From Petrotoga sp. 9PWA.NaAc.5.4 (lineage in GTDB: Bacteria > Thermotogota > Thermotogae > Petrotogales > Petrotogaceae), in the NCBI RefSeq assembly GCF_002895485.1, contig NZ_AZRK01000012.1:1-64000 (forward strand): a stretch of 64,000 nucleotides of DNA, written 5' to 3'. This document shows positions 1-64,000 of the stretch, piece after piece (within the stretch, counting starts at the first letter, position 1; each line of letters starts with the position of its first letter). Position numbers and translations under genes: made by a program. The notes under the pieces were generated by a model, which saw nothing but the letters and a program-made list of their open reading frames with translations, was not told where the DNA came from and did no database searches.

Positions 1-1
1 A

Positions 2-478
2 CCGTATTTAAATGGAGAAAGAACACCGCATAGAGATCCAAATGCGAGAGGAGTGTTTTTTGGGATATCTTCGCTTAACAATGAGAATGATATCTTGAGA
101 GCAACAATGGAAGGAATAACTTTTGGATTAAGAGATTCTTATGAGTTAATAAAAGGAAAAACAATAATTAAAGATATGAGAATAGTAGGTGGAGGAGCAA
201 AAAATAAGACGTGGGCAAAAATAGTTGCCACGAACTTTAAAATGCCGGTAAAATTACCTGAAATAGATGAAGGTGGTGCATATGGAGCAGCAATGTTAGC
301 AGCATTAGGAGAAGGGGAAAAAGTTGAAGATGTTTTAAAATGGATAAAATTTAAAGAAATTATTGAACCAAATTATAAAGAAACAGAAATATATGACAAT
401 TATTATGAGATTTATAAAAAAATATATATCTCTCTCAAAGAAGATTTTGCTATACTCTCTAAAGTTCAAAACTCATAA
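2..478 (+). CDS. xylB: Xylulokinase, C-terminal part (5' end outside window)
   Basis: This is the C-terminal half of an FGGY-family sugar kinase, which phosphorylates D-xylulose to xylulose 5-phosphate in the cytoplasm. The frame is already open at base 2 and reads PYLNGERTPHRDPNARGVFF, a stretch typical of xylulokinases. A start at the GTG at 53 would cut into that motif, so the gene enters from outside the window. Further on, RIVGGGAKNKTWAKI and the DEGGAYGAAMLAALGEG segment match the second ATP-binding region of the family. A rho-independent terminator follows the stop directly. Xylulokinase is favoured over other FGGY kinases because of the NGERTPHRDP segment. The N-terminal substrate site cannot be checked here. 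Confidence 0.88.
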   Translation, partial: PYLNGERTPHRDPNARGVFFGISSLNNENDILRATMEGITFGLRDSYELIKGKTIIKDMRIVGGGAKNKTWAKIVATNFKMPVKLPEIDEGGAYGAAMLAALGEGEKVEDVLKWIKFKEIIEPNYKETEIYDNYYEIYKKIYISLKEDFAILSKVQNS

Positions 479-480
479 CA

Positions 481-506
481 AAAAAGCGGCTTTAGCCGCT
501 TTTTTG
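481..506. terminator. Rho-independent terminator after xylB
   Basis: AGCGGC (485-490) and GCCGCT (495-500) form a 6-bp GC stem with a TTTA loop, preceded by A residues and followed by T residues. It can end xylB on the plus strand and the converging dps-like gene on the minus strand. Confidence 0.85.
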
Positions 507-517
507 TTAGTTAATAC

Positions 518-1009
518 TTAAGACAACATGGCTCTTAACATCCACGAGTTCTTTTCGTATTCCTTTAAATAACCGATTAACATATCTGCCGTACCCTCAT
601 CGCCTTTTTCTTGAGCTAATTTTATAATTTTTCTTGTTTCATTTATTAAAGTAGTAAAGTCTTCTAATACTACCTCAAGTGTCTCTGATCCATCATAAGC
701 TCTGCTTTCTATTTCTTTTAAATCTGAGTTTTCAGAGTATTCGCTGAGTTTTACCAAAGGTCTGTAGCCTAAGCTAAGTATTCTTTCAGCAACTTCATCT
801 ATTTGTTCAGAAGTTGCATCATAGAATTCTTCGAGTTTCTCATGTATTTTAAAGAAATTTTGGCCTTCAACATTCCAATGTAAATTATGAAGCTTTGCAT
901 AAAGTATTTGTAAATTAGAAAGATAAACGTTCAAAGCTTTTGAAATTTCTTCTCTTGCATTTTCATTTAAACCTATATTCAAATTAATATTTCTACTTTT
1001 TTCCATCAT
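518..1009 (-). CDS. dps: Dps/ferritin-like DNA-protection protein
   Basis: A four-helix-bundle protein of about 163 residues in the Dps/bacterioferritin superfamily. Such proteins oxidise and store iron in dodecamers and protect DNA during stress. The ferroxidase-type residues are visible in the usual order: HNLHWNVEG (His and Trp of helix A) and EFYDATSEQIDEVAERIL (Asp/Glu of helix B). The length is normal for Dps. The longest open frame starts at a GTG (1015) that overlaps the ribosome site AAGGAGTG, so the start is one of the ATGs at 1009 or 1006. The gene is monocistronic between a convergent terminator and an AT-rich upstream region. I see no convincing PerR or Fur box. Confidence 0.85.
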   Translation of the reverse strand: MMEKSRNINLNIGLNENAREEISKALNVYLSNLQILYAKLHNLHWNVEGQNFFKIHEKLEEFYDATSEQIDEVAERILSLGYRPLVKLSEYSENSDLKEIESRAYDGSETLEVVLEDFTTLINETRKIIKLAQEKGDEGTADMLIGYLKEYEKNSWMLRAMLS

Positions 1010-1015
1010 AATCAC

Positions 1016-1308
1016 TCCTTTTCTGTTTTTATATATTAATTATTATTTTCAATATTATAATAACATATTTATGTAAAATTATAACTGTTATTTATAAAAA
1101 ATATTAACAATTAAGTGTCTTATACTTTAAGAAAAACTTTTAGTTACTTTTAACTCCGATTATTTTTGTGGTAAAATTAAATAGCTAATATATATAGTCT
1201 TATTTGAAAATAAATAAGTATTATATGTTCGCTTTAGAAATAAAGATTTTTGAAAGATAAGTTTTTGGATTCATTACGGTAGTAATGATTCATAAGGAAG
1301 GGGAAAAA
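1016..1308. other. Divergent AT-rich intergenic region with a palindrome
   Basis: This region separates the divergent dps-like and dehydrogenase genes and is very AT-rich. On the minus strand there is a TATAAT-like box near 1060 but no good -35 partner. At 1271-1288 lies TCATTACGGTAGTAATGA, a perfect 7-bp inverted repeat with a 4-base centre. It ends about 20 bases before the dehydrogenase ATG and could be an operator or a leader hairpin. Confidence 0.4.
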
Positions 1309-2295
1309 ATGAAGATACTATTTATGAACAAGTTAAATTCATATTGGAAGGATAAAATTATCGAAACAAAAAAGATATTTCCACAAGTGGAATTTATTGA
1401 TTGGGAAAATGTAAAAGATTTAAACGATATTATTGATAAAGTCGATGCTTTAGTATATGGAGATAATCTCACTGAAAGTCTATTAGAAAAGGCGAAAAAT
1501 TTAAAGGTTATATTTGTTCCTTATGCTGGTGTAAATCAATTGCCATTAGAAAGGCTAAAAGAAAAAAATATTCTTGTTTCAAACAGTCATGGAAATGCCC
1601 GCATTGTTGCTGAAAGAGCGTTGGTTCTTGCTTTATCTCTTTTGGGAAAAATTGTTGAATATCATAAAGATTTAGAAAGAGGGATTTGGCATGGATTCAG
1701 TGCAGGAGAATCAGTAAAAAATTCTTGGGTGTCTATACAAAATAAAACTTGTGGAATATTGGGTTTGGGTAATATTGGAAAACATTTGGCATCAATGTTA
1801 AAAGGTTTTGACTGTAAAGTTATTGGATATAAAAGGAATACAAGCGAAAAAATCGAAAATGTTGATGAAATTAGTTCGGAATTGGAATATGTTATTAAAA
1901 AAAGCGAAATTATTTTTGTGACTTTACCCTTATCTAAATACACAAAAGGTTTAATTGGGGAACGCATATTTGATATAATGGAAAATAAATATCTAATAAA
2001 TGTTGGAAGGGGAGATGTAATAAACCAAAAAGCACTGTATGAAGCTTTAGTTAATAATAAAATAGCAGGTGCAGCTATAGATGTATGGTACAATTATCCA
2101 ACAATAGAAAAACCAGCAACATTACCTTCAAACTATCCAATAACAGCATTAAAAAATGTTGTTTTATCTCCGCATGTCGGAGGTTATAATACAGATGCAA
2201 CAAAATATAGTATTGATGAGACAATCAAAAATATTATGGCTTTCTTAGAAACTGGAAAACCTAAGGATATAGTCGATTTAGAATATGGATATTAA
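1309..2295 (+). CDS. D-isomer-specific 2-hydroxyacid dehydrogenase (NAD)
   Basis: A soluble NAD(P)-dependent oxidoreductase of about 328 residues. The family interconverts D-2-hydroxyacids and 2-oxoacids, for example D-lactate, glycerate or phosphoglycerate. The Rossmann glycine motif appears as GILGLGNIGKHLA in the middle of the chain. The catalytic residues follow as NVGRGDV (Arg), a Glu-containing segment before IEKPATLP, and LSPHVGG (His). The open frame also has an ATG at 1285, but GGAAGGGG lies just before the ATG at 1309, which gives the usual MKILF start. No ACT or other regulatory domain is present, which argues against classical long SerA. The exact substrate cannot be assigned. Confidence 0.85.
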   Translation: MKILFMNKLNSYWKDKIIETKKIFPQVEFIDWENVKDLNDIIDKVDALVYGDNLTESLLEKAKNLKVIFVPYAGVNQLPLERLKEKNILVSNSHGNARIVAERALVLALSLLGKIVEYHKDLERGIWHGFSAGESVKNSWVSIQNKTCGILGLGNIGKHLASMLKGFDCKVIGYKRNTSEKIENVDEISSELEYVIKKSEIIFVTLPLSKYTKGLIGERIFDIMENKYLINVGRGDVINQKALYEALVNNKIAGAAIDVWYNYPTIEKPATLPSNYPITALKNVVLSPHVGGYNTDATKYSIDETIKNIMAFLETGKPKDIVDLEYGY

Positions 2296-2297
2296 AA

Positions 2298-3773
2298 TCA
2301 AATTATAGCTAAAAGTAAAGCTCCTAAGAAAAATAATATTTTTATAATATCAGAGGCTTTAGAATAGAAAGAGAGGTTATCATTTAAATTTACGAAAAGT
2401 ATTCCTGTTTTTTCTTGTTTTGGTTCAAACATATTGGTTATTCTGCCGAATCTATCAATTGAACCTGTGATACCTGTATTGGATACCTGAATAAAATCCC
2501 GGCGTGTTTCTACTGCTCTAAACACTCCTTGTGTAAAATGTTGAATAAGACCTGTTTTGTTTTTAAACCAACCATCATTAGTTATCGCTATAAAAAATTC
2601 AGAACCATTTTTTGCTTGGTTGATAGAAACTTCCGGAAAATATGTTTCAAAACAAATTTGAACTCCAACATTCATATCGTTTATAGAAAAATGGTTATAA
2701 CTTTCTCCGGGTGTATAATATCTTAAAAGTTTAAAAGCGTCAAAATTTCCAAAGATCGATTCATAAGGTAAAAATTCGGCAAATGGAGTTAATTTTACTT
2801 TGTCATAAACTGATATAATTTCTCCGTATTCGTTGTATAACCAGGCAGAGTTGTAAACTTTATCCTTATCTATTCGAGGATGACCTATAATTACAGGCGT
2901 ATATAAATTTTGAATATCTACTTTTATTAAATTGTTAATTTCAGAGTTTGAAACATCTTCAAGAAAAGTAGATTCGGGAAATACAAGTAAATCAATGTCT
3001 TTGTTTATAAACGATTGGGTTTTTGAGGAAAAATCGTAATAATTTTGTTGGGTATTAGATGAGTATTTTATTTCTTGTGGAATATTCGTTTGGACAACTC
3101 CTATTTTTATTGAATCGTTTGTATTATTGATTGGAGGTAAATATCGTATAATAGCAAAGTTTAAAATATATATGGATGAAAAGATAATAAATATTTTAAA
3201 AGTTTTATCCCGGGATTTATCAAAGGCGATTATGGAGTTTACGAAAACTATCAAAAAAGTAAGTCCGGTACTTCCAACGAATGAACTTAACTGTAATAAA
3301 CCCAAATGGTCAAATAAAGCGTACCCCAAATTTCCTCCCATAAAAGCCAAATCTCCAAATTCTCTTAATACTTCGGTACATGTGTAAGCAAAAGAATAGA
3401 ATAAAACTAAAGAAAAATAATTATATTTTCTATCCTTCCTATGATAAAGTTCTGACAAAATCCATATTAACAAGTAAGGTATCATCAAAAGAATGATCAT
3501 ACCTACAAAACCAAAGAACCCTATAATAGGAGGATAGCTTTTTAACACTTGAGGTATATTTTTTGATAATGTCGGAAGTAACCACCAAAGAGTTGTAACA
3601 AGCATGGAGGAAGAATAAATTAAAGTATGAAATAACCTTTCGTAATGAGTTTTTGAATAAGCCATGTTTCTTAAAAAAAAGATTAAAGAAACCCAAATTA
3701 AAAAAGAAAACAAATTCCCCGGCATTGCTAAACCTGTTAAAATTCCAGAAATTAAAGTAAGTATATAACTCAT
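2298..3773 (-). CDS. lnt: Apolipoprotein N-acyltransferase
   Basis: An inner-membrane enzyme that adds the third acyl chain to the N-terminal cysteine of lipoproteins. At 491 residues it has the normal length. The N-terminal ~200 residues are a run of hydrophobic helices starting SYILTLISGILTGLAMPG. The rest is a carbon-nitrogen hydrolase domain with the catalytic triad visible: Glu in LVFPESTF, Lys in YDKVKLTPFAEFLP, Cys in VGVQICFETYFPE. The protein ends in one more hydrophobic helix. Lnt implies an envelope that needs triacylated lipoproteins, consistent with the outer-membrane genes elsewhere in the window. The gene converges on the dehydrogenase gene with only two bases between stops. 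Confidence 0.9.
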   Translation of the reverse strand: MSYILTLISGILTGLAMPGNLFSFLIWVSLIFFLRNMAYSKTHYERLFHTLIYSSSMLVTTLWWLLPTLSKNIPQVLKSYPPIIGFFGFVGMIILLMIPYLLIWILSELYHRKDRKYNYFSLVLFYSFAYTCTEVLREFGDLAFMGGNLGYALFDHLGLLQLSSFVGSTGLTFLIVFVNSIIAFDKSRDKTFKIFIIFSSIYILNFAIIRYLPPINNTNDSIKIGVVQTNIPQEIKYSSNTQQNYYDFSSKTQSFINKDIDLLVFPESTFLEDVSNSEINNLIKVDIQNLYTPVIIGHPRIDKDKVYNSAWLYNEYGEIISVYDKVKLTPFAEFLPYESIFGNFDAFKLLRYYTPGESYNHFSINDMNVGVQICFETYFPEVSINQAKNGSEFFIAITNDGWFKNKTGLIQHFTQGVFRAVETRRDFIQVSNTGITGSIDRFGRITNMFEPKQEKTGILFVNLNDNLSFYSKASDIIKILFFLGALLLAII

Positions 3774-3997
3774 CTTTACCTCCGTATTTTAGATTTTTAA
3801 ACCACTTTAGAGATTCTAAGACTTAGATTTTATTGATATTCTAAGTTTAAAATTTATAAAAATGTCTTCATAACTCTAATCCTTCTTAACTATGATATCA
3901 CAAAACATATTTGATGAAGAAATTTTATCAGTCAACTATTTTTTGAATTTAGTTATAAATATCGACTTTAAAAAATAATTAATATATTAGGAGTGAT

Positions 3998-4549
3998 ATT
4001 ATTACAAAAGAGGAAATAAGAAAAATTATGATTGAAAAGAGAAAAAATTTAGATAACGGAAGTTACGTTAATTTTTCTCAAATTATAGTAAAAAAGCTAA
4101 AAAATATACTTTATAAAATAAGTTTTTCTTCTATAGCATTGTATTATCCTATAAATAAGGAAGTTGACATTATTCCTGCTATAGAGGAACTTTTAGAAAA
4201 TTCCAAGTATGTTTATTTACCAAAAATCATCGGTAAAAAGATGTTTATGGCTAAAGTAGACAGTTTGGATAATTTAAAAAAAAGCAATTTCAATATTCCT
4301 GAACCCGTTACTGATGATTTTTCTTCATTAATTGATATTTATGTTATTCCAGCAATAGCTTATGATTTTCAAAAATATAGAATTGGTTATGGTGGAGGAT
4401 ATTATGATAGATATTTTCAAGAAAACAAAAAAACCTTTTTAATAGGAACCATTTTTGATTTTCAATTAGTTGAATCTTTTATTAAGCATGAAAATGATTT
4501 AAAAGTTGATTTAGTTATCACAGAAAAAAGAATACTTAATTCTTATTAA
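3998..4549 (+). CDS. 5-formyltetrahydrofolate cyclo-ligase, probable ATT start
   Basis: Converts 5-formyl-THF to 5,10-methenyl-THF using ATP. The C-terminal half carries the family signature GYGGGYYDRYF, and the middle has ALYYPINKEVDI. The first in-frame ATG is at 4028 and has no ribosome site. Upstream, the frame stays open to a TAA at 3980-3982 and reads I-T-K-E-E-I-R-K-I before that Met, the expected N-terminus of the family. A strong AGGAG lies at 3989-3993, 4-7 bases before two ATT codons (3998 and 4001). No ATG, GTG or TTG exists in this frame, so I infer initiation at ATT. If that is wrong, the start is the ATG at 4028. The gene runs into the nitrilase-family gene 17 bases downstream. 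Confidence 0.82.
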   Translation: MITKEEIRKIMIEKRKNLDNGSYVNFSQIIVKKLKNILYKISFSSIALYYPINKEVDIIPAIEELLENSKYVYLPKIIGKKMFMAKVDSLDNLKKSNFNIPEPVTDDFSSLIDIYVIPAIAYDFQKYRIGYGGGYYDRYFQENKKTFLIGTIFDFQLVESFIKHENDLKVDLVITEKRILNSY

Positions 4550-4565
4550 AGTGAGAGTGATGTAA

Positions 4566-5366
4566 ATGTTTAAAGTATCAGTAGTTCAATACAGACCGGA
4601 ACTTTTTAATATTGAAAGAAACGTTGAATATGTTATTAATTTGGTAAAAGATGTAGAAACCGATTTTATAGTTTTTCCTGAATTAGCTTTTACAGGTTAT
4701 GCTTATTCTTCAAAAGAAGAATTAGAAAAAACATTTGAATCGCCACTTGAAGATAAAGGATATGCTTTTAATACTTTTAGAGAATTTTCAAAAGACTATG
4801 GAATAAATATTGTTTATGGTTTTAATGAAAAGATAGAGGGAAATTTTTTTAATTCAGCAATTCTTATTACTAAAGAAGGCAGTTTTAAAATATATAGAAA
4901 AACTCATCTGTTTTACAAAGAAAAACTTTTTTTCGAACCTGGTAATACAGGATTTTGGGTAACAGAGATTGAAGGGGTAAAAGTGGGTTTAGCTATTTGT
5001 TTTGATTGGTACTTTCCGGAATCTTTTAGAACTCTTGCCTTATTGGGTGCCGATATAATTTTTCATCCGGCGAATCTTGTTATGCCATACTGCCAAGAGG
5101 CAAATAAAATAAGATCTTTAGAAAATAAGGTTTATATTGCTACTTCAAATATTTGGGGCAATGAGAAGAACGGTAATTTAGAATATTCATTTACTGGTAA
5201 AAGTCAGATAACTTCACCAAGTGGTGAAGTTATTCTTAGATTACCAGAAGAGGGAGATTGTATTGAAACAATAGAAGCAAACGAATATAACGCTCGCATT
5301 AAAGAAATAAATAAATACAATGATTTATTCAAAGATAGAAAACCTATTTATTATTTTCACTCTTAA
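4566..5366 (+). CDS. Carbon-nitrogen hydrolase (nitrilase superfamily amidase)
   Basis: A 266-residue cytoplasmic amidohydrolase-fold enzyme. All three catalytic residues are present: Glu in FPELAFTGYAYS, Lys in YRKTHLFYKEK, and Cys in VGLAICFDWYFPES. The whole length is a single CN-hydrolase domain without membrane helices, unlike the lnt product nearby. The sequence resembles omega-amidase and carbamoylputrescine amidase-like members, but substrate cannot be read from sequence. A GTGAGAGTGAT segment before the ATG serves as a weak ribosome site. It probably shares a transcript with the upstream cyclo-ligase gene. No terminator is obvious after the stop. Confidence 0.85.
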   Translation: MFKVSVVQYRPELFNIERNVEYVINLVKDVETDFIVFPELAFTGYAYSSKEELEKTFESPLEDKGYAFNTFREFSKDYGINIVYGFNEKIEGNFFNSAILITKEGSFKIYRKTHLFYKEKLFFEPGNTGFWVTEIEGVKVGLAICFDWYFPESFRTLALLGADIIFHPANLVMPYCQEANKIRSLENKVYIATSNIWGNEKNGNLEYSFTGKSQITSPSGEVILRLPEEGDCIETIEANEYNARIKEINKYNDLFKDRKPIYYFHS

Positions 5367-5465
5367 CTTAAGAGTGATATACAGTTTATTTTCATTTACA
5401 TTTATATATAGTGAAATATTAATAAAAAAATGATTTTAGTGTAATTACTTTTTTATAATATTTGC

Positions 5466-5494
5466 TTGAAAATTTAGACTTTTTAAAGTATAAT
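5466..5494 (+). promoter_or_regulatory. Sigma-70-type promoter upstream of dnaK
   Basis: TTGAAA (5466-5471), a 17-base spacer and TATAAT (5489-5494) make a near-consensus vegetative promoter. It would give a dnaK leader of roughly 360 bases. No CIRCE repeat is seen nearby. Confidence 0.7.
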
Positions 5495-5863
5495 ATAAAT
5501 TAGAAAGTTAGAAATCAAAGATAGTAGTTCAAAAGTGAAATGGAAAAGATATTTTATAAAATTTACACCCAAAAAAAATTGAATGTTGATTTTATACATT
5601 TCAAAGTACCTGATAGAAGTTTTTAGAGACGTTAAAATTAAGGATTTTCTAAAAACAAAGATTTTGAATTTTAAAGAGATCCAGGTCAGAGTTCTCCTCT
5701 CATTCTTTTGGTAAAAATATCTAAGAAGCTAAAGAAATAGTCAATTGGTCAAAATCAGAATATTGAAGGTATTTTGGAAAAAATAAAATTTAAAACATTT
5801 ATAGAATTCGAGTTTCGAAATTTTTAAAGTTAGTAATAAAAGTTGTATAGAGGAGGTATGAAT
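5495..5863 (+). other. Long dnaK leader with broken coding-like frames
   Basis: About 370 bases with no intact gene. One frame shows a 28-codon ORF (ATG near 5539, MEKIFYKIYTQKK...). Further stretches such as RDPGQSSPLILLVKISKKLKK and a segment ending FKTFIEFEFRNF are separated by stops. This looks like a decayed small gene or chance open frame; I cannot assign it. The region could also be a regulatory 5' leader for dnaK. Confidence 0.35.
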
Positions 5864-7663
5864 ATGAGTGATAAAGAATACGTTGTCGGAATAGATTTAG
5901 GAACGACTTTTTCAGCAATTGCATGGGTAAAACCAGATGGTAATGTTGAAGTAATCCCAAATGCCGAAGGTAAAAGAACAACTCCTTCAATAGTTTCTTT
6001 TACAAAAGATGGGCAAATATTGGTGGGAGAACCTGCAAAAAGACAAGCTATATTGAATTCTGAAAGAACTGTAAGATCTATAAAAAGGTACATGGGTAGT
6101 GATTATACAATTAAAATAGATGATAAAGTATACACTCCTCAACAGATAAGTGCTTTTATATTAAAGAAATTAGTAAAAGATGCAGAAGAATATTTGGGGG
6201 GTAAAATTAAAAAAGCTGTTATAACAGTACCTGCTTACTTTAACGATGCCCAAAGGCAAGCCACCAAAGAGGCTGGAGAAATAGCAGGATTGCAAGTTTT
6301 AAGAATTATCAATGAACCTACAGCTGCTTCAATAGCCTTCGGATTAGATAGATCGAAAGATGAGAGGAAAATTGTAGTTTACGATTTAGGTGGAGGAACT
6401 TTTGATGTTTCTATATTAGAAATCGGAGACGATATTATAGAAGTTATATCAACATCTGGAAACAATCATTTAGGTGGAGACGATTTTGATCAAAGAATAA
6501 TAGATTGGTTAGCAAATGAATTTCAAAAAGAATACAACGTTGATCTGAAAAAGGATAAACAAGCGCTTCAAAGATTAAAAGAAGCTGCCGAAACAGCAAA
6601 AATAGAACTTTCTAGTAAATTAGAAACAGAGATTAATTTACCTTTTATAACTGTTGTCGATGGACAGCCGGTTCATTTAGAAAAGAAATTAACAAGGGCA
6701 AAATTTGAGGAACTCATAAGAGATTTGGTGGAATCAACAAAAGGTCCAATAGAAAATGCTATGAGAGATGCTAAACTAACTCCTGACGACATTGATGCGG
6801 TTTTGTTAGTAGGAGGATCAACGAGAATTCCGTGTGTTCAAAAATTAGTAACTGATTACTTTGGGAAGGAACCTTCTAAAAGTGTTAACCCAGATGAAGC
6901 GGTTGCTATTGGTGCAGCTGTTCAAGCTTCTATTATGACGGGTGAAACTGATAGAGAATTGGTTTTAGTTGATGTTACTCCATTGTCCTTAGGAGTAGAA
7001 GTAAAAGGTGGCTTGATGGAAGTCATTATTTCAAGGAATACAAAGATTCCTGTAAAAAAATCTAAGGTATTCACAACAGCTGTTGATGGCCAAACAGAAG
7101 TAGAAATAAGAGTATATCAAGGAGAAAGACCACTTGCTCAGGATAATTTCTTTTTAGGTAGTTTTAAACTTACCGGTATTCCACCTGCGCCAAGAGGGGT
7201 GCCACAAATAGAAGTTACTTTTGACATAGATACAAATGGAATAGTAAACGTATCAGCTAAGGATTTGGGAACTCAAAAACAACAATCAATGGTAGTGACT
7301 GGAAGACAAAAATTGAGTAAAGATCAAATTGATAAAATGATAAAAGAAGCTCGAGAATACGAAGAACAAGATAAAAAACTCAGAGAAAAGGTTGAGTTAA
7401 AGAATCAAGCAGATGATTTAATATATCAAACAGAAAAAGTTTTGAAAGAGAATGGAGACAAAATTCCTGAAGATTTAAAAGCAACTTTGGAATCAAAAAT
7501 TCGAGATTTAAGAGAAGCTTTAGAAGAAGATAACCTTGGAAAGATAAAAATTTTAATGGATGAGTTACAGCAAGAAGTAATGAAAATTGGTCAATATTTT
7601 TATCAAAATCAGAATCCTGGAGCTACTACAAGTCCAACGGGTCAAGGTGACGAACAAGAATAA
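5864..7663 (+). CDS. dnaK: Molecular chaperone DnaK (Hsp70)
   Basis: A 599-residue ATP-dependent chaperone that binds unfolded polypeptides with DnaJ and GrpE. The N-terminal actin-fold ATPase shows [42 protein letters not shown] and [10 protein letters not shown]. The substrate-binding domain begins after residue ~380 with the linker [15 protein letters not shown]. The C-terminal lid is followed by a short acidic tail ending GDEQE. The frame is open from 5843, but AGAGGAGGT lies before the ATG at 5864, seven bases away, which gives the normal MSDKEY start. grpE and dnaJ are not adjacent. The gene ends at a strong bidirectional terminator. Confidence 0.97.
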
Positions 7664-7680
7664 ATAATGTAAAAAAATAA

Positions 7681-7705
7681 AAAAGAGCGGTTAGACCGCT
7701 CTTTT
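7681..7705. terminator. Bidirectional terminator between dnaK and the enolase-family gene
   Basis: AGAGCGGT (7684-7691) and ACCGCTCT (7695-7702) form an 8-bp stem with a three-base loop, flanked by A and T runs on both sides. It can stop transcription from both strands. Confidence 0.88.
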
Positions 7706-8642
7706 ATTTAATATAATGTTCAAAGTTTAAATCAATAAAATCAAAAGCATTTTTGATTTTATTTGACCAATAAATATTAATACTATGTTCTAATCTTGAA
7801 GAAATAACAGTTTGAAGGTTTAAAGAATTTGATAAATCAAATAATTTTTTCATGTTTAAAATACCTCCGACTTTTGTTATATCCAAAACCACACCATTAC
7901 ACATATTATATAACCGTAAAATATCATTTTCTGATTCTATTGATTCATCCCAAAATATTTGATATTTTTCTAAAAATCCCATTATTTTTGATTCTTTGTT
8001 TCTTTCCAAAGGCTGCTCTAAAGACACAATTTTTACATCTTTAAGTATTTCCAAAATCTTATTCAATTCATGAAAATTAAATAACCCTTTAAGGTCAAGC
8101 CAGATTTTTTTTCCTATTAAAATTTGAGAAAGATTGAAAAAATCCTGTATTGTAGGTTTTTCCAAAAATTCTATTTTCAATATATAATCTTTATTATAAT
8201 AGTTATCAATAATATCTGTAATATTCAAATTTTCTTTCCAAAATACTCTGAAAAGTTTTTCTTGAAATTCTTTTTGATCAACTGGAAAAAGAATGTCGAC
8301 AATATCGAATCCATATTTTTTGTTTATGTAATCACAAATTGCCAAATTTACTACCGTTTTTGCTGCATTATCTCTTTTAATAGCTTTACTCATTTTATCT
8401 TCAACATTTTGTATTTTATTTATTTCATTTTCATTTTCGATTAAATCCCTAAGGTGTTCGATAACTGCCATTGTAGTTTTAAAGGTTTCTCCGAAGTAGT
8501 TATTTGGTGTAGCTGCACCTATTCCTTCGATACCTTTTTCGTCTGCAATTTTAAAAACGGTGCTTTCTTGCCATTGTACGTCCATGTTCTTTAAAAAAAT
8601 TCTTTCCTGCCAATAATAGACATCTCTTTTTCTTTTATTCAT
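7704..8642 (-). CDS. Divergent enolase-superfamily protein (MLE/dipeptide-epimerase type)
   Basis: A 312-residue protein with the capping domain and TIM barrel of the muconate lactonizing subgroup. Landmarks are present in order: WLDLKG (first metal Asp), SLEQPLERNK (metal Glu), FWDESIES (metal Asp) and VVLDITKVGGILN, whose Lys is the second catalytic base. The usual KxK motif on the second strand reads YILKIEFLEK, so the position of the first catalytic Lys is Glu. The usual ANQG after the first Asp is GLFN. Either the chemistry is altered or it is no longer an epimerase. It ends inside the shared terminator and is last in the minus-strand run. Confidence 0.72.
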   Translation of the reverse strand: MNKRKRDVYYWQERIFLKNMDVQWQESTVFKIADEKGIEGIGAATPNNYFGETFKTTMAVIEHLRDLIENENEINKIQNVEDKMSKAIKRDNAAKTVVNLAICDYINKKYGFDIVDILFPVDQKEFQEKLFRVFWKENLNITDIIDNYYNKDYILKIEFLEKPTIQDFFNLSQILIGKKIWLDLKGLFNFHELNKILEILKDVKIVSLEQPLERNKESKIMGFLEKYQIFWDESIESENDILRLYNMCNGVVLDITKVGGILNMKKLFDLSNSLNLQTVISSRLEHSINIYWSNKIKNAFDFIDLNFEHYIK

Positions 8643-8672
8643 AAGATATTCACCTTGTTTTCATGAGATAAG

Positions 8673-9296
8673 CTAAAACAAAATTATCATTAAAAGATAC
8701 CACAGGTAAGAAACTACTACACCGTAAATAGGTGAAAATACCATTTCTTTATAATTTATCTTTTTTACAAATAAAAATTTGTAAGCTAATCCAGCAGCAA
8801 CAGCTATTAAAACCCAGAGATAATTTCGAGATAAAGCAAAAATATAAATTGCCAATCTTTCGGAGCCACCTATTGTATCTTTTTCTTCTTTACCAAGGAT
8901 GTTGAAAGTTCTAAAAAGATAACTACCAAAACTGGTAGTAGTCACCATACCAACTATGTATAATTGAAAAATTGTGGTTAAATAAGAATTTTGAAAAAAA
9001 GGTTTAAAAATATAAGAAAGAAAAAGGAAAATAGCTAAAAACAGTAATTCATGCAAAAGTTTGGTTTGTTTGGTGTTAATTCTAAATAAATCAAAAGCCA
9101 TGTGTAAAATAATAGAAAGAGGTACTATCAAAAGACCCCATCCTTTAAGCATATCAAAATTAAAAGCTAAAAAAACCAAAATAAGCCAAATTAAATGTTT
9201 ATAGTAATTAGTTCGATCTAAAAATTTTTTTGAATAAACATTAGAAAAAGCAAAATCAGAAACAAAATGACTTAAAAACAACGTTATAGGAAACAT
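8673..9296 (-). CDS. Integral membrane protein, DUF3307-like
   Basis: A 207-residue, strongly hydrophobic protein with six or so predicted membrane segments. It opens FPITLFLSHFVSDFAFSN and contains a conserved-looking H-x-x-x-D pattern in HMAFDLFRINTKQTK. This resembles DUF3307 (HLIGDF.. type) membrane proteins, but I hold that match loosely. Function is unknown. It lies 13 bases downstream of the nicotinate phosphoribosyltransferase gene on the same strand, so it is probably co-transcribed. Confidence 0.6.
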   Translation of the reverse strand: MFPITLFLSHFVSDFAFSNVYSKKFLDRTNYYKHLIWLILVFLAFNFDMLKGWGLLIVPLSIILHMAFDLFRINTKQTKLLHELLFLAIFLFLSYIFKPFFQNSYLTTIFQLYIVGMVTTTSFGSYLFRTFNILGKEEKDTIGGSERLAIYIFALSRNYLWVLIAVAAGLAYKFLFVKKINYKEMVFSPIYGVVVSYLWYLLMIILF

Positions 9297-9309
9297 ACAT
9301 TACCTCCAT

Positions 9310-10617
9310 TTAGTCCCAGTAGTTTTTCGGTACTGTGGTCAGTCTCGAATAATCACCTTTTTTTCTACCAACTTTAGCACAAGGGTTTCCATCAACTTCA
9401 ACTATATCGGCCGTAAAATCTACTTTTTTCTTCAACAAAGAAGAACCAACACCATATAGATCTACCGGTACTTGTAATGTCTCAAAAAGGTCTATTTTTT
9501 CTTCGTCAAAGCCCCCAGAAACCATTATTTTTAAATTTTTCATTCCTAATTTATCAAATTCTGTTCGCGCTCTCCAGACCATTTCTGGATTAACACCTAA
9601 TGAAGATCTATCCTTAGGAACAACAGATTTATCTCTAAGATTACCTGCAGTGTCAAACCTGACAGCCCAAATTTTATTTTTCCCTTCTCCAATAATTTTT
9701 TCTAATTCTCCCGATTCAACATCTGGTTTTTTTCCATAGACATATTCGTAGAAATTTTTTGTTACTTCAATGGTAGTTCCTATTACATCATTATTCCAGT
9801 CTACAAGTACCATCCTATTAACATGCTCATCAATATATTTGTCAAATACAATAGCTGCTTGTGAAGTACTACCGTTGTATGCTGCAATTAAAGCATGAGG
9901 AATGGTTCCTAAGGATTCAACACCCCAGTAGTCTGCGTTTGCATCTGTTGAAACACCAAAAGCACCAGCTTTTAGTGCAGCATAACCGTCGGTGGTTTGA
10001 ACCCAGAAATGATCGAATCGAGCACTAAAAAATAAAATAGGTTTACCTCTTGACGCTCTAACAACTTTTTTGACAGCTGTCGCGGTGCTTGTTGCTCTTG
10101 CCATTACTCCTAATAAAAGTGTTTCAAGATGCCCAAAAAAAGCGGGATTCCCTTGAATAACAAAAACAGGTTCCATATTTTTTGCTTCGTCTCCATCAAA
10201 AAGAGATAAGATCTCTATTTCATCCCATTTATCAACCCATAGATTATTTAAAAGCATTCTTAAATCCCATTTTTGTGAAGTTAATCTTAGCAACTCTTCT
10301 TTGTCCATCCTGGTAGAAGCATCTTGTATAGCTTTTTCTATTCTTAAAATTTCATTAAATAATTCAACTGCTTTTTTTTCATCTTTATAGTAACCTGTAC
10401 CAAATCTTAAAATAGCTAATGCTTCATCTATTCCTACAACTACACAATCACTCCGAGGAAAAAATTGGTAAGTTACATTGACCTTTCTGTTGTCCTTTTT
10501 AAGAACCTCAACATACCTTGTAAAATATTTGTCTGTGTAGTACCCCATTCTAACTTTGTCAATAGGTACCTTAAAAAGGTTAGGGTGTAATCTTTTTGCA
10601 GAATTATTTTGAGACAT
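9310..10617 (-). CDS. pncB: Nicotinate phosphoribosyltransferase
   Basis: The NAD-salvage enzyme that joins nicotinate to PRPP with ATP hydrolysis. About 435 residues. Family-like segments include FFSARFDHFWVQTTDGYAAL, AFGVSTDANADYWGVESLG, GTIPHALIAAYNGS and VSGGFDEEKI, and the C-terminus has VDLYGVGSSLL, the phosphate-binding loop region. The frame is open from 10659, but GAAGGTG stands before the ATG at 10617, giving MSQNNSAKR. The start overlaps the end of ogt by 14 bases, so the two are translationally coupled. Confidence 0.88.
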   Translation of the reverse strand: MSQNNSAKRLHPNLFKVPIDKVRMGYYTDKYFTRYVEVLKKDNRKVNVTYQFFPRSDCVVVGIDEALAILRFGTGYYKDEKKAVELFNEILRIEKAIQDASTRMDKEELLRLTSQKWDLRMLLNNLWVDKWDEIEILSLFDGDEAKNMEPVFVIQGNPAFFGHLETLLLGVMARATSTATAVKKVVRASRGKPILFFSARFDHFWVQTTDGYAALKAGAFGVSTDANADYWGVESLGTIPHALIAAYNGSTSQAAIVFDKYIDEHVNRMVLVDWNNDVIGTTIEVTKNFYEYVYGKKPDVESGELEKIIGEGKNKIWAVRFDTAGNLRDKSVVPKDRSSLGVNPEMVWRARTEFDKLGMKNLKIMVSGGFDEEKIDLFETLQVPVDLYGVGSSLLKKKVDFTADIVEVDGNPCAKVGRKKGDYSRLTTVPKNYWD

Positions 10618-11095
10618 ATATTTTTTCACCTTCTTTTCTATAATTATGTCGTTTTTCAATATTTAACAAAAAAATTTTCCATGCAACTCCTGACGAATAA
10701 TTTCCAATATTTCCATCGCTCTTAATTACTCTATGGCAAGGAATAATTATAGGCAAAGGATTATTTTTCATAAGTGACCCTACAGCTCTATAAGCTTTGG
10801 GATTCTCAGATCTAATAGCCAATTCTTTATATGTTAACACACAACCTTTTTTTGTATTATAAAGCTCTTGGTATACTTTTTTTGCGAAAACAGTCTTACC
10901 CGGTAAAACAAAGAATTCTTCCGGAACTCTTTCCAAATCTCCAAATAAAAAATTATACAAAAGCTCAAAATATGTTTTTGTATACTTATCAAATTTATTT
11001 CCGAGTTTTTCATTCTTAAGATGTACTTTTGTAATTTTAGTGTTTTCTATAAAAACAACAATACTTCCAACCTCAACTTCTATTATAAATTTCAT
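10604..11095 (-). CDS. ogt: Methylated-DNA--protein-cysteine methyltransferase
   Basis: A 163-residue suicide DNA-repair protein that removes alkyl groups from O6-alkylguanine. The active-site motif is PIIIPCHRVIKSDGNIGNYS, containing the PCHR with the acceptor cysteine. The upstream helix-turn-helix segment AYRAVGSLMKNNP carries the arginine finger region. Start and stop overlap the neighbours on both sides (ATGA-type overlap with smc), so it is within an operon. The N-terminal domain is short and poorly conserved, as usual for the family. Confidence 0.93.
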   Translation of the reverse strand: MKFIIEVEVGSIVVFIENTKITKVHLKNEKLGNKFDKYTKTYFELLYNFLFGDLERVPEEFFVLPGKTVFAKKVYQELYNTKKGCVLTYKELAIRSENPKAYRAVGSLMKNNPLPIIIPCHRVIKSDGNIGNYSSGVAWKIFLLNIEKRHNYRKEGEKIYVSK

Positions 11096-14000
11096 CTTTC
11101 AAGCTCCTTAAAATCGACAGGAACTACAAAGGTTATACCATCTCTCATTGTTATTCCATAAAAAACTTCTGCAATTTCCATAACCAATTTATTGTGAGTT
11201 ATTATTAAAAATTGTGATTTTTGAGCATTTTCAACTATTAGGTCAGCAATCTTAGAAGCATTTATATCATCTAATGGCGCATCAATTTCATCTAAGATAT
11301 AAAAAGGGCTTGGATTTAAATTCATTAATGCAAACAAAAAAGCAATAGCTATTAAGGCTTTTTCTCCACCGGAAAAAAGAGACAACTTTTGGAAGTTTCT
11401 TCCAGCCTTTTTAACGGATATTTGTATCCCTTTTTCAAATGATTTACCTTCACCTATTTGTTTTAGCTCACCAAATCCATTACTGAAAAGTTTTGAAATA
11501 AAATGTCCAAACTCTTTATTCAATTCTTCAAAAAATTTACTATACTGTGTTTCCGCTTCTTCATCAAGTTTTAAAATAGAATTTTTTAGAGAATTTATTG
11601 AATTTAAAATATCTTCTTTGTTTTTCCTATTTTCTTCATATTCTTTTTCTACTTCTTCATATTCGTTTAATACTGTCAAATCAACGGATCCAAGTTTTCT
11701 GAGAGATTCTTCTAAATCTTTAATTCTATTTTCTAAAGCCTTTATATCGCTTTCAAGTAATTCTTTTAATTCAAATTCATTTTCGTTTATATCAAGATTT
11801 CGGGCTTTTTCTTTAAGAAATTCTATCTTATGTTCTGTTTCTTTTATTTCAAACTCTATCTTTTGGTTTTTACTTCTTAATTCATTCACCATTTCTTTAA
11901 GTTTGTTTCTTTCGTTTTCATATTTTTCCAAATCTTGAGATTTATTATACTTTCCACTTCTACTTTTCTTCATAATATCAAATAACTTTGTTATTTCATC
12001 ATTTAAAAATGTTTTTTCTTGTTCTATTTGAAGAAGAGTCGCTCTAATTTTTTTGACTTCTTCCTCTATTCTGATGGATTCTGTAGTAGATTGTTCAATT
12101 TGTTCTTTAAGCGTCTCTAATTCCTTGGATAAATTTATTTTTTGAGATTGATAAAAATCATATTTTTCTTTTAAACTTTTCAATTCCATAGAATCGCTCA
12201 ATAATTCTTTTTCGAGATCTTCCAAAGTTCTTTTTCCCTTAGCAACTTCTTCAGTTGTTTTTTTGAATTCTTCTTGAATTTTGGAGTATTCTTCTTGACT
12301 TTTAGCAAGTTCATTGTTCATAACATTAATTTGCTGAAGTTGCTGTTTATTTTCCTCTTCAAAATTCACAAGTTTTTCTTCAATTTGTTCTAATTGATTT
12401 GTTATATCTAAAATGTCCTCTTTTATATTTTTAAAATTAGAATCATGGATACTTTTTTTTGCAAAGATATCTCTCAAATCATCTTTCAATTTTTCTAATT
12501 TTTCTTTTTTATTAGATATTTCTGCCTTTAAACTTTCAAAGATTGATATCTTGTTTTTCAATTCGCTTTTAACTGCTAAAAGTCTTTTTTCGGTTTCAGT
12601 AAGTTCCCTTTTTCTTTTTAAAAGGGTAGAAGAATAATCATATTTAGATTTTCCTCCGGTTATTGCTCCGTAACTTGATACTAATTCTCCGCTTAAAGTC
12701 ACAATATTTCCATTATAATTCATTTTTGATAAATTAATTGCTGTCTCAATGTTATCAACAAGTAAAGCATTAGAAAAAACATATTCCATAACTTTTTTAT
12801 ATTTATCATCAAAGTTTATCAGATTTATTAAAAATCCAATTGTACCAGGTTCGTTTAAATATTTTTCTTTCAATATCAAATTGGTTTTTAATAAATCAAG
12901 AGGTAAAAAGGTAATTTTCCCGCTGTTATTTTGTTTTAGATGATTTAAATATTTTTTTGCTTGGTTAGAGTCCTTTATAACAATATTTTGTAATCTTGAA
13001 CCAGCGATGGTTGAAACAGCTTCTTCGTATTTTTCATCTGTTTCTATTAAATTAGCAACTACGTCCACTACGTTTGGGTCGTCTTTAAAAGTTTTGAAAA
13101 AGTCCTTAGTTATCCCTGAAAATCCTTCATATTCATTAATTTGTTTTTGCAAAGATTCATAAGAATAATGAAGACTTTTTTCTTCTTGAATTAGATTATC
13201 TAATTCTTTAGATAAGTTTTTATATTTTTCTTCTATGTTTTTTAACTCATCAGTTTCTTTTTTAGATAACGTTTCAAATTTAGCTTGAGCATCTTTTGTA
13301 TGCATTAATTCATTTTCTATTTCTTGCAATTTTTCTAAATTTTTCTTCTTTCTATTTTCTAAAGTGGTTTTTTGTTCTTTTAATAGATTAATTTTGTTTT
13401 GGTTGTTTAAAGTTTTTTTATCATATTCATTGATTTTTTCTTGTAAAGATTTTATGTTTAAAGTTAAAGTATTTAAATCTGATTGAAAAGTTCTCATCTT
13501 TTTTTCTAAAAGTTCTATATTACTTATAAGTTTTTTCTTAGTTTCTTCTTTTAGAGAAAACTCTTTTTCTTTTTTTTCTTTTAACTTTTTGAATTCTTCT
13601 TCTTGTGAGGCAGTTTCTTTTAACTTTTTTTCCAAAGAACTTATATTTTCTTTTAAAGATGTATTTTGCCAATTTTTATTCATAAGTTTTGAATTATAAT
13701 TATTAAGTTCTTCAGTTAATTTTTCTTTTTCATCTTCAATATTTTGTAGCCTTTTTCTGTAACTTTCTACAAGATCCCCGTTTTTGGTTAATTCTTCATC
13801 AACATTCTCCATTTCGTCTTTTAGACTTCTATAATTTCTCTCAACCTCGAACAATTTTGTCAGTAACTCTTTTATTTTTTGCTCATTATCATTTAATTGA
13901 ATTTCACGTTCTTTTATCTCTTTAATAAGTGAAATTTTAGAAGAGCCAAAATATACTTTCCCGATTCTTTGTATTTCATTCACATATTCCAAATATTTTT

Positions 14001-14616
14001 TAGCTCTTCCAGCTCTAATTGCGAGCGATTTTAGTCTTTTATCTATAACAAATAATAAATCATTCACTCTTTCTAAATTTTCTTGGGACTTTTCTAAAAG
14101 AATCAACGAATTCTTCTTTTTTTCAAGATATCTTGAGATATTAGAGGCGTCTAAAACTATGTCTCTAATATTTTCAGCAGATGAATTTACTATTTCTCCT
14201 ATTTGCCCTTGTCCGATTATTGAATAAAAATTTTTACCCAGTCCATTGTCAAAGACATTCTGCAAATCTTTTAGCGTAACCAATTTGTTGTTCACAAAAT
14301 ATTTATTGGACGAGTCTTTTTCTAAAACTTTTGAAATTTTAACAAGTTTTTTTTCTTTATCTTCTAAAACTAAGGAAACTTTCGCTTGATTTGATGAATC
14401 ATGTCCATTATTTCCAATGAAAAGTATGTCGGATTTTTCAGAAATTCTAATTTGTTTCTGAGATTGTTCTCCTAATAGCCACCTTATAGCATCAACGATA
14501 TTCGATTTTCCTGAACCGTTGGGACCAACTATAGCTATAATATTTTTATCTAAGTTAAAAACAGTCCTTTTCGCAAAACTTTTAAAGCCTTCTATCTCTA
14601 ATGAAAGAAGTTTCAA
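11092..14616 (-). CDS. smc: Chromosome segregation ATPase SMC
   Basis: A 1174-residue condensin subunit that organises and segregates the chromosome with ScpA/ScpB. Walker A is GPNGSGKSNIVDAIRWLLGE near residue 31, followed by long heptad-rich coiled coil. A hinge (about residues 500-660) contains EGFSGITKDFF and a GAITGGK segment. A second coiled coil follows, then the signature LSLFSGGEKALIAIAF and Walker B FYILDEIDAPLDD. Full length for the family. The ATG abuts the uracil-DNA glycosylase stop. scpA/scpB are not in the window. Confidence 0.97.
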   Translation of the reverse strand: MKLLSLEIEGFKSFAKRTVFNLDKNIIAIVGPNGSGKSNIVDAIRWLLGEQSQKQIRISEKSDILFIGNNGHDSSNQAKVSLVLEDKEKKLVKISKVLEKDSSNKYFVNNKLVTLKDLQNVFDNGLGKNFYSIIGQGQIGEIVNSSAENIRDIVLDASNISRYLEKKKNSLILLEKSQENLERVNDLLFVIDKRLKSLAIRAGRAKKYLEYVNEIQRIGKVYFGSSKISLIKEIKEREIQLNDNEQKIKELLTKLFEVERNYRSLKDEMENVDEELTKNGDLVESYRKRLQNIEDEKEKLTEELNNYNSKLMNKNWQNTSLKENISSLEKKLKETASQEEEFKKLKEKKEKEFSLKEETKKKLISNIELLEKKMRTFQSDLNTLTLNIKSLQEKINEYDKKTLNNQNKINLLKEQKTTLENRKKKNLEKLQEIENELMHTKDAQAKFETLSKKETDELKNIEEKYKNLSKELDNLIQEEKSLHYSYESLQKQINEYEGFSGITKDFFKTFKDDPNVVDVVANLIETDEKYEEAVSTIAGSRLQNIVIKDSNQAKKYLNHLKQNNSGKITFLPLDLLKTNLILKEKYLNEPGTIGFLINLINFDDKYKKVMEYVFSNALLVDNIETAINLSKMNYNGNIVTLSGELVSSYGAITGGKSKYDYSSTLLKRKRELTETEKRLLAVKSELKNKISIFESLKAEISNKKEKLEKLKDDLRDIFAKKSIHDSNFKNIKEDILDITNQLEQIEEKLVNFEEENKQQLQQINVMNNELAKSQEEYSKIQEEFKKTTEEVAKGKRTLEDLEKELLSDSMELKSLKEKYDFYQSQKINLSKELETLKEQIEQSTTESIRIEEEVKKIRATLLQIEQEKTFLNDEITKLFDIMKKSRSGKYNKSQDLEKYENERNKLKEMVNELRSKNQKIEFEIKETEHKIEFLKEKARNLDINENEFELKELLESDIKALENRIKDLEESLRKLGSVDLTVLNEYEEVEKEYEENRKNKEDILNSINSLKNSILKLDEEAETQYSKFFEELNKEFGHFISKLFSNGFGELKQIGEGKSFEKGIQISVKKAGRNFQKLSLFSGGEKALIAIAFLFALMNLNPSPFYILDEIDAPLDDINASKIADLIVENAQKSQFLIITHNKLVMEIAEVFYGITMRDGITFVVPVDFKELER

Positions 14617-15291
14617 TTAAATCCCTCCAGAGGATTCCAAACTCCTAATTTGTTCCTCTATTTTTTGAATAACTTCTTCTACTGCCTTACCTTGGATCAA
14701 AGCTCGATACATGATTCCTATAGCTTTCATATCAAGGTATGCAAACCATTTTGGAGAACCTTTAGAACTGCTTTGATTTCTTAACAAATAACTGGGGTGA
14801 AAAGTTGCAAAAATTTTTATATTTCCATACCAATCAAAAAAATGTCCTCTTTCCTCTGTTATTTTACTTTTTCCTGTGAAGTAATTCAAAGGAGTATTTC
14901 CAAGAGTAACTATAACTTGAGGTTTAATAGTTATTATTTGAGCATCAAGATAAGACTGACAAGCGACTATTTCTTCACTTGTTGGGACTCTATTTTGCGG
15001 AGGACGACATTTTACTATATTTGTGATAAACACATCTTTTCTTTCCAATTTTGCTAAGTCTTTCAACATTTTTTCAAGCAATTGACCGGCTTTGCCTACA
15101 AAAGGTTCACCCATAGCATCTTCGTCTGCCCCTGGACCTTCACCCACAAACATTATTGGCGAGTCAACATTTCCTGAACCAGCAACAGTATTCGTTCTTG
15201 ATAGGTATAGAGGACATTTCTCACATTTTTCAATTCTATTAGCTATCATTTCTAATCTTTCTTTTTTTTCTTCATTTCCATATAAGATCAT
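14617..15291 (-). CDS. Uracil-DNA glycosylase, family 4 (Fe-S)
   Basis: Excises uracil produced by cytosine deamination, important at high temperature. About 224 residues. The iron-sulfur cysteines appear as CEKCPLYLSRT near the N-terminus, with VKCRPPQNR and IVACQSYL further on. The catalytic motif region is FVGEGPGADEDAMGEPFVG, and the second active-site motif is TFHPSYLLRN. The frame is open from an ATG at 15306, but GGGAGAG follows that codon and places the start at the ATG at 15291. It sits between smc and the Lpt fusion gene in the same operon. Confidence 0.92.
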   Translation of the reverse strand: MILYGNEEKKERLEMIANRIEKCEKCPLYLSRTNTVAGSGNVDSPIMFVGEGPGADEDAMGEPFVGKAGQLLEKMLKDLAKLERKDVFITNIVKCRPPQNRVPTSEEIVACQSYLDAQIITIKPQVIVTLGNTPLNYFTGKSKITEERGHFFDWYGNIKIFATFHPSYLLRNQSSSKGSPKWFAYLDMKAIGIMYRALIQGKAVEEVIQKIEEQIRSLESSGGI

Positions 15292-15317
15292 CAAAATCTC
15301 TCCCATTATTAGTTAAT

Positions 15318-18300
15318 TTATAAGAGTCCAAATTCTATTCCTTCACTACCGAAGGTAACGTTTTTATCCGGAATGTAGTTAATAAAAAACATAAAACTAA
15401 AAGATGTAAGCATAGGTTGAGGCAATACAGAAAATTTTGCATTAAATCTAACAGTCCAGCATACTATTTGTTTTTGTATTTGAAACTCTGTGAAATCCCA
15501 AGTGTTGTTTTTTAAGTCATAGTTGAAATAAGCTGAAGCAAACTCACTTTTATCTCTATTGATTATTTGAAACCCTGACTTTATAAAATCTGAAAGACTA
15601 TACTGAAAATCTAAACCAAATGAATATTCGGAATTTTTCTCCAAAAAGTTTAAATTTAGATCGTATAAAGTGTATTCATTCTTCATATCAAAATTTCCAA
15701 ATATTTTATTATCGTTATAATAAAAAGTATAATTAGTTGAAATTTCAGGAATGATATCTACAAATGTTTTTTCATGAATATATAAATTATAATCTAATTG
15801 CAATCTGTTTCGTTGATATCTAATAATTTCTCTATTTTTTAAGTATTCGATCTTTTTTTCTTCTTGATGCAAAACATCAAATTCACTTCTATGTGTATAG
15901 TTGGTAAATGTATTTGTAAGTCTTACGCTTGTCTTATCAAGGAAAATATTGTCAGAATCTTCCACGTTAAAGTAAGACTTTGTATATAATGTATTATTAG
16001 ATCCCAATATTTTTATTTGACTTTGATTATCCAGGATTAAAGAACTTAATTCAGGAAACTCTGTTTTATTGAGTAAATTATAAGATCTACTTAATTTGGT
16101 ATAATTTGAAAAGTTGTTGTTAAAAAGGGAAAAAGAATATCCTATATAATCATTATAATTCAATTGATCAGTTGCACTTGGAGTAAGGGAATTTTCTAAA
16201 ACTTTAACATATTCTAACGAATTTCCTAAATCGAAATTGTACAAATTTATATCTATACCTGGTTTTAGACTATATTCAAATAAGGTTTTTCCATCTGAAT
16301 AAACATCATTGGGGATAAAATCCCTTGTATGATTAAACCTTAAACCTGTTTGCATATTCAAATCTAAATTAAAATTGTTTGTTTGATATTCAAACAAGGA
16401 ATCTCTATAAGAGAAAGTATTTTGAGTACTAAGTCTATTCTTTGTGGTGGTAGTTGATTGATTTGTAAAGTTATAATTGAAATTACCATACGAATTAGCA
16501 AAACCAGAGTATAAATTATATTTTCCCGCTAATTCTAAGTGATTTTCTTTGTTGTTCCATATTTCTGAAAAAGGTAAGTCTGAAATATCACCATATGAAC
16601 GAGAATTAAATGTTAGTTTTGATAGAGATAACAAAGATCTTCCATATCTTTTTTGTAATGCTTGAGTTTCCAAATTCAAAAATAGTATATCTTCGAATCC
16701 ATCTTCATTCCATTGAATATACGAATTTATATTTTTTAGATCCCCCAAATTTGTTTTTAGTGTGGGAATGTTTAACGACAAAAGAGATTGATTTGTATAG
16801 GGGTTCACTTTAAACTCTAATTTTGCCGGTTTTTTATTCTTCTCTTCAAAAAATTGATAATACAGCCCTAGGTTACCGTTAGATTTCAATATTTCTGAGA
16901 AAAAGAATAATTCTCCTGATAAAAAAGGTACACCATATCTTAAAACATAACTATCATAAAAAGCACCCGTTTTTAAATTGTTTGTGGATGTGTTTGAAAA
17001 GTGAAATTTTGATCCGTTATCAAATTTATAATTAATCTCAGTTGTAATATCTATTTGATTTTCACCGTAATTAAAGGTTAATGAGAATGGTTCATCTTCA
17101 TCTGGTGATAGAGTTTGAAAATAAAAAGGCAAATATAAAACAGGAACCCCAAAAAAGCTGAGGGTTAAATCTCTTGCAATTAAAAAATAACCTGGATAAA
17201 TATCAACTTTTTTAGCCGAAAAATAGTATGTTACGCATTCTTCACAAGTGGTTAACCGAGTTTCTTTAGCTTGAATAGTATTTTCATCAACTGGTTTTTC
17301 TATTTTATCAGACCATATTTTTATATTAACTTCTTTTTCTCCTTGATATTTTTGAACAGTGTAAGAATTTAAGAAAACGACAGAATCTTCTTCAAAATTC
17401 ACGGTTATTTCAGATGCTTGGATTGAAATATCTTCATATAAATAATTTACGTTTCCATAAAATGTTGCAGATTTTATGGTTCCGTCATTTTTTAACTCTC
17501 CTTGAGCCCTATCTGATTTTATAATAGACCCTTCGTATACGACATAAACGTTATCTTCCAAGATCAATAAATTATCTCTCAAGTAAAAAAAATCAGCAGT
17601 TATATTAACAGGACTCGGAAAAGCCGAGATACTAACTATTATTATCAAAATTAAAGGCAATATTCTTCTTAAAGGTTCTAAGAGTTTATAAGAAAACTTT
17701 GTATCTAATATTAAAAACAAAAAAAGTCCAATGGCACCAAATATGATGTTTGGTATCCAAGCTGCAATTAATGGATCGATAATTTTTTCTTTACCTAAAG
17801 CACTTAACCATGCTCCTGATCCTTGATATATTATTACAAGAACAAAAGTAATTATTACACTCCATGACTTACTTGACAAATTTAAAAACAAAGATAAAGC
17901 TATTCCTAAAACACAAATGACAAGAGGAGCTAAAGAATTTGCAAATTTTGATTGATAAGAAACAACAAGTCCTGAAACATCCAAACCTAATTTTGAAAAA
18001 GTTTGTATCTTTTCTTTCAATTCTTTTGAGGTCATTTCATTAGCACCTTTTGAAAGGTTTAAAAATTCTTCAACTTCTTGGTCTATATCAAGTTCAAGCT
18101 GCTCAAATGAAACATCTAAATCTAAAAAGCCATCTTTATTGGTTTTAAACATTTTTCCATTTTTCATATACCAACCATCTGGGGCTTTTTGAGCTTCTTG
18201 AGCATTAAAAACGGTAGTATAGTTCTTTCCAACTTCGTACAATAAAACATCGTATAGAATACCGTTTTCTCGATCTAATTGTTTTACAAAAAGATACCTT

Positions 18301-18767
18301 CCATCTCCCACATTGACAAATTGATTTTCTTCAATTTGTGCCTGTGGTCTTTGATAGACGTATAGTGCCATAACCTCTTTAGCTTTATAATTTGATTTAG
18401 GGACTATAGTATCAAAAAGAGCAAAAGTAAAAAAACAAAGAATTAAAGATATTACAACAAAAGGGATTACAAATTTCTTCATGGGAATACCCAAGGTTTG
18501 CAAAGCTATTATTTCATTAGCAGAAGAAAGTTTTGAAACGACCCAAAATACGGCAAATAAAACACCTACCGGAATCCCCATAGATATAAAGTAAGGAAGA
18601 TGGTACCAAATTAAAACTAATAGTTTTGAAAAACCAACGTTGTTTCTTACTATTATTTCTGATAGTTGGTACAATAGTTCAACACTTACAAAAACAATAA
18701 AAGCTATTATTCCCATCAAGAAAGGAGGTATAAACTCTTTTGAAACATATTTAAAGAGCTTTTTCAT
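15318..18767 (-). CDS. LptF/LptG permease fused to LptA/LptD (OstA-type) domain and beta-barrel
   Basis: A 1149-residue protein. Residues 1-~355 form an LptF/G (YjgP/YjgQ) permease: three helices, a periplasmic beta-rich domain (about 130-265), then three more helices. A seventh hydrophobic segment (about 367-383) leads into an OstA-like region (about 386-540) with motifs such as LILEDNVYVVYEGSIIKSDR, AQGELKND and FYGNV. Then comes LSFFGVPVLYLPFYF, typical of LptD between its jellyroll and barrel. The remaining ~580 residues are alternating beta-strands rich in Asn, Tyr, Phe and Ser, consistent with an outer-membrane barrel. There is no break in the frame. It may join inner- and outer-membrane parts of a lipid-transport bridge in one chain. 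An AGGAG precedes the ATG; the stop of the PhoU-like gene sits one base away. Confidence 0.85.
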   Translation of the reverse strand: MKKLFKYVSKEFIPPFLMGIIAFIVFVSVELLYQLSEIIVRNNVGFSKLLVLIWYHLPYFISMGIPVGVLFAVFWVVSKLSSANEIIALQTLGIPMKKFVIPFVVISLILCFFTFALFDTIVPKSNYKAKEVMALYVYQRPQAQIEENQFVNVGDGRYLFVKQLDRENGILYDVLLYEVGKNYTTVFNAQEAQKAPDGWYMKNGKMFKTNKDGFLDLDVSFEQLELDIDQEVEEFLNLSKGANEMTSKELKEKIQTFSKLGLDVSGLVVSYQSKFANSLAPLVICVLGIALSLFLNLSSKSWSVIITFVLVIIYQGSGAWLSALGKEKIIDPLIAAWIPNIIFGAIGLFLFLILDTKFSYKLLEPLRRILPLILIIIVSISAFPSPVNITADFFYLRDNLLILEDNVYVVYEGSIIKSDRAQGELKNDGTIKSATFYGNVNYLYEDISIQASEITVNFEEDSVVFLNSYTVQKYQGEKEVNIKIWSDKIEKPVDENTIQAKETRLTTCEECVTYYFSAKKVDIYPGYFLIARDLTLSFFGVPVLYLPFYFQTLSPDEDEPFSLTFNYGENQIDITTEINYKFDNGSKFHFSNTSTNNLKTGAFYDSYVLRYGVPFLSGELFFFSEILKSNGNLGLYYQFFEEKNKKPAKLEFKVNPYTNQSLLSLNIPTLKTNLGDLKNINSYIQWNEDGFEDILFLNLETQALQKRYGRSLLSLSKLTFNSRSYGDISDLPFSEIWNNKENHLELAGKYNLYSGFANSYGNFNYNFTNQSTTTTKNRLSTQNTFSYRDSLFEYQTNNFNLDLNMQTGLRFNHTRDFIPNDVYSDGKTLFEYSLKPGIDINLYNFDLGNSLEYVKVLENSLTPSATDQLNYNDYIGYSFSLFNNNFSNYTKLSRSYNLLNKTEFPELSSLILDNQSQIKILGSNNTLYTKSYFNVEDSDNIFLDKTSVRLTNTFTNYTHRSEFDVLHQEEKKIEYLKNREIIRYQRNRLQLDYNLYIHEKTFVDIIPEISTNYTFYYNDNKIFGNFDMKNEYTLYDLNLNFLEKNSEYSFGLDFQYSLSDFIKSGFQIINRDKSEFASAYFNYDLKNNTWDFTEFQIQKQIVCWTVRFNAKFSVLPQPMLTSFSFMFFINYIPDKNVTFGSEGIEFGLL

Positions 18768-18768
18768 T

Positions 18769-19521
18769 TTATTCTTCTCCTAGAGAATAGAATAATTCCA
18801 TTTCATTTTCTCGACATTTGAATAGATCTCCTGTTAAAGCCCAAATTATATCTTCGGACAAGTTTGTTGTCAGATCTGAAAAAGTTTCAATATTGTTTAA
18901 TATTTCTAAATGGAAAGAAATTACTTTGAAATTTTCTTTAAATTTGTATAGATAAGACTTGTATGCTTTAATCAATGAGTCTATTTCTTTATTCGCAATA
19001 CAAATATTCTTTGCTTTTTTAAAAAAATTATTTTCTGTCTCTTTAGTTTTTAACTTTTTTGCTTCAATATTTATGAAGTCAGACAACATCAACAAAGCGT
19101 ATGAAAAAATTTCTTTAGTAATTTCCATAACATCTTCAAAATTAGCGGTATTTATGACATAAGGGTTATTCATTATATCAATATTAAGTTTTGAATTTTT
19201 CTCAATTAAATCAGCCATATTTTCAAATCTTTGTATTAATCTCGAACCTATAAAACAAGATTTAAGATAAATACCAGTAAAATTGTACGAAGAAAGTAAG
19301 ACTATACTTTCGTATTCTAAATCTGCTTCCATTAGATCTATCCTGTCATCTTGCTGAATTATTTCTTTGGAAAGATCGATTTTTCTTTCTATATATGCAT
19401 CACTGAATTTGTATAACATTCCCTGTACAATTCTTCCCATTCTTAAGACATTGTTAAGGTATCTTATTAATCTATTAAAGCTGAAAGTACTGATATCTTG
19501 AAAATTTTCTTTTTGTGGCAA
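18769..19521 (-). CDS. PhoU-like helical protein
   Basis: An all-alpha protein of about 250 residues with two repeated three-helix units as in PhoU, the phosphate-signalling adaptor. Suggestive patterns are IIQQDDRIDLMEADLEYESI in the first half and ETFSDLTTNLSEDIIWALTGD in the second, matching the E-x-x-x-D metal-cluster motifs. The open frame begins at a TTG (19545), but GGAGGGG (19534-19528) points to a TTG start at 19521, six bases away. No pst transporter or PhoR is nearby; it is coupled to the Lpt fusion gene. It could regulate another transporter. Confidence 0.65.
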   Translation of the reverse strand: MPQKENFQDISTFSFNRLIRYLNNVLRMGRIVQGMLYKFSDAYIERKIDLSKEIIQQDDRIDLMEADLEYESIVLLSSYNFTGIYLKSCFIGSRLIQRFENMADLIEKNSKLNIDIMNNPYVINTANFEDVMEITKEIFSYALLMLSDFINIEAKKLKTKETENNFFKKAKNICIANKEIDSLIKAYKSYLYKFKENFKVISFHLEILNNIETFSDLTTNLSEDIIWALTGDLFKCRENEMELFYSLGEE

Positions 19522-19563
19522 GTTTAACCCCTCCACAATAATCAAAATTATAATCTATATAAT

Positions 19564-20388
19564 CTATTCAAATCTTCTACCAAAACCTAATTTTTTATTT
19601 AAAGCGTTATAATAATTGTTCCCATTTCTTTGAGCTAATTTAATATTATCTTTACTACCAGATATTACGGCAGACATACCGGGTTCCATTCTATGAATTA
19701 TATCTCCATCTCCTGTAAGATATGCGAAACCTTGAGACATGTTTTTCAATAAGATTTCAATTTTTTGATCTGAAAAGGTAATAAAAGGTCTTATATTCAA
19801 AGCATGTGGGGCTAATGGAACTATTTCTATAATATTTAAGTTGGGATCTATAATGGGGCCACCAGCTGACAAGGCGTAAGCTGTCGAACCTGTAGAAGTT
19901 GATAATATTATTCCATCACCTAAAAATGAAAATAAAACATGTTCTTGAATTTTAACTTCAATATCCATTGTTCCTAAAGGTTGACTTTTCAATAAAACAA
20001 CATCATTCAAAACAACAATATCCTTGGTTCCCACGTGGCATTCTAAAATGTTTCTAATAGAAAAATAAATATTTTCTGTTTTTATATCTTGTAATAATTC
20101 TTCCATTTCATTACTCGAATAAGCGCTTAAAAATCCTAAGTTTCCAATATTAACCGCGATAATTGGTTTAGAAAAATAAGCAGCAATTTGTGCTATTTTT
20201 AAAACAGTCCCGTCGCCTCCGAAAACTATGAAGTAATCAGCAGATTGAACTTGGATGTTTTCGATAGAAGAACCTGCGGTTAAACACCCTAAAATTTCTA
20301 TTTTTTCATCTTTAACTGGTTTTAAAATTTTCTCTTCTAAATCTTTTAGAGAAATTTTAAACGGATTATAAAAAACAAGAATTTTCAT
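19564..20388 (-). CDS. nadK: NAD kinase
   Basis: A 274-residue cytoplasmic enzyme that phosphorylates NAD to NADP. The ATP-NAD kinase signature is complete: FGGDGTVLKIAQ (GGDGT), NIGNLGFLSAYS, LNDVVLL (catalytic/NAD-binding NDxxx) and FLGDGIILSTSTGSTAYALSA. A GGAGG sits eight bases before the ATG and overlaps the end of the yggT-family gene, so the two are co-transcribed. Confidence 0.95.
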   Translation of the reverse strand: MKILVFYNPFKISLKDLEEKILKPVKDEKIEILGCLTAGSSIENIQVQSADYFIVFGGDGTVLKIAQIAAYFSKPIIAVNIGNLGFLSAYSSNEMEELLQDIKTENIYFSIRNILECHVGTKDIVVLNDVVLLKSQPLGTMDIEVKIQEHVLFSFLGDGIILSTSTGSTAYALSAGGPIIDPNLNIIEIVPLAPHALNIRPFITFSDQKIEILLKNMSQGFAYLTGDGDIIHRMEPGMSAVISGSKDNIKLAQRNGNNYYNALNKKLGFGRRFE

Positions 20389-20391
20389 ATA

Positions 20392-20691
20392 TTATCCTCC
20401 AAGTCTAAATCCCAAATCCAAAAGCGATTGGACCAAAAATCGATCAAGAAAAAATAACATCAAAAAAGCTATCATAGGCGAAAAATCGAAATGACCTACT
20501 ATTGTAGGGATGAACTTTCTTATAGGATTTAATATGACATTTGATACTGAATCAACAAAAGCTCTAAATTTGTTATAATACGGCATTATAAAACTCAATA
20601 AAGCAGAAATTATGATACAAAATTCAAAGAAAATGATAACTATTCTCAAAATACTGCCTAAAGCTACAAAGAGATTACCTAAAACAAACAT
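20392..20691 (-). CDS. YggT-family membrane protein
   Basis: A 99-residue protein with two hydrophobic regions separated by the family's conserved amphipathic segment, here FVDSVSNVILNPIRKFIPT, followed by FDFSPMIAFLMLFFLDRFL. YggT-type proteins are small inner-membrane proteins linked to osmotic stress or cell division; the molecular role is not settled. A good AGGAGG lies upstream of the ATG. It is separated from yggS by the tandem repeat at 20816-21130, although yggS and yggT are usually adjacent. Confidence 0.85.
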   Translation of the reverse strand: MFVLGNLFVALGSILRIVIIFFEFCIIISALLSFIMPYYNKFRAFVDSVSNVILNPIRKFIPTIVGHFDFSPMIAFLMLFFLDRFLVQSLLDLGFRLGG

Positions 20692-20815
20692 TTTATTCCT
20701 CCTTGATTGTTAATTGTCTACTTACTTTAGAAATTCTAAAATTCTTATTATGTATATGTTTTAGTATTGATTCTTTTACAAAATACCTCCCCACTTCTAA
20801 CCCTTACTAATTATT

Positions 20816-21130
20816 AATCTCTTTAGTTTTCGGTACTTGTACCGAAGGAATGGGGAGAGGGCTCCGCCCTGAACCCATTTTAAATTCAAAATCTCATTTT
20901 CTGAAAACTATCATTTTCTTAATCTCTTTAGTTTTCGGTACTTGTACCGAAGGAATGGGGAGAGGGCTCCGCCCTGAACCCATTTTAAATTCAAAATCTC
21001 ATTTTCTGAAAACTATCATTTTCTTAATCTCTTTAGTTTTCGGTACTTGTACCTAAGGAATAGGGAGAAGACTCCGCCTTGGACCCATTTTAAATTCAAA
21101 ATCTCATTTTCCAAAAACTATCTTTTCTAA
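20816..21130. repeat. Three tandem copies of a 105-bp palindromic repeat
   Basis: The unit starts AATCTCTTTAGTTTTCGG and repeats at 20816, 20921 and 21026, an exact 105-base period. Copies 1 and 2 are essentially identical; copy 3 is diverged. Each unit holds the perfect palindrome CGGTACTTGTACCG and a GC hairpin GGGCTCCGCCC in an otherwise AT-rich stretch. The period is 35 codons, so a spurious open frame runs through the copies. Related single copies occur elsewhere in the window in both orientations. Confidence 0.92.
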
Positions 21131-21140
21131 AGTACCTATA

Positions 21141-21848
21141 TTAATTGTCAGCTATTTTACGTTCTCCAAAAATCTTTGTACCAATCCTTAGAAATGTTGA
21201 GCCTTCTTCTATTGCAATTCTATAATCGTTACTCATTCCCATGGATAATTCTTTTAAACTTGGAAACTTCGCGGATAAACTATCTCTAAGTTCACGAAGT
21301 GTTGAAAAAGTTTTTCTAATGTTATTTTTGTCTTGTGTATAAGGTGCCATAGTCATCAAACCAATAACTTCGATATTTTTATAGTTTTTTACTTTATTTA
21401 AAAAGTCTTCTACCTGAAACGGTTGAAGACCGGCCTTTGTTTCTTCACCAGAAACATTAACTTCTAAAAAAATTTTTTGTATTTTATTTATCGTTTCAGC
21501 TCTTTTTTGAATTTCTTCGATTTCTTTTAATCGACAAACAGAATGTATATATTCCGCAATATTAACAATATTTTTTATCTTTTTAGTTTGAATTCTACCT
21601 ATAAAATGCCAAGTTATATCCAAATTTTCTAAAGTTGTATGCTTACTCTGCATCTCTTGAGCCCTATTTTCACCAAAATCGTTTTGACCTTCCTCATAAA
21701 TTGACTTTATAGACTCTGCTGAAAAGTTTTTTGAAACAGCTACTAATTTTATTTCCTCATAGTTTCTTTTACAGTTTAAAGCAATTTCTTTGATCTCTTC
21801 TTTTAACTTTTTATAATTTTCTTTTATAAGTTCATTAATCAATTTCAC
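21141..21848 (-). CDS. yggS: YggS-family pyridoxal-phosphate homeostasis protein
   Basis: A 235-residue PLP-binding protein with a single alanine-racemase-type TIM barrel; it buffers PLP and has no known catalytic activity. The PLP lysine is in KLVAVSKNF. Other family segments are DFGENRAQEMQSKH, WHFIGRIQTKKIK and LSMGMSNDYRIAIEEGSTFLRIG (phosphate-binding). The frame is open from a GTG at 21854 that overlaps the GGAG ribosome site; the GTG at 21848, five bases after it, is the likelier start. It overlaps ruvB by 14 bases. Confidence 0.92.
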   Translation of the reverse strand: MKLINELIKENYKKLKEEIKEIALNCKRNYEEIKLVAVSKNFSAESIKSIYEEGQNDFGENRAQEMQSKHTTLENLDITWHFIGRIQTKKIKNIVNIAEYIHSVCRLKEIEEIQKRAETINKIQKIFLEVNVSGEETKAGLQPFQVEDFLNKVKNYKNIEVIGLMTMAPYTQDKNNIRKTFSTLRELRDSLSAKFPSLKELSMGMSNDYRIAIEEGSTFLRIGTKIFGERKIADN

Positions 21849-22893
21849 TTTCACTCCATAAAGTAATATTGTCTTTAAAAGATCTTTTGTTATAATTTAG
21901 TTTTTTGTAAGCTTTTTCTGTTGCCACTCTTCCACGAGGCGTCCTTATTATGAATCCAGATTGAAGTAAAAATGGTTCGTAAACTTCACTTATAGAGTCA
22001 GGTTCTATGCCAAGGGAAGAAGCAAGTGCATTAATTCCTACTGGTCCACCATCGTAATTCTCTATTATTGTTTTTAAAATCTTTCTATCCATTTTATCCA
22101 GCCCATCGGTATCCATTTCAAGTAAATTCATAGTATTAATAACGTCTTCAACTTCTATAATGTTTTTACCATTTACTTGGATGTAATCTCTAACTCTTCT
22201 TAATAATCTATTAGCAATTCTTGGAGTTCCTCTTGATCTTTGAGCTAAAAGCAAAGAAGCCTGATCGTTAATTTGTACATTTAATAAAGAAGCGCTTCTT
22301 TTAATAATTATTTTCAGTTCTTCAGGGGGATAAAAATCCATTTCTAAGATAATTCCGAATCTACTTCTAAGCGGCGGAGATATTAATCCTAACCTAGTAG
22401 TGGCCCCTATTAAGGTAAAAGGTTGTAAATCAATTCTTAAAGATCTTGCCGAAGGTCCTTTACCTATTATTATGTCCAATTGAAAATCTTCCATAGCAGA
22501 GTATAAAATTTCTTCAACGGATCTATTTAATCTATGAATCTCGTCTATGAATAATATGTCACCTTTTTCTAAATTTGTGAGCATTGCAGCTAAATCCCCC
22601 GCTTTTTCAACAACTGGACCACTCGTAATTTGCAAGTTTGCTCCGATTTCGTTGGCTATAACATGGGCAAGAGTTGTTTTACCTAATCCAGCCGGCCCTG
22701 CTAAGACTATATGATCTATCGATTCTTTTCGTATTTTGGCTGCTTCTACTGCCACTTTGATTTTGTTTTTTATATTGTTTTGGCCTATAAACTCATCCAA
22801 AAATTTAGGCCTTAAATTTTTAGATGTCAGATCTTCATTTTGTAGTTCTGGATTCAAAAATCTTTCTTCTAATTCATCGTTTTTTTCTTTCAT
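21835..22893 (-). CDS. ruvB: Holliday junction branch-migration ATPase RuvB
   Basis: A 352-residue AAA+ motor that drives branch migration with RuvA. Visible are the N-terminal LRPKFLDEFIGQ, Walker A AGPAGLGKTTLAHVIANE, Walker B ILFIDEIHRLNR, sensor-1 LIGATTRLG, the arginine-finger region SPPLRSRFGI, and the C-terminal winged helix with GPVGINALASSLG and GFIIRTPRGRVAT. Full length. A GGGAG precedes the ATG. ruvA is not adjacent. Confidence 0.97.
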   Translation of the reverse strand: MKEKNDELEERFLNPELQNEDLTSKNLRPKFLDEFIGQNNIKNKIKVAVEAAKIRKESIDHIVLAGPAGLGKTTLAHVIANEIGANLQITSGPVVEKAGDLAAMLTNLEKGDILFIDEIHRLNRSVEEILYSAMEDFQLDIIIGKGPSARSLRIDLQPFTLIGATTRLGLISPPLRSRFGIILEMDFYPPEELKIIIKRSASLLNVQINDQASLLLAQRSRGTPRIANRLLRRVRDYIQVNGKNIIEVEDVINTMNLLEMDTDGLDKMDRKILKTIIENYDGGPVGINALASSLGIEPDSISEVYEPFLLQSGFIIRTPRGRVATEKAYKKLNYNKRSFKDNITLWSESEID

Positions 22894-22944
22894 AAAAAAA
22901 CTCCCTTATAACTTATATATTACTTACCTTAAAAATTTTAAAAC

Positions 22945-24249
22945 CTATGGATAAACTCTGTAAAGCGTTCTTGCAAAAGGTATCGATTCTCTAATATGTT
23001 CCAAACCACATATCCAAGCAACAGTTCTTTCTATTCCCAAACCAAATCCACTGTGAGGAACACTCCCATACCTTCTTAAATCTAAGTACCATTGATATTC
23101 ATCTAATGGTAAATTATTTTCTTTTAACCTTTCTATTAATACTTCTTCTTTCCAAATTCTTTCAGAAGCACCTATTATTTCCCCATATCCTTCCGGAGCT
23201 AATAAATCATCACATAAAACTACATCAGGATTTGTCTCGTCAGGTTGCATATAGAAGGCTTTAACTTTTTTTGGATATTTTTCAACAAAGACTGGTTTTT
23301 CAAATTGTGAAGCTATAGCTGTTTCTTCGTCAGCGCCAAAATCGTCTCCCCAACTGATATTGAATCCTTTTTTATTTAAGAATTCTATAGCTTTCGTATA
23401 TGTTATTCTTTCAAAAGGGGCTGTAACTTTCTCTAACTTCGTTATATCTCTGCCGATTTCTTTTAAATCTTCAGAAGCATTTTCTAATGTTTTTTGTACT
23501 ATATATGATACCAAATTTTCTTGTAATCTCATATTATCTTCATGTCTATAAAAAGCGACTTCAGCTTCGTTCATCCAAAATTCTATAAGATGTCTTCTCG
23601 TTTTTGATTTTTCGGACCTAAAAGTAGGACCTAAGTTATAAACTTTTCCAAGTGCCATAGCTGCTGCTTCTAAATAAAGCTGTCCAGTTTGAGCTAAGTA
23701 AACCTTTCCATAATCAAAATAATCTAAACTGAATGTATTTCCAGCAGATTCTCCGATAGAACCTGTGAATATGGGAGTATCTATCAAAATGAAGTCATTT
23801 TGATTATAAAAATCTCTAATTGCTTTTATAATTTCGTTTCTTATTCTTAAAATATGGAACTGTCTCTTTGATCGCAACCACAAGTGTCTATTTTCCATCA
23901 AAAAGTCTATCCCATGCTCTTTTTTTGAAATCGGATAATCGTCTTTTGGCTCATGTATTATTTCTATATTCTTTATATGCAATTCTACGTTTTGGGGAGA
24001 ACGTTCGTCTCTTTTTATTTCCCCAATTATTGTAACGCTACTTTCCATTTTGATTTTTCTTATTTTTTCAAATTGTTCTTCATCAAAGTTCTTTTTCTCA
24101 GCTATGCCTTGAACAAAACCAGTACCATCTCTTAATTGTAAAAAAGCTATTTTCCCACCACTTCTTTTATTCCAAACCCAACCACGAAATTCAATTTCTT
24201 CTCCAATATGGTTTTTAAAATCTTTTATATATATCCATTGCGTCTTCAT
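22945..24249 (-). CDS. asnS: Asparaginyl-tRNA synthetase
   Basis: A 434-residue class IIb synthetase charging tRNA-Asn. The N-terminal OB fold shows EFRGWVWNKRSGGKIAFLQLRDGTG. The catalytic core shows FRSEKSKTRRHLIEFWMNEAE (motif 2) and GFGLGIERTVAWICG (motif 3), ending ARTLYRVYP. Motif spacing fits AsnRS rather than AspRS, which carries a large insertion. A GGAGG ribosome site stands before the ATG. This is the first gene of the long minus-strand run. Confidence 0.95.
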   Translation of the reverse strand: MKTQWIYIKDFKNHIGEEIEFRGWVWNKRSGGKIAFLQLRDGTGFVQGIAEKKNFDEEQFEKIRKIKMESSVTIIGEIKRDERSPQNVELHIKNIEIIHEPKDDYPISKKEHGIDFLMENRHLWLRSKRQFHILRIRNEIIKAIRDFYNQNDFILIDTPIFTGSIGESAGNTFSLDYFDYGKVYLAQTGQLYLEAAAMALGKVYNLGPTFRSEKSKTRRHLIEFWMNEAEVAFYRHEDNMRLQENLVSYIVQKTLENASEDLKEIGRDITKLEKVTAPFERITYTKAIEFLNKKGFNISWGDDFGADEETAIASQFEKPVFVEKYPKKVKAFYMQPDETNPDVVLCDDLLAPEGYGEIIGASERIWKEEVLIERLKENNLPLDEYQWYLDLRRYGSVPHSGFGLGIERTVAWICGLEHIRESIPFARTLYRVYP

Positions 24250-24360
24250 AAGACACCTCCGAAAGTTATCAATTTTAAAATTATAATAATTTGGTCAGGT
24301 TACTTCTATTTATTATATCACAAGAGAATTTCATAAGAAAGTTTAAAATAGATATAAAAC

Positions 24361-24389
24361 TTGAAAACTATCTATGCTTATGATATAAT
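24361..24389 (+). promoter_or_regulatory. Promoter for tRNA-Ala
   Basis: TTGAAA (24361-24366), a 17-base spacer and TATAAT (24384-24389) lie 19 bases before the tRNA. This is the best sigma-70-type promoter of the window together with that of dnaK. Confidence 0.8.
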
Positions 24390-24407
24390 TTTAATGAAAA
24401 TATAAGT

Positions 24408-24483
24408 GGGGTCGTGGCGCAGCTGGGAGCGCGCTACCATGGCACGGTAGAGGTCGTGGGTTCAAGTCCCATCGACTCCACCA
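24408..24483 (+). tRNA. tRNA-Ala (anticodon GGC)
   Basis: A 76-base cloverleaf with encoded CCA. The acceptor stem pairs GGGGTCG with CGACTCC and includes the G3-U70 pair, the alanine identity element. The anticodon stem CTACC/GGTAG encloses loop ATGGCAC, giving anticodon GGC, which reads GCC and GCU. The T arm contains GGTTCAAGTCC. Its own promoter and terminator make it a single-gene unit. Confidence 0.97.
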
Positions 24484-24488
24484 TAGTT

Positions 24489-24512
24489 GAGGGAGCTTAT
24501 CCCTCTTTTTTT
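24489..24512 (+). terminator. Terminator after tRNA-Ala
   Basis: GAGGGA (24489-24494), loop GCTTA, TCCCTC (24500-24505), then a run of seven T. It lies six bases after the CCA end. Confidence 0.85.
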
Positions 24513-24593
24513 ATATATCGTAAAATTAGAGACTTTAGAAAGAATTTTTTAAGAAAATAAATGTTTGATATAATAGGTTTAAATGGGCCATGC

Positions 24594-24609
24594 AACGTAA
24601 CAGTACGTT
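24594..24609. promoter_or_regulatory. Palindrome in the guaB leader
   Basis: AACGTA-ACAG-TACGTT is a perfect 6-bp inverted repeat with a four-base centre. It lies about 18 bases after a TATAAT-like box (near 24570) and 70 bases before guaB. It may be an operator or a transcript hairpin. No purine-riboswitch core is recognisable. Confidence 0.35.
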
Positions 24610-24678
24610 AAAAATAAAATTTTGAATATATAATTGCTTTAATGCGGTTAAGAAATAAGTTTTTAGGGGGTAAAAAAG

Positions 24679-26127
24679 ATGGAAGAATATTTAACTTTTG
24701 ATGATGTGCTGTTGTTACCTAAAAAGAGCGAGGTTGTTCCTAATCAAGTAGATACGTCTTCGAAACTTGTAAAAAACATTTATTTAAAAATACCTTTTTT
24801 ATCTGCAGCTATGGATACTGTTACTGAATATAGAATGGCTAAAGCAATGGCAAGAGAAGGCGCTGTAGGAGTTATACACAAAAATTTGTCTATAGAAGAT
24901 CAGGTAAAAGAAGTATCGAGAGTCAAAAGAACCGAAAATGGTATTATAAACGACCCAATTACCATTTCTCCAGAGGTAACTATAAAAGAAGCAGAAGATA
25001 TAATGAGAGAATATGGTGTAGGAGGACTTCCTGTCGTTGATAAAAATATGAAACTTCTTGGGATTTTGACTAACAGAGATATCAGATTTGAGAAGGACTC
25101 TCAGAAGAAAGCTAAAGAACTTATGACTCCATATGAGAATTTAATAGTAGCGAGTCCTAATATTACTTTAGATCAAGCTCGAGAAATTTTACATCAAAAT
25201 AAAATAGAAAAATTACCTTTAGTTGATAATAATAGTCTTATAGTAGGTTTAATAACAATTAAAGATATCATGTCAGTTATTGAAAATCCTAACGCTACAA
25301 GAGATGGAAAGGGGCGTTTGGTAGTTGGAGCTGCGGTAGGAGTTTCTGATGGATTAGCAAGAACAGAAGAATTAGTTAAAGCTGGAGTTGATTTTGTTGT
25401 TTTGGATTCAGCTCATGGCCACTCTAAAAATATAATAAATACTTTAAAAGCTATTAAAAATAACTTTCCTGATCTCCCGATAATAGCAGGAAATATTGCA
25501 ACTGCCCAAGCTGCAAAAGAATTAATAGAAAATGGAGCTGATGCACTAAAAGTTGGAATTGGACCAGGTTCTATATGTACAACAAGAGTAATTTCAGGCG
25601 TTGGAGTACCTCAATTAACCGCAATAATGAAAGTAGCAGAAGTGGCAAAAAAATTTGAAATACCTGTGATAGCTGATGGGGGAATTAGATATTCTGGAGA
25701 TATAGTTAAAGCTTTAGCAGCAGGTGCTTCTACAGTCATGATGGGAAGCATATTTGCTGGTACAGAAGAAGCCCCTGGAGAAACTATTATTTATCAAGGT
25801 AGAAAATTCAAGTCTTATAGAGGCATGGGATCACTGGCAGCAATGGAAAAAGGAAGCAAGGATAGGTATTTTCAAGAGTCTGTTCCCAATGAAAAATTAG
25901 TTCCAGAAGGAATAGAAGCTATGGTAGCTTATAAAGGAGATGTAAAAGATGTTCTTGTCCAGCTTATTGGGGGAGTAAAGGCAGGAATGGGATATATAGG
26001 AGCAGAAAATATAAAGGATCTTCAAAATAAAGCAGAATTCATAAAAATCACCCATGCTAGTATGATAGAGAGTCATCCTCATGATGTAAAAATTACAAGA
26101 GAAGCCCCTAACTATTTCTTTTCTTAA
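24679..26127 (+). CDS. guaB: IMP dehydrogenase
   Basis: A 482-residue enzyme catalysing the NAD-dependent oxidation of IMP to XMP, the committed step of GMP synthesis. The chain starts with [17 protein letters not shown] and contains two CBS domains (about residues 90-200: GVGGLPVVD.., KIEKLPLVD..). The catalytic loop is [20 protein letters not shown] with Cys in GSICT. The active-site flap is [11 protein letters not shown] and the C-terminus has [15 protein letters not shown] precedes the ATG. Confidence 0.96.
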
Positions 26128-26185
26128 TAGACATTTTAGAAATGAAACGTTTCTAAAAATAAGTGCTTGAATTTATACATGGCCC

Positions 26186-26240
26186 GGGGGTAGAGTCCTC
26201 TTACTTCTTCGCTACAGGTACAAGTTCGATTTTCTTAAAT
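26186..26240 (-). repeat. Diverged reverse-orientation copy of the palindromic repeat
   Basis: Read on the minus strand this stretch gives CTTGTACCTG, then GAAG, then AGAGGACTCTACCCCC, which follows the order of the 105-bp repeat unit (CTTGTACC, GAAGGAAT, GGGAGA, ACTCCGCC). It sits between guaB and the acylphosphatase gene. Confidence 0.5.
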
Positions 26241-26254
26241 TAGGAGAATATATA

Positions 26255-26524
26255 ATGGTATGCAAAAGATGGATTTTATATGGAAGAGTCCAAGGAGTTG
26301 GACTGAGACATTTTATAAGAGTAAATGCTTTGAGATTAAAATTAGAAGGTTATGTAAAGAACCTTTTTGATGGTTCTGTAGAGGTTGTTGCACAAGGAGA
26401 AGAGGAAAAAGTCAAAGAACTTAAAAAAATTATATTAAGAGGAAACGGTTTTAGTAAAGTGGAAGATATAGAAGAAGATGATTTTCCAATAAGTAATTAT
26501 GGTGATTTTCATATAGAGTATTAA
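26255..26524 (+). CDS. acyP: Acylphosphatase
   Basis: An 89-residue ferredoxin-like enzyme that hydrolyses acyl phosphates. The family motif is YGRVQGVGLRHFIR, which holds the phosphate-binding loop and catalytic Arg. The catalytic Asn follows in GYVKNLFDGSVEVVAQG. Length is normal. AGGAG precedes the ATG by eight bases, and a strong terminator follows the stop. Confidence 0.93.
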   Translation: MVCKRWILYGRVQGVGLRHFIRVNALRLKLEGYVKNLFDGSVEVVAQGEEEKVKELKKIILRGNGFSKVEDIEEDDFPISNYGDFHIEY

Positions 26525-26545
26525 CAACAAAAAAGTATTAAAAAT

Positions 26546-26580
26546 AAAAAGAGAACGAAATTCGTTCTCTTTTTATTTTT
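26546..26580 (+). terminator. Terminator after acylphosphatase gene
   Basis: AGAGAACGAA (26550-26559), one-base loop, TTCGTTCTCT (26561-26570), then a T-rich tract. Confidence 0.9.
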
Positions 26581-26723
26581 GTGTAATTAAAGAAACATTT
26601 ATATATTTTTTAGTTAATTTGAAATTACTATCTAGCTGAAAGAAAGTAACCCATGCGAAATAATATGAAAAAACTAAATATTTTTATAAGATTTCTCTTA
26701 TTTGTTTCTCCCTGACTTTTTTC

Positions 26724-26757
26724 GAACTTGAAAAAAAGTTCTATTTTGATTTATACT
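26724..26757 (+). promoter_or_regulatory. Promoter and candidate operator of the ROK-led sugar locus
   Basis: TTGAAA (26728-26733), an 18-base spacer and TATACT (26752-26757) form a plausible promoter. The inverted repeat GAACTT-GAAAAA-AAGTTC (26724-26741) covers the -35 element, a place where a repressor such as the ROK protein itself could bind. Confidence 0.5.
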
Positions 26758-26812
26758 TTTAATAAAAGAATAAGTTTTTATTATTAAAAAACTAAAATTC
26801 TGGAGGATAAAT

Positions 26813-27949
26813 GTGGAATCAAAAAACGTATTAGAGGTTTTTAAAACTGTTCAAAAGAAGCCTTTGATATCAAGAACAGAAATAGCAAAAATAACTCATT
26901 TAAGTCAATCTACAGTTGGTAGATGTATTCAAAGACTTTTGGAAAAAAACTTTCTCATTGAAAAAATGAATGGAAAAAGTACAGGTGGAAGACCTCCTAT
27001 TTTTTTAGATATAAACAAAAAAAATTCATTCTCTGTTGGTGTAGAAATAGGAGAATCCCATATTGATGTAATACTCTTAAATTTAGTATATGAAATTATA
27101 GAAAGTAAAAGTAAAAAAATAGATAATAATATAACCGTAGAATCTTTAACTAACATTATCCAAGAAATGTATGACGAAATTTTGTATAAAAGTCACATTT
27201 CAAAAGAGGACATCATAAGCATAGGTTTAGGAGTACCAGGTATAGTTAGTGCCAATCAAAAAAGACTGTTGTTGTCTCCAAATTTAAAATGGAAAAATAT
27301 TTCTTTAGGAGAAATTTTAGAAGACAAATTACAAAAACCTGTATTTTTAGATAATGGAGCTAATTTAATGACGTTTGCTGAGTATCACTTTAATAAGCTT
27401 TCGCCAGATTCCATGGTTTTAGGTATTATAGTTGGAAAAGGAATTGGTACAGGCTTTATTACAAAAGGTGAGATTTTTAGAGGTATAAATGGAGCAGCTT
27501 TAGAAGCAGGTCATTCAGTTATTAAGTTAGATGGTCCACTTTGTAGTTGTGGAAGACGAGGTTGTGTAGAAGCTTTAGCTTCGTTACCTCAATTAATAAG
27601 AGCATATAATTCAAAAACAAAAGACAATTTAGTTGATAATATCAATGAATTTTATCAATTAGTTATCCAAAAAGATAAATTAGCCCTTTCTTTATTAGAA
27701 GATGAAGCACATTATCTTTCAATTTTAGCCGCCAATTTAGCTAATACTATAAATCCTTCACATATCATAATAGGAGGAGAAATTACCCCAATTTTAACTC
27801 TCATGATTAAAACAATAAATAATTTCTTTTTAGAACAGGTATTGATTACCAACAGATGTGAACTGTTGACTTCGCAATTAAATGAAAAGAGTATAGCCTA
27901 TGGAGCGGCAATAATGGCTATAGAAAAGGAGATTGAAGAATATATTTGA
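26813..27949 (+). CDS. ROK-family transcriptional regulator (XylR/NagC type)
   Basis: A 378-residue regulator. An N-terminal winged helix-turn-helix (SRTEIAKITHLSQSTVGRCIQRLLEKN) is followed by a sugar-kinase-like ROK domain with GVGLGVPG-type and DNGANLMTFAEY segments. The zinc motif CSCGRRGCVEALAS is intact. Proteins of this type repress sugar genes until a sugar binds. GGAGG lies six bases before the GTG start. It heads the large plus-strand sugar locus and is the likely local regulator. A loose AT-rich palindrome GTTTTTATTATTAAAAAAC occurs near 26776, and a similar one before the next gene. Confidence 0.9.
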   Translation: MESKNVLEVFKTVQKKPLISRTEIAKITHLSQSTVGRCIQRLLEKNFLIEKMNGKSTGGRPPIFLDINKKNSFSVGVEIGESHIDVILLNLVYEIIESKSKKIDNNITVESLTNIIQEMYDEILYKSHISKEDIISIGLGVPGIVSANQKRLLLSPNLKWKNISLGEILEDKLQKPVFLDNGANLMTFAEYHFNKLSPDSMVLGIIVGKGIGTGFITKGEIFRGINGAALEAGHSVIKLDGPLCSCGRRGCVEALASLPQLIRAYNSKTKDNLVDNINEFYQLVIQKDKLALSLLEDEAHYLSILAANLANTINPSHIIIGGEITPILTLMIKTINNFFLEQVLITNRCELLTSQLNEKSIAYGAAIMAIEKEIEEYI

Positions 27950-28018
27950 TTCAGAAAGAAGAATGAGAAATTAGGTTTTTAATAAAAAAGAAAAACTATA
28001 GTTAAGGGAGGAATTGTT

Positions 28019-29422
28019 ATGAAGAAAGGCCAAAAAATCGGTTTGTTGGTGTTACTTGTATTGTGTGTGTTTTCTTTGATAGGATTTGGCGCATCTGATA
28101 AATCTAAGTTAAGTGGCAACATTGTGTATGCTGTACGTAGCTGGGACGTTGAAACTGAACAAAAATTTGTAGAAGAATTCAACAAAGTATATCCTAACAT
28201 AAAAGTACAGATTGTAAGTTTTGACGGAGATTTGAACGAGTATCTCAGCGCACAAGCCGCTGCTAAAACATTGCCAGATGTTGTGTATGGATGGGAAAAT
28301 TTGACCTATCCCATTTCACAAGGCTGGTTATATCCGTTAGATGAATTCTTGGAAAAAGATGAAGAAATTAAATATGTAGACTCAAAACTTTTAGAGAGAT
28401 ACAAATTTAACGGAAAGACTTATGCACTTCCAACAAATTTGCAGTTCAGTGCAGTTATGGTTAACCTAGATTTAGTAGAACAACTGAATATGGATCCCCC
28501 ATCATATGAATGGACTGTTGATGAGTTTAGAGAATATCTTATCAACGCAACAACGAATGTATATTCAGGAATAAACCATTTGTGGGGTTTTGAGGAAGTT
28601 ATGACGGGTATGTTCAGTAAAAATCTACATCAGTTGGCTTATGATCCAATAGAACGTAAGTTTAACTTCACTGAAGGAAGTTGGGTTAGGGCTATTAACT
28701 TTCAAAAGAATCTTAAGTCTGTTCCAGGGTTAGTATCAGATGATCTCAAGAATGATGTAATAAGAAACGCTGGCGGACTTGATGACTATCAGAAAAAGTT
28801 TGGTAAAGATGCAGACGCACTAAGGGAAGGAAAAGTATTGATGGGTTTTCATGGAACTTGGGATTTAAGCTGGATTAGAACGATGAATTATATGTATGAT
28901 ATGTACCCTCTGCCACAAGATCCTAACATTGGATACAGAGAGGCACTGCATGCAGACCATGCCTTTATGATGTCTACAACAAAGTATCCAGAGGCTGCTT
29001 TTGAGTTTCTTAAGTGGAGATCATACGGTAAAGACGGCGTTTTGACAAGATTGAATATCATGAAAAATAAAACAGATGCTGCTGGTAACTTGACCCCTGA
29101 TTTTATTATCCCTGCAACTAACGATCCAGAGGTTGTCAAATTTTTTAAATCTTTAGATTTTGTTCCAGAAGGCGTTAAGTTCATGTATGACAATGTTGAT
29201 AAGGCTTTTTGGGCAGATTTTTACAAGATAGTACCAGACTGGAGTAAAGCACTCGATGAAGTGATTATTCCAAAGAGTGAAGAAGTTAGACAAGGAAAGG
29301 TCGAAGCTGCTGCTATAGCTGCTGAACTTGAAACCAGATCTAATCAAATAATTCAAAATGCTTGGAAAACTTTTGATTCGCAGATTGTTGAAGTGCAAAA
29401 GAATTTTAAACCGACTCGTTAA
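28019..29422 (+). CDS. Sugar ABC transporter, extracellular solute-binding protein
   Basis: A 467-residue exported binding protein of family 1 (maltose-binding fold). Residues 1-~25 form a signal peptide (KKGQKIGLLVLLVLCVFSLIGFG). The body has the usual start VEEFNKVYPNIKVQIVSFDG and the C-lobe segments MGFHGTWDLSWIR and HAFMMSTTKYPEAAFEFLKW. No lipobox cysteine is seen, so it is either free in the periplasm or held by its signal. A stable hairpin follows the gene, which would keep its transcript more abundant than those downstream. It probably delivers oligosaccharide to one of the two permease pairs of this locus. Confidence 0.9.
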   Translation: MKKGQKIGLLVLLVLCVFSLIGFGASDKSKLSGNIVYAVRSWDVETEQKFVEEFNKVYPNIKVQIVSFDGDLNEYLSAQAAAKTLPDVVYGWENLTYPISQGWLYPLDEFLEKDEEIKYVDSKLLERYKFNGKTYALPTNLQFSAVMVNLDLVEQLNMDPPSYEWTVDEFREYLINATTNVYSGINHLWGFEEVMTGMFSKNLHQLAYDPIERKFNFTEGSWVRAINFQKNLKSVPGLVSDDLKNDVIRNAGGLDDYQKKFGKDADALREGKVLMGFHGTWDLSWIRTMNYMYDMYPLPQDPNIGYREALHADHAFMMSTTKYPEAAFEFLKWRSYGKDGVLTRLNIMKNKTDAAGNLTPDFIIPATNDPEVVKFFKSLDFVPEGVKFMYDNVDKAFWADFYKIVPDWSKALDEVIIPKSEEVRQGKVEAAAIAAELETRSNQIIQNAWKTFDSQIVEVQKNFKPTR

Positions 29423-29456
29423 TTGTTTATTTTAACTGTTCTTTCTTGTTTCTTTG

Positions 29457-29490
29457 GGTACTTTAGGGATTTACCCTAAAGTACCTTTTT
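29457..29490 (+). terminator. Strong intra-locus hairpin after the binding-protein gene
   Basis: GGTACTTTAGGG and CCCTAAAGTACC pair perfectly over 12 bp, followed by five T. It lies between the binding-protein gene and the next genes, so it is probably a partial terminator or mRNA stabiliser. Confidence 0.88.
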
Positions 29491-29561
29491 AAAATAAGCA
29501 ATTTTAAGTTTTTCAGAGTTGTTTTTAATTATACAGCAATATAGTGGAGGTTTTTTATACT

Positions 29562-32417
29562 ATGTTTTCTAAAGCAATAAGATCTTTGTTTTTACTATTT
29601 ATATATGTTTTTGTGTTTGTATCTATTTTTGCAAATTTATATGTTGATAATTGGATTTCATACAAAGAAAGCAACGTTATTCAAACTGTTTCGTTTGAAG
29701 ATTTTAAGATTCTTTCAGGCTCAGAATTTGAAAACACTCCTGAAGGTTTAGTATTACCTATTGATGGCGTAGTTGAAATATCTTTCGATGTTTCTGAAGA
29801 TGGTTTGTATTTAATGATACTACATTACATGATAGACAGTGACAAAGTTTTAACAAGTAGAATGTCTATCTTTTGGGATAATAATGAGTTAACTGTTCCT
29901 CTTCCTGCCATATGGACCGATGAAACAAAGGACTATCCAACAGATAGATACGGTAACGAAGTAGTTCCAAGACAAGTTATGATCAAACAATTTCACAGTG
30001 AGTACGTTAAGGATTATGGAAGTTTATCTGCAGCACCTTATATTTTTGAATTTGAAAAAGGTGTTCAGAATATTAAACTAAAAAATGAATCTCAGTCTTT
30101 AATATTAAACAGTGTGATGCTAATTAAGTACGAAAGAGCGCAAACCTATGAAGAGTATATATTGAATGTACCAAATCGTAAAATCGGTGGAGAGATTGCA
30201 CCTATTGAAGCTGAAGGTTACTTAGTTAAGTCTGATTCGTTTATACGTCCTGGAAACCAACAAGATCCTTCATTGCATCCATATGAAACGGTTTCAAGAA
30301 AATTGAATATTATAGATGGAAATTCTTGGGATCAAGTGGGACAAAAGGTTATGTGGGTATTTGAGGTACCTGAAGATGGGATTTATTATTTTGCTTTTAG
30401 GTATTCACAATCAATTAACGACGGGATTTCTGTGTTTAGAAATATCTATATAGACGGGGAAATGTTGTTTTCTGAATTGATGAGTTATATGTTCCCTTAC
30501 ACTGGGTTACGATACAAAAACATATTTTTAGAAGAAAGAAATAGTGGGGAACCATTAGGGATATGGTTAGAAAAGGGAACGCATACAATTTCTTTGGAAG
30601 TTGATGGAACACCTTTAGACAGCGTGGTTGATAAACTTAGAAACTTAATCTTTGAAATTAATAAAACCGGCTTAGAGATAAAAAAATTAACAGGTGGAGT
30701 TGTCGATAAAAACAGGAAATGGGATATAGAACTATATTTACCGGATATTGTTGAAAGGCTTGAGGGTTGGGCAAACGAGCTAGATGATATATATGATGAG
30801 ATTGAAGCTCTTTTTGGTCAGACTCCTGCCTCAATAATTAATCTTAAAATTGCTGCCAAAAATATAAGAGATCTTGCAAAAGAACCCGATAAAATACCTA
30901 TTCGATTAAATAAACTGAGTGAAGGTTTTTCTTCAGCGTCTAATTTGATTTCAGAAACGATTGATGTACTTTCAACTCAACCGTTGAATTTGGATAGAAT
31001 TTATGTATTAAATTCACCAGTCTTACCGGATGATGAAGTAGGTTTTTTGACTAGATTTATGGAAGGTTTAAAACGATTTGTTTTTTCTTTTTTTCCGCAG
31101 AATAAGGAGTATATGGCTGTAAATGACAAAAACTCGGATGAACTTTTGGTTTGGGTTAATAGGCCAATACAATACGTTGAAATGCTGCAACAAATGGCAG
31201 ATTCTGATTTTACTTCAAAAACAGGAATAAGTGTGAGGTTTTCTGTTATGCCTAATGAACAAAAACTTATCTTAGCAAATGCTGCAAACATTAGTCCTGA
31301 TTTAGCTTTGGGAATAAGCAACTACATTCCGTATGATTTAGCTATTAGAGGCGCAGTGTATGATTTAACGCAGTTTGACGATTTTTGGGAGTATATAAGT
31401 AGAGAGTACAATCTGGAGACTTTGATCCCTTTTTATGTAGATGGAAAGGTTTACGGAGTCACCGAAACTCAGGATTTTTATGTACTGTTCTATAGGAAGG
31501 ATATATTAGAAAGTTTGAACTTAGAAGTGCCTCAAACTTGGGATGAAGTACAGATAGCGATGTCAACCCTTTATAGAAATTCTATGAACTTTTATTTGCC
31601 AATGGCAGGATGGACTGGTTTAAAGCCTTTTTACACCACTGTTCCGTTTATCTATCAAAGTGGCGGTAGGTTGTATACAGACGACGGTTTAAGAACGGCT
31701 ATAAATGAAGAAAATGCAATTAAAGGTTTTGAAATAATGACGAAACTTTTTACTATTTATAGTGTCTCCCAAAGTGTTCCCAATTTTTATAACGAATTTA
31801 GATACGGAAGAATCCCTATGGGTGTATCTAACTTTACCACTTATGTAATGCTTATGACTGCTGCCCCTGAAATAGCAAGTCAGTGGGACATAGCATTATC
31901 CCCGGGAGTGAAAAATGAAAATGGTGAAATCTTAAGATATCAAGTTGGTAGTGATAGGGCTGCCGTGTTGTTTTCTAACAGTGACAAAAAAGAGGAGGCT
32001 TGGGAGTTTTTGAAATGGTGGCTTTCAAAGGATACACAAGTGGAGTATGCATACAGGATGCAGACTAGATATGGACCTGAATATATGTGGAACACAGCTA
32101 ACATGGCCGCATTTGAAGAGTTATCTTTCCCTGATAATCATAAAAAGATTATTTTAGAGCAATGGAGCTGGATGAAAGAGATTCCAAGACACCCTGCCGG
32201 ATATATGTTAGAACGAGAGATAAGTAATGCATGGACGGATGTTGTCATGAATGGAGAGGGAATCAGAATAGCTGTCGATAAAGCCTCGATAACTATCAAC
32301 AGGGAAATAATACGAAAGATGGAGGAGTTTGGATATATTAAAGATGGGAAAGTAATTAAAACTTATGAGATTCCTTCAATTGAAAATATTAAGGCTGAGG
32401 TGGAAAAGAATAAATGA
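29562..32417 (+). CDS. Large fusion: beta-sandwich domains + helical linker + solute-binding protein
   Basis: A 951-residue exported protein. A signal peptide or anchor ([19 protein letters not shown]) is followed by two beta-rich modules (about 30-180 and 195-365). Each carries phrases like [19 protein letters not shown] and [18 protein letters not shown] that look like carbohydrate-binding jellyrolls. A helical linker (about 375-490) follows. Then comes a family 1 solute-binding domain (about 515-890) with [20 protein letters not shown] and MPMAGW-like and [12 protein letters not shown] segments. The start is the ATG at 29562 behind GGAGG; the GTG at 29544 overlaps that site. The stop overlaps the next permease start (ATGA). 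It may capture glycans at the surface and hand them to the permease pair. Confidence 0.8.
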
Positions 32418-33313
32418 AAGTCAAACAGAAGTTTATTAACCGAAATTCTCATTGGGTTTTACTATCACCATATATAATACTGTTTTGTCTTTTTATACTA
32501 ATACCTGTGATTAGTGCGGCAGTATTGTCTTTTACTTATTTTAATGCTGTACAACCACCTAAATTTATCGGATTAAAAAACTATATTTCATTACTAACCC
32601 AAGATACTGTATTTATGCAAAAGGTTCTTCCAAATACTATAAAATATGCACTAATTGTTGGGCCTGGTGGTTATATCCTTTCTTTTATCTTTGCGTGGAT
32701 GCTTGCACAGATTCCAAAAACACCAAGAACATTTATTGCAATACTTATTTATCTTCCATCTATGACATCTGGAGTTATGATGAGTACAATTTGGAGCATT
32801 ATTTTTAGCGGTAATCAACTAGGGTATTTAAACAGTTTTTTAATAGAAATTGGTATGATCACGGAACCCATTCAATGGTTACAGTCTCCAGAGTATTTGA
32901 TGACTATAGTTATTATCGTTGCACTTTGGAGTAGTATGGGGGTAGGATTTTTGGCCATGCTTGCTGGAGTGTTAAACGTGAACGAAGAATTGTATGATGC
33001 TGCATATATAGACGGTGTCAGTAACAGGTTCCAAGAGATTATTTATGTAACTATACCTTCTATGAAACCTCAGATGCTTTTTGGTGCAGTAATGGCAATC
33101 GTTAACACTTTTACAACAAGTGGGTTGGGAGTCGCCTTAGCAGGATCAAATCCAACTCCTCAATATGCTGCTCAATTAATAGTTAATCATATAGAAGATT
33201 ATGGATTCATCAGGTATGAAATGGGATACGCAGCTGCAGCTTCTGTAGTTCTTTTAATTATTGTTTGGATTGCATCCAGGGTTTCTTGGAGTTTATTTGG
33301 AGAAAAGGATTAA
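32414..33313 (+). CDS. Sugar ABC transporter permease (MalF type)
   Basis: A 299-residue inner-membrane permease of the CUT1 class with six predicted helices. The ATPase-docking EAA loop is [20 protein letters not shown] followed by YVTIPSM. Translationally coupled to the large binding-protein fusion upstream and 18 bases from its partner permease. No ATPase gene accompanies it, as is common when a shared MsmK-type ATPase serves several CUT1 systems. Confidence 0.92.
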
Positions 33314-33331
33314 AGATTGAGGTGATTATTA

Positions 33332-34207
33332 ATGTCAAGTTTGAAATCTAGACGTATTAACCCGGATAAATTTCATAAAAGTCAGTTGAAGTTTTATGCA
33401 ATTTTGATTCCAGTTAGTGCTTTTATGGTTTTACCTATTCTGTTTATAATATTTCATGCATTTAAACCGATAGACGAACTTTTTGCTTATCCTCCACGAT
33501 TTTTTACTACAAGACCTACTTTGGATAATTTTAAAAGATTGTTTACTGCAACAACTGAGTCTAACGTACCTGTCTCAAGATATCTTTTTAACAGCGTTGT
33601 TTCTACATTGTTCACAGTGTTGTTTACACTTTGGGTAACAGCCTCTGCAGGGTATGTTCTTTCAAAGAAAAATTTTAAGGGAAAGGATACCTTGTTTACA
33701 ATAAATACATTGGCTCTCATGTTCGTTCCTGTTGCTGTTAGTATTCCAAGATTTTTGGTTATCGTTAAACTTGGACTCATAGATAATTTTTTTGCTCATA
33801 TTCTTCCATTGTTGGCTATGCCTGTTGGGCTTTTTTTGGTTAAGCAGTTTATAGATCAGATCCCCAATTCATTAATTGAGGCAGCAAAGATTGACGGGGC
33901 TTCAGATTACTATATTTTAATGAAGGTAATTATCCCACTTATAAAACCGGCTTTGTCCACGGTTGCAATACTTGCTTTTCAAACATCTTGGAACAGCATT
34001 GAATCATCTGCCATGTTTATTAACGATGAGTCTTTAAAAACTTTTGCTTTTTACATGAATACGCTTGTTTCAACTACAGGTAACACTGTTGCCGGTCAAG
34101 GAATGGCTGCTGCTGCTTCTTTGATTATGTTTTTGCCAAATTTGATACTTTTCATAATACTTCAGTCTAGAGTTATGGACACAATGATGTATTCGGGTCT
34201 TAAATGA
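33332..34207 (+). CDS. Sugar ABC transporter permease (MalG type)
   Basis: A 291-residue permease with six predicted helices, partner of the preceding MalF-type subunit. The EAA loop reads [20 protein letters not shown] and is followed by [22 protein letters not shown] precedes the ATG. The C-terminal region [20 protein letters not shown] matches MalG-type proteins. Confidence 0.92.
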
Positions 34208-34233
34208 TTTCCTGACGTTTTGGAGGATACTAT

Positions 34234-36279
34234 ATGACAGCAAGAAAATCTTTTATCCAGTTTGTAATGTTTATGTTAATAATGACAATTTCTTCTCTTA
34301 CTTTTGCCAACATAAGCAACGAAAACGCCACTGCTTATTCCTACACGATATCTGAAGATGGCGTTTGGGTAAGAACGCAAGATGCGTACCTCGTTGGAAA
34401 CATACTTTTCAAAGACCTAAATTTAAAGTCCCCTGAAGATATATTTATAAGAAATGAGAAGATTTATATAGCTGAAGGTGGAAATGGTCAGATTGTAATT
34501 GTGGATATTAACAAAAGTAATAACATCAATTACATAGGAAAAGGTATATTAAGCATGCCTACAGGCGTTTTTGTTGATGAAAAAGACAGAATTTTGGTAG
34601 CAGATTATGGGCTTCGTGAGGTGCTCATGTTTGATTCAAATGGAGAACTACTTAGAAGATATAAAAGGCCAGAATCTATCGTCTTTGGTCAGAAGGCTAA
34701 TTACAATCCACGAAAAGTTGTCAGCGATAAAATGGGAAACATTTATGTCGTTAGTGAAGGAACTTATGACGGAATAATTCAATTGTCGGAGGATGGTGAG
34801 TTTTTAGGGTATTTTGGAGCAAATATTACCTACCTTTCTTTTGGAGAAGCGTTGTTAAACCTCATTTTTACAAAAGAGCAGCAAGCACAATTGTTCAACA
34901 TAATTCCAAAAACCTTTTACAATTTAGCTATTGACGATGAAGGCTTGATATACACAATAACACAAGGTGTTGGAGGAAATGCAATAAAAAAGCATAATGT
35001 TTCTGGTAACAATATATTAAAACAAGCAAATAGAATGGTTAGCGAGCCTAATTTCGTTGATATAACAGTTGGTAAGTACAATCAAATCTACGCTTTAACA
35101 GAAACTGGCTTGATTTATGAGTATGACTCCGAAGGTAATTTGATCTATTCTTTTGGAGGAAGGGCAATCAGTACAGAACGAAACGGTTTTTTCACTGTGC
35201 CTGTTGGTATAGCGATTGATCAAGATGACAATGTTTATGTTTTAGATAAAGAACGCGGAATAGTTCATGTTTTTTATCCAACAGCGATTACAAATATGAC
35301 ACATGAAGCGATTAGTTTGTATGAAAAAGGAAAGTATATCGATAGTATGTCGTATTGGCAAGAAATATTAAAGTTGAGTGGCCGATCAAGGATTGCTCAC
35401 AACGGATTGGGAAAGGCGTATTTTCAGTCCCAAAACTATGAAAAGGCCGCTGAACACTTTAAAATGGCTAATAATAAAATTGATTATTCTGAGGCTTATT
35501 GGGAAATACGAAACTTATGGTTACAGAACAATATAGCAACCATTTTAATCGTTGTATTCTTGGTTTGGGTTTTGTGGCGAATTGTTAAGCTTTTAGATAA
35601 GAAATATGGTATTTTGAACGTTTTTAGAAACTCTTTTAGAAAAGTTAAAGGAGTTAAACTTGTCTCTGATGTGTTATACATGGGAAGATTCATGCTTCAT
35701 CCTATTGATAGTTCGTATGATATTAAACATGGAAAAAAAGCATCTGTAATGTCAGCCACTTTTGTATATGTATTAGCTTTTATAGCTTTTGTTCTAGATT
35801 ATTTATTTAAAGGTTTTATATTCAATCCAAGAGATTTCAGAGATGTTTCTTATTTGTATGTTATTATGATCTTTGGTTTACCGATAGCGCTGTGGGTGGT
35901 TTCTAACTATCTTGTTAGTACACTGAATGATGGAGAAGGTAAGTTTAGGGACGTATACTGCACAACATCTTATGCGTTAGCTCCGCTTGTACTTTTTATG
36001 CCTATTGTTACACTACTTTCTTATGTAATTACGTTGAATGAGGGATTCATTATTCAATTTGCTAGTGTGGCAATTTGGGTTTGGTGTGGGGTGTTGATCT
36101 TTGTTTCACTCAAAGAAATTCATAACTTCTCCGTAGGTGGGGTTATTAAAAATATATTGTTAACGTTATTTTTGATGTTCGTTTTTGTAATAGCTTATTT
36201 TATCGTATATATGCTGGCGAATGAGGGGTTCAACTTTATTTATACCTTAGTGAAGGAGGTTGTTTATCGCATTGAATAA
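34234..36279 (+). CDS. NHL-repeat/TPR membrane protein with YIP1-like C-terminus
   Basis: A 681-residue protein. A signal peptide (to about residue 27) precedes NHL/beta-propeller repeats (about 55-355) with blades such as GVFVDEKDRILVADYGLREV, GNIYVVSEG and GIAIDQDDNVYVLDKERG. One or two TPR-like helices follow (SYWQEILKLSGRSRIAHNGL). A membrane helix follows near 435, and a C-terminal block of about five helices (about 490-675) resembles YIP1-family membrane domains. The extracytoplasmic propeller may contact glycan or transporter; the role is unknown. GGAGG lies before the ATG. The end overlaps the start of the next gene. Confidence 0.75.
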   Translation: MTARKSFIQFVMFMLIMTISSLTFANISNENATAYSYTISEDGVWVRTQDAYLVGNILFKDLNLKSPEDIFIRNEKIYIAEGGNGQIVIVDINKSNNINYIGKGILSMPTGVFVDEKDRILVADYGLREVLMFDSNGELLRRYKRPESIVFGQKANYNPRKVVSDKMGNIYVVSEGTYDGIIQLSEDGEFLGYFGANITYLSFGEALLNLIFTKEQQAQLFNIIPKTFYNLAIDDEGLIYTITQGVGGNAIKKHNVSGNNILKQANRMVSEPNFVDITVGKYNQIYALTETGLIYEYDSEGNLIYSFGGRAISTERNGFFTVPVGIAIDQDDNVYVLDKERGIVHVFYPTAITNMTHEAISLYEKGKYIDSMSYWQEILKLSGRSRIAHNGLGKAYFQSQNYEKAAEHFKMANNKIDYSEAYWEIRNLWLQNNIATILIVVFLVWVLWRIVKLLDKKYGILNVFRNSFRKVKGVKLVSDVLYMGRFMLHPIDSSYDIKHGKKASVMSATFVYVLAFIAFVLDYLFKGFIFNPRDFRDVSYLYVIMIFGLPIALWVVSNYLVSTLNDGEGKFRDVYCTTSYALAPLVLFMPIVTLLSYVITLNEGFIIQFASVAIWVWCGVLIFVSLKEIHNFSVGGVIKNILLTLFLMFVFVIAYFIVYMLANEGFNFIYTLVKEVVYRIE

Positions 36280-38572
36280 TCGATTATTTGCATCTTTAAT
36301 AGTTGTTCTTAATTTGTTGCTTTTTATGAATATTGTTTTTGCTCAAACGCAATCTCTAGAATCTTTTTCTGATCTAGAAGAAATTATTCTTTTAGAACGA
36401 AATGAGATCTCAAATATTGGATCTAATAGGTATACAAAGCCCGAGAAAGATCAAGTTGTTGTAATAAATCAGATGGATCTTGATGATTACGAAAAGATTC
36501 TGGAAGATGATTATATTGAAGTATATTACAGAGATAAGAATGCTTCTATCAGGGTTTTAAACAAAGAAAATGGGTATATCTGGGGAGGATTACCCTCAGA
36601 AAAACCTTCTGATATGAACGTTACGTGGTCGGGAATAGGAAATTCTTTGGTGAGTATTGATTATTATGATCAGGCAGGAATAGAAAGAAAAACTAGTATC
36701 GCAGCTAACAATGTCGAGAGGGAATACGTGGTTGACGGTAATACTATCTTTTTTTCTGTTAATTTTACTCAACTTGGTATAAGTTTTGATTTCAGTGTTG
36801 AACTCAATGATGGTTCATTAATCTTTAGGTTAGATTCTGAGAGTATCAAAGAAACAGGAAAGTATATGCTAGGATCAGTGTATTTCATTCCATTTTTTGG
36901 TTCTGTTAGGGCAGATGAGATAGATGGTTATATTTTTATTCCTGATGGTCCTGGCGCTTTAATTAGATTTGATAAACCTTTTAAATATTTATCTAACTTT
37001 GAAAAAAGGGTATATGGAAAAGATTTTGCTATAGACCATCTTTTTGAAGTTAACGATCTTAAAGTAAGTAGACCTAATGATTTTGCTACCGAAGAAAAGA
37101 GTGTGTTGATGCCTGTTTTTGGAGTAGTGCATGGACCAAAACAAAACGGAGTTTTTGCTCGTATCACTTCTGGAGAGGAGTATTCTGCAATAGTTGCAAC
37201 ACCAGCAGGAATTTTAACAAATTATAATTGGGTTTCTGCAAAGTTTATTTACAGACAAAAATATTTGCAACCAACAACAAGAAGTGGAGCGGGAGTTCAA
37301 ATTGTACAGCAAAATAGAAATCATTTTGATCCAGAGATAAGATACTACTTTTTAAGTGGAGATGACGCAGATTATGTAGGAATGGCCAAGATTTATAGAA
37401 ATATGCTGTACGAAGAAGGTGTGCTAGCAAGGCAAGAAAGAATCGACAGTCAAATACCTTTAAAGATAGGAATTTTAGGTAGCGACATAGAAAAAGGTTT
37501 TATTTTCAACAGTTTAAAGGTGATTACTTCTTTGGAGCAGGCTAAAGAAATTGTTACTAAGCTAAATAGTGAAGGTATTTCAAACCTAACAGTTGTCATG
37601 AAAGGTTGGCAAAAAGGTGGGCTCAACGGTTCAAAGGTGTCAAAATTTGCTTTCGAAGAAAAGTTAGGAGAAAAAGATGAATTTTTAGAATTTTCAGATT
37701 TTGTCAATCAAAGTGGCGGAAGGTTTTATTTCTTCGAAAATCCTGTTGCCGTGAATCAATTCCAAATAGATTTACGTAAAGATGGAGGACATTCACTCTC
37801 TCAAGATTTAATAAAAATACAAAGAGATAATGATTATATATGGATCAAAGACACTTATTTAGTTAAAGTGAATTTAGTCGCAGATTATTTAGAGAACAAG
37901 GCTGAGTTGTATAAATCTAACGGTATGAAAAATATGGCTGTTGATGAAATTGGATTTAAATTGTACGCAGAAAATCAAAGAGGAAATGTTGTAACAAGGA
38001 ACCAGGCAAGGTTAATGCTTGAGAAAACAGTAGAAAATATTGTAAATAACTTAGAAAATTTGGCTTTATATACACCAAACCAGTATTTTTGGAGGTATTG
38101 CTCAGAAATTTTTCATATTCCTATGGTGAATTCACAATACATCTATGAGACAGATACTGTCCCTTTTATTCAAATAGTTTTGAAAGGAAGCATAGATTAT
38201 TATGCACCATATTCTAATATGGGATTTTATTCGCCAACTGATATATTAAGAATTATTGAATATGGAGCTTATCCTTCTTTTATATTAACCGCTTTAACCA
38301 ATGATGAATTGAAGTATACAGCCATCTCCGATTCGTATTACTCAACATTTTTTGAAGATTGGTTTGATATGATTATAAGCACATATTACACCATAAATGA
38401 GGCTTTATCTAAAGTCGAAGGAAAGCAAATAATAGACAGGAAAGTATTAAAAGAAGGCATTGTAAAGGTTGATTATGAGGGAGATGTATCTATTATTGTA
38501 AATTATACAAACTATGATTATTACTTTGAAAAGAATGTAGTACCAAACTTAGGGTATTTGATAATTTCATAA
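36272..38572 (+). CDS. Exported DUF5696-like protein, possible glycoside-hydrolase-like barrel
   Basis: About 766 residues, exported: NNRLFASLIVVLNLLLFMNIVFAQ is a signal peptide. The N-terminal half is beta-rich with YIWGGLPSEKP and GYIFIPDGPGALIRF. The C-terminal half contains an alternating beta/alpha region with GISNLTVVMKGWQKGGL and MAVDEIGFKLYAENQ, reminiscent of a TIM barrel. I associate this layout with DUF5696 proteins that accompany sugar ABC operons; that is recalled family knowledge, not a search result. The open frame begins at a TTG (36260) touching the AAGGAGG site, so the TTG at 36272 is the better start. Confidence 0.68.
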   Translation: MNNRLFASLIVVLNLLLFMNIVFAQTQSLESFSDLEEIILLERNEISNIGSNRYTKPEKDQVVVINQMDLDDYEKILEDDYIEVYYRDKNASIRVLNKENGYIWGGLPSEKPSDMNVTWSGIGNSLVSIDYYDQAGIERKTSIAANNVEREYVVDGNTIFFSVNFTQLGISFDFSVELNDGSLIFRLDSESIKETGKYMLGSVYFIPFFGSVRADEIDGYIFIPDGPGALIRFDKPFKYLSNFEKRVYGKDFAIDHLFEVNDLKVSRPNDFATEEKSVLMPVFGVVHGPKQNGVFARITSGEEYSAIVATPAGILTNYNWVSAKFIYRQKYLQPTTRSGAGVQIVQQNRNHFDPEIRYYFLSGDDADYVGMAKIYRNMLYEEGVLARQERIDSQIPLKIGILGSDIEKGFIFNSLKVITSLEQAKEIVTKLNSEGISNLTVVMKGWQKGGLNGSKVSKFAFEEKLGEKDEFLEFSDFVNQSGGRFYFFENPVAVNQFQIDLRKDGGHSLSQDLIKIQRDNDYIWIKDTYLVKVNLVADYLENKAELYKSNGMKNMAVDEIGFKLYAENQRGNVVTRNQARLMLEKTVENIVNNLENLALYTPNQYFWRYCSEIFHIPMVNSQYIYETDTVPFIQIVLKGSIDYYAPYSNMGFYSPTDILRIIEYGAYPSFILTALTNDELKYTAISDSYYSTFFEDWFDMIISTYYTINEALSKVEGKQIIDRKVLKEGIVKVDYEGDVSIIVNYTNYDYYFEKNVVPNLGYLIIS

Positions 38573-38787
38573 AACGTTAATTTTAATTTCTGAAGAGATG
38601 GTCCACCTGAGTGTCTCACGATTTAATCATTTAATCAATTGTATATTCAACCTATGCGTATAAATATAGATTTAATAGTAAATACAACTAATTTGCCAAC
38701 CTAAATCAAAAAAACAGGTACAAGAGCAAAACCCTCAAGGCCTTGCAGCCTGAGCATTTTACCTTTATCATCGGGAGTTGATTTAAA
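38573..38787 (+). other. Intergenic spacer before the second permease pair
   Basis: AT-rich, with a GC-richer patch (about 38710-38770) reading CAGGTACAAGAGC, CCCTC and AAGGCCTTGCAGCC that may be a decayed copy of the palindromic repeat. No binding-protein gene or remnant is seen ahead of the permeases. Confidence 0.4.
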
Positions 38788-39669
38788 TTGAAAAACTCAA
38801 AAAAAGAAAGATCATTTGCTGGCAAACTAACAATACGGCAAAAGTCTGCAATCAGAGGATACATCTTTTTACTACCTTGGATAATAGGCTTTTTAATTTT
38901 TACTGCGTTTCCTTTTTTCTACTCAATTTACTTGAGTATGAGCAAGGTAACTATTACTCCTACAGGGATAGTTACTCAATGGAATGGATTTAACAATTAT
39001 TTGGATATTTTTACAAAAGATGTAAATTTTTTGCCGGCTTTAACAGATAGCATCGTTTTTGTAGGACTTTCAACACCTCTTATAATTGTTGCTTCATTAC
39101 TTATAGCTTTAATGCTTAATAAACAGTTCAAAGGAAGAACTGTTTTCAGAGCAATTTATTTTTTACCTGTCATAATAATGAGTGGACCAGTTTTAAGCGA
39201 GCTTTTAGCCAACAAGGCTGTAAATATAATTCAACCAACAAAATTTGCAATTTATGAATTTTTTAGATTATTACCTCTAAATTTGGGTGCACCAATTCTT
39301 TATCTATTTGATAAGATAATCATTATACTATGGTTTTCAGGTGTACAGATTTTGATATTTTTAGCAGGAATTCAAAAGATCGATAAAGCATTATATGAGG
39401 CAGCACAGATTGATGGGGCTTCTTCATGGGTGATTTTTTGGAAAATTATTTTACCACAAATAAGGCCTTTAATACTAGTAAATACTATTTATACAATAGT
39501 TGATTTAGCAACGTTCCCTACCAACGCTATCAATGTAGAAATTTCTTCTAAAATGTTTCAGACAGGAAGAGTTTATAGTTATTCCGCTGCAATGTCGTGG
39601 ATTTATTCGTTGATCATTCTAGCAATTTTAGGTGTGGCATTTTTAATTTTAAAAGAAAGGAAGAGTTAG
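38788..39669 (+). CDS. Sugar ABC transporter permease (MalF type), second pair
   Basis: A 293-residue CUT1 permease with six predicted helices. The EAA loop is KALYEAAQIDGASSWVIFWK, then IILPQIRPLI. The TTG start follows GGGAG by ten bases and gives MKNSKKERSF. No binding-protein gene lies directly upstream; it may use the first binding protein of the locus (28019-29422). Two bases separate its stop from the next permease. Confidence 0.92.
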   Translation: MKNSKKERSFAGKLTIRQKSAIRGYIFLLPWIIGFLIFTAFPFFYSIYLSMSKVTITPTGIVTQWNGFNNYLDIFTKDVNFLPALTDSIVFVGLSTPLIIVASLLIALMLNKQFKGRTVFRAIYFLPVIIMSGPVLSELLANKAVNIIQPTKFAIYEFFRLLPLNLGAPILYLFDKIIIILWFSGVQILIFLAGIQKIDKALYEAAQIDGASSWVIFWKIILPQIRPLILVNTIYTIVDLATFPTNAINVEISSKMFQTGRVYSYSAAMSWIYSLIILAILGVAFLILKERKS

Positions 39670-39671
39670 CC

Positions 39672-40559
39672 ATGAACAAAAGATTAAAAGAGAATATTTT
39701 TAAAGTAGTTATTATTATCTTACTTTTAATAATAGGATTTGCATATCTGTACCCCGTAGCTTTTATGATATCTACAAGTTTTATGGATGTAGATGATCTC
39801 GTTAACCCTACTATTCAATGGATACCATCAAAACTTTATCTCGAAAATTTTAAGATAGCTTCAAAGGTGTTGGACGTTAAAAACTCTTTGCTAAACTCTA
39901 TTATTATGGCAGGTGTGCCAGCAATACTACAAACTTTTTCTAGCGCATTAATTGGGTATGGATTTGCAAGATATGAATTCCCTTTTAAAAAACTATGGTT
40001 GGCTTTGCTCTTATTTACATTTTTACTACCTGTACAAGTAACTTTAATACCTAAATACATAATGTTTAGCAGTTATGGTATGATTAATACTCCTTTACCT
40101 TCATTTCTTCCAGCCTTGTTTGGGCAGGGAATTAGAAGTACCATTTTTATACTAATTTTCTATCAATTTTTTAGTTCTTATCCAAAATCTATCGACGAAG
40201 CAGCTCAGATAGACGGTGCTGGGCATTTCACAATATTTATGAAAATAGCAATTCCCATGTCTATACCAGCAATAGTTGTTTCACTATTATTTTCCTTTGT
40301 TTGGTATTGGAATGAGACATATCTTTCAGGATTGTTTTTTGGGAATGCAATTCAGACTTTACCTATGAAACTTCAATCGTTTGTCGATGCTTATTCAAGA
40401 ATGTATCCAGTAAGCGATGCTAGTTTGGCAAATAGATTAAACGAAGGAATAAGAATGGCTGCAACTTTGATTACTATCATTCCATTACTTATATTATATG
40501 CACTCTTACAGAAACAGTTTGTTGAAAGTATAGATAGAACCGGGATAACAGGAGAATAA
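39672..40559 (+). CDS. Sugar ABC transporter permease (MalG type), second pair
   Basis: A 295-residue permease partner. The open frame extends upstream within the preceding gene, but AAAGGAAGAG places the start at the ATG at 39672 (MNKRLKENIF). The EAA loop reads KSIDEAAQIDGAGHFTIFMK followed by IAIPMSIPAI. Six predicted helices. It is followed by a repeat element and then the GH30 gene. Confidence 0.92.
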   Translation: MNKRLKENIFKVVIIILLLIIGFAYLYPVAFMISTSFMDVDDLVNPTIQWIPSKLYLENFKIASKVLDVKNSLLNSIIMAGVPAILQTFSSALIGYGFARYEFPFKKLWLALLLFTFLLPVQVTLIPKYIMFSSYGMINTPLPSFLPALFGQGIRSTIFILIFYQFFSSYPKSIDEAAQIDGAGHFTIFMKIAIPMSIPAIVVSLLFSFVWYWNETYLSGLFFGNAIQTLPMKLQSFVDAYSRMYPVSDASLANRLNEGIRMAATLITIIPLLILYALLQKQFVESIDRTGITGE

Positions 40560-40564
40560 AATTA

Positions 40565-40620
40565 ATTTTAAATGGGTTCAAGGGCGAAGCCCTCGCCCTT
40601 CCTTGGTAGCAATTGCCAAG
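40565..40620 (-). repeat. Reverse-orientation copy of the palindromic repeat
   Basis: On the minus strand it reads GGGCGAGGGCTTCGCCC then TTGAACCCATTTAAAA, matching the GGGCTCCGCCCTGAACCCAT core of the 105-bp unit. It is followed by the separate palindrome CCTTGGTAGCAATTGCCAAGG. It separates the permeases from the GH30 gene. Confidence 0.75.
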
Positions 40621-40657
40621 GAAGTCAAAATTCCCTTTTCAAGGAGGAACAATAACG

Positions 40658-42115
40658 ATGAGTAAAAGGAGGAGTTTAAAACATAACTTTTTAATTTTTC
40701 TCTCAATTATTTTAACAATAAGTTGTTTATTATATGGAGGTGAAGGTACTACAATGAACTACCGAATCAATACAGATGTGGAAGTCTGGCTAACAACATC
40801 TAATCAAAAAAATCTTTTATCACAACAACCGTCTTTATCATCCTTTGAAAAAACTGGAAAAACTGATGAATCAGTCACACAAATTGAAGTAAATCCAAAG
40901 ATTACTTACCAAGAAATGGACGGATTTGGTGCTTCTTTAACAGATGCTTCTGCATGGCTTATTTACAACGTTTTAGATGAAAAACAACAGAAAGAACTAA
41001 TGTACGAGCTTTTTAGTTCGGAAAAAGGGATAGGAATATCGTTTTTGCGTCAACCAATGGGGGCTAGCGATTTCGCTCTTAAAATGTATACCTACGATGA
41101 TGTTCCTGAAGGAGAGGAAGATTTTGAATTAAAATATTTCAGCATTGATCATGATAAAGAGTACATAATACCATTAATAAAAAAAGCATTGGAAATAAAT
41201 CCTGATCTCAAAGTCATGGCATCTCCTTGGAGTCCGCCAGCATGGATGAAAACGTCACGCAGTCTTATTGGTGGATCATTGCGCGAAGAATGTTACGACG
41301 TTTATGCACGGTATTTTGTTGAGTTTATTAAAGCATATGAAAAGGAAGGTATTCCTATATATGCAATAACCGTACAAAATGAACCATTATACGTTCCCAA
41401 AGAATATCCAGGAATGTTCATGTCCCCTGAGGCTCAAGCTTTGTTTATAAACGAATACCTTGGCCCTCTGTTTGAAAAAGAAAACATTGATACTTTGATA
41501 CTTTGTTATGATCATAATTGGGACAATATAGAGTATCCTGAGATCGTTTTAAAGAAGGTTGGAAAGTATGTAGCAGGAACTGCGTGGCATGTTTATGGTG
41601 GAGACCATTCTGCAATGTCAAAAATAAAAGAAAAGTTTCCAGAAAAAGAAGCTTGGCTGACAGAAGCTTCGGGAGGCGAATGGGTACCCCCATTTTTTGA
41701 TGCTTTTGCTGATCAAATGACTCATATCATCCGTGGAACTAGGAATTACGCAAAAAGTATTGTGTGGTGGAATATGGCTCTAGATCAAAACAATGGTCCC
41801 ACGGTTCTTAAACATAGTACGTGTAGAGGTATCGTAACAATCGATACAGACAAAAGAGATATAACCTACAACGTTGATTATTATACGATGGGTCATATTA
41901 GTAAGTTTGTTCAACCTGGGGCTTATCGTATAGAATCTACAAATATTCAGAGCATTGTTGAAACAACAGCTTTTAAAAATCCTGATGATTCGATAGTACT
42001 AATTGTATACAACAGGACAAATAACAACAAAAAATTATCTATAACATATGGAGATTCTGAATTTAATTACACACTTAGAGGAAAATCTGCAGTTACTTTT
42101 ATATGGAACAATTAA
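40658..42115 (+). CDS. GH30-family beta-glycosidase (glucosylceramidase/beta-1,6-glucanase type)
   Basis: A 485-residue retaining glycosidase. The family fold is seen in YQEMDGFGASLTDASAW, SFLRQPMGASDFAL and MASPWSPPAWMKTS. The acid/base Glu is in ITVQNEPLY and the nucleophile Glu in AWLTEASGGEW. The C-terminal beta domain contains SIVLIVYNRTNNNKK. AAGGAGG lies before the ATG at 40658, which adds a hydrophobic leader (NFLIFLSIILTISCLL). A second site, GGAGGTGAAGG, precedes an in-frame ATG at 40754 and would give a leaderless enzyme. With the adjacent GH3 gene it suggests breakdown of a beta-glucan, possibly beta-1,6-linked; linkage is inferred only. Confidence 0.88.
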   Translation: MSKRRSLKHNFLIFLSIILTISCLLYGGEGTTMNYRINTDVEVWLTTSNQKNLLSQQPSLSSFEKTGKTDESVTQIEVNPKITYQEMDGFGASLTDASAWLIYNVLDEKQQKELMYELFSSEKGIGISFLRQPMGASDFALKMYTYDDVPEGEEDFELKYFSIDHDKEYIIPLIKKALEINPDLKVMASPWSPPAWMKTSRSLIGGSLREECYDVYARYFVEFIKAYEKEGIPIYAITVQNEPLYVPKEYPGMFMSPEAQALFINEYLGPLFEKENIDTLILCYDHNWDNIEYPEIVLKKVGKYVAGTAWHVYGGDHSAMSKIKEKFPEKEAWLTEASGGEWVPPFFDAFADQMTHIIRGTRNYAKSIVWWNMALDQNNGPTVLKHSTCRGIVTIDTDKRDITYNVDYYTMGHISKFVQPGAYRIESTNIQSIVETTAFKNPDDSIVLIVYNRTNNNKKLSITYGDSEFNYTLRGKSAVTFIWNN

Positions 42116-42161
42116 AACCCAGTAAAAACACAAATACTAATACAAACAAGGAGTGAAAGAA

Positions 42162-44414
42162 GTGGAAAGAGACATAAAAGATCTAATCTCGCAGATGACG
42201 CTTGAAGAAAAAGCGAGTCTATGTTCAGGTTTAGACAATTGGCACACAAAACCCATAGAAAGGTTAGGAATACCTTCAATAAGGATGAGTGATGGACCAC
42301 ATGGATTAAGAAAAGAAGTACCAAACCAAAGAAACAGTGTCCCCTCAACATGTTTTCCCACAGCAGCTACTACAGCATGTTCTTGGGATAGGGAATTAAT
42401 AAAACAATTAGGAAAAGCACTTGCAGAAGAATGTCAAGCAGAAGGTATAGATATAATCTTAGGACCAGCAATCAACATAAAAAGGTCACCACTTTGCGGA
42501 AGAAACTTTGAATACTTTTCAGAAGATCCATACCTATCAGGTCAATTAGCAACAGCCTACATACAAGCAGTACAAAGTTTAGGAGTAGGAACCTCCTTAA
42601 AACATTACGCAGCAAATAATCAAGAGCACAGAAGATTCACAATAGATGAAATAATAGATGAAAGGACGTTAAGAGAAATATACCTCACAAACTTTGAAGG
42701 ACCGGTAAAAGAAGGAAACCCTTGGACAATCATGTGCTCATACAACAGGATAAATGGAACATTAGCTTCAGAAAACAAATACACGCTAACAGATATATTA
42801 AGGAACGAATGGGGATTTGAAGGGTTTGTAGTATCAGACTGGGGAGCGGTAAATGAAAGGGTAGAAGCAATAAAAGCAGGCCTTGACTTAGAGATGCCAT
42901 CAAGTTATGGTATAGGAGACAAAAAGATAGTAGAAGCAGTAAAACGAGGAGAACTTGACGAAAAAATATTAGACCAAACAGTAGAAAGACTATTAAAAAT
43001 CATATTCAAAGCGATAGAAAACAGGAAAGAAAACGCAACTTACAACAAAGAAGAACATCATAAACTTGCAAGAAAGATAGCAGCAGAAAGCATAGTACTA
43101 CTAAAGAACCAAGACAACATCCTCCCACTAAAAAAAGAAGGAACCATAGCAATAATAGGAGGATTTGCAAAAAATCCAAGATATCAAGGAGGAGGAAGTT
43201 CACACGTCAACCCAACAAAACTGGATAATGCACTAGAAGAAATAGAAAAGATAGTTCAAGGGAAAGCAAACGTTTTATATGAAGAAGGATACAGTTTGGA
43301 AACAGATGAAATGAACCAAGAACTCATAGAAAAAGCAAAAGAAACAGCAAAGAAATCGGATGTAGCGATAATCTTTGCAGGATTACCAGAAAGATACGAA
43401 TCGGAAGGATACGATAGAACACACATGAAAATGCCAGAAAACCACAACAAATTAATAGAAGAAGTGACAAAGGTACAACCAAACACAATAGTAGTATTAA
43501 GTAACGGATCGCCAGTAGAGATGCCTTGGGTAGATAAAGTAAAAGGGATAATAGAAAGTTATCTAGGAGGCCAAGCTGGAGCTGGAGCGGTAGCAGACAT
43601 ACTCTTTGGAGAAGTAAACCCAAGTGGAAAACTAGCAGAAACCTTCCCAAAGAAACTAAGTCATAACCCATCATACTTAAACTTTCCTGGAGAAGGAAAC
43701 AAAGTAGAGTATAGAGAAGGAGTCTTTGTAGGATACAGATACTACGACAAAAAAGAGATAGAACCACTATTCCCATTTGGATATGGACTAAGTTATACAA
43801 CGTTTGAATACACAGATATAACTGTAGACAAAAAAGAAATAACAGACAAAGAAACAATAGAGGTAAAAGTTAAAGTAAAAAACACAGGAAAAGTAAAAGG
43901 CAAAGAGATAGTACAACTATACGTAAAAGATATAGAAAGCACATTAAACAGACCCGAAAAAGAATTAAAAGGATTTGAAAAGATAGAATTAGAGCCAGGA
44001 GAAGAAAAGACAGTAACATTCACTTTAGACAAAAGAGCTTTTGCATATTACAACACAGAAATAAAAGATTGGCATGTAGAAAGTGGAGAGTTTGAGGTAC
44101 TGGTAGGTAGATCATCAAAAGATATAGAATTAAAAGAAACAGTTAAACTGAATTCAACGGTTACTATCAAGAAAAAATACGATAGGAATTCGCTTGTAAG
44201 AGATTTGTTGGAAGACTCAAAAACAGAAAAAATAATTTTAGATTTAGTAGATAGTATACTAGAAAAGATAAAAGAACCTGGTAGGGAAAAAGAAGATGTG
44301 AACAATGTGATAAAATGGATTATAGATATGCCACTAAGAGGATTAGTCAGTTTCAGTAAAGGAAACTTCACCGACGAAATGCTGCATAAGTTACTAGAAG
44401 TATTGAATAAATAA
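42162..44414 (+). CDS. bglX: GH3-family beta-glucosidase
   Basis: A 750-residue retaining beta-glucosidase. The (beta/alpha)8 domain has [28 protein letters not shown] and the nucleophile Asp in [10 protein letters not shown]. The second domain has [14 protein letters not shown] and [10 protein letters not shown] fibronectin type III-like domain follows ([17 protein letters not shown]). A helical C-terminal extension of ~80 residues resembles cytoplasmic GH3 enzymes of thermophiles. There is no signal peptide, so it probably splits imported oligosaccharides. AAGGAGTG precedes the GTG at 42162; the GTG at 42153 overlaps it. Codons end overwhelmingly in A, unlike the neighbours, so it may be a recent arrival. 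The symbol follows the family, not an ortholog check. Confidence 0.92.
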
Positions 44415-44418
44415 TAGT

Positions 44419-44450
44419 AGAGACGCCCGTGTAGGGCGTCTCTTGTTTTT
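44419..44450 (+). terminator. Terminator of the beta-glucan locus
   Basis: AGAGACGCCC (44419-44428), loop GTGTA, GGGCGTCTCT (44434-44443), then TGTTTTT. It closes the 17-kb sugar locus right after the GH3 stop. Confidence 0.9.
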
Positions 44451-44522
44451 CTAATAAGTGTTGATAAGTTACTTTTTAAATTATTCCATATTCGCTTTTT
44501 CATAATTTTAAAATCATAAGAA

Positions 44523-44795
44523 CTATTCTTGCCAAATACTATATTTTAATTTGTTATAGCCTTCTTTATCATTAGGTTTTCTAAACGCGAATAAATGTTC
44601 GTACATGATTAAGTAAAAATTGCCTTTTTCAGCTTGATTTTTTCCAATAAGGTGTTGAACTTTAATAATGTCTTCTTTTAAGATAAATTTATTATATAGG
44701 ACTCTTTAGAATCCTAAAGCTCCTTTTTCAAGCTCTATTATGAAATCTTTTAAATTGAAATATTAGATAAATCCTCTTTTCTCTCTCAGGAAAGG
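44523..44795 (-). pseudogene. Decayed C-terminal fragment, perhaps a second DNA methylase
   Basis: On the minus strand one frame reads LKDFIIELEKGALGF, a stop, then RVLYNKFILKEDIIKVQHL, IGKNQAEKGNFYLIMYEHLF and AFRKPNDKEGYNKLKYSIWQE before the final stop. A further in-frame stop lies upstream. The YEHLFAFRKP ending recalls the C-termini of N4/N6 DNA methylases. It lies just downstream of the DpnII-type endonuclease gene, in the same direction. DpnII systems often carry a second methylase, so I infer a lost member of this operon. The identity is tentative. Confidence 0.45.
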
Positions 44796-44825
44796 ACTAA
44801 ATAGTTGTATATTCTTTTTTAAAAT

Positions 44826-45749
44826 TTATATCTTCCATAGAATTTCTTCCAATAATCCTTCACGTACAAAATGAAGATTTAAAAGGTAATCAATTTTTTC
44901 AAATGCTTTATAAAGCTGATTTTTTTGGCCCTTCCAACCATATCCATCACTAATCCAAATAAAATCAATTCCATTTTCTTTTAACTCATTTTGCCTTTCA
45001 ATATAGGAATCAACAATCTCTTGAGGTTTTGAACCAGGTGTAGAATAAAAATTAGTTTCAATGTTTATGAATGTATTTTTATTTTTAATTATAATAAAAT
45101 CGGCTTTTCTGTTTTTAATTCTAGAGTTAATAGGAATTCCATATTTTTTCTTTAAATAATTAAAATTATTTTGAGTTACTATTTCGAAGTTATCTTTATG
45201 CTTAGTTACTATCTTTTTAATAATTGGATCTAATAATTGTTCCATACTGTGTCCACTTCTGTTCTTTCGAGCGTTAGTATCCATTCCAACTTCGATCCCT
45301 AAAACATAATCTTGAATACTTTTAGAAGCTAATTCAACAAAGAAATTTTTTAGACCAGTTTTATCAAAGAATTCAATGATTTGTTCGATTTCTTTTTCGG
45401 ATAGTTTTTTATTAGTAAAGTCATAATCTATGATTTTGAAATCTATATCAGCAAAATTGTCAATTATAGATAGTTCTTTATCTCGAATTGCTAGGAGAAT
45501 TGGGATTAGAGGGATAACTTCAGGATAACGACGAAGTATTGTTTTTAAGTCTTCATCGAACTGATTGCTTCCAATTAACGAATTTAAAATATTTAACTCA
45601 ATTTTATAAGTATCAATATTCTTTCTAATTTTGTCCCAGTTTACAAAAAAATTATAAGTCCTGTTGGTTTTTATAAGTGTCTCTAAAAAATTTAGTATAA
45701 TATCTTCTATGTTTGTTGTTTTAAAAAACTCAAAATAAATAGGATTCAC
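44826..45749 (-). CDS. DpnII-like type II restriction endonuclease
   Basis: A 307-residue protein resembling DpnII/MboI-family endonucleases, which cut unmethylated GATC. Supporting segments are NRSGHSMEQLLDPII, the PD-(D/E)xK-like KNRKADFIIIKN followed by FINIETNFYSTPGSKPQEIV, and FIWISDGYGWKGQKNQL. The GTG start follows GAGGTG. It lies 27 bases downstream of the Dam-like methylase gene on the same strand, the arrangement expected for a restriction-modification pair. GATC specificity is inferred from the family. Confidence 0.82.
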   Translation of the reverse strand: MNPIYFEFFKTTNIEDIILNFLETLIKTNRTYNFFVNWDKIRKNIDTYKIELNILNSLIGSNQFDEDLKTILRRYPEVIPLIPILLAIRDKELSIIDNFADIDFKIIDYDFTNKKLSEKEIEQIIEFFDKTGLKNFFVELASKSIQDYVLGIEVGMDTNARKNRSGHSMEQLLDPIIKKIVTKHKDNFEIVTQNNFNYLKKKYGIPINSRIKNRKADFIIIKNKNTFINIETNFYSTPGSKPQEIVDSYIERQNELKENGIDFIWISDGYGWKGQKNQLYKAFEKIDYLLNLHFVREGLLEEILWKI

Positions 45750-45776
45750 AATACACCTCGTGTTTATAAACTAAAT

Positions 45777-46736
45777 TTAATGATAATTTCTAATAATTAG
45801 TTCGTTTATAGTACCGCGTTTAGTTGAATCTCTATTTATAGTTCTCTTTGCATTAACTCTCTCAATATTAAAACCCGAATATAATTTGTCAAAAAAGTTA
45901 TCTTTTTCATCAACAACTTTAGGATCAGAGTTGCTAAGCATTAAAAAAGCTCCCATTTTATCTACATCTCTAAAAAATTGTGCCAATCTGATTTGATCTT
46001 TTTCATCAAAACCATTTTCTGAGTAAGATGTGAAATAAGAAGTTGAGTTTAAAGGTCTGTAAGGTGGATCAAGATATATAAATGTGTTTTTTTCTACATA
46101 TTTTTTTGATTCTTCAAAATCTGCACATATGATTTTAGTGTTTTTTAAGGCTTTATTAGCTTCTAATAAATTTAAGGTGTCGCATATAGTAGGATTTGTA
46201 TACTTGCCGAAAGGAACATTAAATTCGCCTTTACTATTTACCCTGAAGAGCCCGTTAAAACATGTTTTATTTAAGAATATTAGATATGAAGCTCTTTCTA
46301 TCCAACTTGAGTCATATTGTTCATAGTTGAAATATTTTTTTTGCTCATTGTACTTTTTTCTTACGTTATAAAAAAAATCTTTTCTTTCTTCCTGTGAAAG
46401 TTTTAAGAATTTAGATTCGATTTTTTCTAAGCGAGAAATAAGCTTTTCTACATCGTTTTGAACTACTTTATAACCGACTATTAATTCTTTGTTAATATCA
46501 ATTAGAATTGCTTCTTTGATATAATAATTACTTCTTAAGAAAAAAAAGAAGGCACCTCCTCCAACAAACGGTTCAATATAACGAACTATTTTTTCTTCTT
46601 TCAATATTTTAGGAGGCAGTCTTTTATTTAAATCTTCTAAAAGCTGTCCTTTACCCCCTGCCCATTTTAGAAATGGTTTGGCATTTATTTGGTATATATG
46701 ACTTTGATTGAAACTTAGATTTAGTTGCTGATACAT
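45777..46736 (-). CDS. DNA adenine N6-methyltransferase (D12 class, Dam/DpnM-like)
   Basis: A 319-residue methylase that would protect GATC sites by N6-adenine methylation. The SAM-binding motif is AKPFLKWAGGKGQLLEDL near residue 20, with IEPFVGGGAFFFFL following. The catalytic motif is FIYLDPPYRPLNSTSYF (DPPY), and FNVPFGKYTNP is also typical. GGAGG precedes the ATG by ten bases. It is the first gene of the restriction-modification pair. Confidence 0.93.
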   Translation of the reverse strand: MYQQLNLSFNQSHIYQINAKPFLKWAGGKGQLLEDLNKRLPPKILKEEKIVRYIEPFVGGGAFFFFLRSNYYIKEAILIDINKELIVGYKVVQNDVEKLISRLEKIESKFLKLSQEERKDFFYNVRKKYNEQKKYFNYEQYDSSWIERASYLIFLNKTCFNGLFRVNSKGEFNVPFGKYTNPTICDTLNLLEANKALKNTKIICADFEESKKYVEKNTFIYLDPPYRPLNSTSYFTSYSENGFDEKDQIRLAQFFRDVDKMGAFLMLSNSDPKVVDEKDNFFDKLYSGFNIERVNAKRTINRDSTKRGTINELIIRNYH

Positions 46737-47050
46737 TGATGATATACCTCCAAGTTCAAAAATATGACCTTGAAACTATTCTATGTCGCTTTTATATGAT
46801 AACATATTATTTTTCATGAAATTGGTTTATTTTACATTATGTTTAAACTAATATATTCTTGTGGAGAGAGAAACACTTTTTTAGCGTGATATAATTAAAA
46901 TTATGAAGACAAATATGGTGTTTTCAAGCATAAAAATTATTTTGAAATATAATTCTTTTCTTATTATTAGATAAATGTAAATTTTTGGTTTATCTTTTAG
47001 TAATAATATATCAACGGAAACAATTAGCCCTTGTTTTTAATAATTACCGA
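46737..47050. other. AT-rich spacer upstream of the methylase
   Basis: About 310 bases with no supported gene. A TATAAT (near 46892) occurs on the plus strand without a good -35. It lies between the methylase gene and a decayed gene and probably contains the methylase promoter on the minus strand, which I could not place. Confidence 0.4.
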
Positions 47051-47441
47051 TTATATCTCAATTATTCTTCCTGCTCCACCTTCAAGATATGCATTAGGAT
47101 ATATTTGTTTTATTTGATCTTTCTGTTCTGTACAATGAGTAGCACAAATTAGTTTGAATCCCTCTAAAGATTCAGCGGGGGTACTATGCAGGCCCCCAAT
47201 AATCCCATAGACTTCACCAAATTGAGAAGCAGCTTTTAATATATCCTCCATCTTTGGATGAGAACACTCTGTTTGGTGATACGCTTAGCTTTCGCATATT
47301 GTTGAGCAAAATTTTTCCACTACTACCTGTATCAAACAGTACTTTTGGAGCACCTTCTTTTTCTATCAAAACTGAAAATCCCCAATTAAGTTCCAAGTCT
47401 TTGTTATATACAGCGTTATCGTAAAGGATAGTTACCTTCAT
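47051..47441 (-). pseudogene. Decayed metallo-beta-lactamase-fold hydrolase
   Basis: Two pieces in different frames. The first (from 47441) reads MKVTILYDNAVYNKDLELNW, then FSVLIEKEGAPKVLFDTGSS, as at the N-terminus of MBL-fold proteins of the dihydropterin-synthase-like type. The second (ending 47051) begins EDILKAASQFGEVYGIIGGL, then HSTPAESLEGF and ends GGAGRIIEI, the C-terminal third of the same family. The central region with the metal-binding HxHxDH motif is missing and the frame shifts near 47230. This is an internally deleted, non-functional gene. Confidence 0.75.
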
Positions 47442-47716
47442 TGGTTCCTCTACTTTCTATAATCTACCTCAATTTTCTTTAAACACATACATTTTATTAT
47501 ATCAAATTTCTATTATATTATGCATGTTTAAAATAATTAGGTAAAATGAAAAGTGTATAGTAAAATAAACATGGAATAAAAAAGTTGTGGTCTTCTGTAT
47601 TTTGCCAATTGCAAATGGATGTTGATTTTAAATTCAATACATTATTGTGATTAGGGCTATAGTATAATAAAAGTTAAAAATAGTTTGTGTATTCAAATTA
47701 AAGGAGGAGAACACTT

Positions 47717-49072
47717 TTGAACGATTTAGATTTTTTGACAGCTGATTTGCCCGAAGATGTTAATAATTTAATATATTGTGGAAAATTTGAAGAAGCAAGT
47801 AGATTGATTGATATTTACTTAGCTAGAAACATTTCAAATGTGTTGAAGCAACGGTTAAACTTTGAAAAGTACAGAATCGATGTTCTTAAAAATGAATACA
47901 TATATACTTTCGAAGAAGCTTTAGATCTTGCACAGGAAAAAATTGAGGATTTTACAAGGCAAGAATTACAGGAATTGAAAGACCAGCGTTATGCAGACTG
48001 GATATACATTGAAGGAAGAGAGATGTTCGGTAGACGATTTTTAGACAATATTATAAAAGTGCATCCAACAATTAAAGATCGTCTAAGAATTAAAGAAAAA
48101 GAAGATGAAGCTGAAAAGGACTTCTTAGACAACACTATAAAAGAAATTATTGAAAAAGGCAAAAAAGGCTATTTCATTCATCTCAAAACTGGTATTAAGA
48201 TAAAAAATGAGCATGTCAGAATTAATGAAACTGTGAGGGTTCACTTGCCTATTCCACAAAAAGCTCAACAGATTAGCAACATTAAAATACTCAACACCTC
48301 TCAGACTGCAAAATTTATCTCTCCAGAAACATATCCCCAACGAACAATATTCTTTGAAGAACAATTAAAAGAAAACGAAAGTTTTACGGTTGAATATTCA
48401 TACGAAAATCATGTAAAATATGTAAATCCTGATTTTAATAAAGTGCTTAAAAGGCAGCCCAAATTTCATACAAATGAATGGCTACCTCAAATTAACTTTT
48501 CTCCGTTCTTGATAGATTTGGCAACAGAAATAGTTAAGGATGAGAAAAATCCTTTACTCAAGGCTAGAAAGATTTATGATTATATAACTCAAAATGTTCA
48601 GTATTCTTATGTCAGACCTTATGTCTCAATTGTAAATATTCCAGAATATGGTGCATACAATTTGAAAGGAGATTGCGGTGTTCAAGCACTTTTATTTATA
48701 ACTTTGTGTAGAATTGTAGGAATTCCTGCAAAATGGCAATCGGGTTTGTACGTAACTCCATATGGTGTCGGTCCTCACGATTGGGCGCAGTTTTATATTG
48801 AACCATATGGATGGTTATTTGCAGATCTTTCTTTTGGAGGCAGCGCTTACAGGGCTAAAAATGAAAGAATATGGAACTTCTATTTTGGTAATCTAGATCC
48901 CTTTAGGATGGTTGCTAATTCAGAATTTCACTATGATATCTTACCTGAAAAGAGATTCTTAAGATCCGATCCATATGACAATCAAGTAGGTGAGGTGGAA
49001 TATCTTGACAAAGGTTTGTCAAGAAATGAATTTGATGTTATAATGGACATAATAGATGTACATGAGATTTAG
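47717..49072 (+). CDS. Transglutaminase-like cysteine protease-fold protein
   Basis: A 451-residue protein without a clear signal peptide. The transglutaminase core lies at about residues 290-400, with Cys in GDCGVQALLFITLCRIVGIP, His in GPHDWAQFYIEPYGW and Asp in LFADLSFG. The N-terminal half is helical, then beta-rich (VRVHLPIPQKAQQISNIKIL), as in other bacterial transglutaminase-like proteins. It may act as a peptidase or amidase; the substrate is unknown. AAGGAGGAG stands seven bases before the TTG start. It is a single gene with its own terminator. Confidence 0.85.
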   Translation: MNDLDFLTADLPEDVNNLIYCGKFEEASRLIDIYLARNISNVLKQRLNFEKYRIDVLKNEYIYTFEEALDLAQEKIEDFTRQELQELKDQRYADWIYIEGREMFGRRFLDNIIKVHPTIKDRLRIKEKEDEAEKDFLDNTIKEIIEKGKKGYFIHLKTGIKIKNEHVRINETVRVHLPIPQKAQQISNIKILNTSQTAKFISPETYPQRTIFFEEQLKENESFTVEYSYENHVKYVNPDFNKVLKRQPKFHTNEWLPQINFSPFLIDLATEIVKDEKNPLLKARKIYDYITQNVQYSYVRPYVSIVNIPEYGAYNLKGDCGVQALLFITLCRIVGIPAKWQSGLYVTPYGVGPHDWAQFYIEPYGWLFADLSFGGSAYRAKNERIWNFYFGNLDPFRMVANSEFHYDILPEKRFLRSDPYDNQVGEVEYLDKGLSRNEFDVIMDIIDVHEI

Positions 49073-49100
49073 CTTTAATATCTAAATTAAACTTAAAATC

Positions 49101-49127
49101 TCCTCTCTTTTTAGAGGGGTTTTTTAT
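49101..49127 (+). terminator. Terminator after the transglutaminase-like gene
   Basis: CCTCTC, a T-rich loop, AGAGGGG and a run of six T. Confidence 0.75.
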
Positions 49128-49305
49128 TATTTGTCAGGTATTTCCAGTAATAAAATAAGTTTGTTTTATGTTAATAATTAAAAAATCATAAAAATAATCA
49201 ATTACACTGTGATAAAGGTCATTAAAAGGATTTATTGTTAAGTAGAACAAAATCCCTTGGTTTATCTCAAAAATTGTCATTTGCTTTTTAATTTTTTAAA
49301 TATTA

Positions 49306-49323
49306 TAATCATTATAATGATTA
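49306..49323. promoter_or_regulatory. 18-bp palindrome before the GntR gene
   Basis: TAATCATTATAATGATTA is a perfect 18-bp palindrome 34 bases before the GntR-family gene. GntR/HutC regulators bind palindromes of about this length, and placement suits autoregulation. Confidence 0.5.
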
Positions 49324-49356
49324 GTATGAATATTATGAAAAGGAGTCTTGAAAAGG

Positions 49357-50094
49357 ATGCATTTGAATGGAAAATTAAATTACTCTTCTAAAGAACCTTT
49401 ATACCATCAATTAAAAGAAATCATACGAAAAAATATTCTTCTAGGTGTTTTTCAACCAGGTGACAAGATACCAACGGAAGATGAGCTTTCTGAGACCTTT
49501 GGGGTAAGTAAATCAGTAGTCAGACAGGCAGTTGCGCTGCTTGTTCAAGAGGGATTTTTGGTAAAAAGGCAAGGGATTGGTACCTTTGTTGTTGATAATC
49601 GAATAAAACAGGGGCCTAGAAAACTAACAAGCTTTTCGGAAGAAATGAAATCAAAGGGACTTGAACCAAAATCAGTAGTGTTAGAAAATGGAATCATTGA
49701 AGCAAATAAAAAGATAGCAGAAGCTTTAGCTGTAGAGATTGGAACTCCTGTAATAATGGTTAAAAGAATAAGATATGCACAAGATGAACCGATAGGTATT
49801 CAAACATTCTATACCCTAGAAAAACTTGCCCCTGATTTCTTCAACAACTCTCTAACTCAATCATTATACAACCTACTTGAAACTCGATATGGGCTAAATA
49901 TTGTTAAAGCAGAAGAAAAGTATTATGCCACTATTTTAGACAATCACGAATGTAAGCTCTTAAAGGTAAAACCACCTTTTGCGGGATTTATTGTAGAGCG
50001 AGTTGGTTATGATGTTTCTGACATACCTGTAGAATACACTGAATCGGTTATTAGAGCCGACAAATATTCTGTAGAAATTATTTTGAGGAAGTGA
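49357..50094 (+). CDS. GntR-family transcriptional regulator (HutC/UTRA type)
   Basis: About 245 residues. An N-terminal winged helix with YHQLKEIIRKNILLG, GDKIPTEDELSETFGVS and VVRQAVALLVQEGFLVKRQG is followed by an effector-binding UTRA domain (about residues 90-245). This class senses phosphorylated sugars, often GlcNAc-6-P or similar. The frame is open from a TTG (49348), but it lies two bases from the AGGAG site; the ATG at 49357 is more likely. The stop overlaps the ROK kinase start, so it is translated with it. Confidence 0.9.
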   Translation: MHLNGKLNYSSKEPLYHQLKEIIRKNILLGVFQPGDKIPTEDELSETFGVSKSVVRQAVALLVQEGFLVKRQGIGTFVVDNRIKQGPRKLTSFSEEMKSKGLEPKSVVLENGIIEANKKIAEALAVEIGTPVIMVKRIRYAQDEPIGIQTFYTLEKLAPDFFNNSLTQSLYNLLETRYGLNIVKAEEKYYATILDNHECKLLKVKPPFAGFIVERVGYDVSDIPVEYTESVIRADKYSVEIILRK

Positions 50095-50978
50095 AAGAAG
50101 TGAAAATATTGACTTTAGATATTGGTGGTACTTATATTAGATCTGCAATTTGTAATGAATCAGGTATATTAACAGACAAAGCAAAATTCAATACGCCTCA
50201 AAGTCCTGATGAAGTAATAAAACTTTTTCTAAAAATATACGAAAAGTACAACGATATCGACAGTTTTGGAGTTTCTGTTGGTGGAGCAGTTTTAGATGAA
50301 GGTTATGTATGGCTTCCAAATGCCTTTGGAGGTGATCCATACCCTTTAAAGGGTAAGTTAGAAGATAGAACCGGTTTAGAAATTAATATTTTAGATGACA
50401 GAGTATCTGGATTAATAGGAGAAACATGGAAAGGTGCAGCAGTAAACTCAAAAAATTCTGCTTATTACATTATTGGAACCGGCGTTGGACTGGGCATTCA
50501 AGTTCATGGACATGTTATTAAAGGAGCGCATGGAGCTGCTGGTTCAATAGGCTGGATACCTATAGGAGAAGAAAATGACTTTTCAAACAAGGTTGGAGTG
50601 CTTGAATCTAATATTTCTGGATATTATATGAGTAAAAATTACGAAAGAATGTGTAAAAAGAGTGTTAAAGGGGCTTTTGATATTTTTAATGATTATGAAA
50701 AGGGAGGTGAATGCTCACAACAGTTTATATCAAATGTTTCCATTCTTTTAGGAAAAAGTTTGGCTACAATTATTAACATTTTAGATCCTGAAATAATAAT
50801 CATGGCAGGAAGTGTTGGACAAAGATGGAATATCTTTAAATTCCAGGTAGAAGAAATTATGGAAAGATATCTTAGTCCCATTATCAAAAATATAGAAATA
50901 GTTCCCTCTGTTTTAGGAGAAGATGCACAATTAATAGGAATTGGAAAGTACGCATTAAATTATATGAATAGGAGATGA
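50091..50978 (+). CDS. ROK-family sugar kinase
   Basis: A 295-residue kinase of the glucokinase/N-acetylmannosamine-kinase type. ATP-binding features are ILTLDIGGTYIRSAICN and YYIIGTGVGLGIQVHG; the catalytic-region analogue is EINILDDRVSGLIGETW. The CxCGxxGC zinc motif of many ROK proteins is absent. GTG codons at 50091 (overlapping the GntR stop) and 50100 are both possible starts. Its position between a GntR regulator and a SIS protein suggests phosphorylation of an amino sugar. Confidence 0.85.
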   Translation: MKEVKILTLDIGGTYIRSAICNESGILTDKAKFNTPQSPDEVIKLFLKIYEKYNDIDSFGVSVGGAVLDEGYVWLPNAFGGDPYPLKGKLEDRTGLEINILDDRVSGLIGETWKGAAVNSKNSAYYIIGTGVGLGIQVHGHVIKGAHGAAGSIGWIPIGEENDFSNKVGVLESNISGYYMSKNYERMCKKSVKGAFDIFNDYEKGGECSQQFISNVSILLGKSLATIINILDPEIIIMAGSVGQRWNIFKFQVEEIMERYLSPIIKNIEIVPSVLGEDAQLIGIGKYALNYMNRR

Positions 50979-51736
50979 CGAGGTTGTATTTTGAAAAATA
51001 TTTAGAGGGTGTAGAAGGAATAATTAACAACATTAAAAAGGAAAACGAAGCAATTGAAAAAGTGAGTAAGATAATGGTAGATTGTATTTACAACGGTGGA
51101 TTTGTTCATCTTTTTGGTAGCGGACATTCCGTAATTCCTGCGTTGGATGCTTTCCCAAGATATGGTAGTTTTATTGGTTTAAACGCACTCACAGATCCTA
51201 GACTTATGTGGTTTAGTCCGACAGGTCCTGCAAGTGCTCCTGGTCTTCTTATTATAGAAAGAAAAGAAGGATACGTTAAAGATGCATATTTGAGATATCA
51301 ACCAATAAGAAAAGGCGACGTTATGATTGTATATTCTCACGGAGGGGTAAATGCTGCACCCGTTGAGGCTGCATTATATGGAAAAGAAGTAGGTGCAAAG
51401 GTTGTGGCGATTACTTCTTTAGAAAATCAAAAGAGGGCAAAGGCAACCCATTCTTCTGGTAAAAAACTTTCAGACATTGCAGACGTCCTGATAGACAATT
51501 GTGTTCCGCATGAAGACGCTATCGTACCTTTAGAAGGTAGAAATGAAAAAGTTGGAGCTACATCTTCAATTGCTACTATCGCTATCACTCAGTCACTATT
51601 GGTAGAAACTGCAACTATATTAAACAACAAGAGTTATGATTTGAAAATTTTTGTATCTCCAAACGTGCCAGGATTTGGAGTAGAGTATAACATTACAGTC
51701 TTTGACGAGCACAACAGAAAAATAACAAAACATTAG
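50975..51736 (+). CDS. SIS-domain sugar-phosphate isomerase-like protein
   Basis: A 253-residue protein of the UPF0309-like SIS family, which bind phosphosugars. The phosphate-binding part is FVHLFGSGHSVIPALDAFPR, and further segments are GDVMIVYSHGGVNAAPVEAA and VPLEGRNEKVGATSSIATIA. It overlaps the kinase gene by four bases (ATGA). It probably handles the amino-sugar phosphate made by the kinase, as isomerase, etherase or deaminase. Its last ~121 bases are duplicated at 55427-55547. Confidence 0.82.
   Translation: MTRLYFEKYLEGVEGIINNIKKENEAIEKVSKIMVDCIYNGGFVHLFGSGHSVIPALDAFPRYGSFIGLNALTDPRLMWFSPTGPASAPGLLIIERKEGYVKDAYLRYQPIRKGDVMIVYSHGGVNAAPVEAALYGKEVGAKVVAITSLENQKRAKATHSSGKKLSDIADVLIDNCVPHEDAIVPLEGRNEKVGATSSIATIAITQSLLVETATILNNKSYDLKIFVSPNVPGFGVEYNITVFDEHNRKITKH
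51616..51736 (+). repeat. Direct repeat, copy 1 (3' end of the SIS gene)
   Basis: This 121-base stretch recurs at 55427-55547 with one base change that I can see (GGATTTGGAG versus GGATTTAGAG). This copy is within the intact SIS gene. Confidence 0.95.
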
Positions 51737-52345
51737 TTAAATGTTTTATTTCCTCTACAAAAAGTAACCACAAAGCCACTTTAGAAATTCTAAAATATAA
51801 ATTTTATACAGATTTTAGATTTTTAAAAGATCCCTCCTTTACTCTATCTCTCATTAACTACTAATTTCTCTAATATATTTGGTACTTGTACCGGAAAAGA
51901 AGGGAAGGGGTCCTGTCCAGTAACCCTTTTAAAATCAAAACTTTTTTGATTATCTTCATCTCTAAAGTTCCTGAAAAGTGTCCGTGCGGAATTTAGCTTA
52001 TTGATATTCCCCCAATAATGATAATAGTCAGACCTCTATTCTATTCAAAAATTTTTTCCCAAAAAGTTTGTAAAAAGATCAAAAATAAACTGTAAATAAC
52101 CAAAAAATTCTAACATCTCATTCAGGAAATACTCTTGTTAACTTTGTAAATACCCTTAAATTTAGAGACATAATTTCAGGAGCAGGGGAGTACAATTTCA
52201 ATTCATTTCTCGAATTTCTTGGATAATTGTCTTAATCCTGCTCAATGAAGAAACAGAGAAACTTATTTATCACATAAGGAAAATAAATGTTTCTGTATCT
52301 TTGAATTAAGTGTTATTCAATTATTATTATAGGAGGAGGATAAAT
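51737..52345 (+). other. Long intergenic region with a palindromic-repeat copy
   Basis: About 600 bases without a gene. From about 51775 it follows the same order as the region 20720-20870: CTTTAGAAATTCTAAAAT, then a CCTCC stretch, then TTGGTACTTGTACCGG (51880-51895), GAAGGGAAGGGG and ACCCTTTTAAAATCAAAA. Thus the repeat family has a conserved left arm. The last 150 bases form the leader of the following binding-protein gene, with TTGAAT/ATTCAA inverted arms near 52303-52320. Confidence 0.6.
51765..51960 (+). repeat. Copy of the dispersed palindromic repeat, with left arm
   Basis: It shares TTAGAAATTCTAAAAT, GGTACTTGTACC and the purine-rich GAAGGGAAGGGG-CCC core with the tandem repeat region at 20.7-21.1 kb, in the same orientation. 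The copy is diverged. Confidence 0.65.
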
Positions 52346-53593
52346 ATGAAAAAAACACTGTTTCTCACTTTAATTCTTGTTTTGACATTTTGTTTCTCTA
52401 TGGGAGCTGTAACTTTAAAAATTTTGGTTAGACCCGATGAAGGTGGAGTTATAGAACTATATACAAAAGAATTTGAAAAACTAACAGGTGTTAAGGTTGT
52501 AGTGGACTATATTGGCTGGGATCAGATAAGTATCAAAACAACAACAGCTTTAATGAATAAAGGTGGAGGGTACGACATCATTTTTATACCTTCTGCAGAA
52601 AAATCAAGATTCGCTACAATGGGACAATTTGTTGATTTAAACGAATGGTTCACCGAAGATGAAAAAAACGAATTTTTAAAGAGTTTTGTAGATTATTATT
52701 CTCACGAAGGTCAATGGATTGGAGTTCCCTGGTACAGTGGTAGTGCTCATTTTGTGTATAATGAAAAGTATTTACAAGATGCAAATGTGAATTCTGAGAA
52801 CTTATCCACTTGGCAAGATGTCCTTAATGCAAGTAAGGCAATTGTCGAAAAAAGTAATGCCGAATACGCCTTTACACCAAGTTGTAAATATCCTGGTAAT
52901 TACTATTTTAATTATGGAACAATTCTGTTAGCAATGGGAGGTCAGTTTTTCGACGAAAATCTTAACCCAGTATTCAACACTGGAATTGGTGTAGAAGCCT
53001 TGGAACTCTTGGTTGAGGGAGTTAATCAAGGAGTATTTAACCCAGCAGGAGTTTCTCTTGACGATTACGAAACCTTGAAGATTTTCCAAGCAGGAAAAAG
53101 TGCTTTTATGCTAAATTCCACTTGGTCTGCTAATCAAGCAATGCTGCCTGAAGCTTCAACAGTTACAGATTATGCTAAAGTTAGAATGATTCCTGGAGGA
53201 AAAAATTCTGAAACAGGCGGTCTTATTTATGGAGGAGCTTTTGGTATAACGAAAGCCTCACAGCATAAAGAAGAAGCTGTTGAGCTTGTAAAACTTCTCA
53301 CTGGTACAGAAGCTCAAATGATGCATGCAATATCGGGATTTAATCTTCCAACTAGAAATAGCTTATTCGAAGGTTCAAGGTTAGAAGCTATAAATAAAGC
53401 GTGGCCGGTTTATGGTGAATTGGTTGCTCAAGTTGAAGTGGGTAGTTTTGGACCCGATGTAGTATGGTTAGATCCTTTCAGAAGAACACTAGCTACAGCC
53501 GTACAAGATGCCATTTCAGGCAAAAAAACTCCTAAAGAAGCTCTAGATTGGGCAGCTAGACAGGCTATTGATATTAAATCTCAGTATGAATGA
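52346..53593 (+). CDS. Sugar ABC transporter, extracellular solute-binding protein
   Basis: A 415-residue exported binding protein of family 1. Signal peptide: KKTLFLTLILVLTFCFSMGA. The mature start VTLKILVRPDEGGVIELYT and the segments YDIIFIPSAEKSRFATMGQF and AFMLNSTWSANQAMLP fit the family. The frame extends upstream, but AGGAGGAGGA lies just before the ATG at 52346. A hairpin follows the stop. Neighbouring kinase, SIS and GntR genes suggest an amino-sugar substrate. Confidence 0.92.
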   Translation: MKKTLFLTLILVLTFCFSMGAVTLKILVRPDEGGVIELYTKEFEKLTGVKVVVDYIGWDQISIKTTTALMNKGGGYDIIFIPSAEKSRFATMGQFVDLNEWFTEDEKNEFLKSFVDYYSHEGQWIGVPWYSGSAHFVYNEKYLQDANVNSENLSTWQDVLNASKAIVEKSNAEYAFTPSCKYPGNYYFNYGTILLAMGGQFFDENLNPVFNTGIGVEALELLVEGVNQGVFNPAGVSLDDYETLKIFQAGKSAFMLNSTWSANQAMLPEASTVTDYAKVRMIPGGKNSETGGLIYGGAFGITKASQHKEEAVELVKLLTGTEAQMMHAISGFNLPTRNSLFEGSRLEAINKAWPVYGELVAQVEVGSFGPDVVWLDPFRRTLATAVQDAISGKKTPKEALDWAARQAIDIKSQYE

Positions 53594-53640
53594 AATTGAG
53601 CACTCCGAAGCATATTTTTGATGAACTCATGAGCACTGGT

Positions 53641-53671
53641 AACCGGCAGAGTTTTCTCTGCTGGTTATTTT
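53641..53671 (+). terminator. Hairpin after the second locus binding-protein gene
   Basis: AACCGGCAGAG, loop TTTT, CTCTGCTGGTT, then ATTTT. Like the one at 29457 it sits between the binding-protein gene and its permeases, probably reducing permease expression. Confidence 0.8.
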
Positions 53672-53691
53672 AAAAGGAGAGATAAGCATAG

Positions 53692-54564
53692 ATGAAAAAC
53701 CTTTCCAGAAAAAATCTAATAACCTTGTTGTTACCAAGTTTTCTCTTTATAATTTTTGTATTTGCGGTACCAATTTTTTATAGTATTTTCATTAGCCTTC
53801 ATCATTATAATATTCTACTTCCTTACCATCCTTTTGTAGGCTTCAAAAATTATATAAAATTATTTCAAGACAGTGTTTTTTGGTCTTCATTGAAAATTAC
53901 TCTTTATTTCGTTGTTGTAGCTGTAACAATTGAGCTAAGTCTAGGAATGTTGATAGCTCATCTATTAAATCAGGATTTCAAAGGTAGGAAGTTTTTGCGC
54001 GTGATTCTTATGGTACCATGGGCAGTTCCCTGGGTTGTAAATGGCATTATGTGGAAATGGATATATAACAGTGAGTTTGGTGTTCTTAATAAGTTACTAC
54101 TTCAAATAGGCATCATTGAGAAGAATATCCAATGGTTAGGGAAACCTTTCCTGGCGCTAAATATGATGATTTTTGCTGATGTTTGGAAAGAGACACCTTT
54201 TATCGCTATTTTGTTTTTAGCCGGGTTGCAGGCAATTCCTATAGACTACTACGAAGCTGCTGAAATAGAAGGTGCAAATAGTTGGGTGAAATTTTGTCGT
54301 ATCACTCTTCCTCTCTTGAAACCTGTCACCTTTGTTGCTTTATCTTTAAGAACTATCTGGGCTTTTAAAAGTTTTGATCTTATCTACGCACTAACTCAAG
54401 GAGGACCTTCGCAGGGAACGAATCTCTTAAATTTTTATATTTATCAAACAACCTTTAGTCATCTAGATTTTGGATATGGTGCAACTCTTTCTCTTGTTCT
54501 AACTATCATTATATTAGTTATAACTTTATTATTCTATAAATTTATTCTTACAGAGGAGGAATGA
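53692..54564 (+). CDS. Sugar ABC transporter permease (MalF type)
   Basis: A 290-residue CUT1 permease with six predicted helices. EAA loop: IDYYEAAEIEGANSWVKFCR, then ITLPLLKPVT. An AAGGAGAG site precedes the ATG. It overlaps the partner permease gene by four bases. Confidence 0.93.
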   Translation: MKNLSRKNLITLLLPSFLFIIFVFAVPIFYSIFISLHHYNILLPYHPFVGFKNYIKLFQDSVFWSSLKITLYFVVVAVTIELSLGMLIAHLLNQDFKGRKFLRVILMVPWAVPWVVNGIMWKWIYNSEFGVLNKLLLQIGIIEKNIQWLGKPFLALNMMIFADVWKETPFIAILFLAGLQAIPIDYYEAAEIEGANSWVKFCRITLPLLKPVTFVALSLRTIWAFKSFDLIYALTQGGPSQGTNLLNFYIYQTTFSHLDFGYGATLSLVLTIIILVITLLFYKFILTEEE

Positions 54565-55412
54565 CCTTGATTAGAAAACGTAAGAAAAACACACTTTTCA
54601 AAGTACTAATTTATCTTTCTGCGGTGGTTTTAACTTTATATATTTTGGGGCCATTCCTTTGGATGTTTATCTCAAGTATTTCACCAGAGATTGAATTAAT
54701 AAGCGGTTCTCGTAAATGGTTTCCTTCTAATCCCACCTTAAAAAGATATGAAGTGCTCATAAATAAAGTAGAAGGAGCAAGATTTAGAACAGCTTTTTTT
54801 AATAGTCTCATAGTTGCGACAATTTCTACAATCTTGACAATGTTTTTCGGAACTCTCGCAGCTTATTGTTATGCAAGATTTAAGTTTAAAGGCAAAAAAT
54901 CGATGGTCCTCGGTATTTTATTTACCCAGATGCTTCCTGGGGCAGCTATCGCGATTCCCATTTATCTTTTTATGAGCTCTTTGAATCTTCTTGACACTAA
55001 GGTTGGCTTGATTCTTGTTTACACAGGTTTTATAATGCCTGTTGCAATTTGGATACTAAAAAACTATTTTATAAGTATTCCTCAAGAAATAGAAGAAGCT
55101 GCCATAATAGATGGAGCAACAACTTTTCAAATCTTGTTTAGAATTATTATTCCGCTAGTTACACCGGCTCTTTTTGCTACCGGTCTATATTCTTTTATTA
55201 CAACCTGGAATGAATTCTTTTTCGCGTTGATATTAACAGGATCAAATTCTAAAACAATTCCTGTAGCAATTACCGAGTTCAGTACCCAAGGAGGAGTCGA
55301 TTATGGAATGATGTGTACCGCTGGAGTGATAGGCTCGATAATTCCATTAGTAATTGCTATAATTTTTAAAGATTACCTTGTAAGCGGATTGACTGCGGGT
55401 TGGGCTAAGTAA
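54561..55412 (+). CDS. Sugar ABC transporter permease (MalG type)
   Basis: A 283-residue partner permease. EAA loop: QEIEEAAIIDGATTFQILFR, then IIIPLVTPAL. The ATG at 54561 overlaps the previous stop (ATGA) but is one base from GGAGG; the TTG at 54567, seven bases from it, could be the true start. The C-terminus is GLTAGWAK. The 121-bp copy of the SIS gene end begins 15 bases after the stop. Confidence 0.92.
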   Translation: MTLIRKRKKNTLFKVLIYLSAVVLTLYILGPFLWMFISSISPEIELISGSRKWFPSNPTLKRYEVLINKVEGARFRTAFFNSLIVATISTILTMFFGTLAAYCYARFKFKGKKSMVLGILFTQMLPGAAIAIPIYLFMSSLNLLDTKVGLILVYTGFIMPVAIWILKNYFISIPQEIEEAAIIDGATTFQILFRIIIPLVTPALFATGLYSFITTWNEFFFALILTGSNSKTIPVAITEFSTQGGVDYGMMCTAGVIGSIIPLVIAIIFKDYLVSGLTAGWAK

Positions 55413-55426
55413 CTATATACTTTAAA

Positions 55427-55547
55427 TATATTAAACAACAAGAGTTATGATTTGAAAATTTTTGTATCTCCAAACGTGCCAGGATTTAGAGTAGAGTATA
55501 ACATTACAGTCTTTGACGAGCACAACAGAAAAATAACAAAACATTAG
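55427..55547 (+). repeat. Direct repeat, copy 2 (orphan 3' end of the SIS gene)
   Basis: Offset from copy 1 by exactly 3811 bases, ending in the same TAG stop. It encodes only the last ~40 residues, without start or ribosome site. The two copies bracket the leader, binding-protein and permease genes. Confidence 0.95.
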
Positions 55548-55553
55548 AAAAAA

Positions 55554-55606
55554 GTCTATTTAAAAGGGTTAAAGGGCGTCACCCTTACCTTTTTCCTTCA
55601 GTATAA
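55554..55606 (-). repeat. Reverse-orientation copy of the palindromic repeat
   Basis: The plus strand reads TTTAAAAGGGTTAAAGGGCG, TCACCCTTACC, TTTTTCCTTC, the reverse order of the ACCCTTTTAAAA-type unit. It follows the SIS-end copy by six bases. Confidence 0.6.
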
Positions 55607-55685
55607 ATAGCAAGAACAGGGAGATACGCTCAACTAGGTCCGTTGTGAAAGATGAAGATTTTCTTCCTAAAATATAATTTAAAAC

Positions 55686-55910
55686 ATTGATAAAAGTTTT
55701 ATTGATGATCTTTTAAAGAGCGATTCTTCTAAAAGGCTTGTATCTATCATAATTTCTACGTCACAATTCTTAGGGTTCTAAGTTATCGCAGAAGGAGTCG
55801 AAAATAAGGAACCATTGTTGTTTCTTCAATCAAGAGGACGTTACGAAATACAAGGTTATTATTTTAGTAAACCTCTTCCTTTGAATGAATTTGTAAAATT
55901 ATTTTGTTAA
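55686..55910 (+). pseudogene. EAL-domain (c-di-GMP phosphodiesterase) C-terminal remnant
   Basis: From 55686 one frame reads IDKSFIDDLLKSDSSKRLVS, then IIISTSQFLGF, a TAA (55779-55781, where an Aaa Lys codon is expected), VIAEGVENKEPLLFLQSRGR, YEIQGYYFSKPLPLNEFVKL and a stop. These are the C-terminal landmarks of EAL domains (the DKSFI, VIAEGVE and IQGYYFSKPL motifs). Upstream, LK is out of frame by one base before IDK, and the catalytic EAL half is gone. A dead fragment. Confidence 0.85.
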
Positions 55911-55920
55911 AAACCAATAT

Positions 55921-58008
55921 TTATCGTTCTTTTTTTAATGCTAGTAGTGCATTTACATTAATTTTATTGATTTCGTAGGTATCTAACAGCTCAATGTCAA
56001 TTTCCGGTTTTCCTTCTTCGTAACTATGTATTTTTCTTATTGCAATATTGATAAACAGTTCTTGACGTTGGGCTACTATTGCATCAACAACGCCTTTTTC
56101 AAGAAGTTCAATGTTTTTGGGTATGTTATCAAAACCGATAAAAATCTTATCTTTCAAATTTATTTTTCTTCTAAGCACTTCAACTATTTCACAAAACTGA
56201 GCATCAAGTCCTGCCATAAGATCAAAATGTGGGTATTTTCTAATGAGCTCTTCTAAATTTTTAATTCTTTCAGCTGTGTTTACCTTTCCATAATCCATAT
56301 CAACTATTTTTATTGTATTGTATTTCTTTAGTTCATCCTCTATTCCTTTTAGACGATCAACTATATTTGCTCGATTTTTGTCTGGCATACTGATAATTAC
56401 ATCGCCTTTATCTTTGTTTTTTAGATGTTTAGCTATTACTTGACCCATTTTTATTCCAGCTGTATAGTTATCTGTGCCAATAAAACTTAATCTCCTGCTG
56501 TTGTGGCAGTCAGAATCAACACATATAGTTTTAATACCTTTTTCGTCTAATTCGTTGATTAGGGGGACAAAACGTTCGCTGTCAGCAGGGGTTAATATTA
56601 AATAGTTGATTCCTTTTCTTTCAAGTTCTCTTATCTTTTCTAATTGAGCTTCAAATCTCTGAGCTCCCGCTTCAGGGCAATTAACCAAAAATTCATATCC
56701 ATATCTTTCAGCTGTTTTTTGGCCATTTTTAATCATTTCGAAAATAAAAGGATGATCCTGGGGTAGCAGATGAACGAAACCTATCTTTTTTACTTTCTTT
56801 TCATGAATTTCTATGTTGTAATCGCTAATCTCAGTACTAACTACTTGAATGGCTTTCATTAATCTTTCAGCAAGATCAAAAAGAACACGGTTGGATTCTT
56901 TTTGCATTTCACTAATCGATTGGGCTTCTTCGGTAGATGCAGCAAATTCCTGGGAGAGCGAAGCAATACTGGTTATGAAGCTAATTACAGAGTCTTTTAT
57001 ATCGCCCAATTCTAAAACACTTTCCTTTAGTACTAAGAGCTGATTTATTGAATCAGCTATTGCAAAGTATATCTCTTTAAAAGTGTCGTGAACCTTTTTG
57101 TTTACATCGAGTTGAGAATTAGCTTTTTCGTCTAGATGATTTATTAATTCAATGGTAGAATCAACTTTTTCATTAACTAATTTCAAAGTTACTCCTATCT
57201 CTTGAACAAGGTTGTTACTTTGCTCTGCTAAATTTCTAATCTCTTCTGCAACAACAGAAAAACCTCTACCAGCTTCTCCTGCTCTTGCAGCCTCTATAGC
57301 CGCATTGAGCGAAACTAAATTGATTCTCTCTGCTAGTGAATCGATAGTAGTTATAACTTTATACGCATTATTTACACTATCTTTTAGAGCTTGTTCAATT
57401 TGAATAGTTTCAGAAAAGGCCCTTTGAATTTCTTCGCTTTCTTTCATCGATAATGATATATTTGATATACCAATATCACTTTTTTCTTTAAGTTTGTTGA
57501 TTTCATTTTCTATCTCATTAATATTGTTAAGCATTTTATCAAAATTGTTAGTTAATTCTACGAGATCTTTTGTAACATTTTCATCATCTATTGCTTGTCT
57601 TTCTGCGCCTTCAACTATAAAATTATTGATATCGATAAGGTTTTGAGAAAGCAGAGAAGATTCATTTGCAGTTTCTGTTACAACTTTGGAAAGATTTATC
57701 ATTTCTTCTATAGAAGATTTGAAATCTCTGATAATTTTAGTAAATTCATTAAAGAGATAATAGAGCTTTGAATTTTCTTTTTCTAGAATTTTTGCTGATT
57801 CGTCTTCTAAAAGATCTTTGCTTTTTATCTTGTTGTATATCAGTTGTATATCTTTTTCTTTATCTTTGTCTGAGAAAAAGATTGCAAAGATATTACCTAC
57901 TATACCTACTATAAACAAGATACTTCCAACCATGATCATATAACGCATTACGATAAAGGCAATGATTAATAAGACTGTCGAAATACAGATAACTAGCTTT
58001 TTGGACAT
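55921..58008 (-). CDS. Chemoreceptor signalling domain fused to C-terminal periplasmic-binding-like domain
   Basis: A 695-residue protein. Two hydrophobic helices at the N-terminus (about 5-22 and 25-45) are followed by a long helical MCP domain; the kinase-contact hairpin is at about 226-265 ([20 protein letters not shown]). From about residue 405 it becomes a ribose-binding-type periplasmic fold: [50 protein letters not shown] and IFIGFDNIP. No helix separates the domains, so the sugar-binding part should be cytoplasmic. It probably steers motility by internal sugar. GAGGGGGG precedes the ATG at 58008; upstream codons belong to the leader. Confidence 0.85.
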
Positions 58009-58059
58009 TTTCCATCCCCCCTCATTGTTGAAAAATATCAAGAAATTTTCTTTACTCAC

Positions 58060-58408
58060 GAATGATTAACATGATTTCCTGAAAATATGCAAAATTTAGT
58101 TACATTCTTTAAGAAAATTCGATAATATTCAGAATAATTCTTCTAACATTCCTAAATTTTTTGTTTATATAAGAAAACAGTTTTGATTGATTATAACAGA
58201 GATATCTTTAATTATGTACTACCTTATTAATTATATTATAAAATATCTACAATTTTACATAAAAATTTAAATTGATAATAAGTATTATATATATCTAAGT
58301 TTTACGAAATATATTAAAAACATGTCAACCTAATATGAATATTGAAAGCCGGTTAAAATAACCAGCTTTCATAAAAGTAAAGTTAAAAATTAAAGAAAAA
58401 CTTAATGA
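58060..58408. other. AT-rich intergenic region
   Basis: About 350 bases. It holds the upstream region of the chemoreceptor gene and, near 58344-58370, a hairpin. No gene is supported. Confidence 0.5.
58344..58376 (-). terminator. Hairpin after the lipoprotein gene
   Basis: GAAAGCCGGTT and AACCAGCTTTC pair over 11 positions with one mismatch. On the minus strand it follows the lipoprotein stop; the T tract is weak. Confidence 0.5.
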
Positions 58409-59251
58409 TCAATCACCAATATAGTAAATTCTTCCCACCCAAAATGTACCAGTAGCATCTGCATCTGCTCCTAAATGAAAGCCCCATTTGTATATCTGTT
58501 CACCTTCGTCAACACCTGTCATATCAATTTCTAAAGTTTGCCATTCATTTCTTTTGTCCCTGTCAACATATGGCCACTCACTTGGATACATTGGGTAATT
58601 ATTCTCATCTTTTTTGGTTTGCATAAAAGCTCTAAACCAGTTGAATTCTGCTTCTTCATCTACAAAAATCTCCAAATAAAATTTTGTTTTAGGTGGATTA
58701 GCGTCCAAATTTTCATAACTAACAGCAACTTGTCCCTCATTCTGCATTTCATAAGTCACTTTCACGGCATTTTTCTGTTCATCAAACTCTAATTCAACAA
58801 TGGCTTGGTTTGTCATTCCATCTTTTTCCCATCCTATATCTTCTATAACTGGTGCAAGAATCGTCACGGCTCCTGCAGGTAACTCAGGTAAAGTTTCAAT
58901 TTCTTCCTCTTCACCTTTAAAGACTGCTTTAATCTCTTTGTTGCCATTCATCTTGATTTTGTATTTGTTTTCTTCTGTTGTACCTTTTACATCGTCTTTA
59001 TTAGTCCCTACCCATTTATCAAATACATAGCTTTCTTCTGGAACTACTTCAAGAACAACTTCTGTGTTGACTTCAATTTGAAATTCTTTAGTTTCTTCTG
59101 GCCCTACCTCTTCATCTCCCACTTTCACAGAATCACCCAGACTTACCTCAACTTTTAGAGTATAATTGCGGGTTTCAACAGTGGCACAACCCACTAAAGC
59201 TAAAACCAACACCGTTATAATCGTCAAAATAGTCAACTTTTTCTTACTCAC
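58409..59251 (-). CDS. Exported lipoprotein with InlB-type repeat and C-terminal beta domain
   Basis: A 280-residue lipoprotein. The signal ends in the lipobox VLALVGCATV, with Cys-22 as the lipidated residue. Residues ~30-115 resemble a bacterial (InlB/Listeria-Bacteroides) repeat: PEESYVFDKWVGTNKDDVKG, then KEIKAVFKGEEEE. Residues ~125-280 form a beta-rich domain with many Trp and acidic residues (GTFWVGRIYYIGD), possibly carbohydrate-binding. GAGGG precedes the GTG start. Function is unknown; it would sit at the cell surface. Confidence 0.75.
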   Translation of the reverse strand: MSKKKLTILTIITVLVLALVGCATVETRNYTLKVEVSLGDSVKVGDEEVGPEETKEFQIEVNTEVVLEVVPEESYVFDKWVGTNKDDVKGTTEENKYKIKMNGNKEIKAVFKGEEEEIETLPELPAGAVTILAPVIEDIGWEKDGMTNQAIVELEFDEQKNAVKVTYEMQNEGQVAVSYENLDANPPKTKFYLEIFVDEEAEFNWFRAFMQTKKDENNYPMYPSEWPYVDRDKRNEWQTLEIDMTGVDEGEQIYKWGFHLGADADATGTFWVGRIYYIGD

Positions 59252-59340
59252 TTTAATCCCTCTTCACTTTTTGATACTTTTACTAATTTATGTTCATAGT
59301 AAAAATACACTTGTTTATAGTTAGTTTCTTTTAAAAATCA

Positions 59341-59525
59341 TTAAAAATCAACAACAATCTTCATACTGAAATAACTTTTCGTTTTGTCTGAGATATCTTT
59401 AAATTCGTCAAATTCTAACCTTTCCACATTTTCAGTAGCAAATCTTCCTGTTAGTTGAATCCCGGATGGTGTTTTGTATTCAAATCCTCCATTTACTAAT
59501 AAATCATTGTATTCGTGATATGAAT
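59341..59525 (-). pseudogene. Outer-membrane beta-barrel C-terminal remnant
   Basis: On the minus strand this frame reads HSYHEYNDLLVNGGFEYKTP, SGIQLTGRFATENVERLEF, DEFKDISDKTKSYFSMKIVV and ends DF. Alternating hydrophobic residues and a terminal Phe are typical of the last strands of outer-membrane barrels. It has no start or preceding gene and ends at the junction with the next fragment. Confidence 0.55.
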
Positions 59526-59705
59526 GGTACTTTACAACTTGCAGATAAATATCATGCGGCTTTTTCAGGCAACTGGCTAGAAAATTCTATCTTAGGAGAT
59601 AAAGCGATAATTGTTTCTGCCGCAACATATAAAGATGCAATGGAAAGGAAAGCATCTGATCAAGAGGATTTTGATTGGTGGTTTAAAGTTAAAGAAGTAA
59701 ATTAA
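59520..59705 (+). pseudogene. Short orphan fragment of unknown protein
   Basis: An open stretch of 61 codons (NGTLQLADKYHAAFSGNWLE, then NSILGDKAIIVSAATYKDAM, ending WWFKVKEVN) with a protein-like composition but no ribosome site. It ends close to a strong terminator. I do not recognise the family. It may be the 3' end of a lost gene joined to the barrel remnant. Confidence 0.35.
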
Positions 59706-59725
59706 TAATTTTTGTAATAATGAAT

Positions 59726-59757
59726 AAAAGCTGCTTGATAAATCAAGCAGCTTTTAT
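59726..59757. terminator. Bidirectional terminator before mgtE
   Basis: AAAAGCTGCTTGAT and ATCAAGCAGCTTTT pair perfectly over 14 bp with a two-base loop. It closes mgtE on the minus strand and the fragment on the plus strand. Confidence 0.9.
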
Positions 59758-59774
59758 TTAATTACTTGATGTTA

Positions 59775-61118
59775 CTAAACGGAAATATTTAATAAATGGG
59801 TGGCTAAGGCAAAATAAATAGTTAAAGAAAGTGAATCTACAATAGTTGTGATTAATGGACCAGCCATTACAGTCGGATCAATATGTAGTAATTGGGCAAT
59901 AATAGGTAAAGCTCCACCTATTACATTAGCAACACAAACTGCAGACATTAAAGCAATAGAAACTGTAAACGCTATTTCTGCAGGATAACCCTCTAAAAAA
60001 TAAATTTTTAAAAAGTTAACCAAAGCTAACCCAATAACAATGATTACACTTATCTGTATTTCTTTCCAAATGACTTTAAGTATATCTTTGTATTTAATTT
60101 CACCTAATGTTAAACTTCTTATCACCATTGCAGAAGATTGAGAGCCGGCATTACCTGTAGTATCCATTAAAATGGGAATAAAAGCAATTAATCCAACTAC
60201 TTGTTGAAGGGCGGCTTCATATTTACTAATTATGTATGCACTTATAGTTCCAGAGATCATTAATATTAAAAGCCACCAAAATCTTTTTTTTGCCAAGGTA
60301 AAAGGACTAGTGATCATATAAGGTTTATCACTGGGTGACATACCTCCGATGTGATGAATATCTTCTGTGGTTTCTTCTTCAATCGCATCTAAGATGTCAT
60401 CAACTGTTATTATCCCTACTAACCTTTTTTCACTATCTACGACTGGAACAACAATTAAATCATATTTTCTAAAGATTTGAGCAACAGTTTCTTGATCATC
60501 ATGCGTGTTAACATAAATTATTTCTTTAAGCATAATATCTTCTACTTTTGCATCAGGTGGCGCTAATACAAGCTCTTTTAAGGAAACTATCCCCTCCAAT
60601 TTTCTTTTTGAATCGGTTACATAACAATTATAAACCATTTCAACATCTTGACCTTCTCTTCTGATTTTGTCAAGGGCTTCTTGTACAGTTCTCTCTTTTT
60701 TGAGATCGATAAATTCTATTGTCATTAAACTCCCTGCAGAGTTTGGAGGATACTTTAAAAATTGATTAATTAGTTTACGTTCTGCTTCAGTAGAGTTTTT
60801 CAGAATTCTACTAACGACATTAGCGGGCATTTCTTCCAAAAAATCTATCTTATCATCAAAAAATAAATCATCTAATATCTCCATAAGTTTTTTATCATCA
60901 ATCGCTAGGGATATTTTAGCTTGTAATTCCGATGGAAGATAAGAAAAAACATCTGCAGCTTTTTCTTTTGGGAGGAGTCTAAAAGCAATGATTGTCTGGG
61001 TTGACTCGAGCTCCTCCAATAATTCTGCTACATCTTGAGGTGGCATGTCTTGAATTTTTTCCTTAAATTCTATATACTTTTTCTCTTCGAGAAGTTTTTC
61101 AAGTTCTTCAACGATCAT
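59775..61118 (-). CDS. mgtE: Magnesium transporter MgtE
   Basis: A 447-residue magnesium channel. The N-domain (superhelical repeats: DMPPQDVAELLEELE, LPKEKAADVFSYLP) is followed by two CBS domains that sense internal Mg (LEGIVSLKELVLAPPD, LVGIITVDDILDAIEEE). Five membrane helices follow, with the pore signature FIPILMDTTGNAGSQSSAMV. The frame is open from 61148, but GGAGG stands before the ATG at 61118. I found no M-box-like leader. Confidence 0.94.
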   Translation of the reverse strand: MIVEELEKLLEEKKYIEFKEKIQDMPPQDVAELLEELESTQTIIAFRLLPKEKAADVFSYLPSELQAKISLAIDDKKLMEILDDLFFDDKIDFLEEMPANVVSRILKNSTEAERKLINQFLKYPPNSAGSLMTIEFIDLKKERTVQEALDKIRREGQDVEMVYNCYVTDSKRKLEGIVSLKELVLAPPDAKVEDIMLKEIIYVNTHDDQETVAQIFRKYDLIVVPVVDSEKRLVGIITVDDILDAIEEETTEDIHHIGGMSPSDKPYMITSPFTLAKKRFWWLLILMISGTISAYIISKYEAALQQVVGLIAFIPILMDTTGNAGSQSSAMVIRSLTLGEIKYKDILKVIWKEIQISVIIVIGLALVNFLKIYFLEGYPAEIAFTVSIALMSAVCVANVIGGALPIIAQLLHIDPTVMAGPLITTIVDSLSLTIYFALATHLLNISV

Positions 61119-61652
61119 TTTTATTACCTCCAGTACAAGTTTTATCAAATAAAGTAAAAACTATATTTACTTGACTACAAAAAAAATAGTCATATTATCA
61201 GATTATTAAATGTAGGATGGTCTGTAAATTAATACTTGATTTTTTATAGTATAGTGATAATCAACTTAGATATTTATTAAAATTAATAAATTTAACAAAA
61301 CTACAGCTTAACTAGGAAAGAAGTATATAAAAAACAAAAAAATATATAAGAAAAAAACTTAGAAGCCTTGAAAAAAACAGAAGAAGGTACTATTAAAAAA
61401 TATGTGATTATGATATAGAAAGAGGGAACATATTCGTTTATTATAATAACATTAGCCACATAAAAACCATTTGAATTATACTTCAAAAATTAAATATTTT
61501 CAACCAAAAAAGATATTGTACAAAGAAAAGTAACTTTGAAAACCTAAAAGTAAATATCATTTAACTTTTAGTATAAGCTATATAAATTTTTATTTTTATA
61601 CAAATTTTAGATATTAGATAATTGTATTTGATATAAATTCTATCTAGTAATA
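61119..61652. other. AT-rich intergenic region upstream of mgtE
   Basis: About 530 bases, very AT-rich. Short open frames have no ribosome sites or protein-like composition. It should carry the mgtE promoter on the minus strand, but no clear -35/-10 pair is seen. Confidence 0.5.
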
Positions 61653-61685
61653 TTGACAAGTATAGTAGTCTTAAAGGAGAGCCTC

Positions 61686-61918
61686 ATTTCGACAAAACAA
61701 CCCTTTAAAAATAAGGAGAACAAAATTAAAGAACAACGTTTGAATAATCTTATAAAATTAATGAAAGACAACAATATTTTCCAGGCTATAATTACTTCAA
61801 CCCCTTCAATATTCTATTTACAAATGACTGGATTGAACAAGGAGAAAGGCTTTTAGCGTTATACATTAATATTACAGAAGAAGTGAAGTTAATCATAAAT
61901 GAGATGTTCAAGTTAAAA
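61686..61918 (+). pseudogene. N-terminal remnant of an M24 (Xaa-Pro) peptidase
   Basis: The first frame reads RLNNLIKLMKDNNIFQAIIT and STPSIFYLQMTG, then a one-base shift near 61830 leads to DWIEQGERLLALYINI and TEEVKLIINEMF. These match the creatinase-like N-terminal domain of Xaa-Pro aminopeptidases. The catalytic domain is absent; unrelated sequence follows immediately. AAAGGAG lies seven bases before an in-frame ATT, with no normal start codon. Confidence 0.7.
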
Positions 61919-62095
61919 AATATTGGAAGATACCTAGATGCAATAGAGGTTGAAGAAAGGACATTAGAAATTGCACAAAAAGAGCATATTAACCTCTTAA
62001 AAATTACACTTTTAAAACTTGCTTTAATTCTAGAAGCTGGAGATAGATTTAACAAATATTTTATCTCTTTAGAACAAACTGAATTTCGCCAATAA
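61919..62095 (+). pseudogene. Helical (TPR-like) fragment fused behind the peptidase remnant
   Basis: An open stretch of about 59 codons following the peptidase piece in the same frame: KLKNIGRYLDAIEVEERTLE, then IAQKEHINLLKITLLKLALI. The composition and spacing suggest TPR-like helices. There is no independent start; it appears to be a deletion junction product. Confidence 0.4.
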
Positions 62096-62123
62096 TTATA
62101 AAAAGGAATACAAAGAGTTTTAT

Positions 62124-62717
62124 ATGCCAAAGAATAAACCAAGTATTGTAGATGTCCCAACTATGAACTATATTGCAGTTCGTGGTTCGGGTAATCCTAA
62201 TTTGGAAGGCAGTGAATACAAAGAATCAATAAGTTTACTTTATGGCATTGCCTTTACTATAAAAATGAGTAAGATGGGAGACTACCAGATAGAAGGATAT
62301 TTTGACTATGTCGTACCTCCTTTGGAGGGATTTTGGTGGCAGGAAAATGCTAAAGGAATTTATTATGCGCATAAAGAGAATTTTAAGTTTATTTCTATAA
62401 TTCGTTTACCGGATTTTGTGAAAAAAGAAGATTTTGATTGGGCGGTAGCAGAAACTTCAAAGAAAAAGAAAAAAGATTTTTCCAAAGTTGAGTTTTTGAC
62501 TTATGAAGAAGGCTTATGTGTACAGTGTATGCACATAGGACCCTATGATGACGAACCTGCGACTATTCAACTTATGCATGAATATATGAGAAAAGAAGGA
62601 TATGAGCTTGATATTACAGAGAAGAGGTTTCATCACGAAATTTATCTTAGTGATGTTAGAAAGGTTGCTCCAGAAAGGTTAAAAACTGTTATAAGACATC
62701 CTATAAAAAAGGTATGA
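62124..62717 (+). CDS. GyrI-like small-molecule-binding domain protein
   Basis: A 197-residue SOUL/GyrI-fold protein. Family features: PSIVDVPTMNYIAVRGSGNP, YFDYVVPPLEGFWWQ and CVQCMHIGPYDDEPATIQLM. Members bind hydrophobic ligands or toxins, usually without a DNA-binding domain. The ATG at 62124 has no good ribosome site. The frame stays open upstream and reads NNYKKEYKEFY, the usual N-terminal lead of the family, back to a TAG near 62070. The true start may therefore have been lost at the junction with the preceding remnant. It is possibly truncated or poorly expressed. Confidence 0.72.
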   Translation: MPKNKPSIVDVPTMNYIAVRGSGNPNLEGSEYKESISLLYGIAFTIKMSKMGDYQIEGYFDYVVPPLEGFWWQENAKGIYYAHKENFKFISIIRLPDFVKKEDFDWAVAETSKKKKKDFSKVEFLTYEEGLCVQCMHIGPYDDEPATIQLMHEYMRKEGYELDITEKRFHHEIYLSDVRKVAPERLKTVIRHPIKKV

Positions 62718-62743
62718 ATTTAGAATTCGCTTGATAAAGATAT

Positions 62744-62831
62744 GGATGGGATGGGTACGCGAGTCAGCAACATAAGCCTGACAGCTCTTGGTTGCCACAT
62801 GCTCGAACAATTGTAACCCCCATCCTTTTTT
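62744..62831 (+). ncRNA. Structured intergenic element with terminator-like end
   Basis: A GC-richer 88-base stretch between convergent genes. GGATGGG (62744-62750) pairs with CCCATCC (62819-62825), which is followed by six T. Inside, GTCAG/CTGAC and CGAG/CTCG pair, and GCAAC/GTTGC offers an alternative. The length and nested pairing exceed a simple terminator, so it may be a small RNA or regulatory RNA. I do not recognise an Rfam family. Confidence 0.4.
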
Positions 62832-62840
62832 CACTAATTA

Positions 62841-63512
62841 TTAGATTAAACCGTAAGCTTGATCTACTTCTTGAACAAATATTATTCCTGCACCTTCTTT
62901 TTCGATATCTAATTTATCTCTAATAGAATTGACAACTGTCTCTGTTAATTCTTTCTTCACTATTATTAAGACTACGTCTTTTTCAGGTTCAATCTCCATA
63001 GAAAATATTTTTTCTATCTCATATTCACTAGCGCCTCTCGCATTAATAATTGTGCCACCTTTTGCCCCCGCTTCATTTGCTACTTCTACTACAAATTCTG
63101 CCTTTCCTTTATCAACAACAACAAATATTACATCATACATAGTATTTTTGGCACCTCCATTTGTCTTTACTTCTGCTGAAACGTATTTTTTATCTTTACT
63201 TTGTAAATCATAAAAATCTTTAATTGGAACAGTGAATAGTATACCCTTATTTGGTTTGTCAATATGAAAGATATCAACTATTTTAGGAACTATTTCTTTT
63301 ATTTTTGAGCTTTCACAAACCATGAGTATTATTTCTTTTCTTACATCAGTTATACCTAAGAATTCTAAAATAGGACTTTTTACTGTTCCTTTTCCAAGAA
63401 TGATTATTCCTCTTTTTATTCCAAGTTCTCGGGCGTATTTATAAACCTTACTTCCCATTCCAAAATTCAAGATTACATATATTAGTTCATAACTTTTTGT
63501 ATTATTGTTCAT
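62841..63512 (-). CDS. Tandem P-II-like nitrogen-regulatory protein
   Basis: A 223-residue protein of two P-II/GlnB-like ferredoxin-fold domains (about 8-105 and 122-222). Repeated landmarks are KRGIIILGKGTVKSPILEF in domain 1 and AKGGTIINARGASEYEIEKI in domain 2, then KEGAGIIFVQEVDQAYGL, close to the P-II C-terminal strand. P-II proteins sense ATP/ADP and 2-oxoglutarate and gate transporters. AAAGGAGG precedes the ATG. Its start overlaps the end of the DUF1538-like gene, which suggests it regulates that membrane protein. Confidence 0.82.
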   Translation of the reverse strand: MNNNTKSYELIYVILNFGMGSKVYKYARELGIKRGIIILGKGTVKSPILEFLGITDVRKEIILMVCESSKIKEIVPKIVDIFHIDKPNKGILFTVPIKDFYDLQSKDKKYVSAEVKTNGGAKNTMYDVIFVVVDKGKAEFVVEVANEAGAKGGTIINARGASEYEIEKIFSMEIEPEKDVVLIIVKKELTETVVNSIRDKLDIEKEGAGIIFVQEVDQAYGLI

Positions 63513-64000
63513 CTTTTTGAGTTCCTCCTTTGGAGCTTTTGACTTTGAAAATTAGTCCAAATATTAGTAACGTTAGGACTGGCATTAAAGCAATTATTGA
63601 GATAGTTCCAAACCCATCAACTAAAGCATTTGATCCTTCTACAACCCCTGCAGCGCCTTGTGCAAAAGCTAAAATAAAAGTAGCGGCCATAAGTCCCGTT
63701 GCCACGCCTCCAGAATCAAACGCAATTCCTACAAACAAGTTAGGTACAAAGTAACTTAGTATTACCGCCAGGGCATATCCTGGTAATAAATAATACCACA
63801 ATTTAAAGCCAGGTACAATAGTTCTAATCAAAGAAAGTGCAACTGCAAATCCTACACCAATAGAAAAAGCTGATATAATAAGTGAACCTTTTATATAACC
63901 GCTAGTTACTTCTTCTATTTGTTTCGAAATTACATAAACAGATGGTTCAGCAAGAATTGCGACTGCGCCTAAAATGAATCCAAAGAGTATCACAACGATT
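63502..64000 (-). CDS. DUF1538-type membrane protein, C-terminal part (5' end outside window)
   Basis: An integral membrane protein, open beyond the window edge. Visible: FGFILGAVAILAEPSVYVIS, SAFSIGVGFAVALSLIRTIV, FVGIAFDSGGVATGLMAATF and FGTISIIALMPVLTLLIFGL. These recall DUF1538 proteins, which are transporter-like and often sit beside P-II genes. The GTG at 63993 is only an internal codon. It overlaps the tandem P-II gene by 11 bases. Confidence 0.75.
   Translation of the reverse strand, partial: IVVILFGFILGAVAILAEPSVYVISKQIEEVTSGYIKGSLIISAFSIGVGFAVALSLIRTIVPGFKLWYYLLPGYALAVILSYFVPNLFVGIAFDSGGVATGLMAATFILAFAQGAAGVVEGSNALVDGFGTISIIALMPVLTLLIFGLIFKVKSSKGGTQKDEQ

Follow-up and report, generated by a model that had tools for sequence, protein, structure and literature searches.

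A gene joining an LptF/G-family permease to LptD across Thermotogota and Bipolaricaulota, probably cleaved into both ends of a lipid bridge

RESULTS

A single open frame encodes a permease followed by an LptD-type protein

We analyzed a stretch of 64,000 nucleotides from Petrotoga sp. 9PWA.NaAc.5.4 (contig NZ_AZRK01000012.1), hereafter called the window. The gene under study occupies positions 15318..18767 of the minus strand. It is a single open frame of 1149 codons plus stop, running from an ATG at 18767-18765 to a stop at 15318, with a ribosome-binding site (GGAGAAG, 18774..18780, minus strand) just upstream of the ATG, and the frame is kept in relatives. A preliminary description of this locus had given the right coordinates and the right 1149-codon frame, leaving the strand unstated. 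The product consists of an LptF/G permease, a seventh helix or internal signal peptide, and an LptD beta-taco and barrel. We inspected the translations of the neighboring genes, which encode SMC, uracil-DNA glycosylase, a PhoU-like protein, NAD kinase, YggT, YggS, and RuvB, and found no link to Lpt in any of them.

Residues 1-352 (17712..18767, minus strand) form an LptF/LptG family permease with six membrane helices and a periplasmic beta domain of predicted strands at residues 149-226 (18090..18323, minus strand). PF03739 matched residues 6-352 with an E value of 1.5e-77, covering positions 1-352 of the 353 of the profile. The NCBIfam LptG and LptF models also matched (1.1e-42 and 3.5e-38), but their scores of 146 and 131 bits fell under the respective equivalog cut-offs of 240 and 230. 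Thus, judged by these profiles, the permease is a member of the family and neither LptF nor LptG proper. Foldseek, run with the model of the whole chain, retrieved LptG (6mjp) at E 2.8e-14. In the census of Thermotogota, there was one LptF/G copy per genome with very few exceptions, and in Thermotogota and Bipolaricaulota genomes the fused form was nearly always the sole permease. Since there is one permease gene and no LptF/LptG pair, the permease is presumably a homodimer. It resembles the LptB2FG permease in its full length, its six helices, and its periplasmic beta domain, and the genomes that encode it have an LptB scoring past the equivalog threshold; it differs by the single permease gene, as against the LptF/LptG pair of LptB2FG, and by a C-terminus that runs on into LptD.

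The AlphaFold2 model of the whole chain (mean pLDDT 82) showed seven helices up to residue 377, the seventh at 357-377, and then two beta regions. The former is a beta-taco of the LptA/LptD_N type (residues 388-552; 17112..17606, minus strand), and the latter is an LptD-like outer-membrane barrel, whose predicted strands span residues 561-1146 (15330..17087, minus strand) with pLDDT values mostly of 83-94. The preliminary description had proposed structure prediction as a check of its putative barrel, and the C-terminal half does contain barrel strands. Foldseek gave LptD (5iv9) as the best match of the single whole chain, at E 5.3e-18. With residues 386-1149 alone, the best 17 matches were all LptD, and LptA matched the first domain, the TM-score of the beta-taco against LptA reaching 0.72 (normalized on the target). 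Superposition of the whole barrel on LptD gave a TM-score of about 0.3, the number of strands and the closure not being fixed by the model. The predicted barrel strands were more numerous and shorter than the 26 of E. coli LptD, but this is a prediction only and the count is unreliable.

The LptD match of the window protein was below threshold when its own sequence was used alone (LptA E 0.04), and nothing clear appeared past residue 352; profiles from relatives and structure were therefore needed. PF03968 (LptD_N) was found in 17 of 26 C-terminal parts of relatives, with a best E value of 1.9e-8, whereas the Pfam LptD C-terminal family (LptD_C) had no match among 28 full-length proteins and 26 C-terminal parts. 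Comparison of the C-terminal alignment by hhalign with E. coli LptD, the one reference used, gave E 3e-6 and a probability of 88%. The aligned stretch includes the segment TTC508EECVTYYFSAKKVDIYPGYFLIARDLTLSFFGVPVLYLP, which faces the TSC173 region of E. coli. C508 (17244..17246, minus strand), the counterpart of E. coli LptD C173, is found in 47/47 aligned proteins. C1103, within QIVCW (15459..15461, minus strand; 43/47 aligned), aligns with the E. coli CC724/725 pair and is the probable counterpart of C725. As read from the model and the alignments, the part of the chain after helix 7 is thus LptD-type, with its beta-taco, barrel, motif, and both cysteines. It shares with LptD (Imp/OstA) the beta-taco followed by a large barrel, the TTC...PVxYxP motif, and the counterparts of C173 and C725; it departs from LptD by being the tail of a permease, by its internal signal peptide, and by the lack of an LptD_C match. 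Collectively, profiles, strands, and Foldseek agree with the domain order of the preliminary description, i.e., LptF/G permease, extra helix, OstA/LptD-like region, and barrel in one gene.

Seven fused proteins of family f2, the Kosmotogaceae/Mesotoga group (L023-L027, L029, L048), were about 300 aa longer, at 1426-1466 aa. Mainly the first ~180-230 aa of their LptD part aligned, so this barrel may have changed or grown.

The junction resembles the signal peptide of a free-standing LptD

The two halves meet at residues 362-384 (17616..17684, minus strand), where helix 7 is followed by a putative cleavage zone (EPLRRILPLILIIIVSISA|FP, the bar marking the possible cut) with pLDDT below 50 at 377-384. 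In an alignment of 47 Thermotogota, the layout was K/R residues (n-region), a short hydrophobic core, then a small-x-aromatic-small pattern. The -1 column held A, G, or S in 42/47 sequences as against a background of 19%, and the -2 column held F or Y in 37/47. The window protein itself has a proline at the consensus -1 position, so its cut, if made, would need a neighboring site, A382 or S381, one to three residues off. BamA and LptA of this genome have signal peptides with similar ends (..SFS|IT and ..LLFSA|TI, respectively). In Bipolaricaulota, A-x-A|Q type sites were present in most fused proteins. Junctions there read TWA|QE, AWA|QE, GFA|QE (VTGFA|QE), VRA|QE (LPVRA|QE), and AHA|QD (GIAHA|QD), and one reads RRLVPFVLVLGWVSAAWA|QEPP.

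Relatives in which the genes are separate were informative, as their LptDs begin at the position of helix 7 and carry a normal Sec signal peptide there. The G007 permease stops at ...EPLKRLLG*, and after a gap of a few bases a second gene opens with MHLRYKSFSPVLFIISLFFIILSGTKVFSA|TAYID. G045 encodes LptD as a free-standing gene of about 840 aa, its signal peptide region reading ...LILLIPLMAFT|QDEN. G155 and G156 carry the genes in the order lptA/C-like, lptB, lptF/G, lptD; only a few bases separate lptF/G from lptD, and their LptD has an N-terminal hydrophobic segment. Because the LptD of unfused relatives starts there with a Sec signal peptide, and because a signal-peptidase-like site is kept, helix 7 looks like the former signal peptide of LptD.

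We note that two simpler tests did not discriminate. A weight matrix trained on the N-termini of 30 BamA signal peptides was overfitted and did not separate helix 7 from the permease helices. Likewise, an A-x-A-like site was present at helix 7 in 44/47 proteins but also in 176/229 control helices. The argument was thus built on column conservation and unfused relatives, in place of the presence test.

A reduced Lpt set accompanies the fusion in genomes lacking LpxC

LptB was above its equivalog cut-off in 31/31 genomes and, in the genome of the window, is not adjacent to the fused gene; it lies on contig C15 (L107:6054-7266), adjoining a gene for an OmpH/Skp-like periplasmic chaperone. The same genome has, on another contig, a separate LptA-like (LptD_N-domain) gene with its own signal peptide. 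On inspection, this gene (contig C20, L106:5696-10145) was near one for a coiled-coil protein resembling the SLH-type Omp-alpha toga anchor. There was one LptD module per genome, and none was free-standing in the genome of the window. BamA was found in 49/61 genomes. In contrast, LpxC was found in 0/61 genomes of Thermotogota relatives, the control being positive in E. coli and others. The presence of LptB, an LptA-like protein, and BamA, together with the absence of LpxC, gives this gene set the look of a reduced Lpt system whose cargo is not LPS. The absence of LpxC also supports the preliminary description in leaving the cargo open. A side observation concerns G045, which encodes a 603-aa protein with a signal peptide and three LptD_N/OstA-type repeats (L109:4294-6105), possibly a long LptA bridge.

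The fusion spans two phyla

A protein search found a homologue of the fused protein in 59/61 relatives. We then tallied 103 Thermotogota genomes, 100 of which had the permease, and in 89 of these 100 the frame was at least 900 aa long. The other 11 comprised six frames cut by contig ends, three with a frameshift or stop (G006, G020, G096), one split (G007), and one unfused (G045). The same fusion occurs in Candidatus Bipolaricaulota, where it was found by an alignment search of genome contigs, a search of the same kind with a single sequence having returned no relatives. About 76 of the 90 Bipolaricaulota genomes with a permease had it, the chains being of about 960-1340 aa in most. The fusion therefore spans nearly the whole phylum Thermotogota and a second phylum, which the preliminary description had missed. 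A wider set was centered on a Bipolaricaulota genome without the fusion; there, genomes outside the phylum had mostly two permeases, with frames of about 360-890 aa, and no frame above 900 was seen outside Bipolaricaulota among the matches listed. G280 (contig C1) and G307 (contig C88) have LptF and LptG matches sharing one open frame (773 and 893 aa), i.e., an LptF-LptG fusion.

In the permease tree, the copies of the split G007 and the unfused G045 nest within fused Thermotogota, while unfused Bipolaricaulota branch outside all fused copies and likely represent the ancestral state. This placement fits a scenario in which neighboring lptF/G and lptD genes became one reading frame when the stop codon separating them was lost, the fused gene later splitting again at least once; the number of fusions is not settled by the tree, since outgroup branches are long. 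The split in G007 is known from a single MAG, so a sequencing error is possible there. G045, also a Thermotogota MAG, has two adjacent diverged permease genes (L037:7398-9740) besides its free-standing LptD, a reversion to an LptF/LptG-like pair once the fusion had been lost. The copies with an internal stop or frameshifts (G006, G096, and G020, a Marinitoga lauensis contig) reflect either sequencing error or decay. Separate genes in relatives, with the frame a sequencing artefact, had been named in the preliminary description as a refutation; the few genomes with separate genes, placed as above, leave the 1149-codon frame genuine.

DISCUSSION

Sequence and structure comparison shows that a single chain holds two complete proteins, a permease of the LptF/G family and an LptD-type beta-taco with its barrel. 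They are linked by a short hydrophobic helix, which corresponds to the signal peptide seen on unfused LptD. We consider it likely that lptF/G and lptD have fused naturally into this one gene. A few relatives do carry frameshifts or stops, as an artefact of annotation or sequencing, or a decayed gene, would lead one to expect; such a reading has next to no probability, and was rejected, since the frame is open in about 165 genomes from the two phyla, including many assembled as a single contig, and residues are conserved over the whole length. The C-terminal half could instead be an unrelated outer-membrane barrel, porin-like or adhesin, rather than a lipid translocon. The poor conservation of the barrel sequence, the low whole-barrel TM-scores, and the lack of an LptD_C match would suit this, but the 17 top structure matches, the TTC...PVxYxP motif with the two cysteines, the LptA-like beta-taco, and matches of NCBIfam LptD models to 5/28 members (best 4.2e-9) all indicate LptD and make an unrelated barrel very unlikely. 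Slightly less probable still is that two proteins arise without proteolysis, through a frameshift or an internal translation start close to the junction. Unfused genes do start at the junction; however, the frame is continuous, the junction of the window contains no ribosome site with a start, and a motif of that kind with a start occurred in only 4/45 junctions of fused relatives. An internal translation start was thus rejected.

A more serious question is whether the chain is cut at all. Helix 7 might be a true anchor, each permease then being covalently tied to its own LptD as a single-chain, envelope-spanning lipid bridge, one of the two outcomes raised in the preliminary description. The unbroken frame maintained over two phyla, the preservation of helix 7, and the proline in the -1 column of the window protein speak in its favor. 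Yet only one beta-taco of ~165 residues, about the size of the LptD N-domain, lies between helix 7 and the barrel. Given the width of the periplasm, a single beta-taco of this length is too short to span it alone. Together with the retention of a separate LptA-like gene, this makes an intact bridge less likely. Moreover, an uncut chain would have no need for the conserved small -1 residue or the A-x-A|Q sites, and unfused relatives have cleavable-looking signal peptides at exactly the place of helix 7. We therefore regard the uncut chain as improbable, and a variant of it, an uncut homodimer anchored in both membranes, each half tied via helix 7 to its own LptD with LptA only bracing, as a shade more so. 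Cleavage after helix 7 near residue 385, the other outcome, appears the better supported of the two.

The reading that we favor, with good though not full confidence, is that of a fused lptF/G-lptD polyprotein cut by signal peptidase into a permease and an LptD, the permease acting as a homodimer that exports a non-LPS lipid. From the sequences, we infer that the chain would be synthesized as one polyprotein. Insertion of the six-helix permease in the inner membrane would leave its C-terminus on the cytoplasmic side. Helix 7 would next serve as a Sec signal peptide within the chain, and signal peptidase I would cut right ahead of the beta-taco, in the region of residues 381-385. BamA would fold the freed LptD into the outer membrane, while the permease, the only LptF/G of the genome, would dimerize and join with LptB. 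Contact between permease and LptD would be made by the separate LptA-like protein, and the lipid carried over this bridge to the outer membrane would be one other than LPS, probably a glycolipid. The fusion would serve equal supply and co-insertion of permease and LptD, not covalent bridging.

A precedent for such a layout is the FbcH cytochrome b/c1 polyprotein of Bradyrhizobium, which yields an integral membrane protein and a secreted protein via a cleaved internal signal peptide. FbcH belongs to a respiratory complex, and both of its products remain at the inner membrane. The likeness lies in the internal signal peptide that connects a membrane protein with a secreted one, cleaved in FbcH and putatively so here; the difference is that the LptD part here is assigned to the outer membrane.

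Complete-looking Lpt sets in bacteria without LPS have a parallel in Borrelia. A glycolipid has been proposed as the Lpt cargo in LPS-less diderms such as this one (PMC10353723), and by analogy the cargo is probably a glycolipid here. Borrelia differs in having separate lptF, lptG, lptA, lptC, and lptD genes and an LptD without cysteines (PMC10353723). The Lpt cluster of diderm Firmicutes likewise has a single LptF/G homologue, LptB, and OstA-domain proteins, but no LptD homologue was found there and LPS genes are present (PMC5007114). We view the architecture as a variant of the Lpt system, not as a new kind of system.

Our literature search found no paper describing the fusion, and this widely conserved architecture appears undescribed; a prior description is possible, Putker et al. 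2015, cited in PMC10353723 for Lpt orthologues in Thermotoga maritima, being outside the coverage of the search. The main text of a toga proteomics paper mentions no Lpt protein (PMC3387000). Of two surveys, one has treated Thermotogota as devoid of LPS (PMC5007114) and the other as devoid of nearly all outer-membrane genes except bamA (PMC8871954). We find LptB, LptA, one LptF/G, and LptD across Thermotogota, the last two in one gene, and this fused gene explains how sequence surveys could miss LptD.

The Lpt set gives Thermotogota a lipid route to their outer envelope, the toga. Being common to Bipolaricaulota, the architecture is a candidate marker of envelope history, and the fused chain would be a natural two-membrane polyprotein. 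As the fusion ties permease and LptD in equal amounts, the stoichiometry of the bridge and its cargo become testable. One gene would thus probably yield, by cleavage, both ends of a lipid bridge, in bacteria in which, as searched in Thermotogota, the LpxC step is absent.
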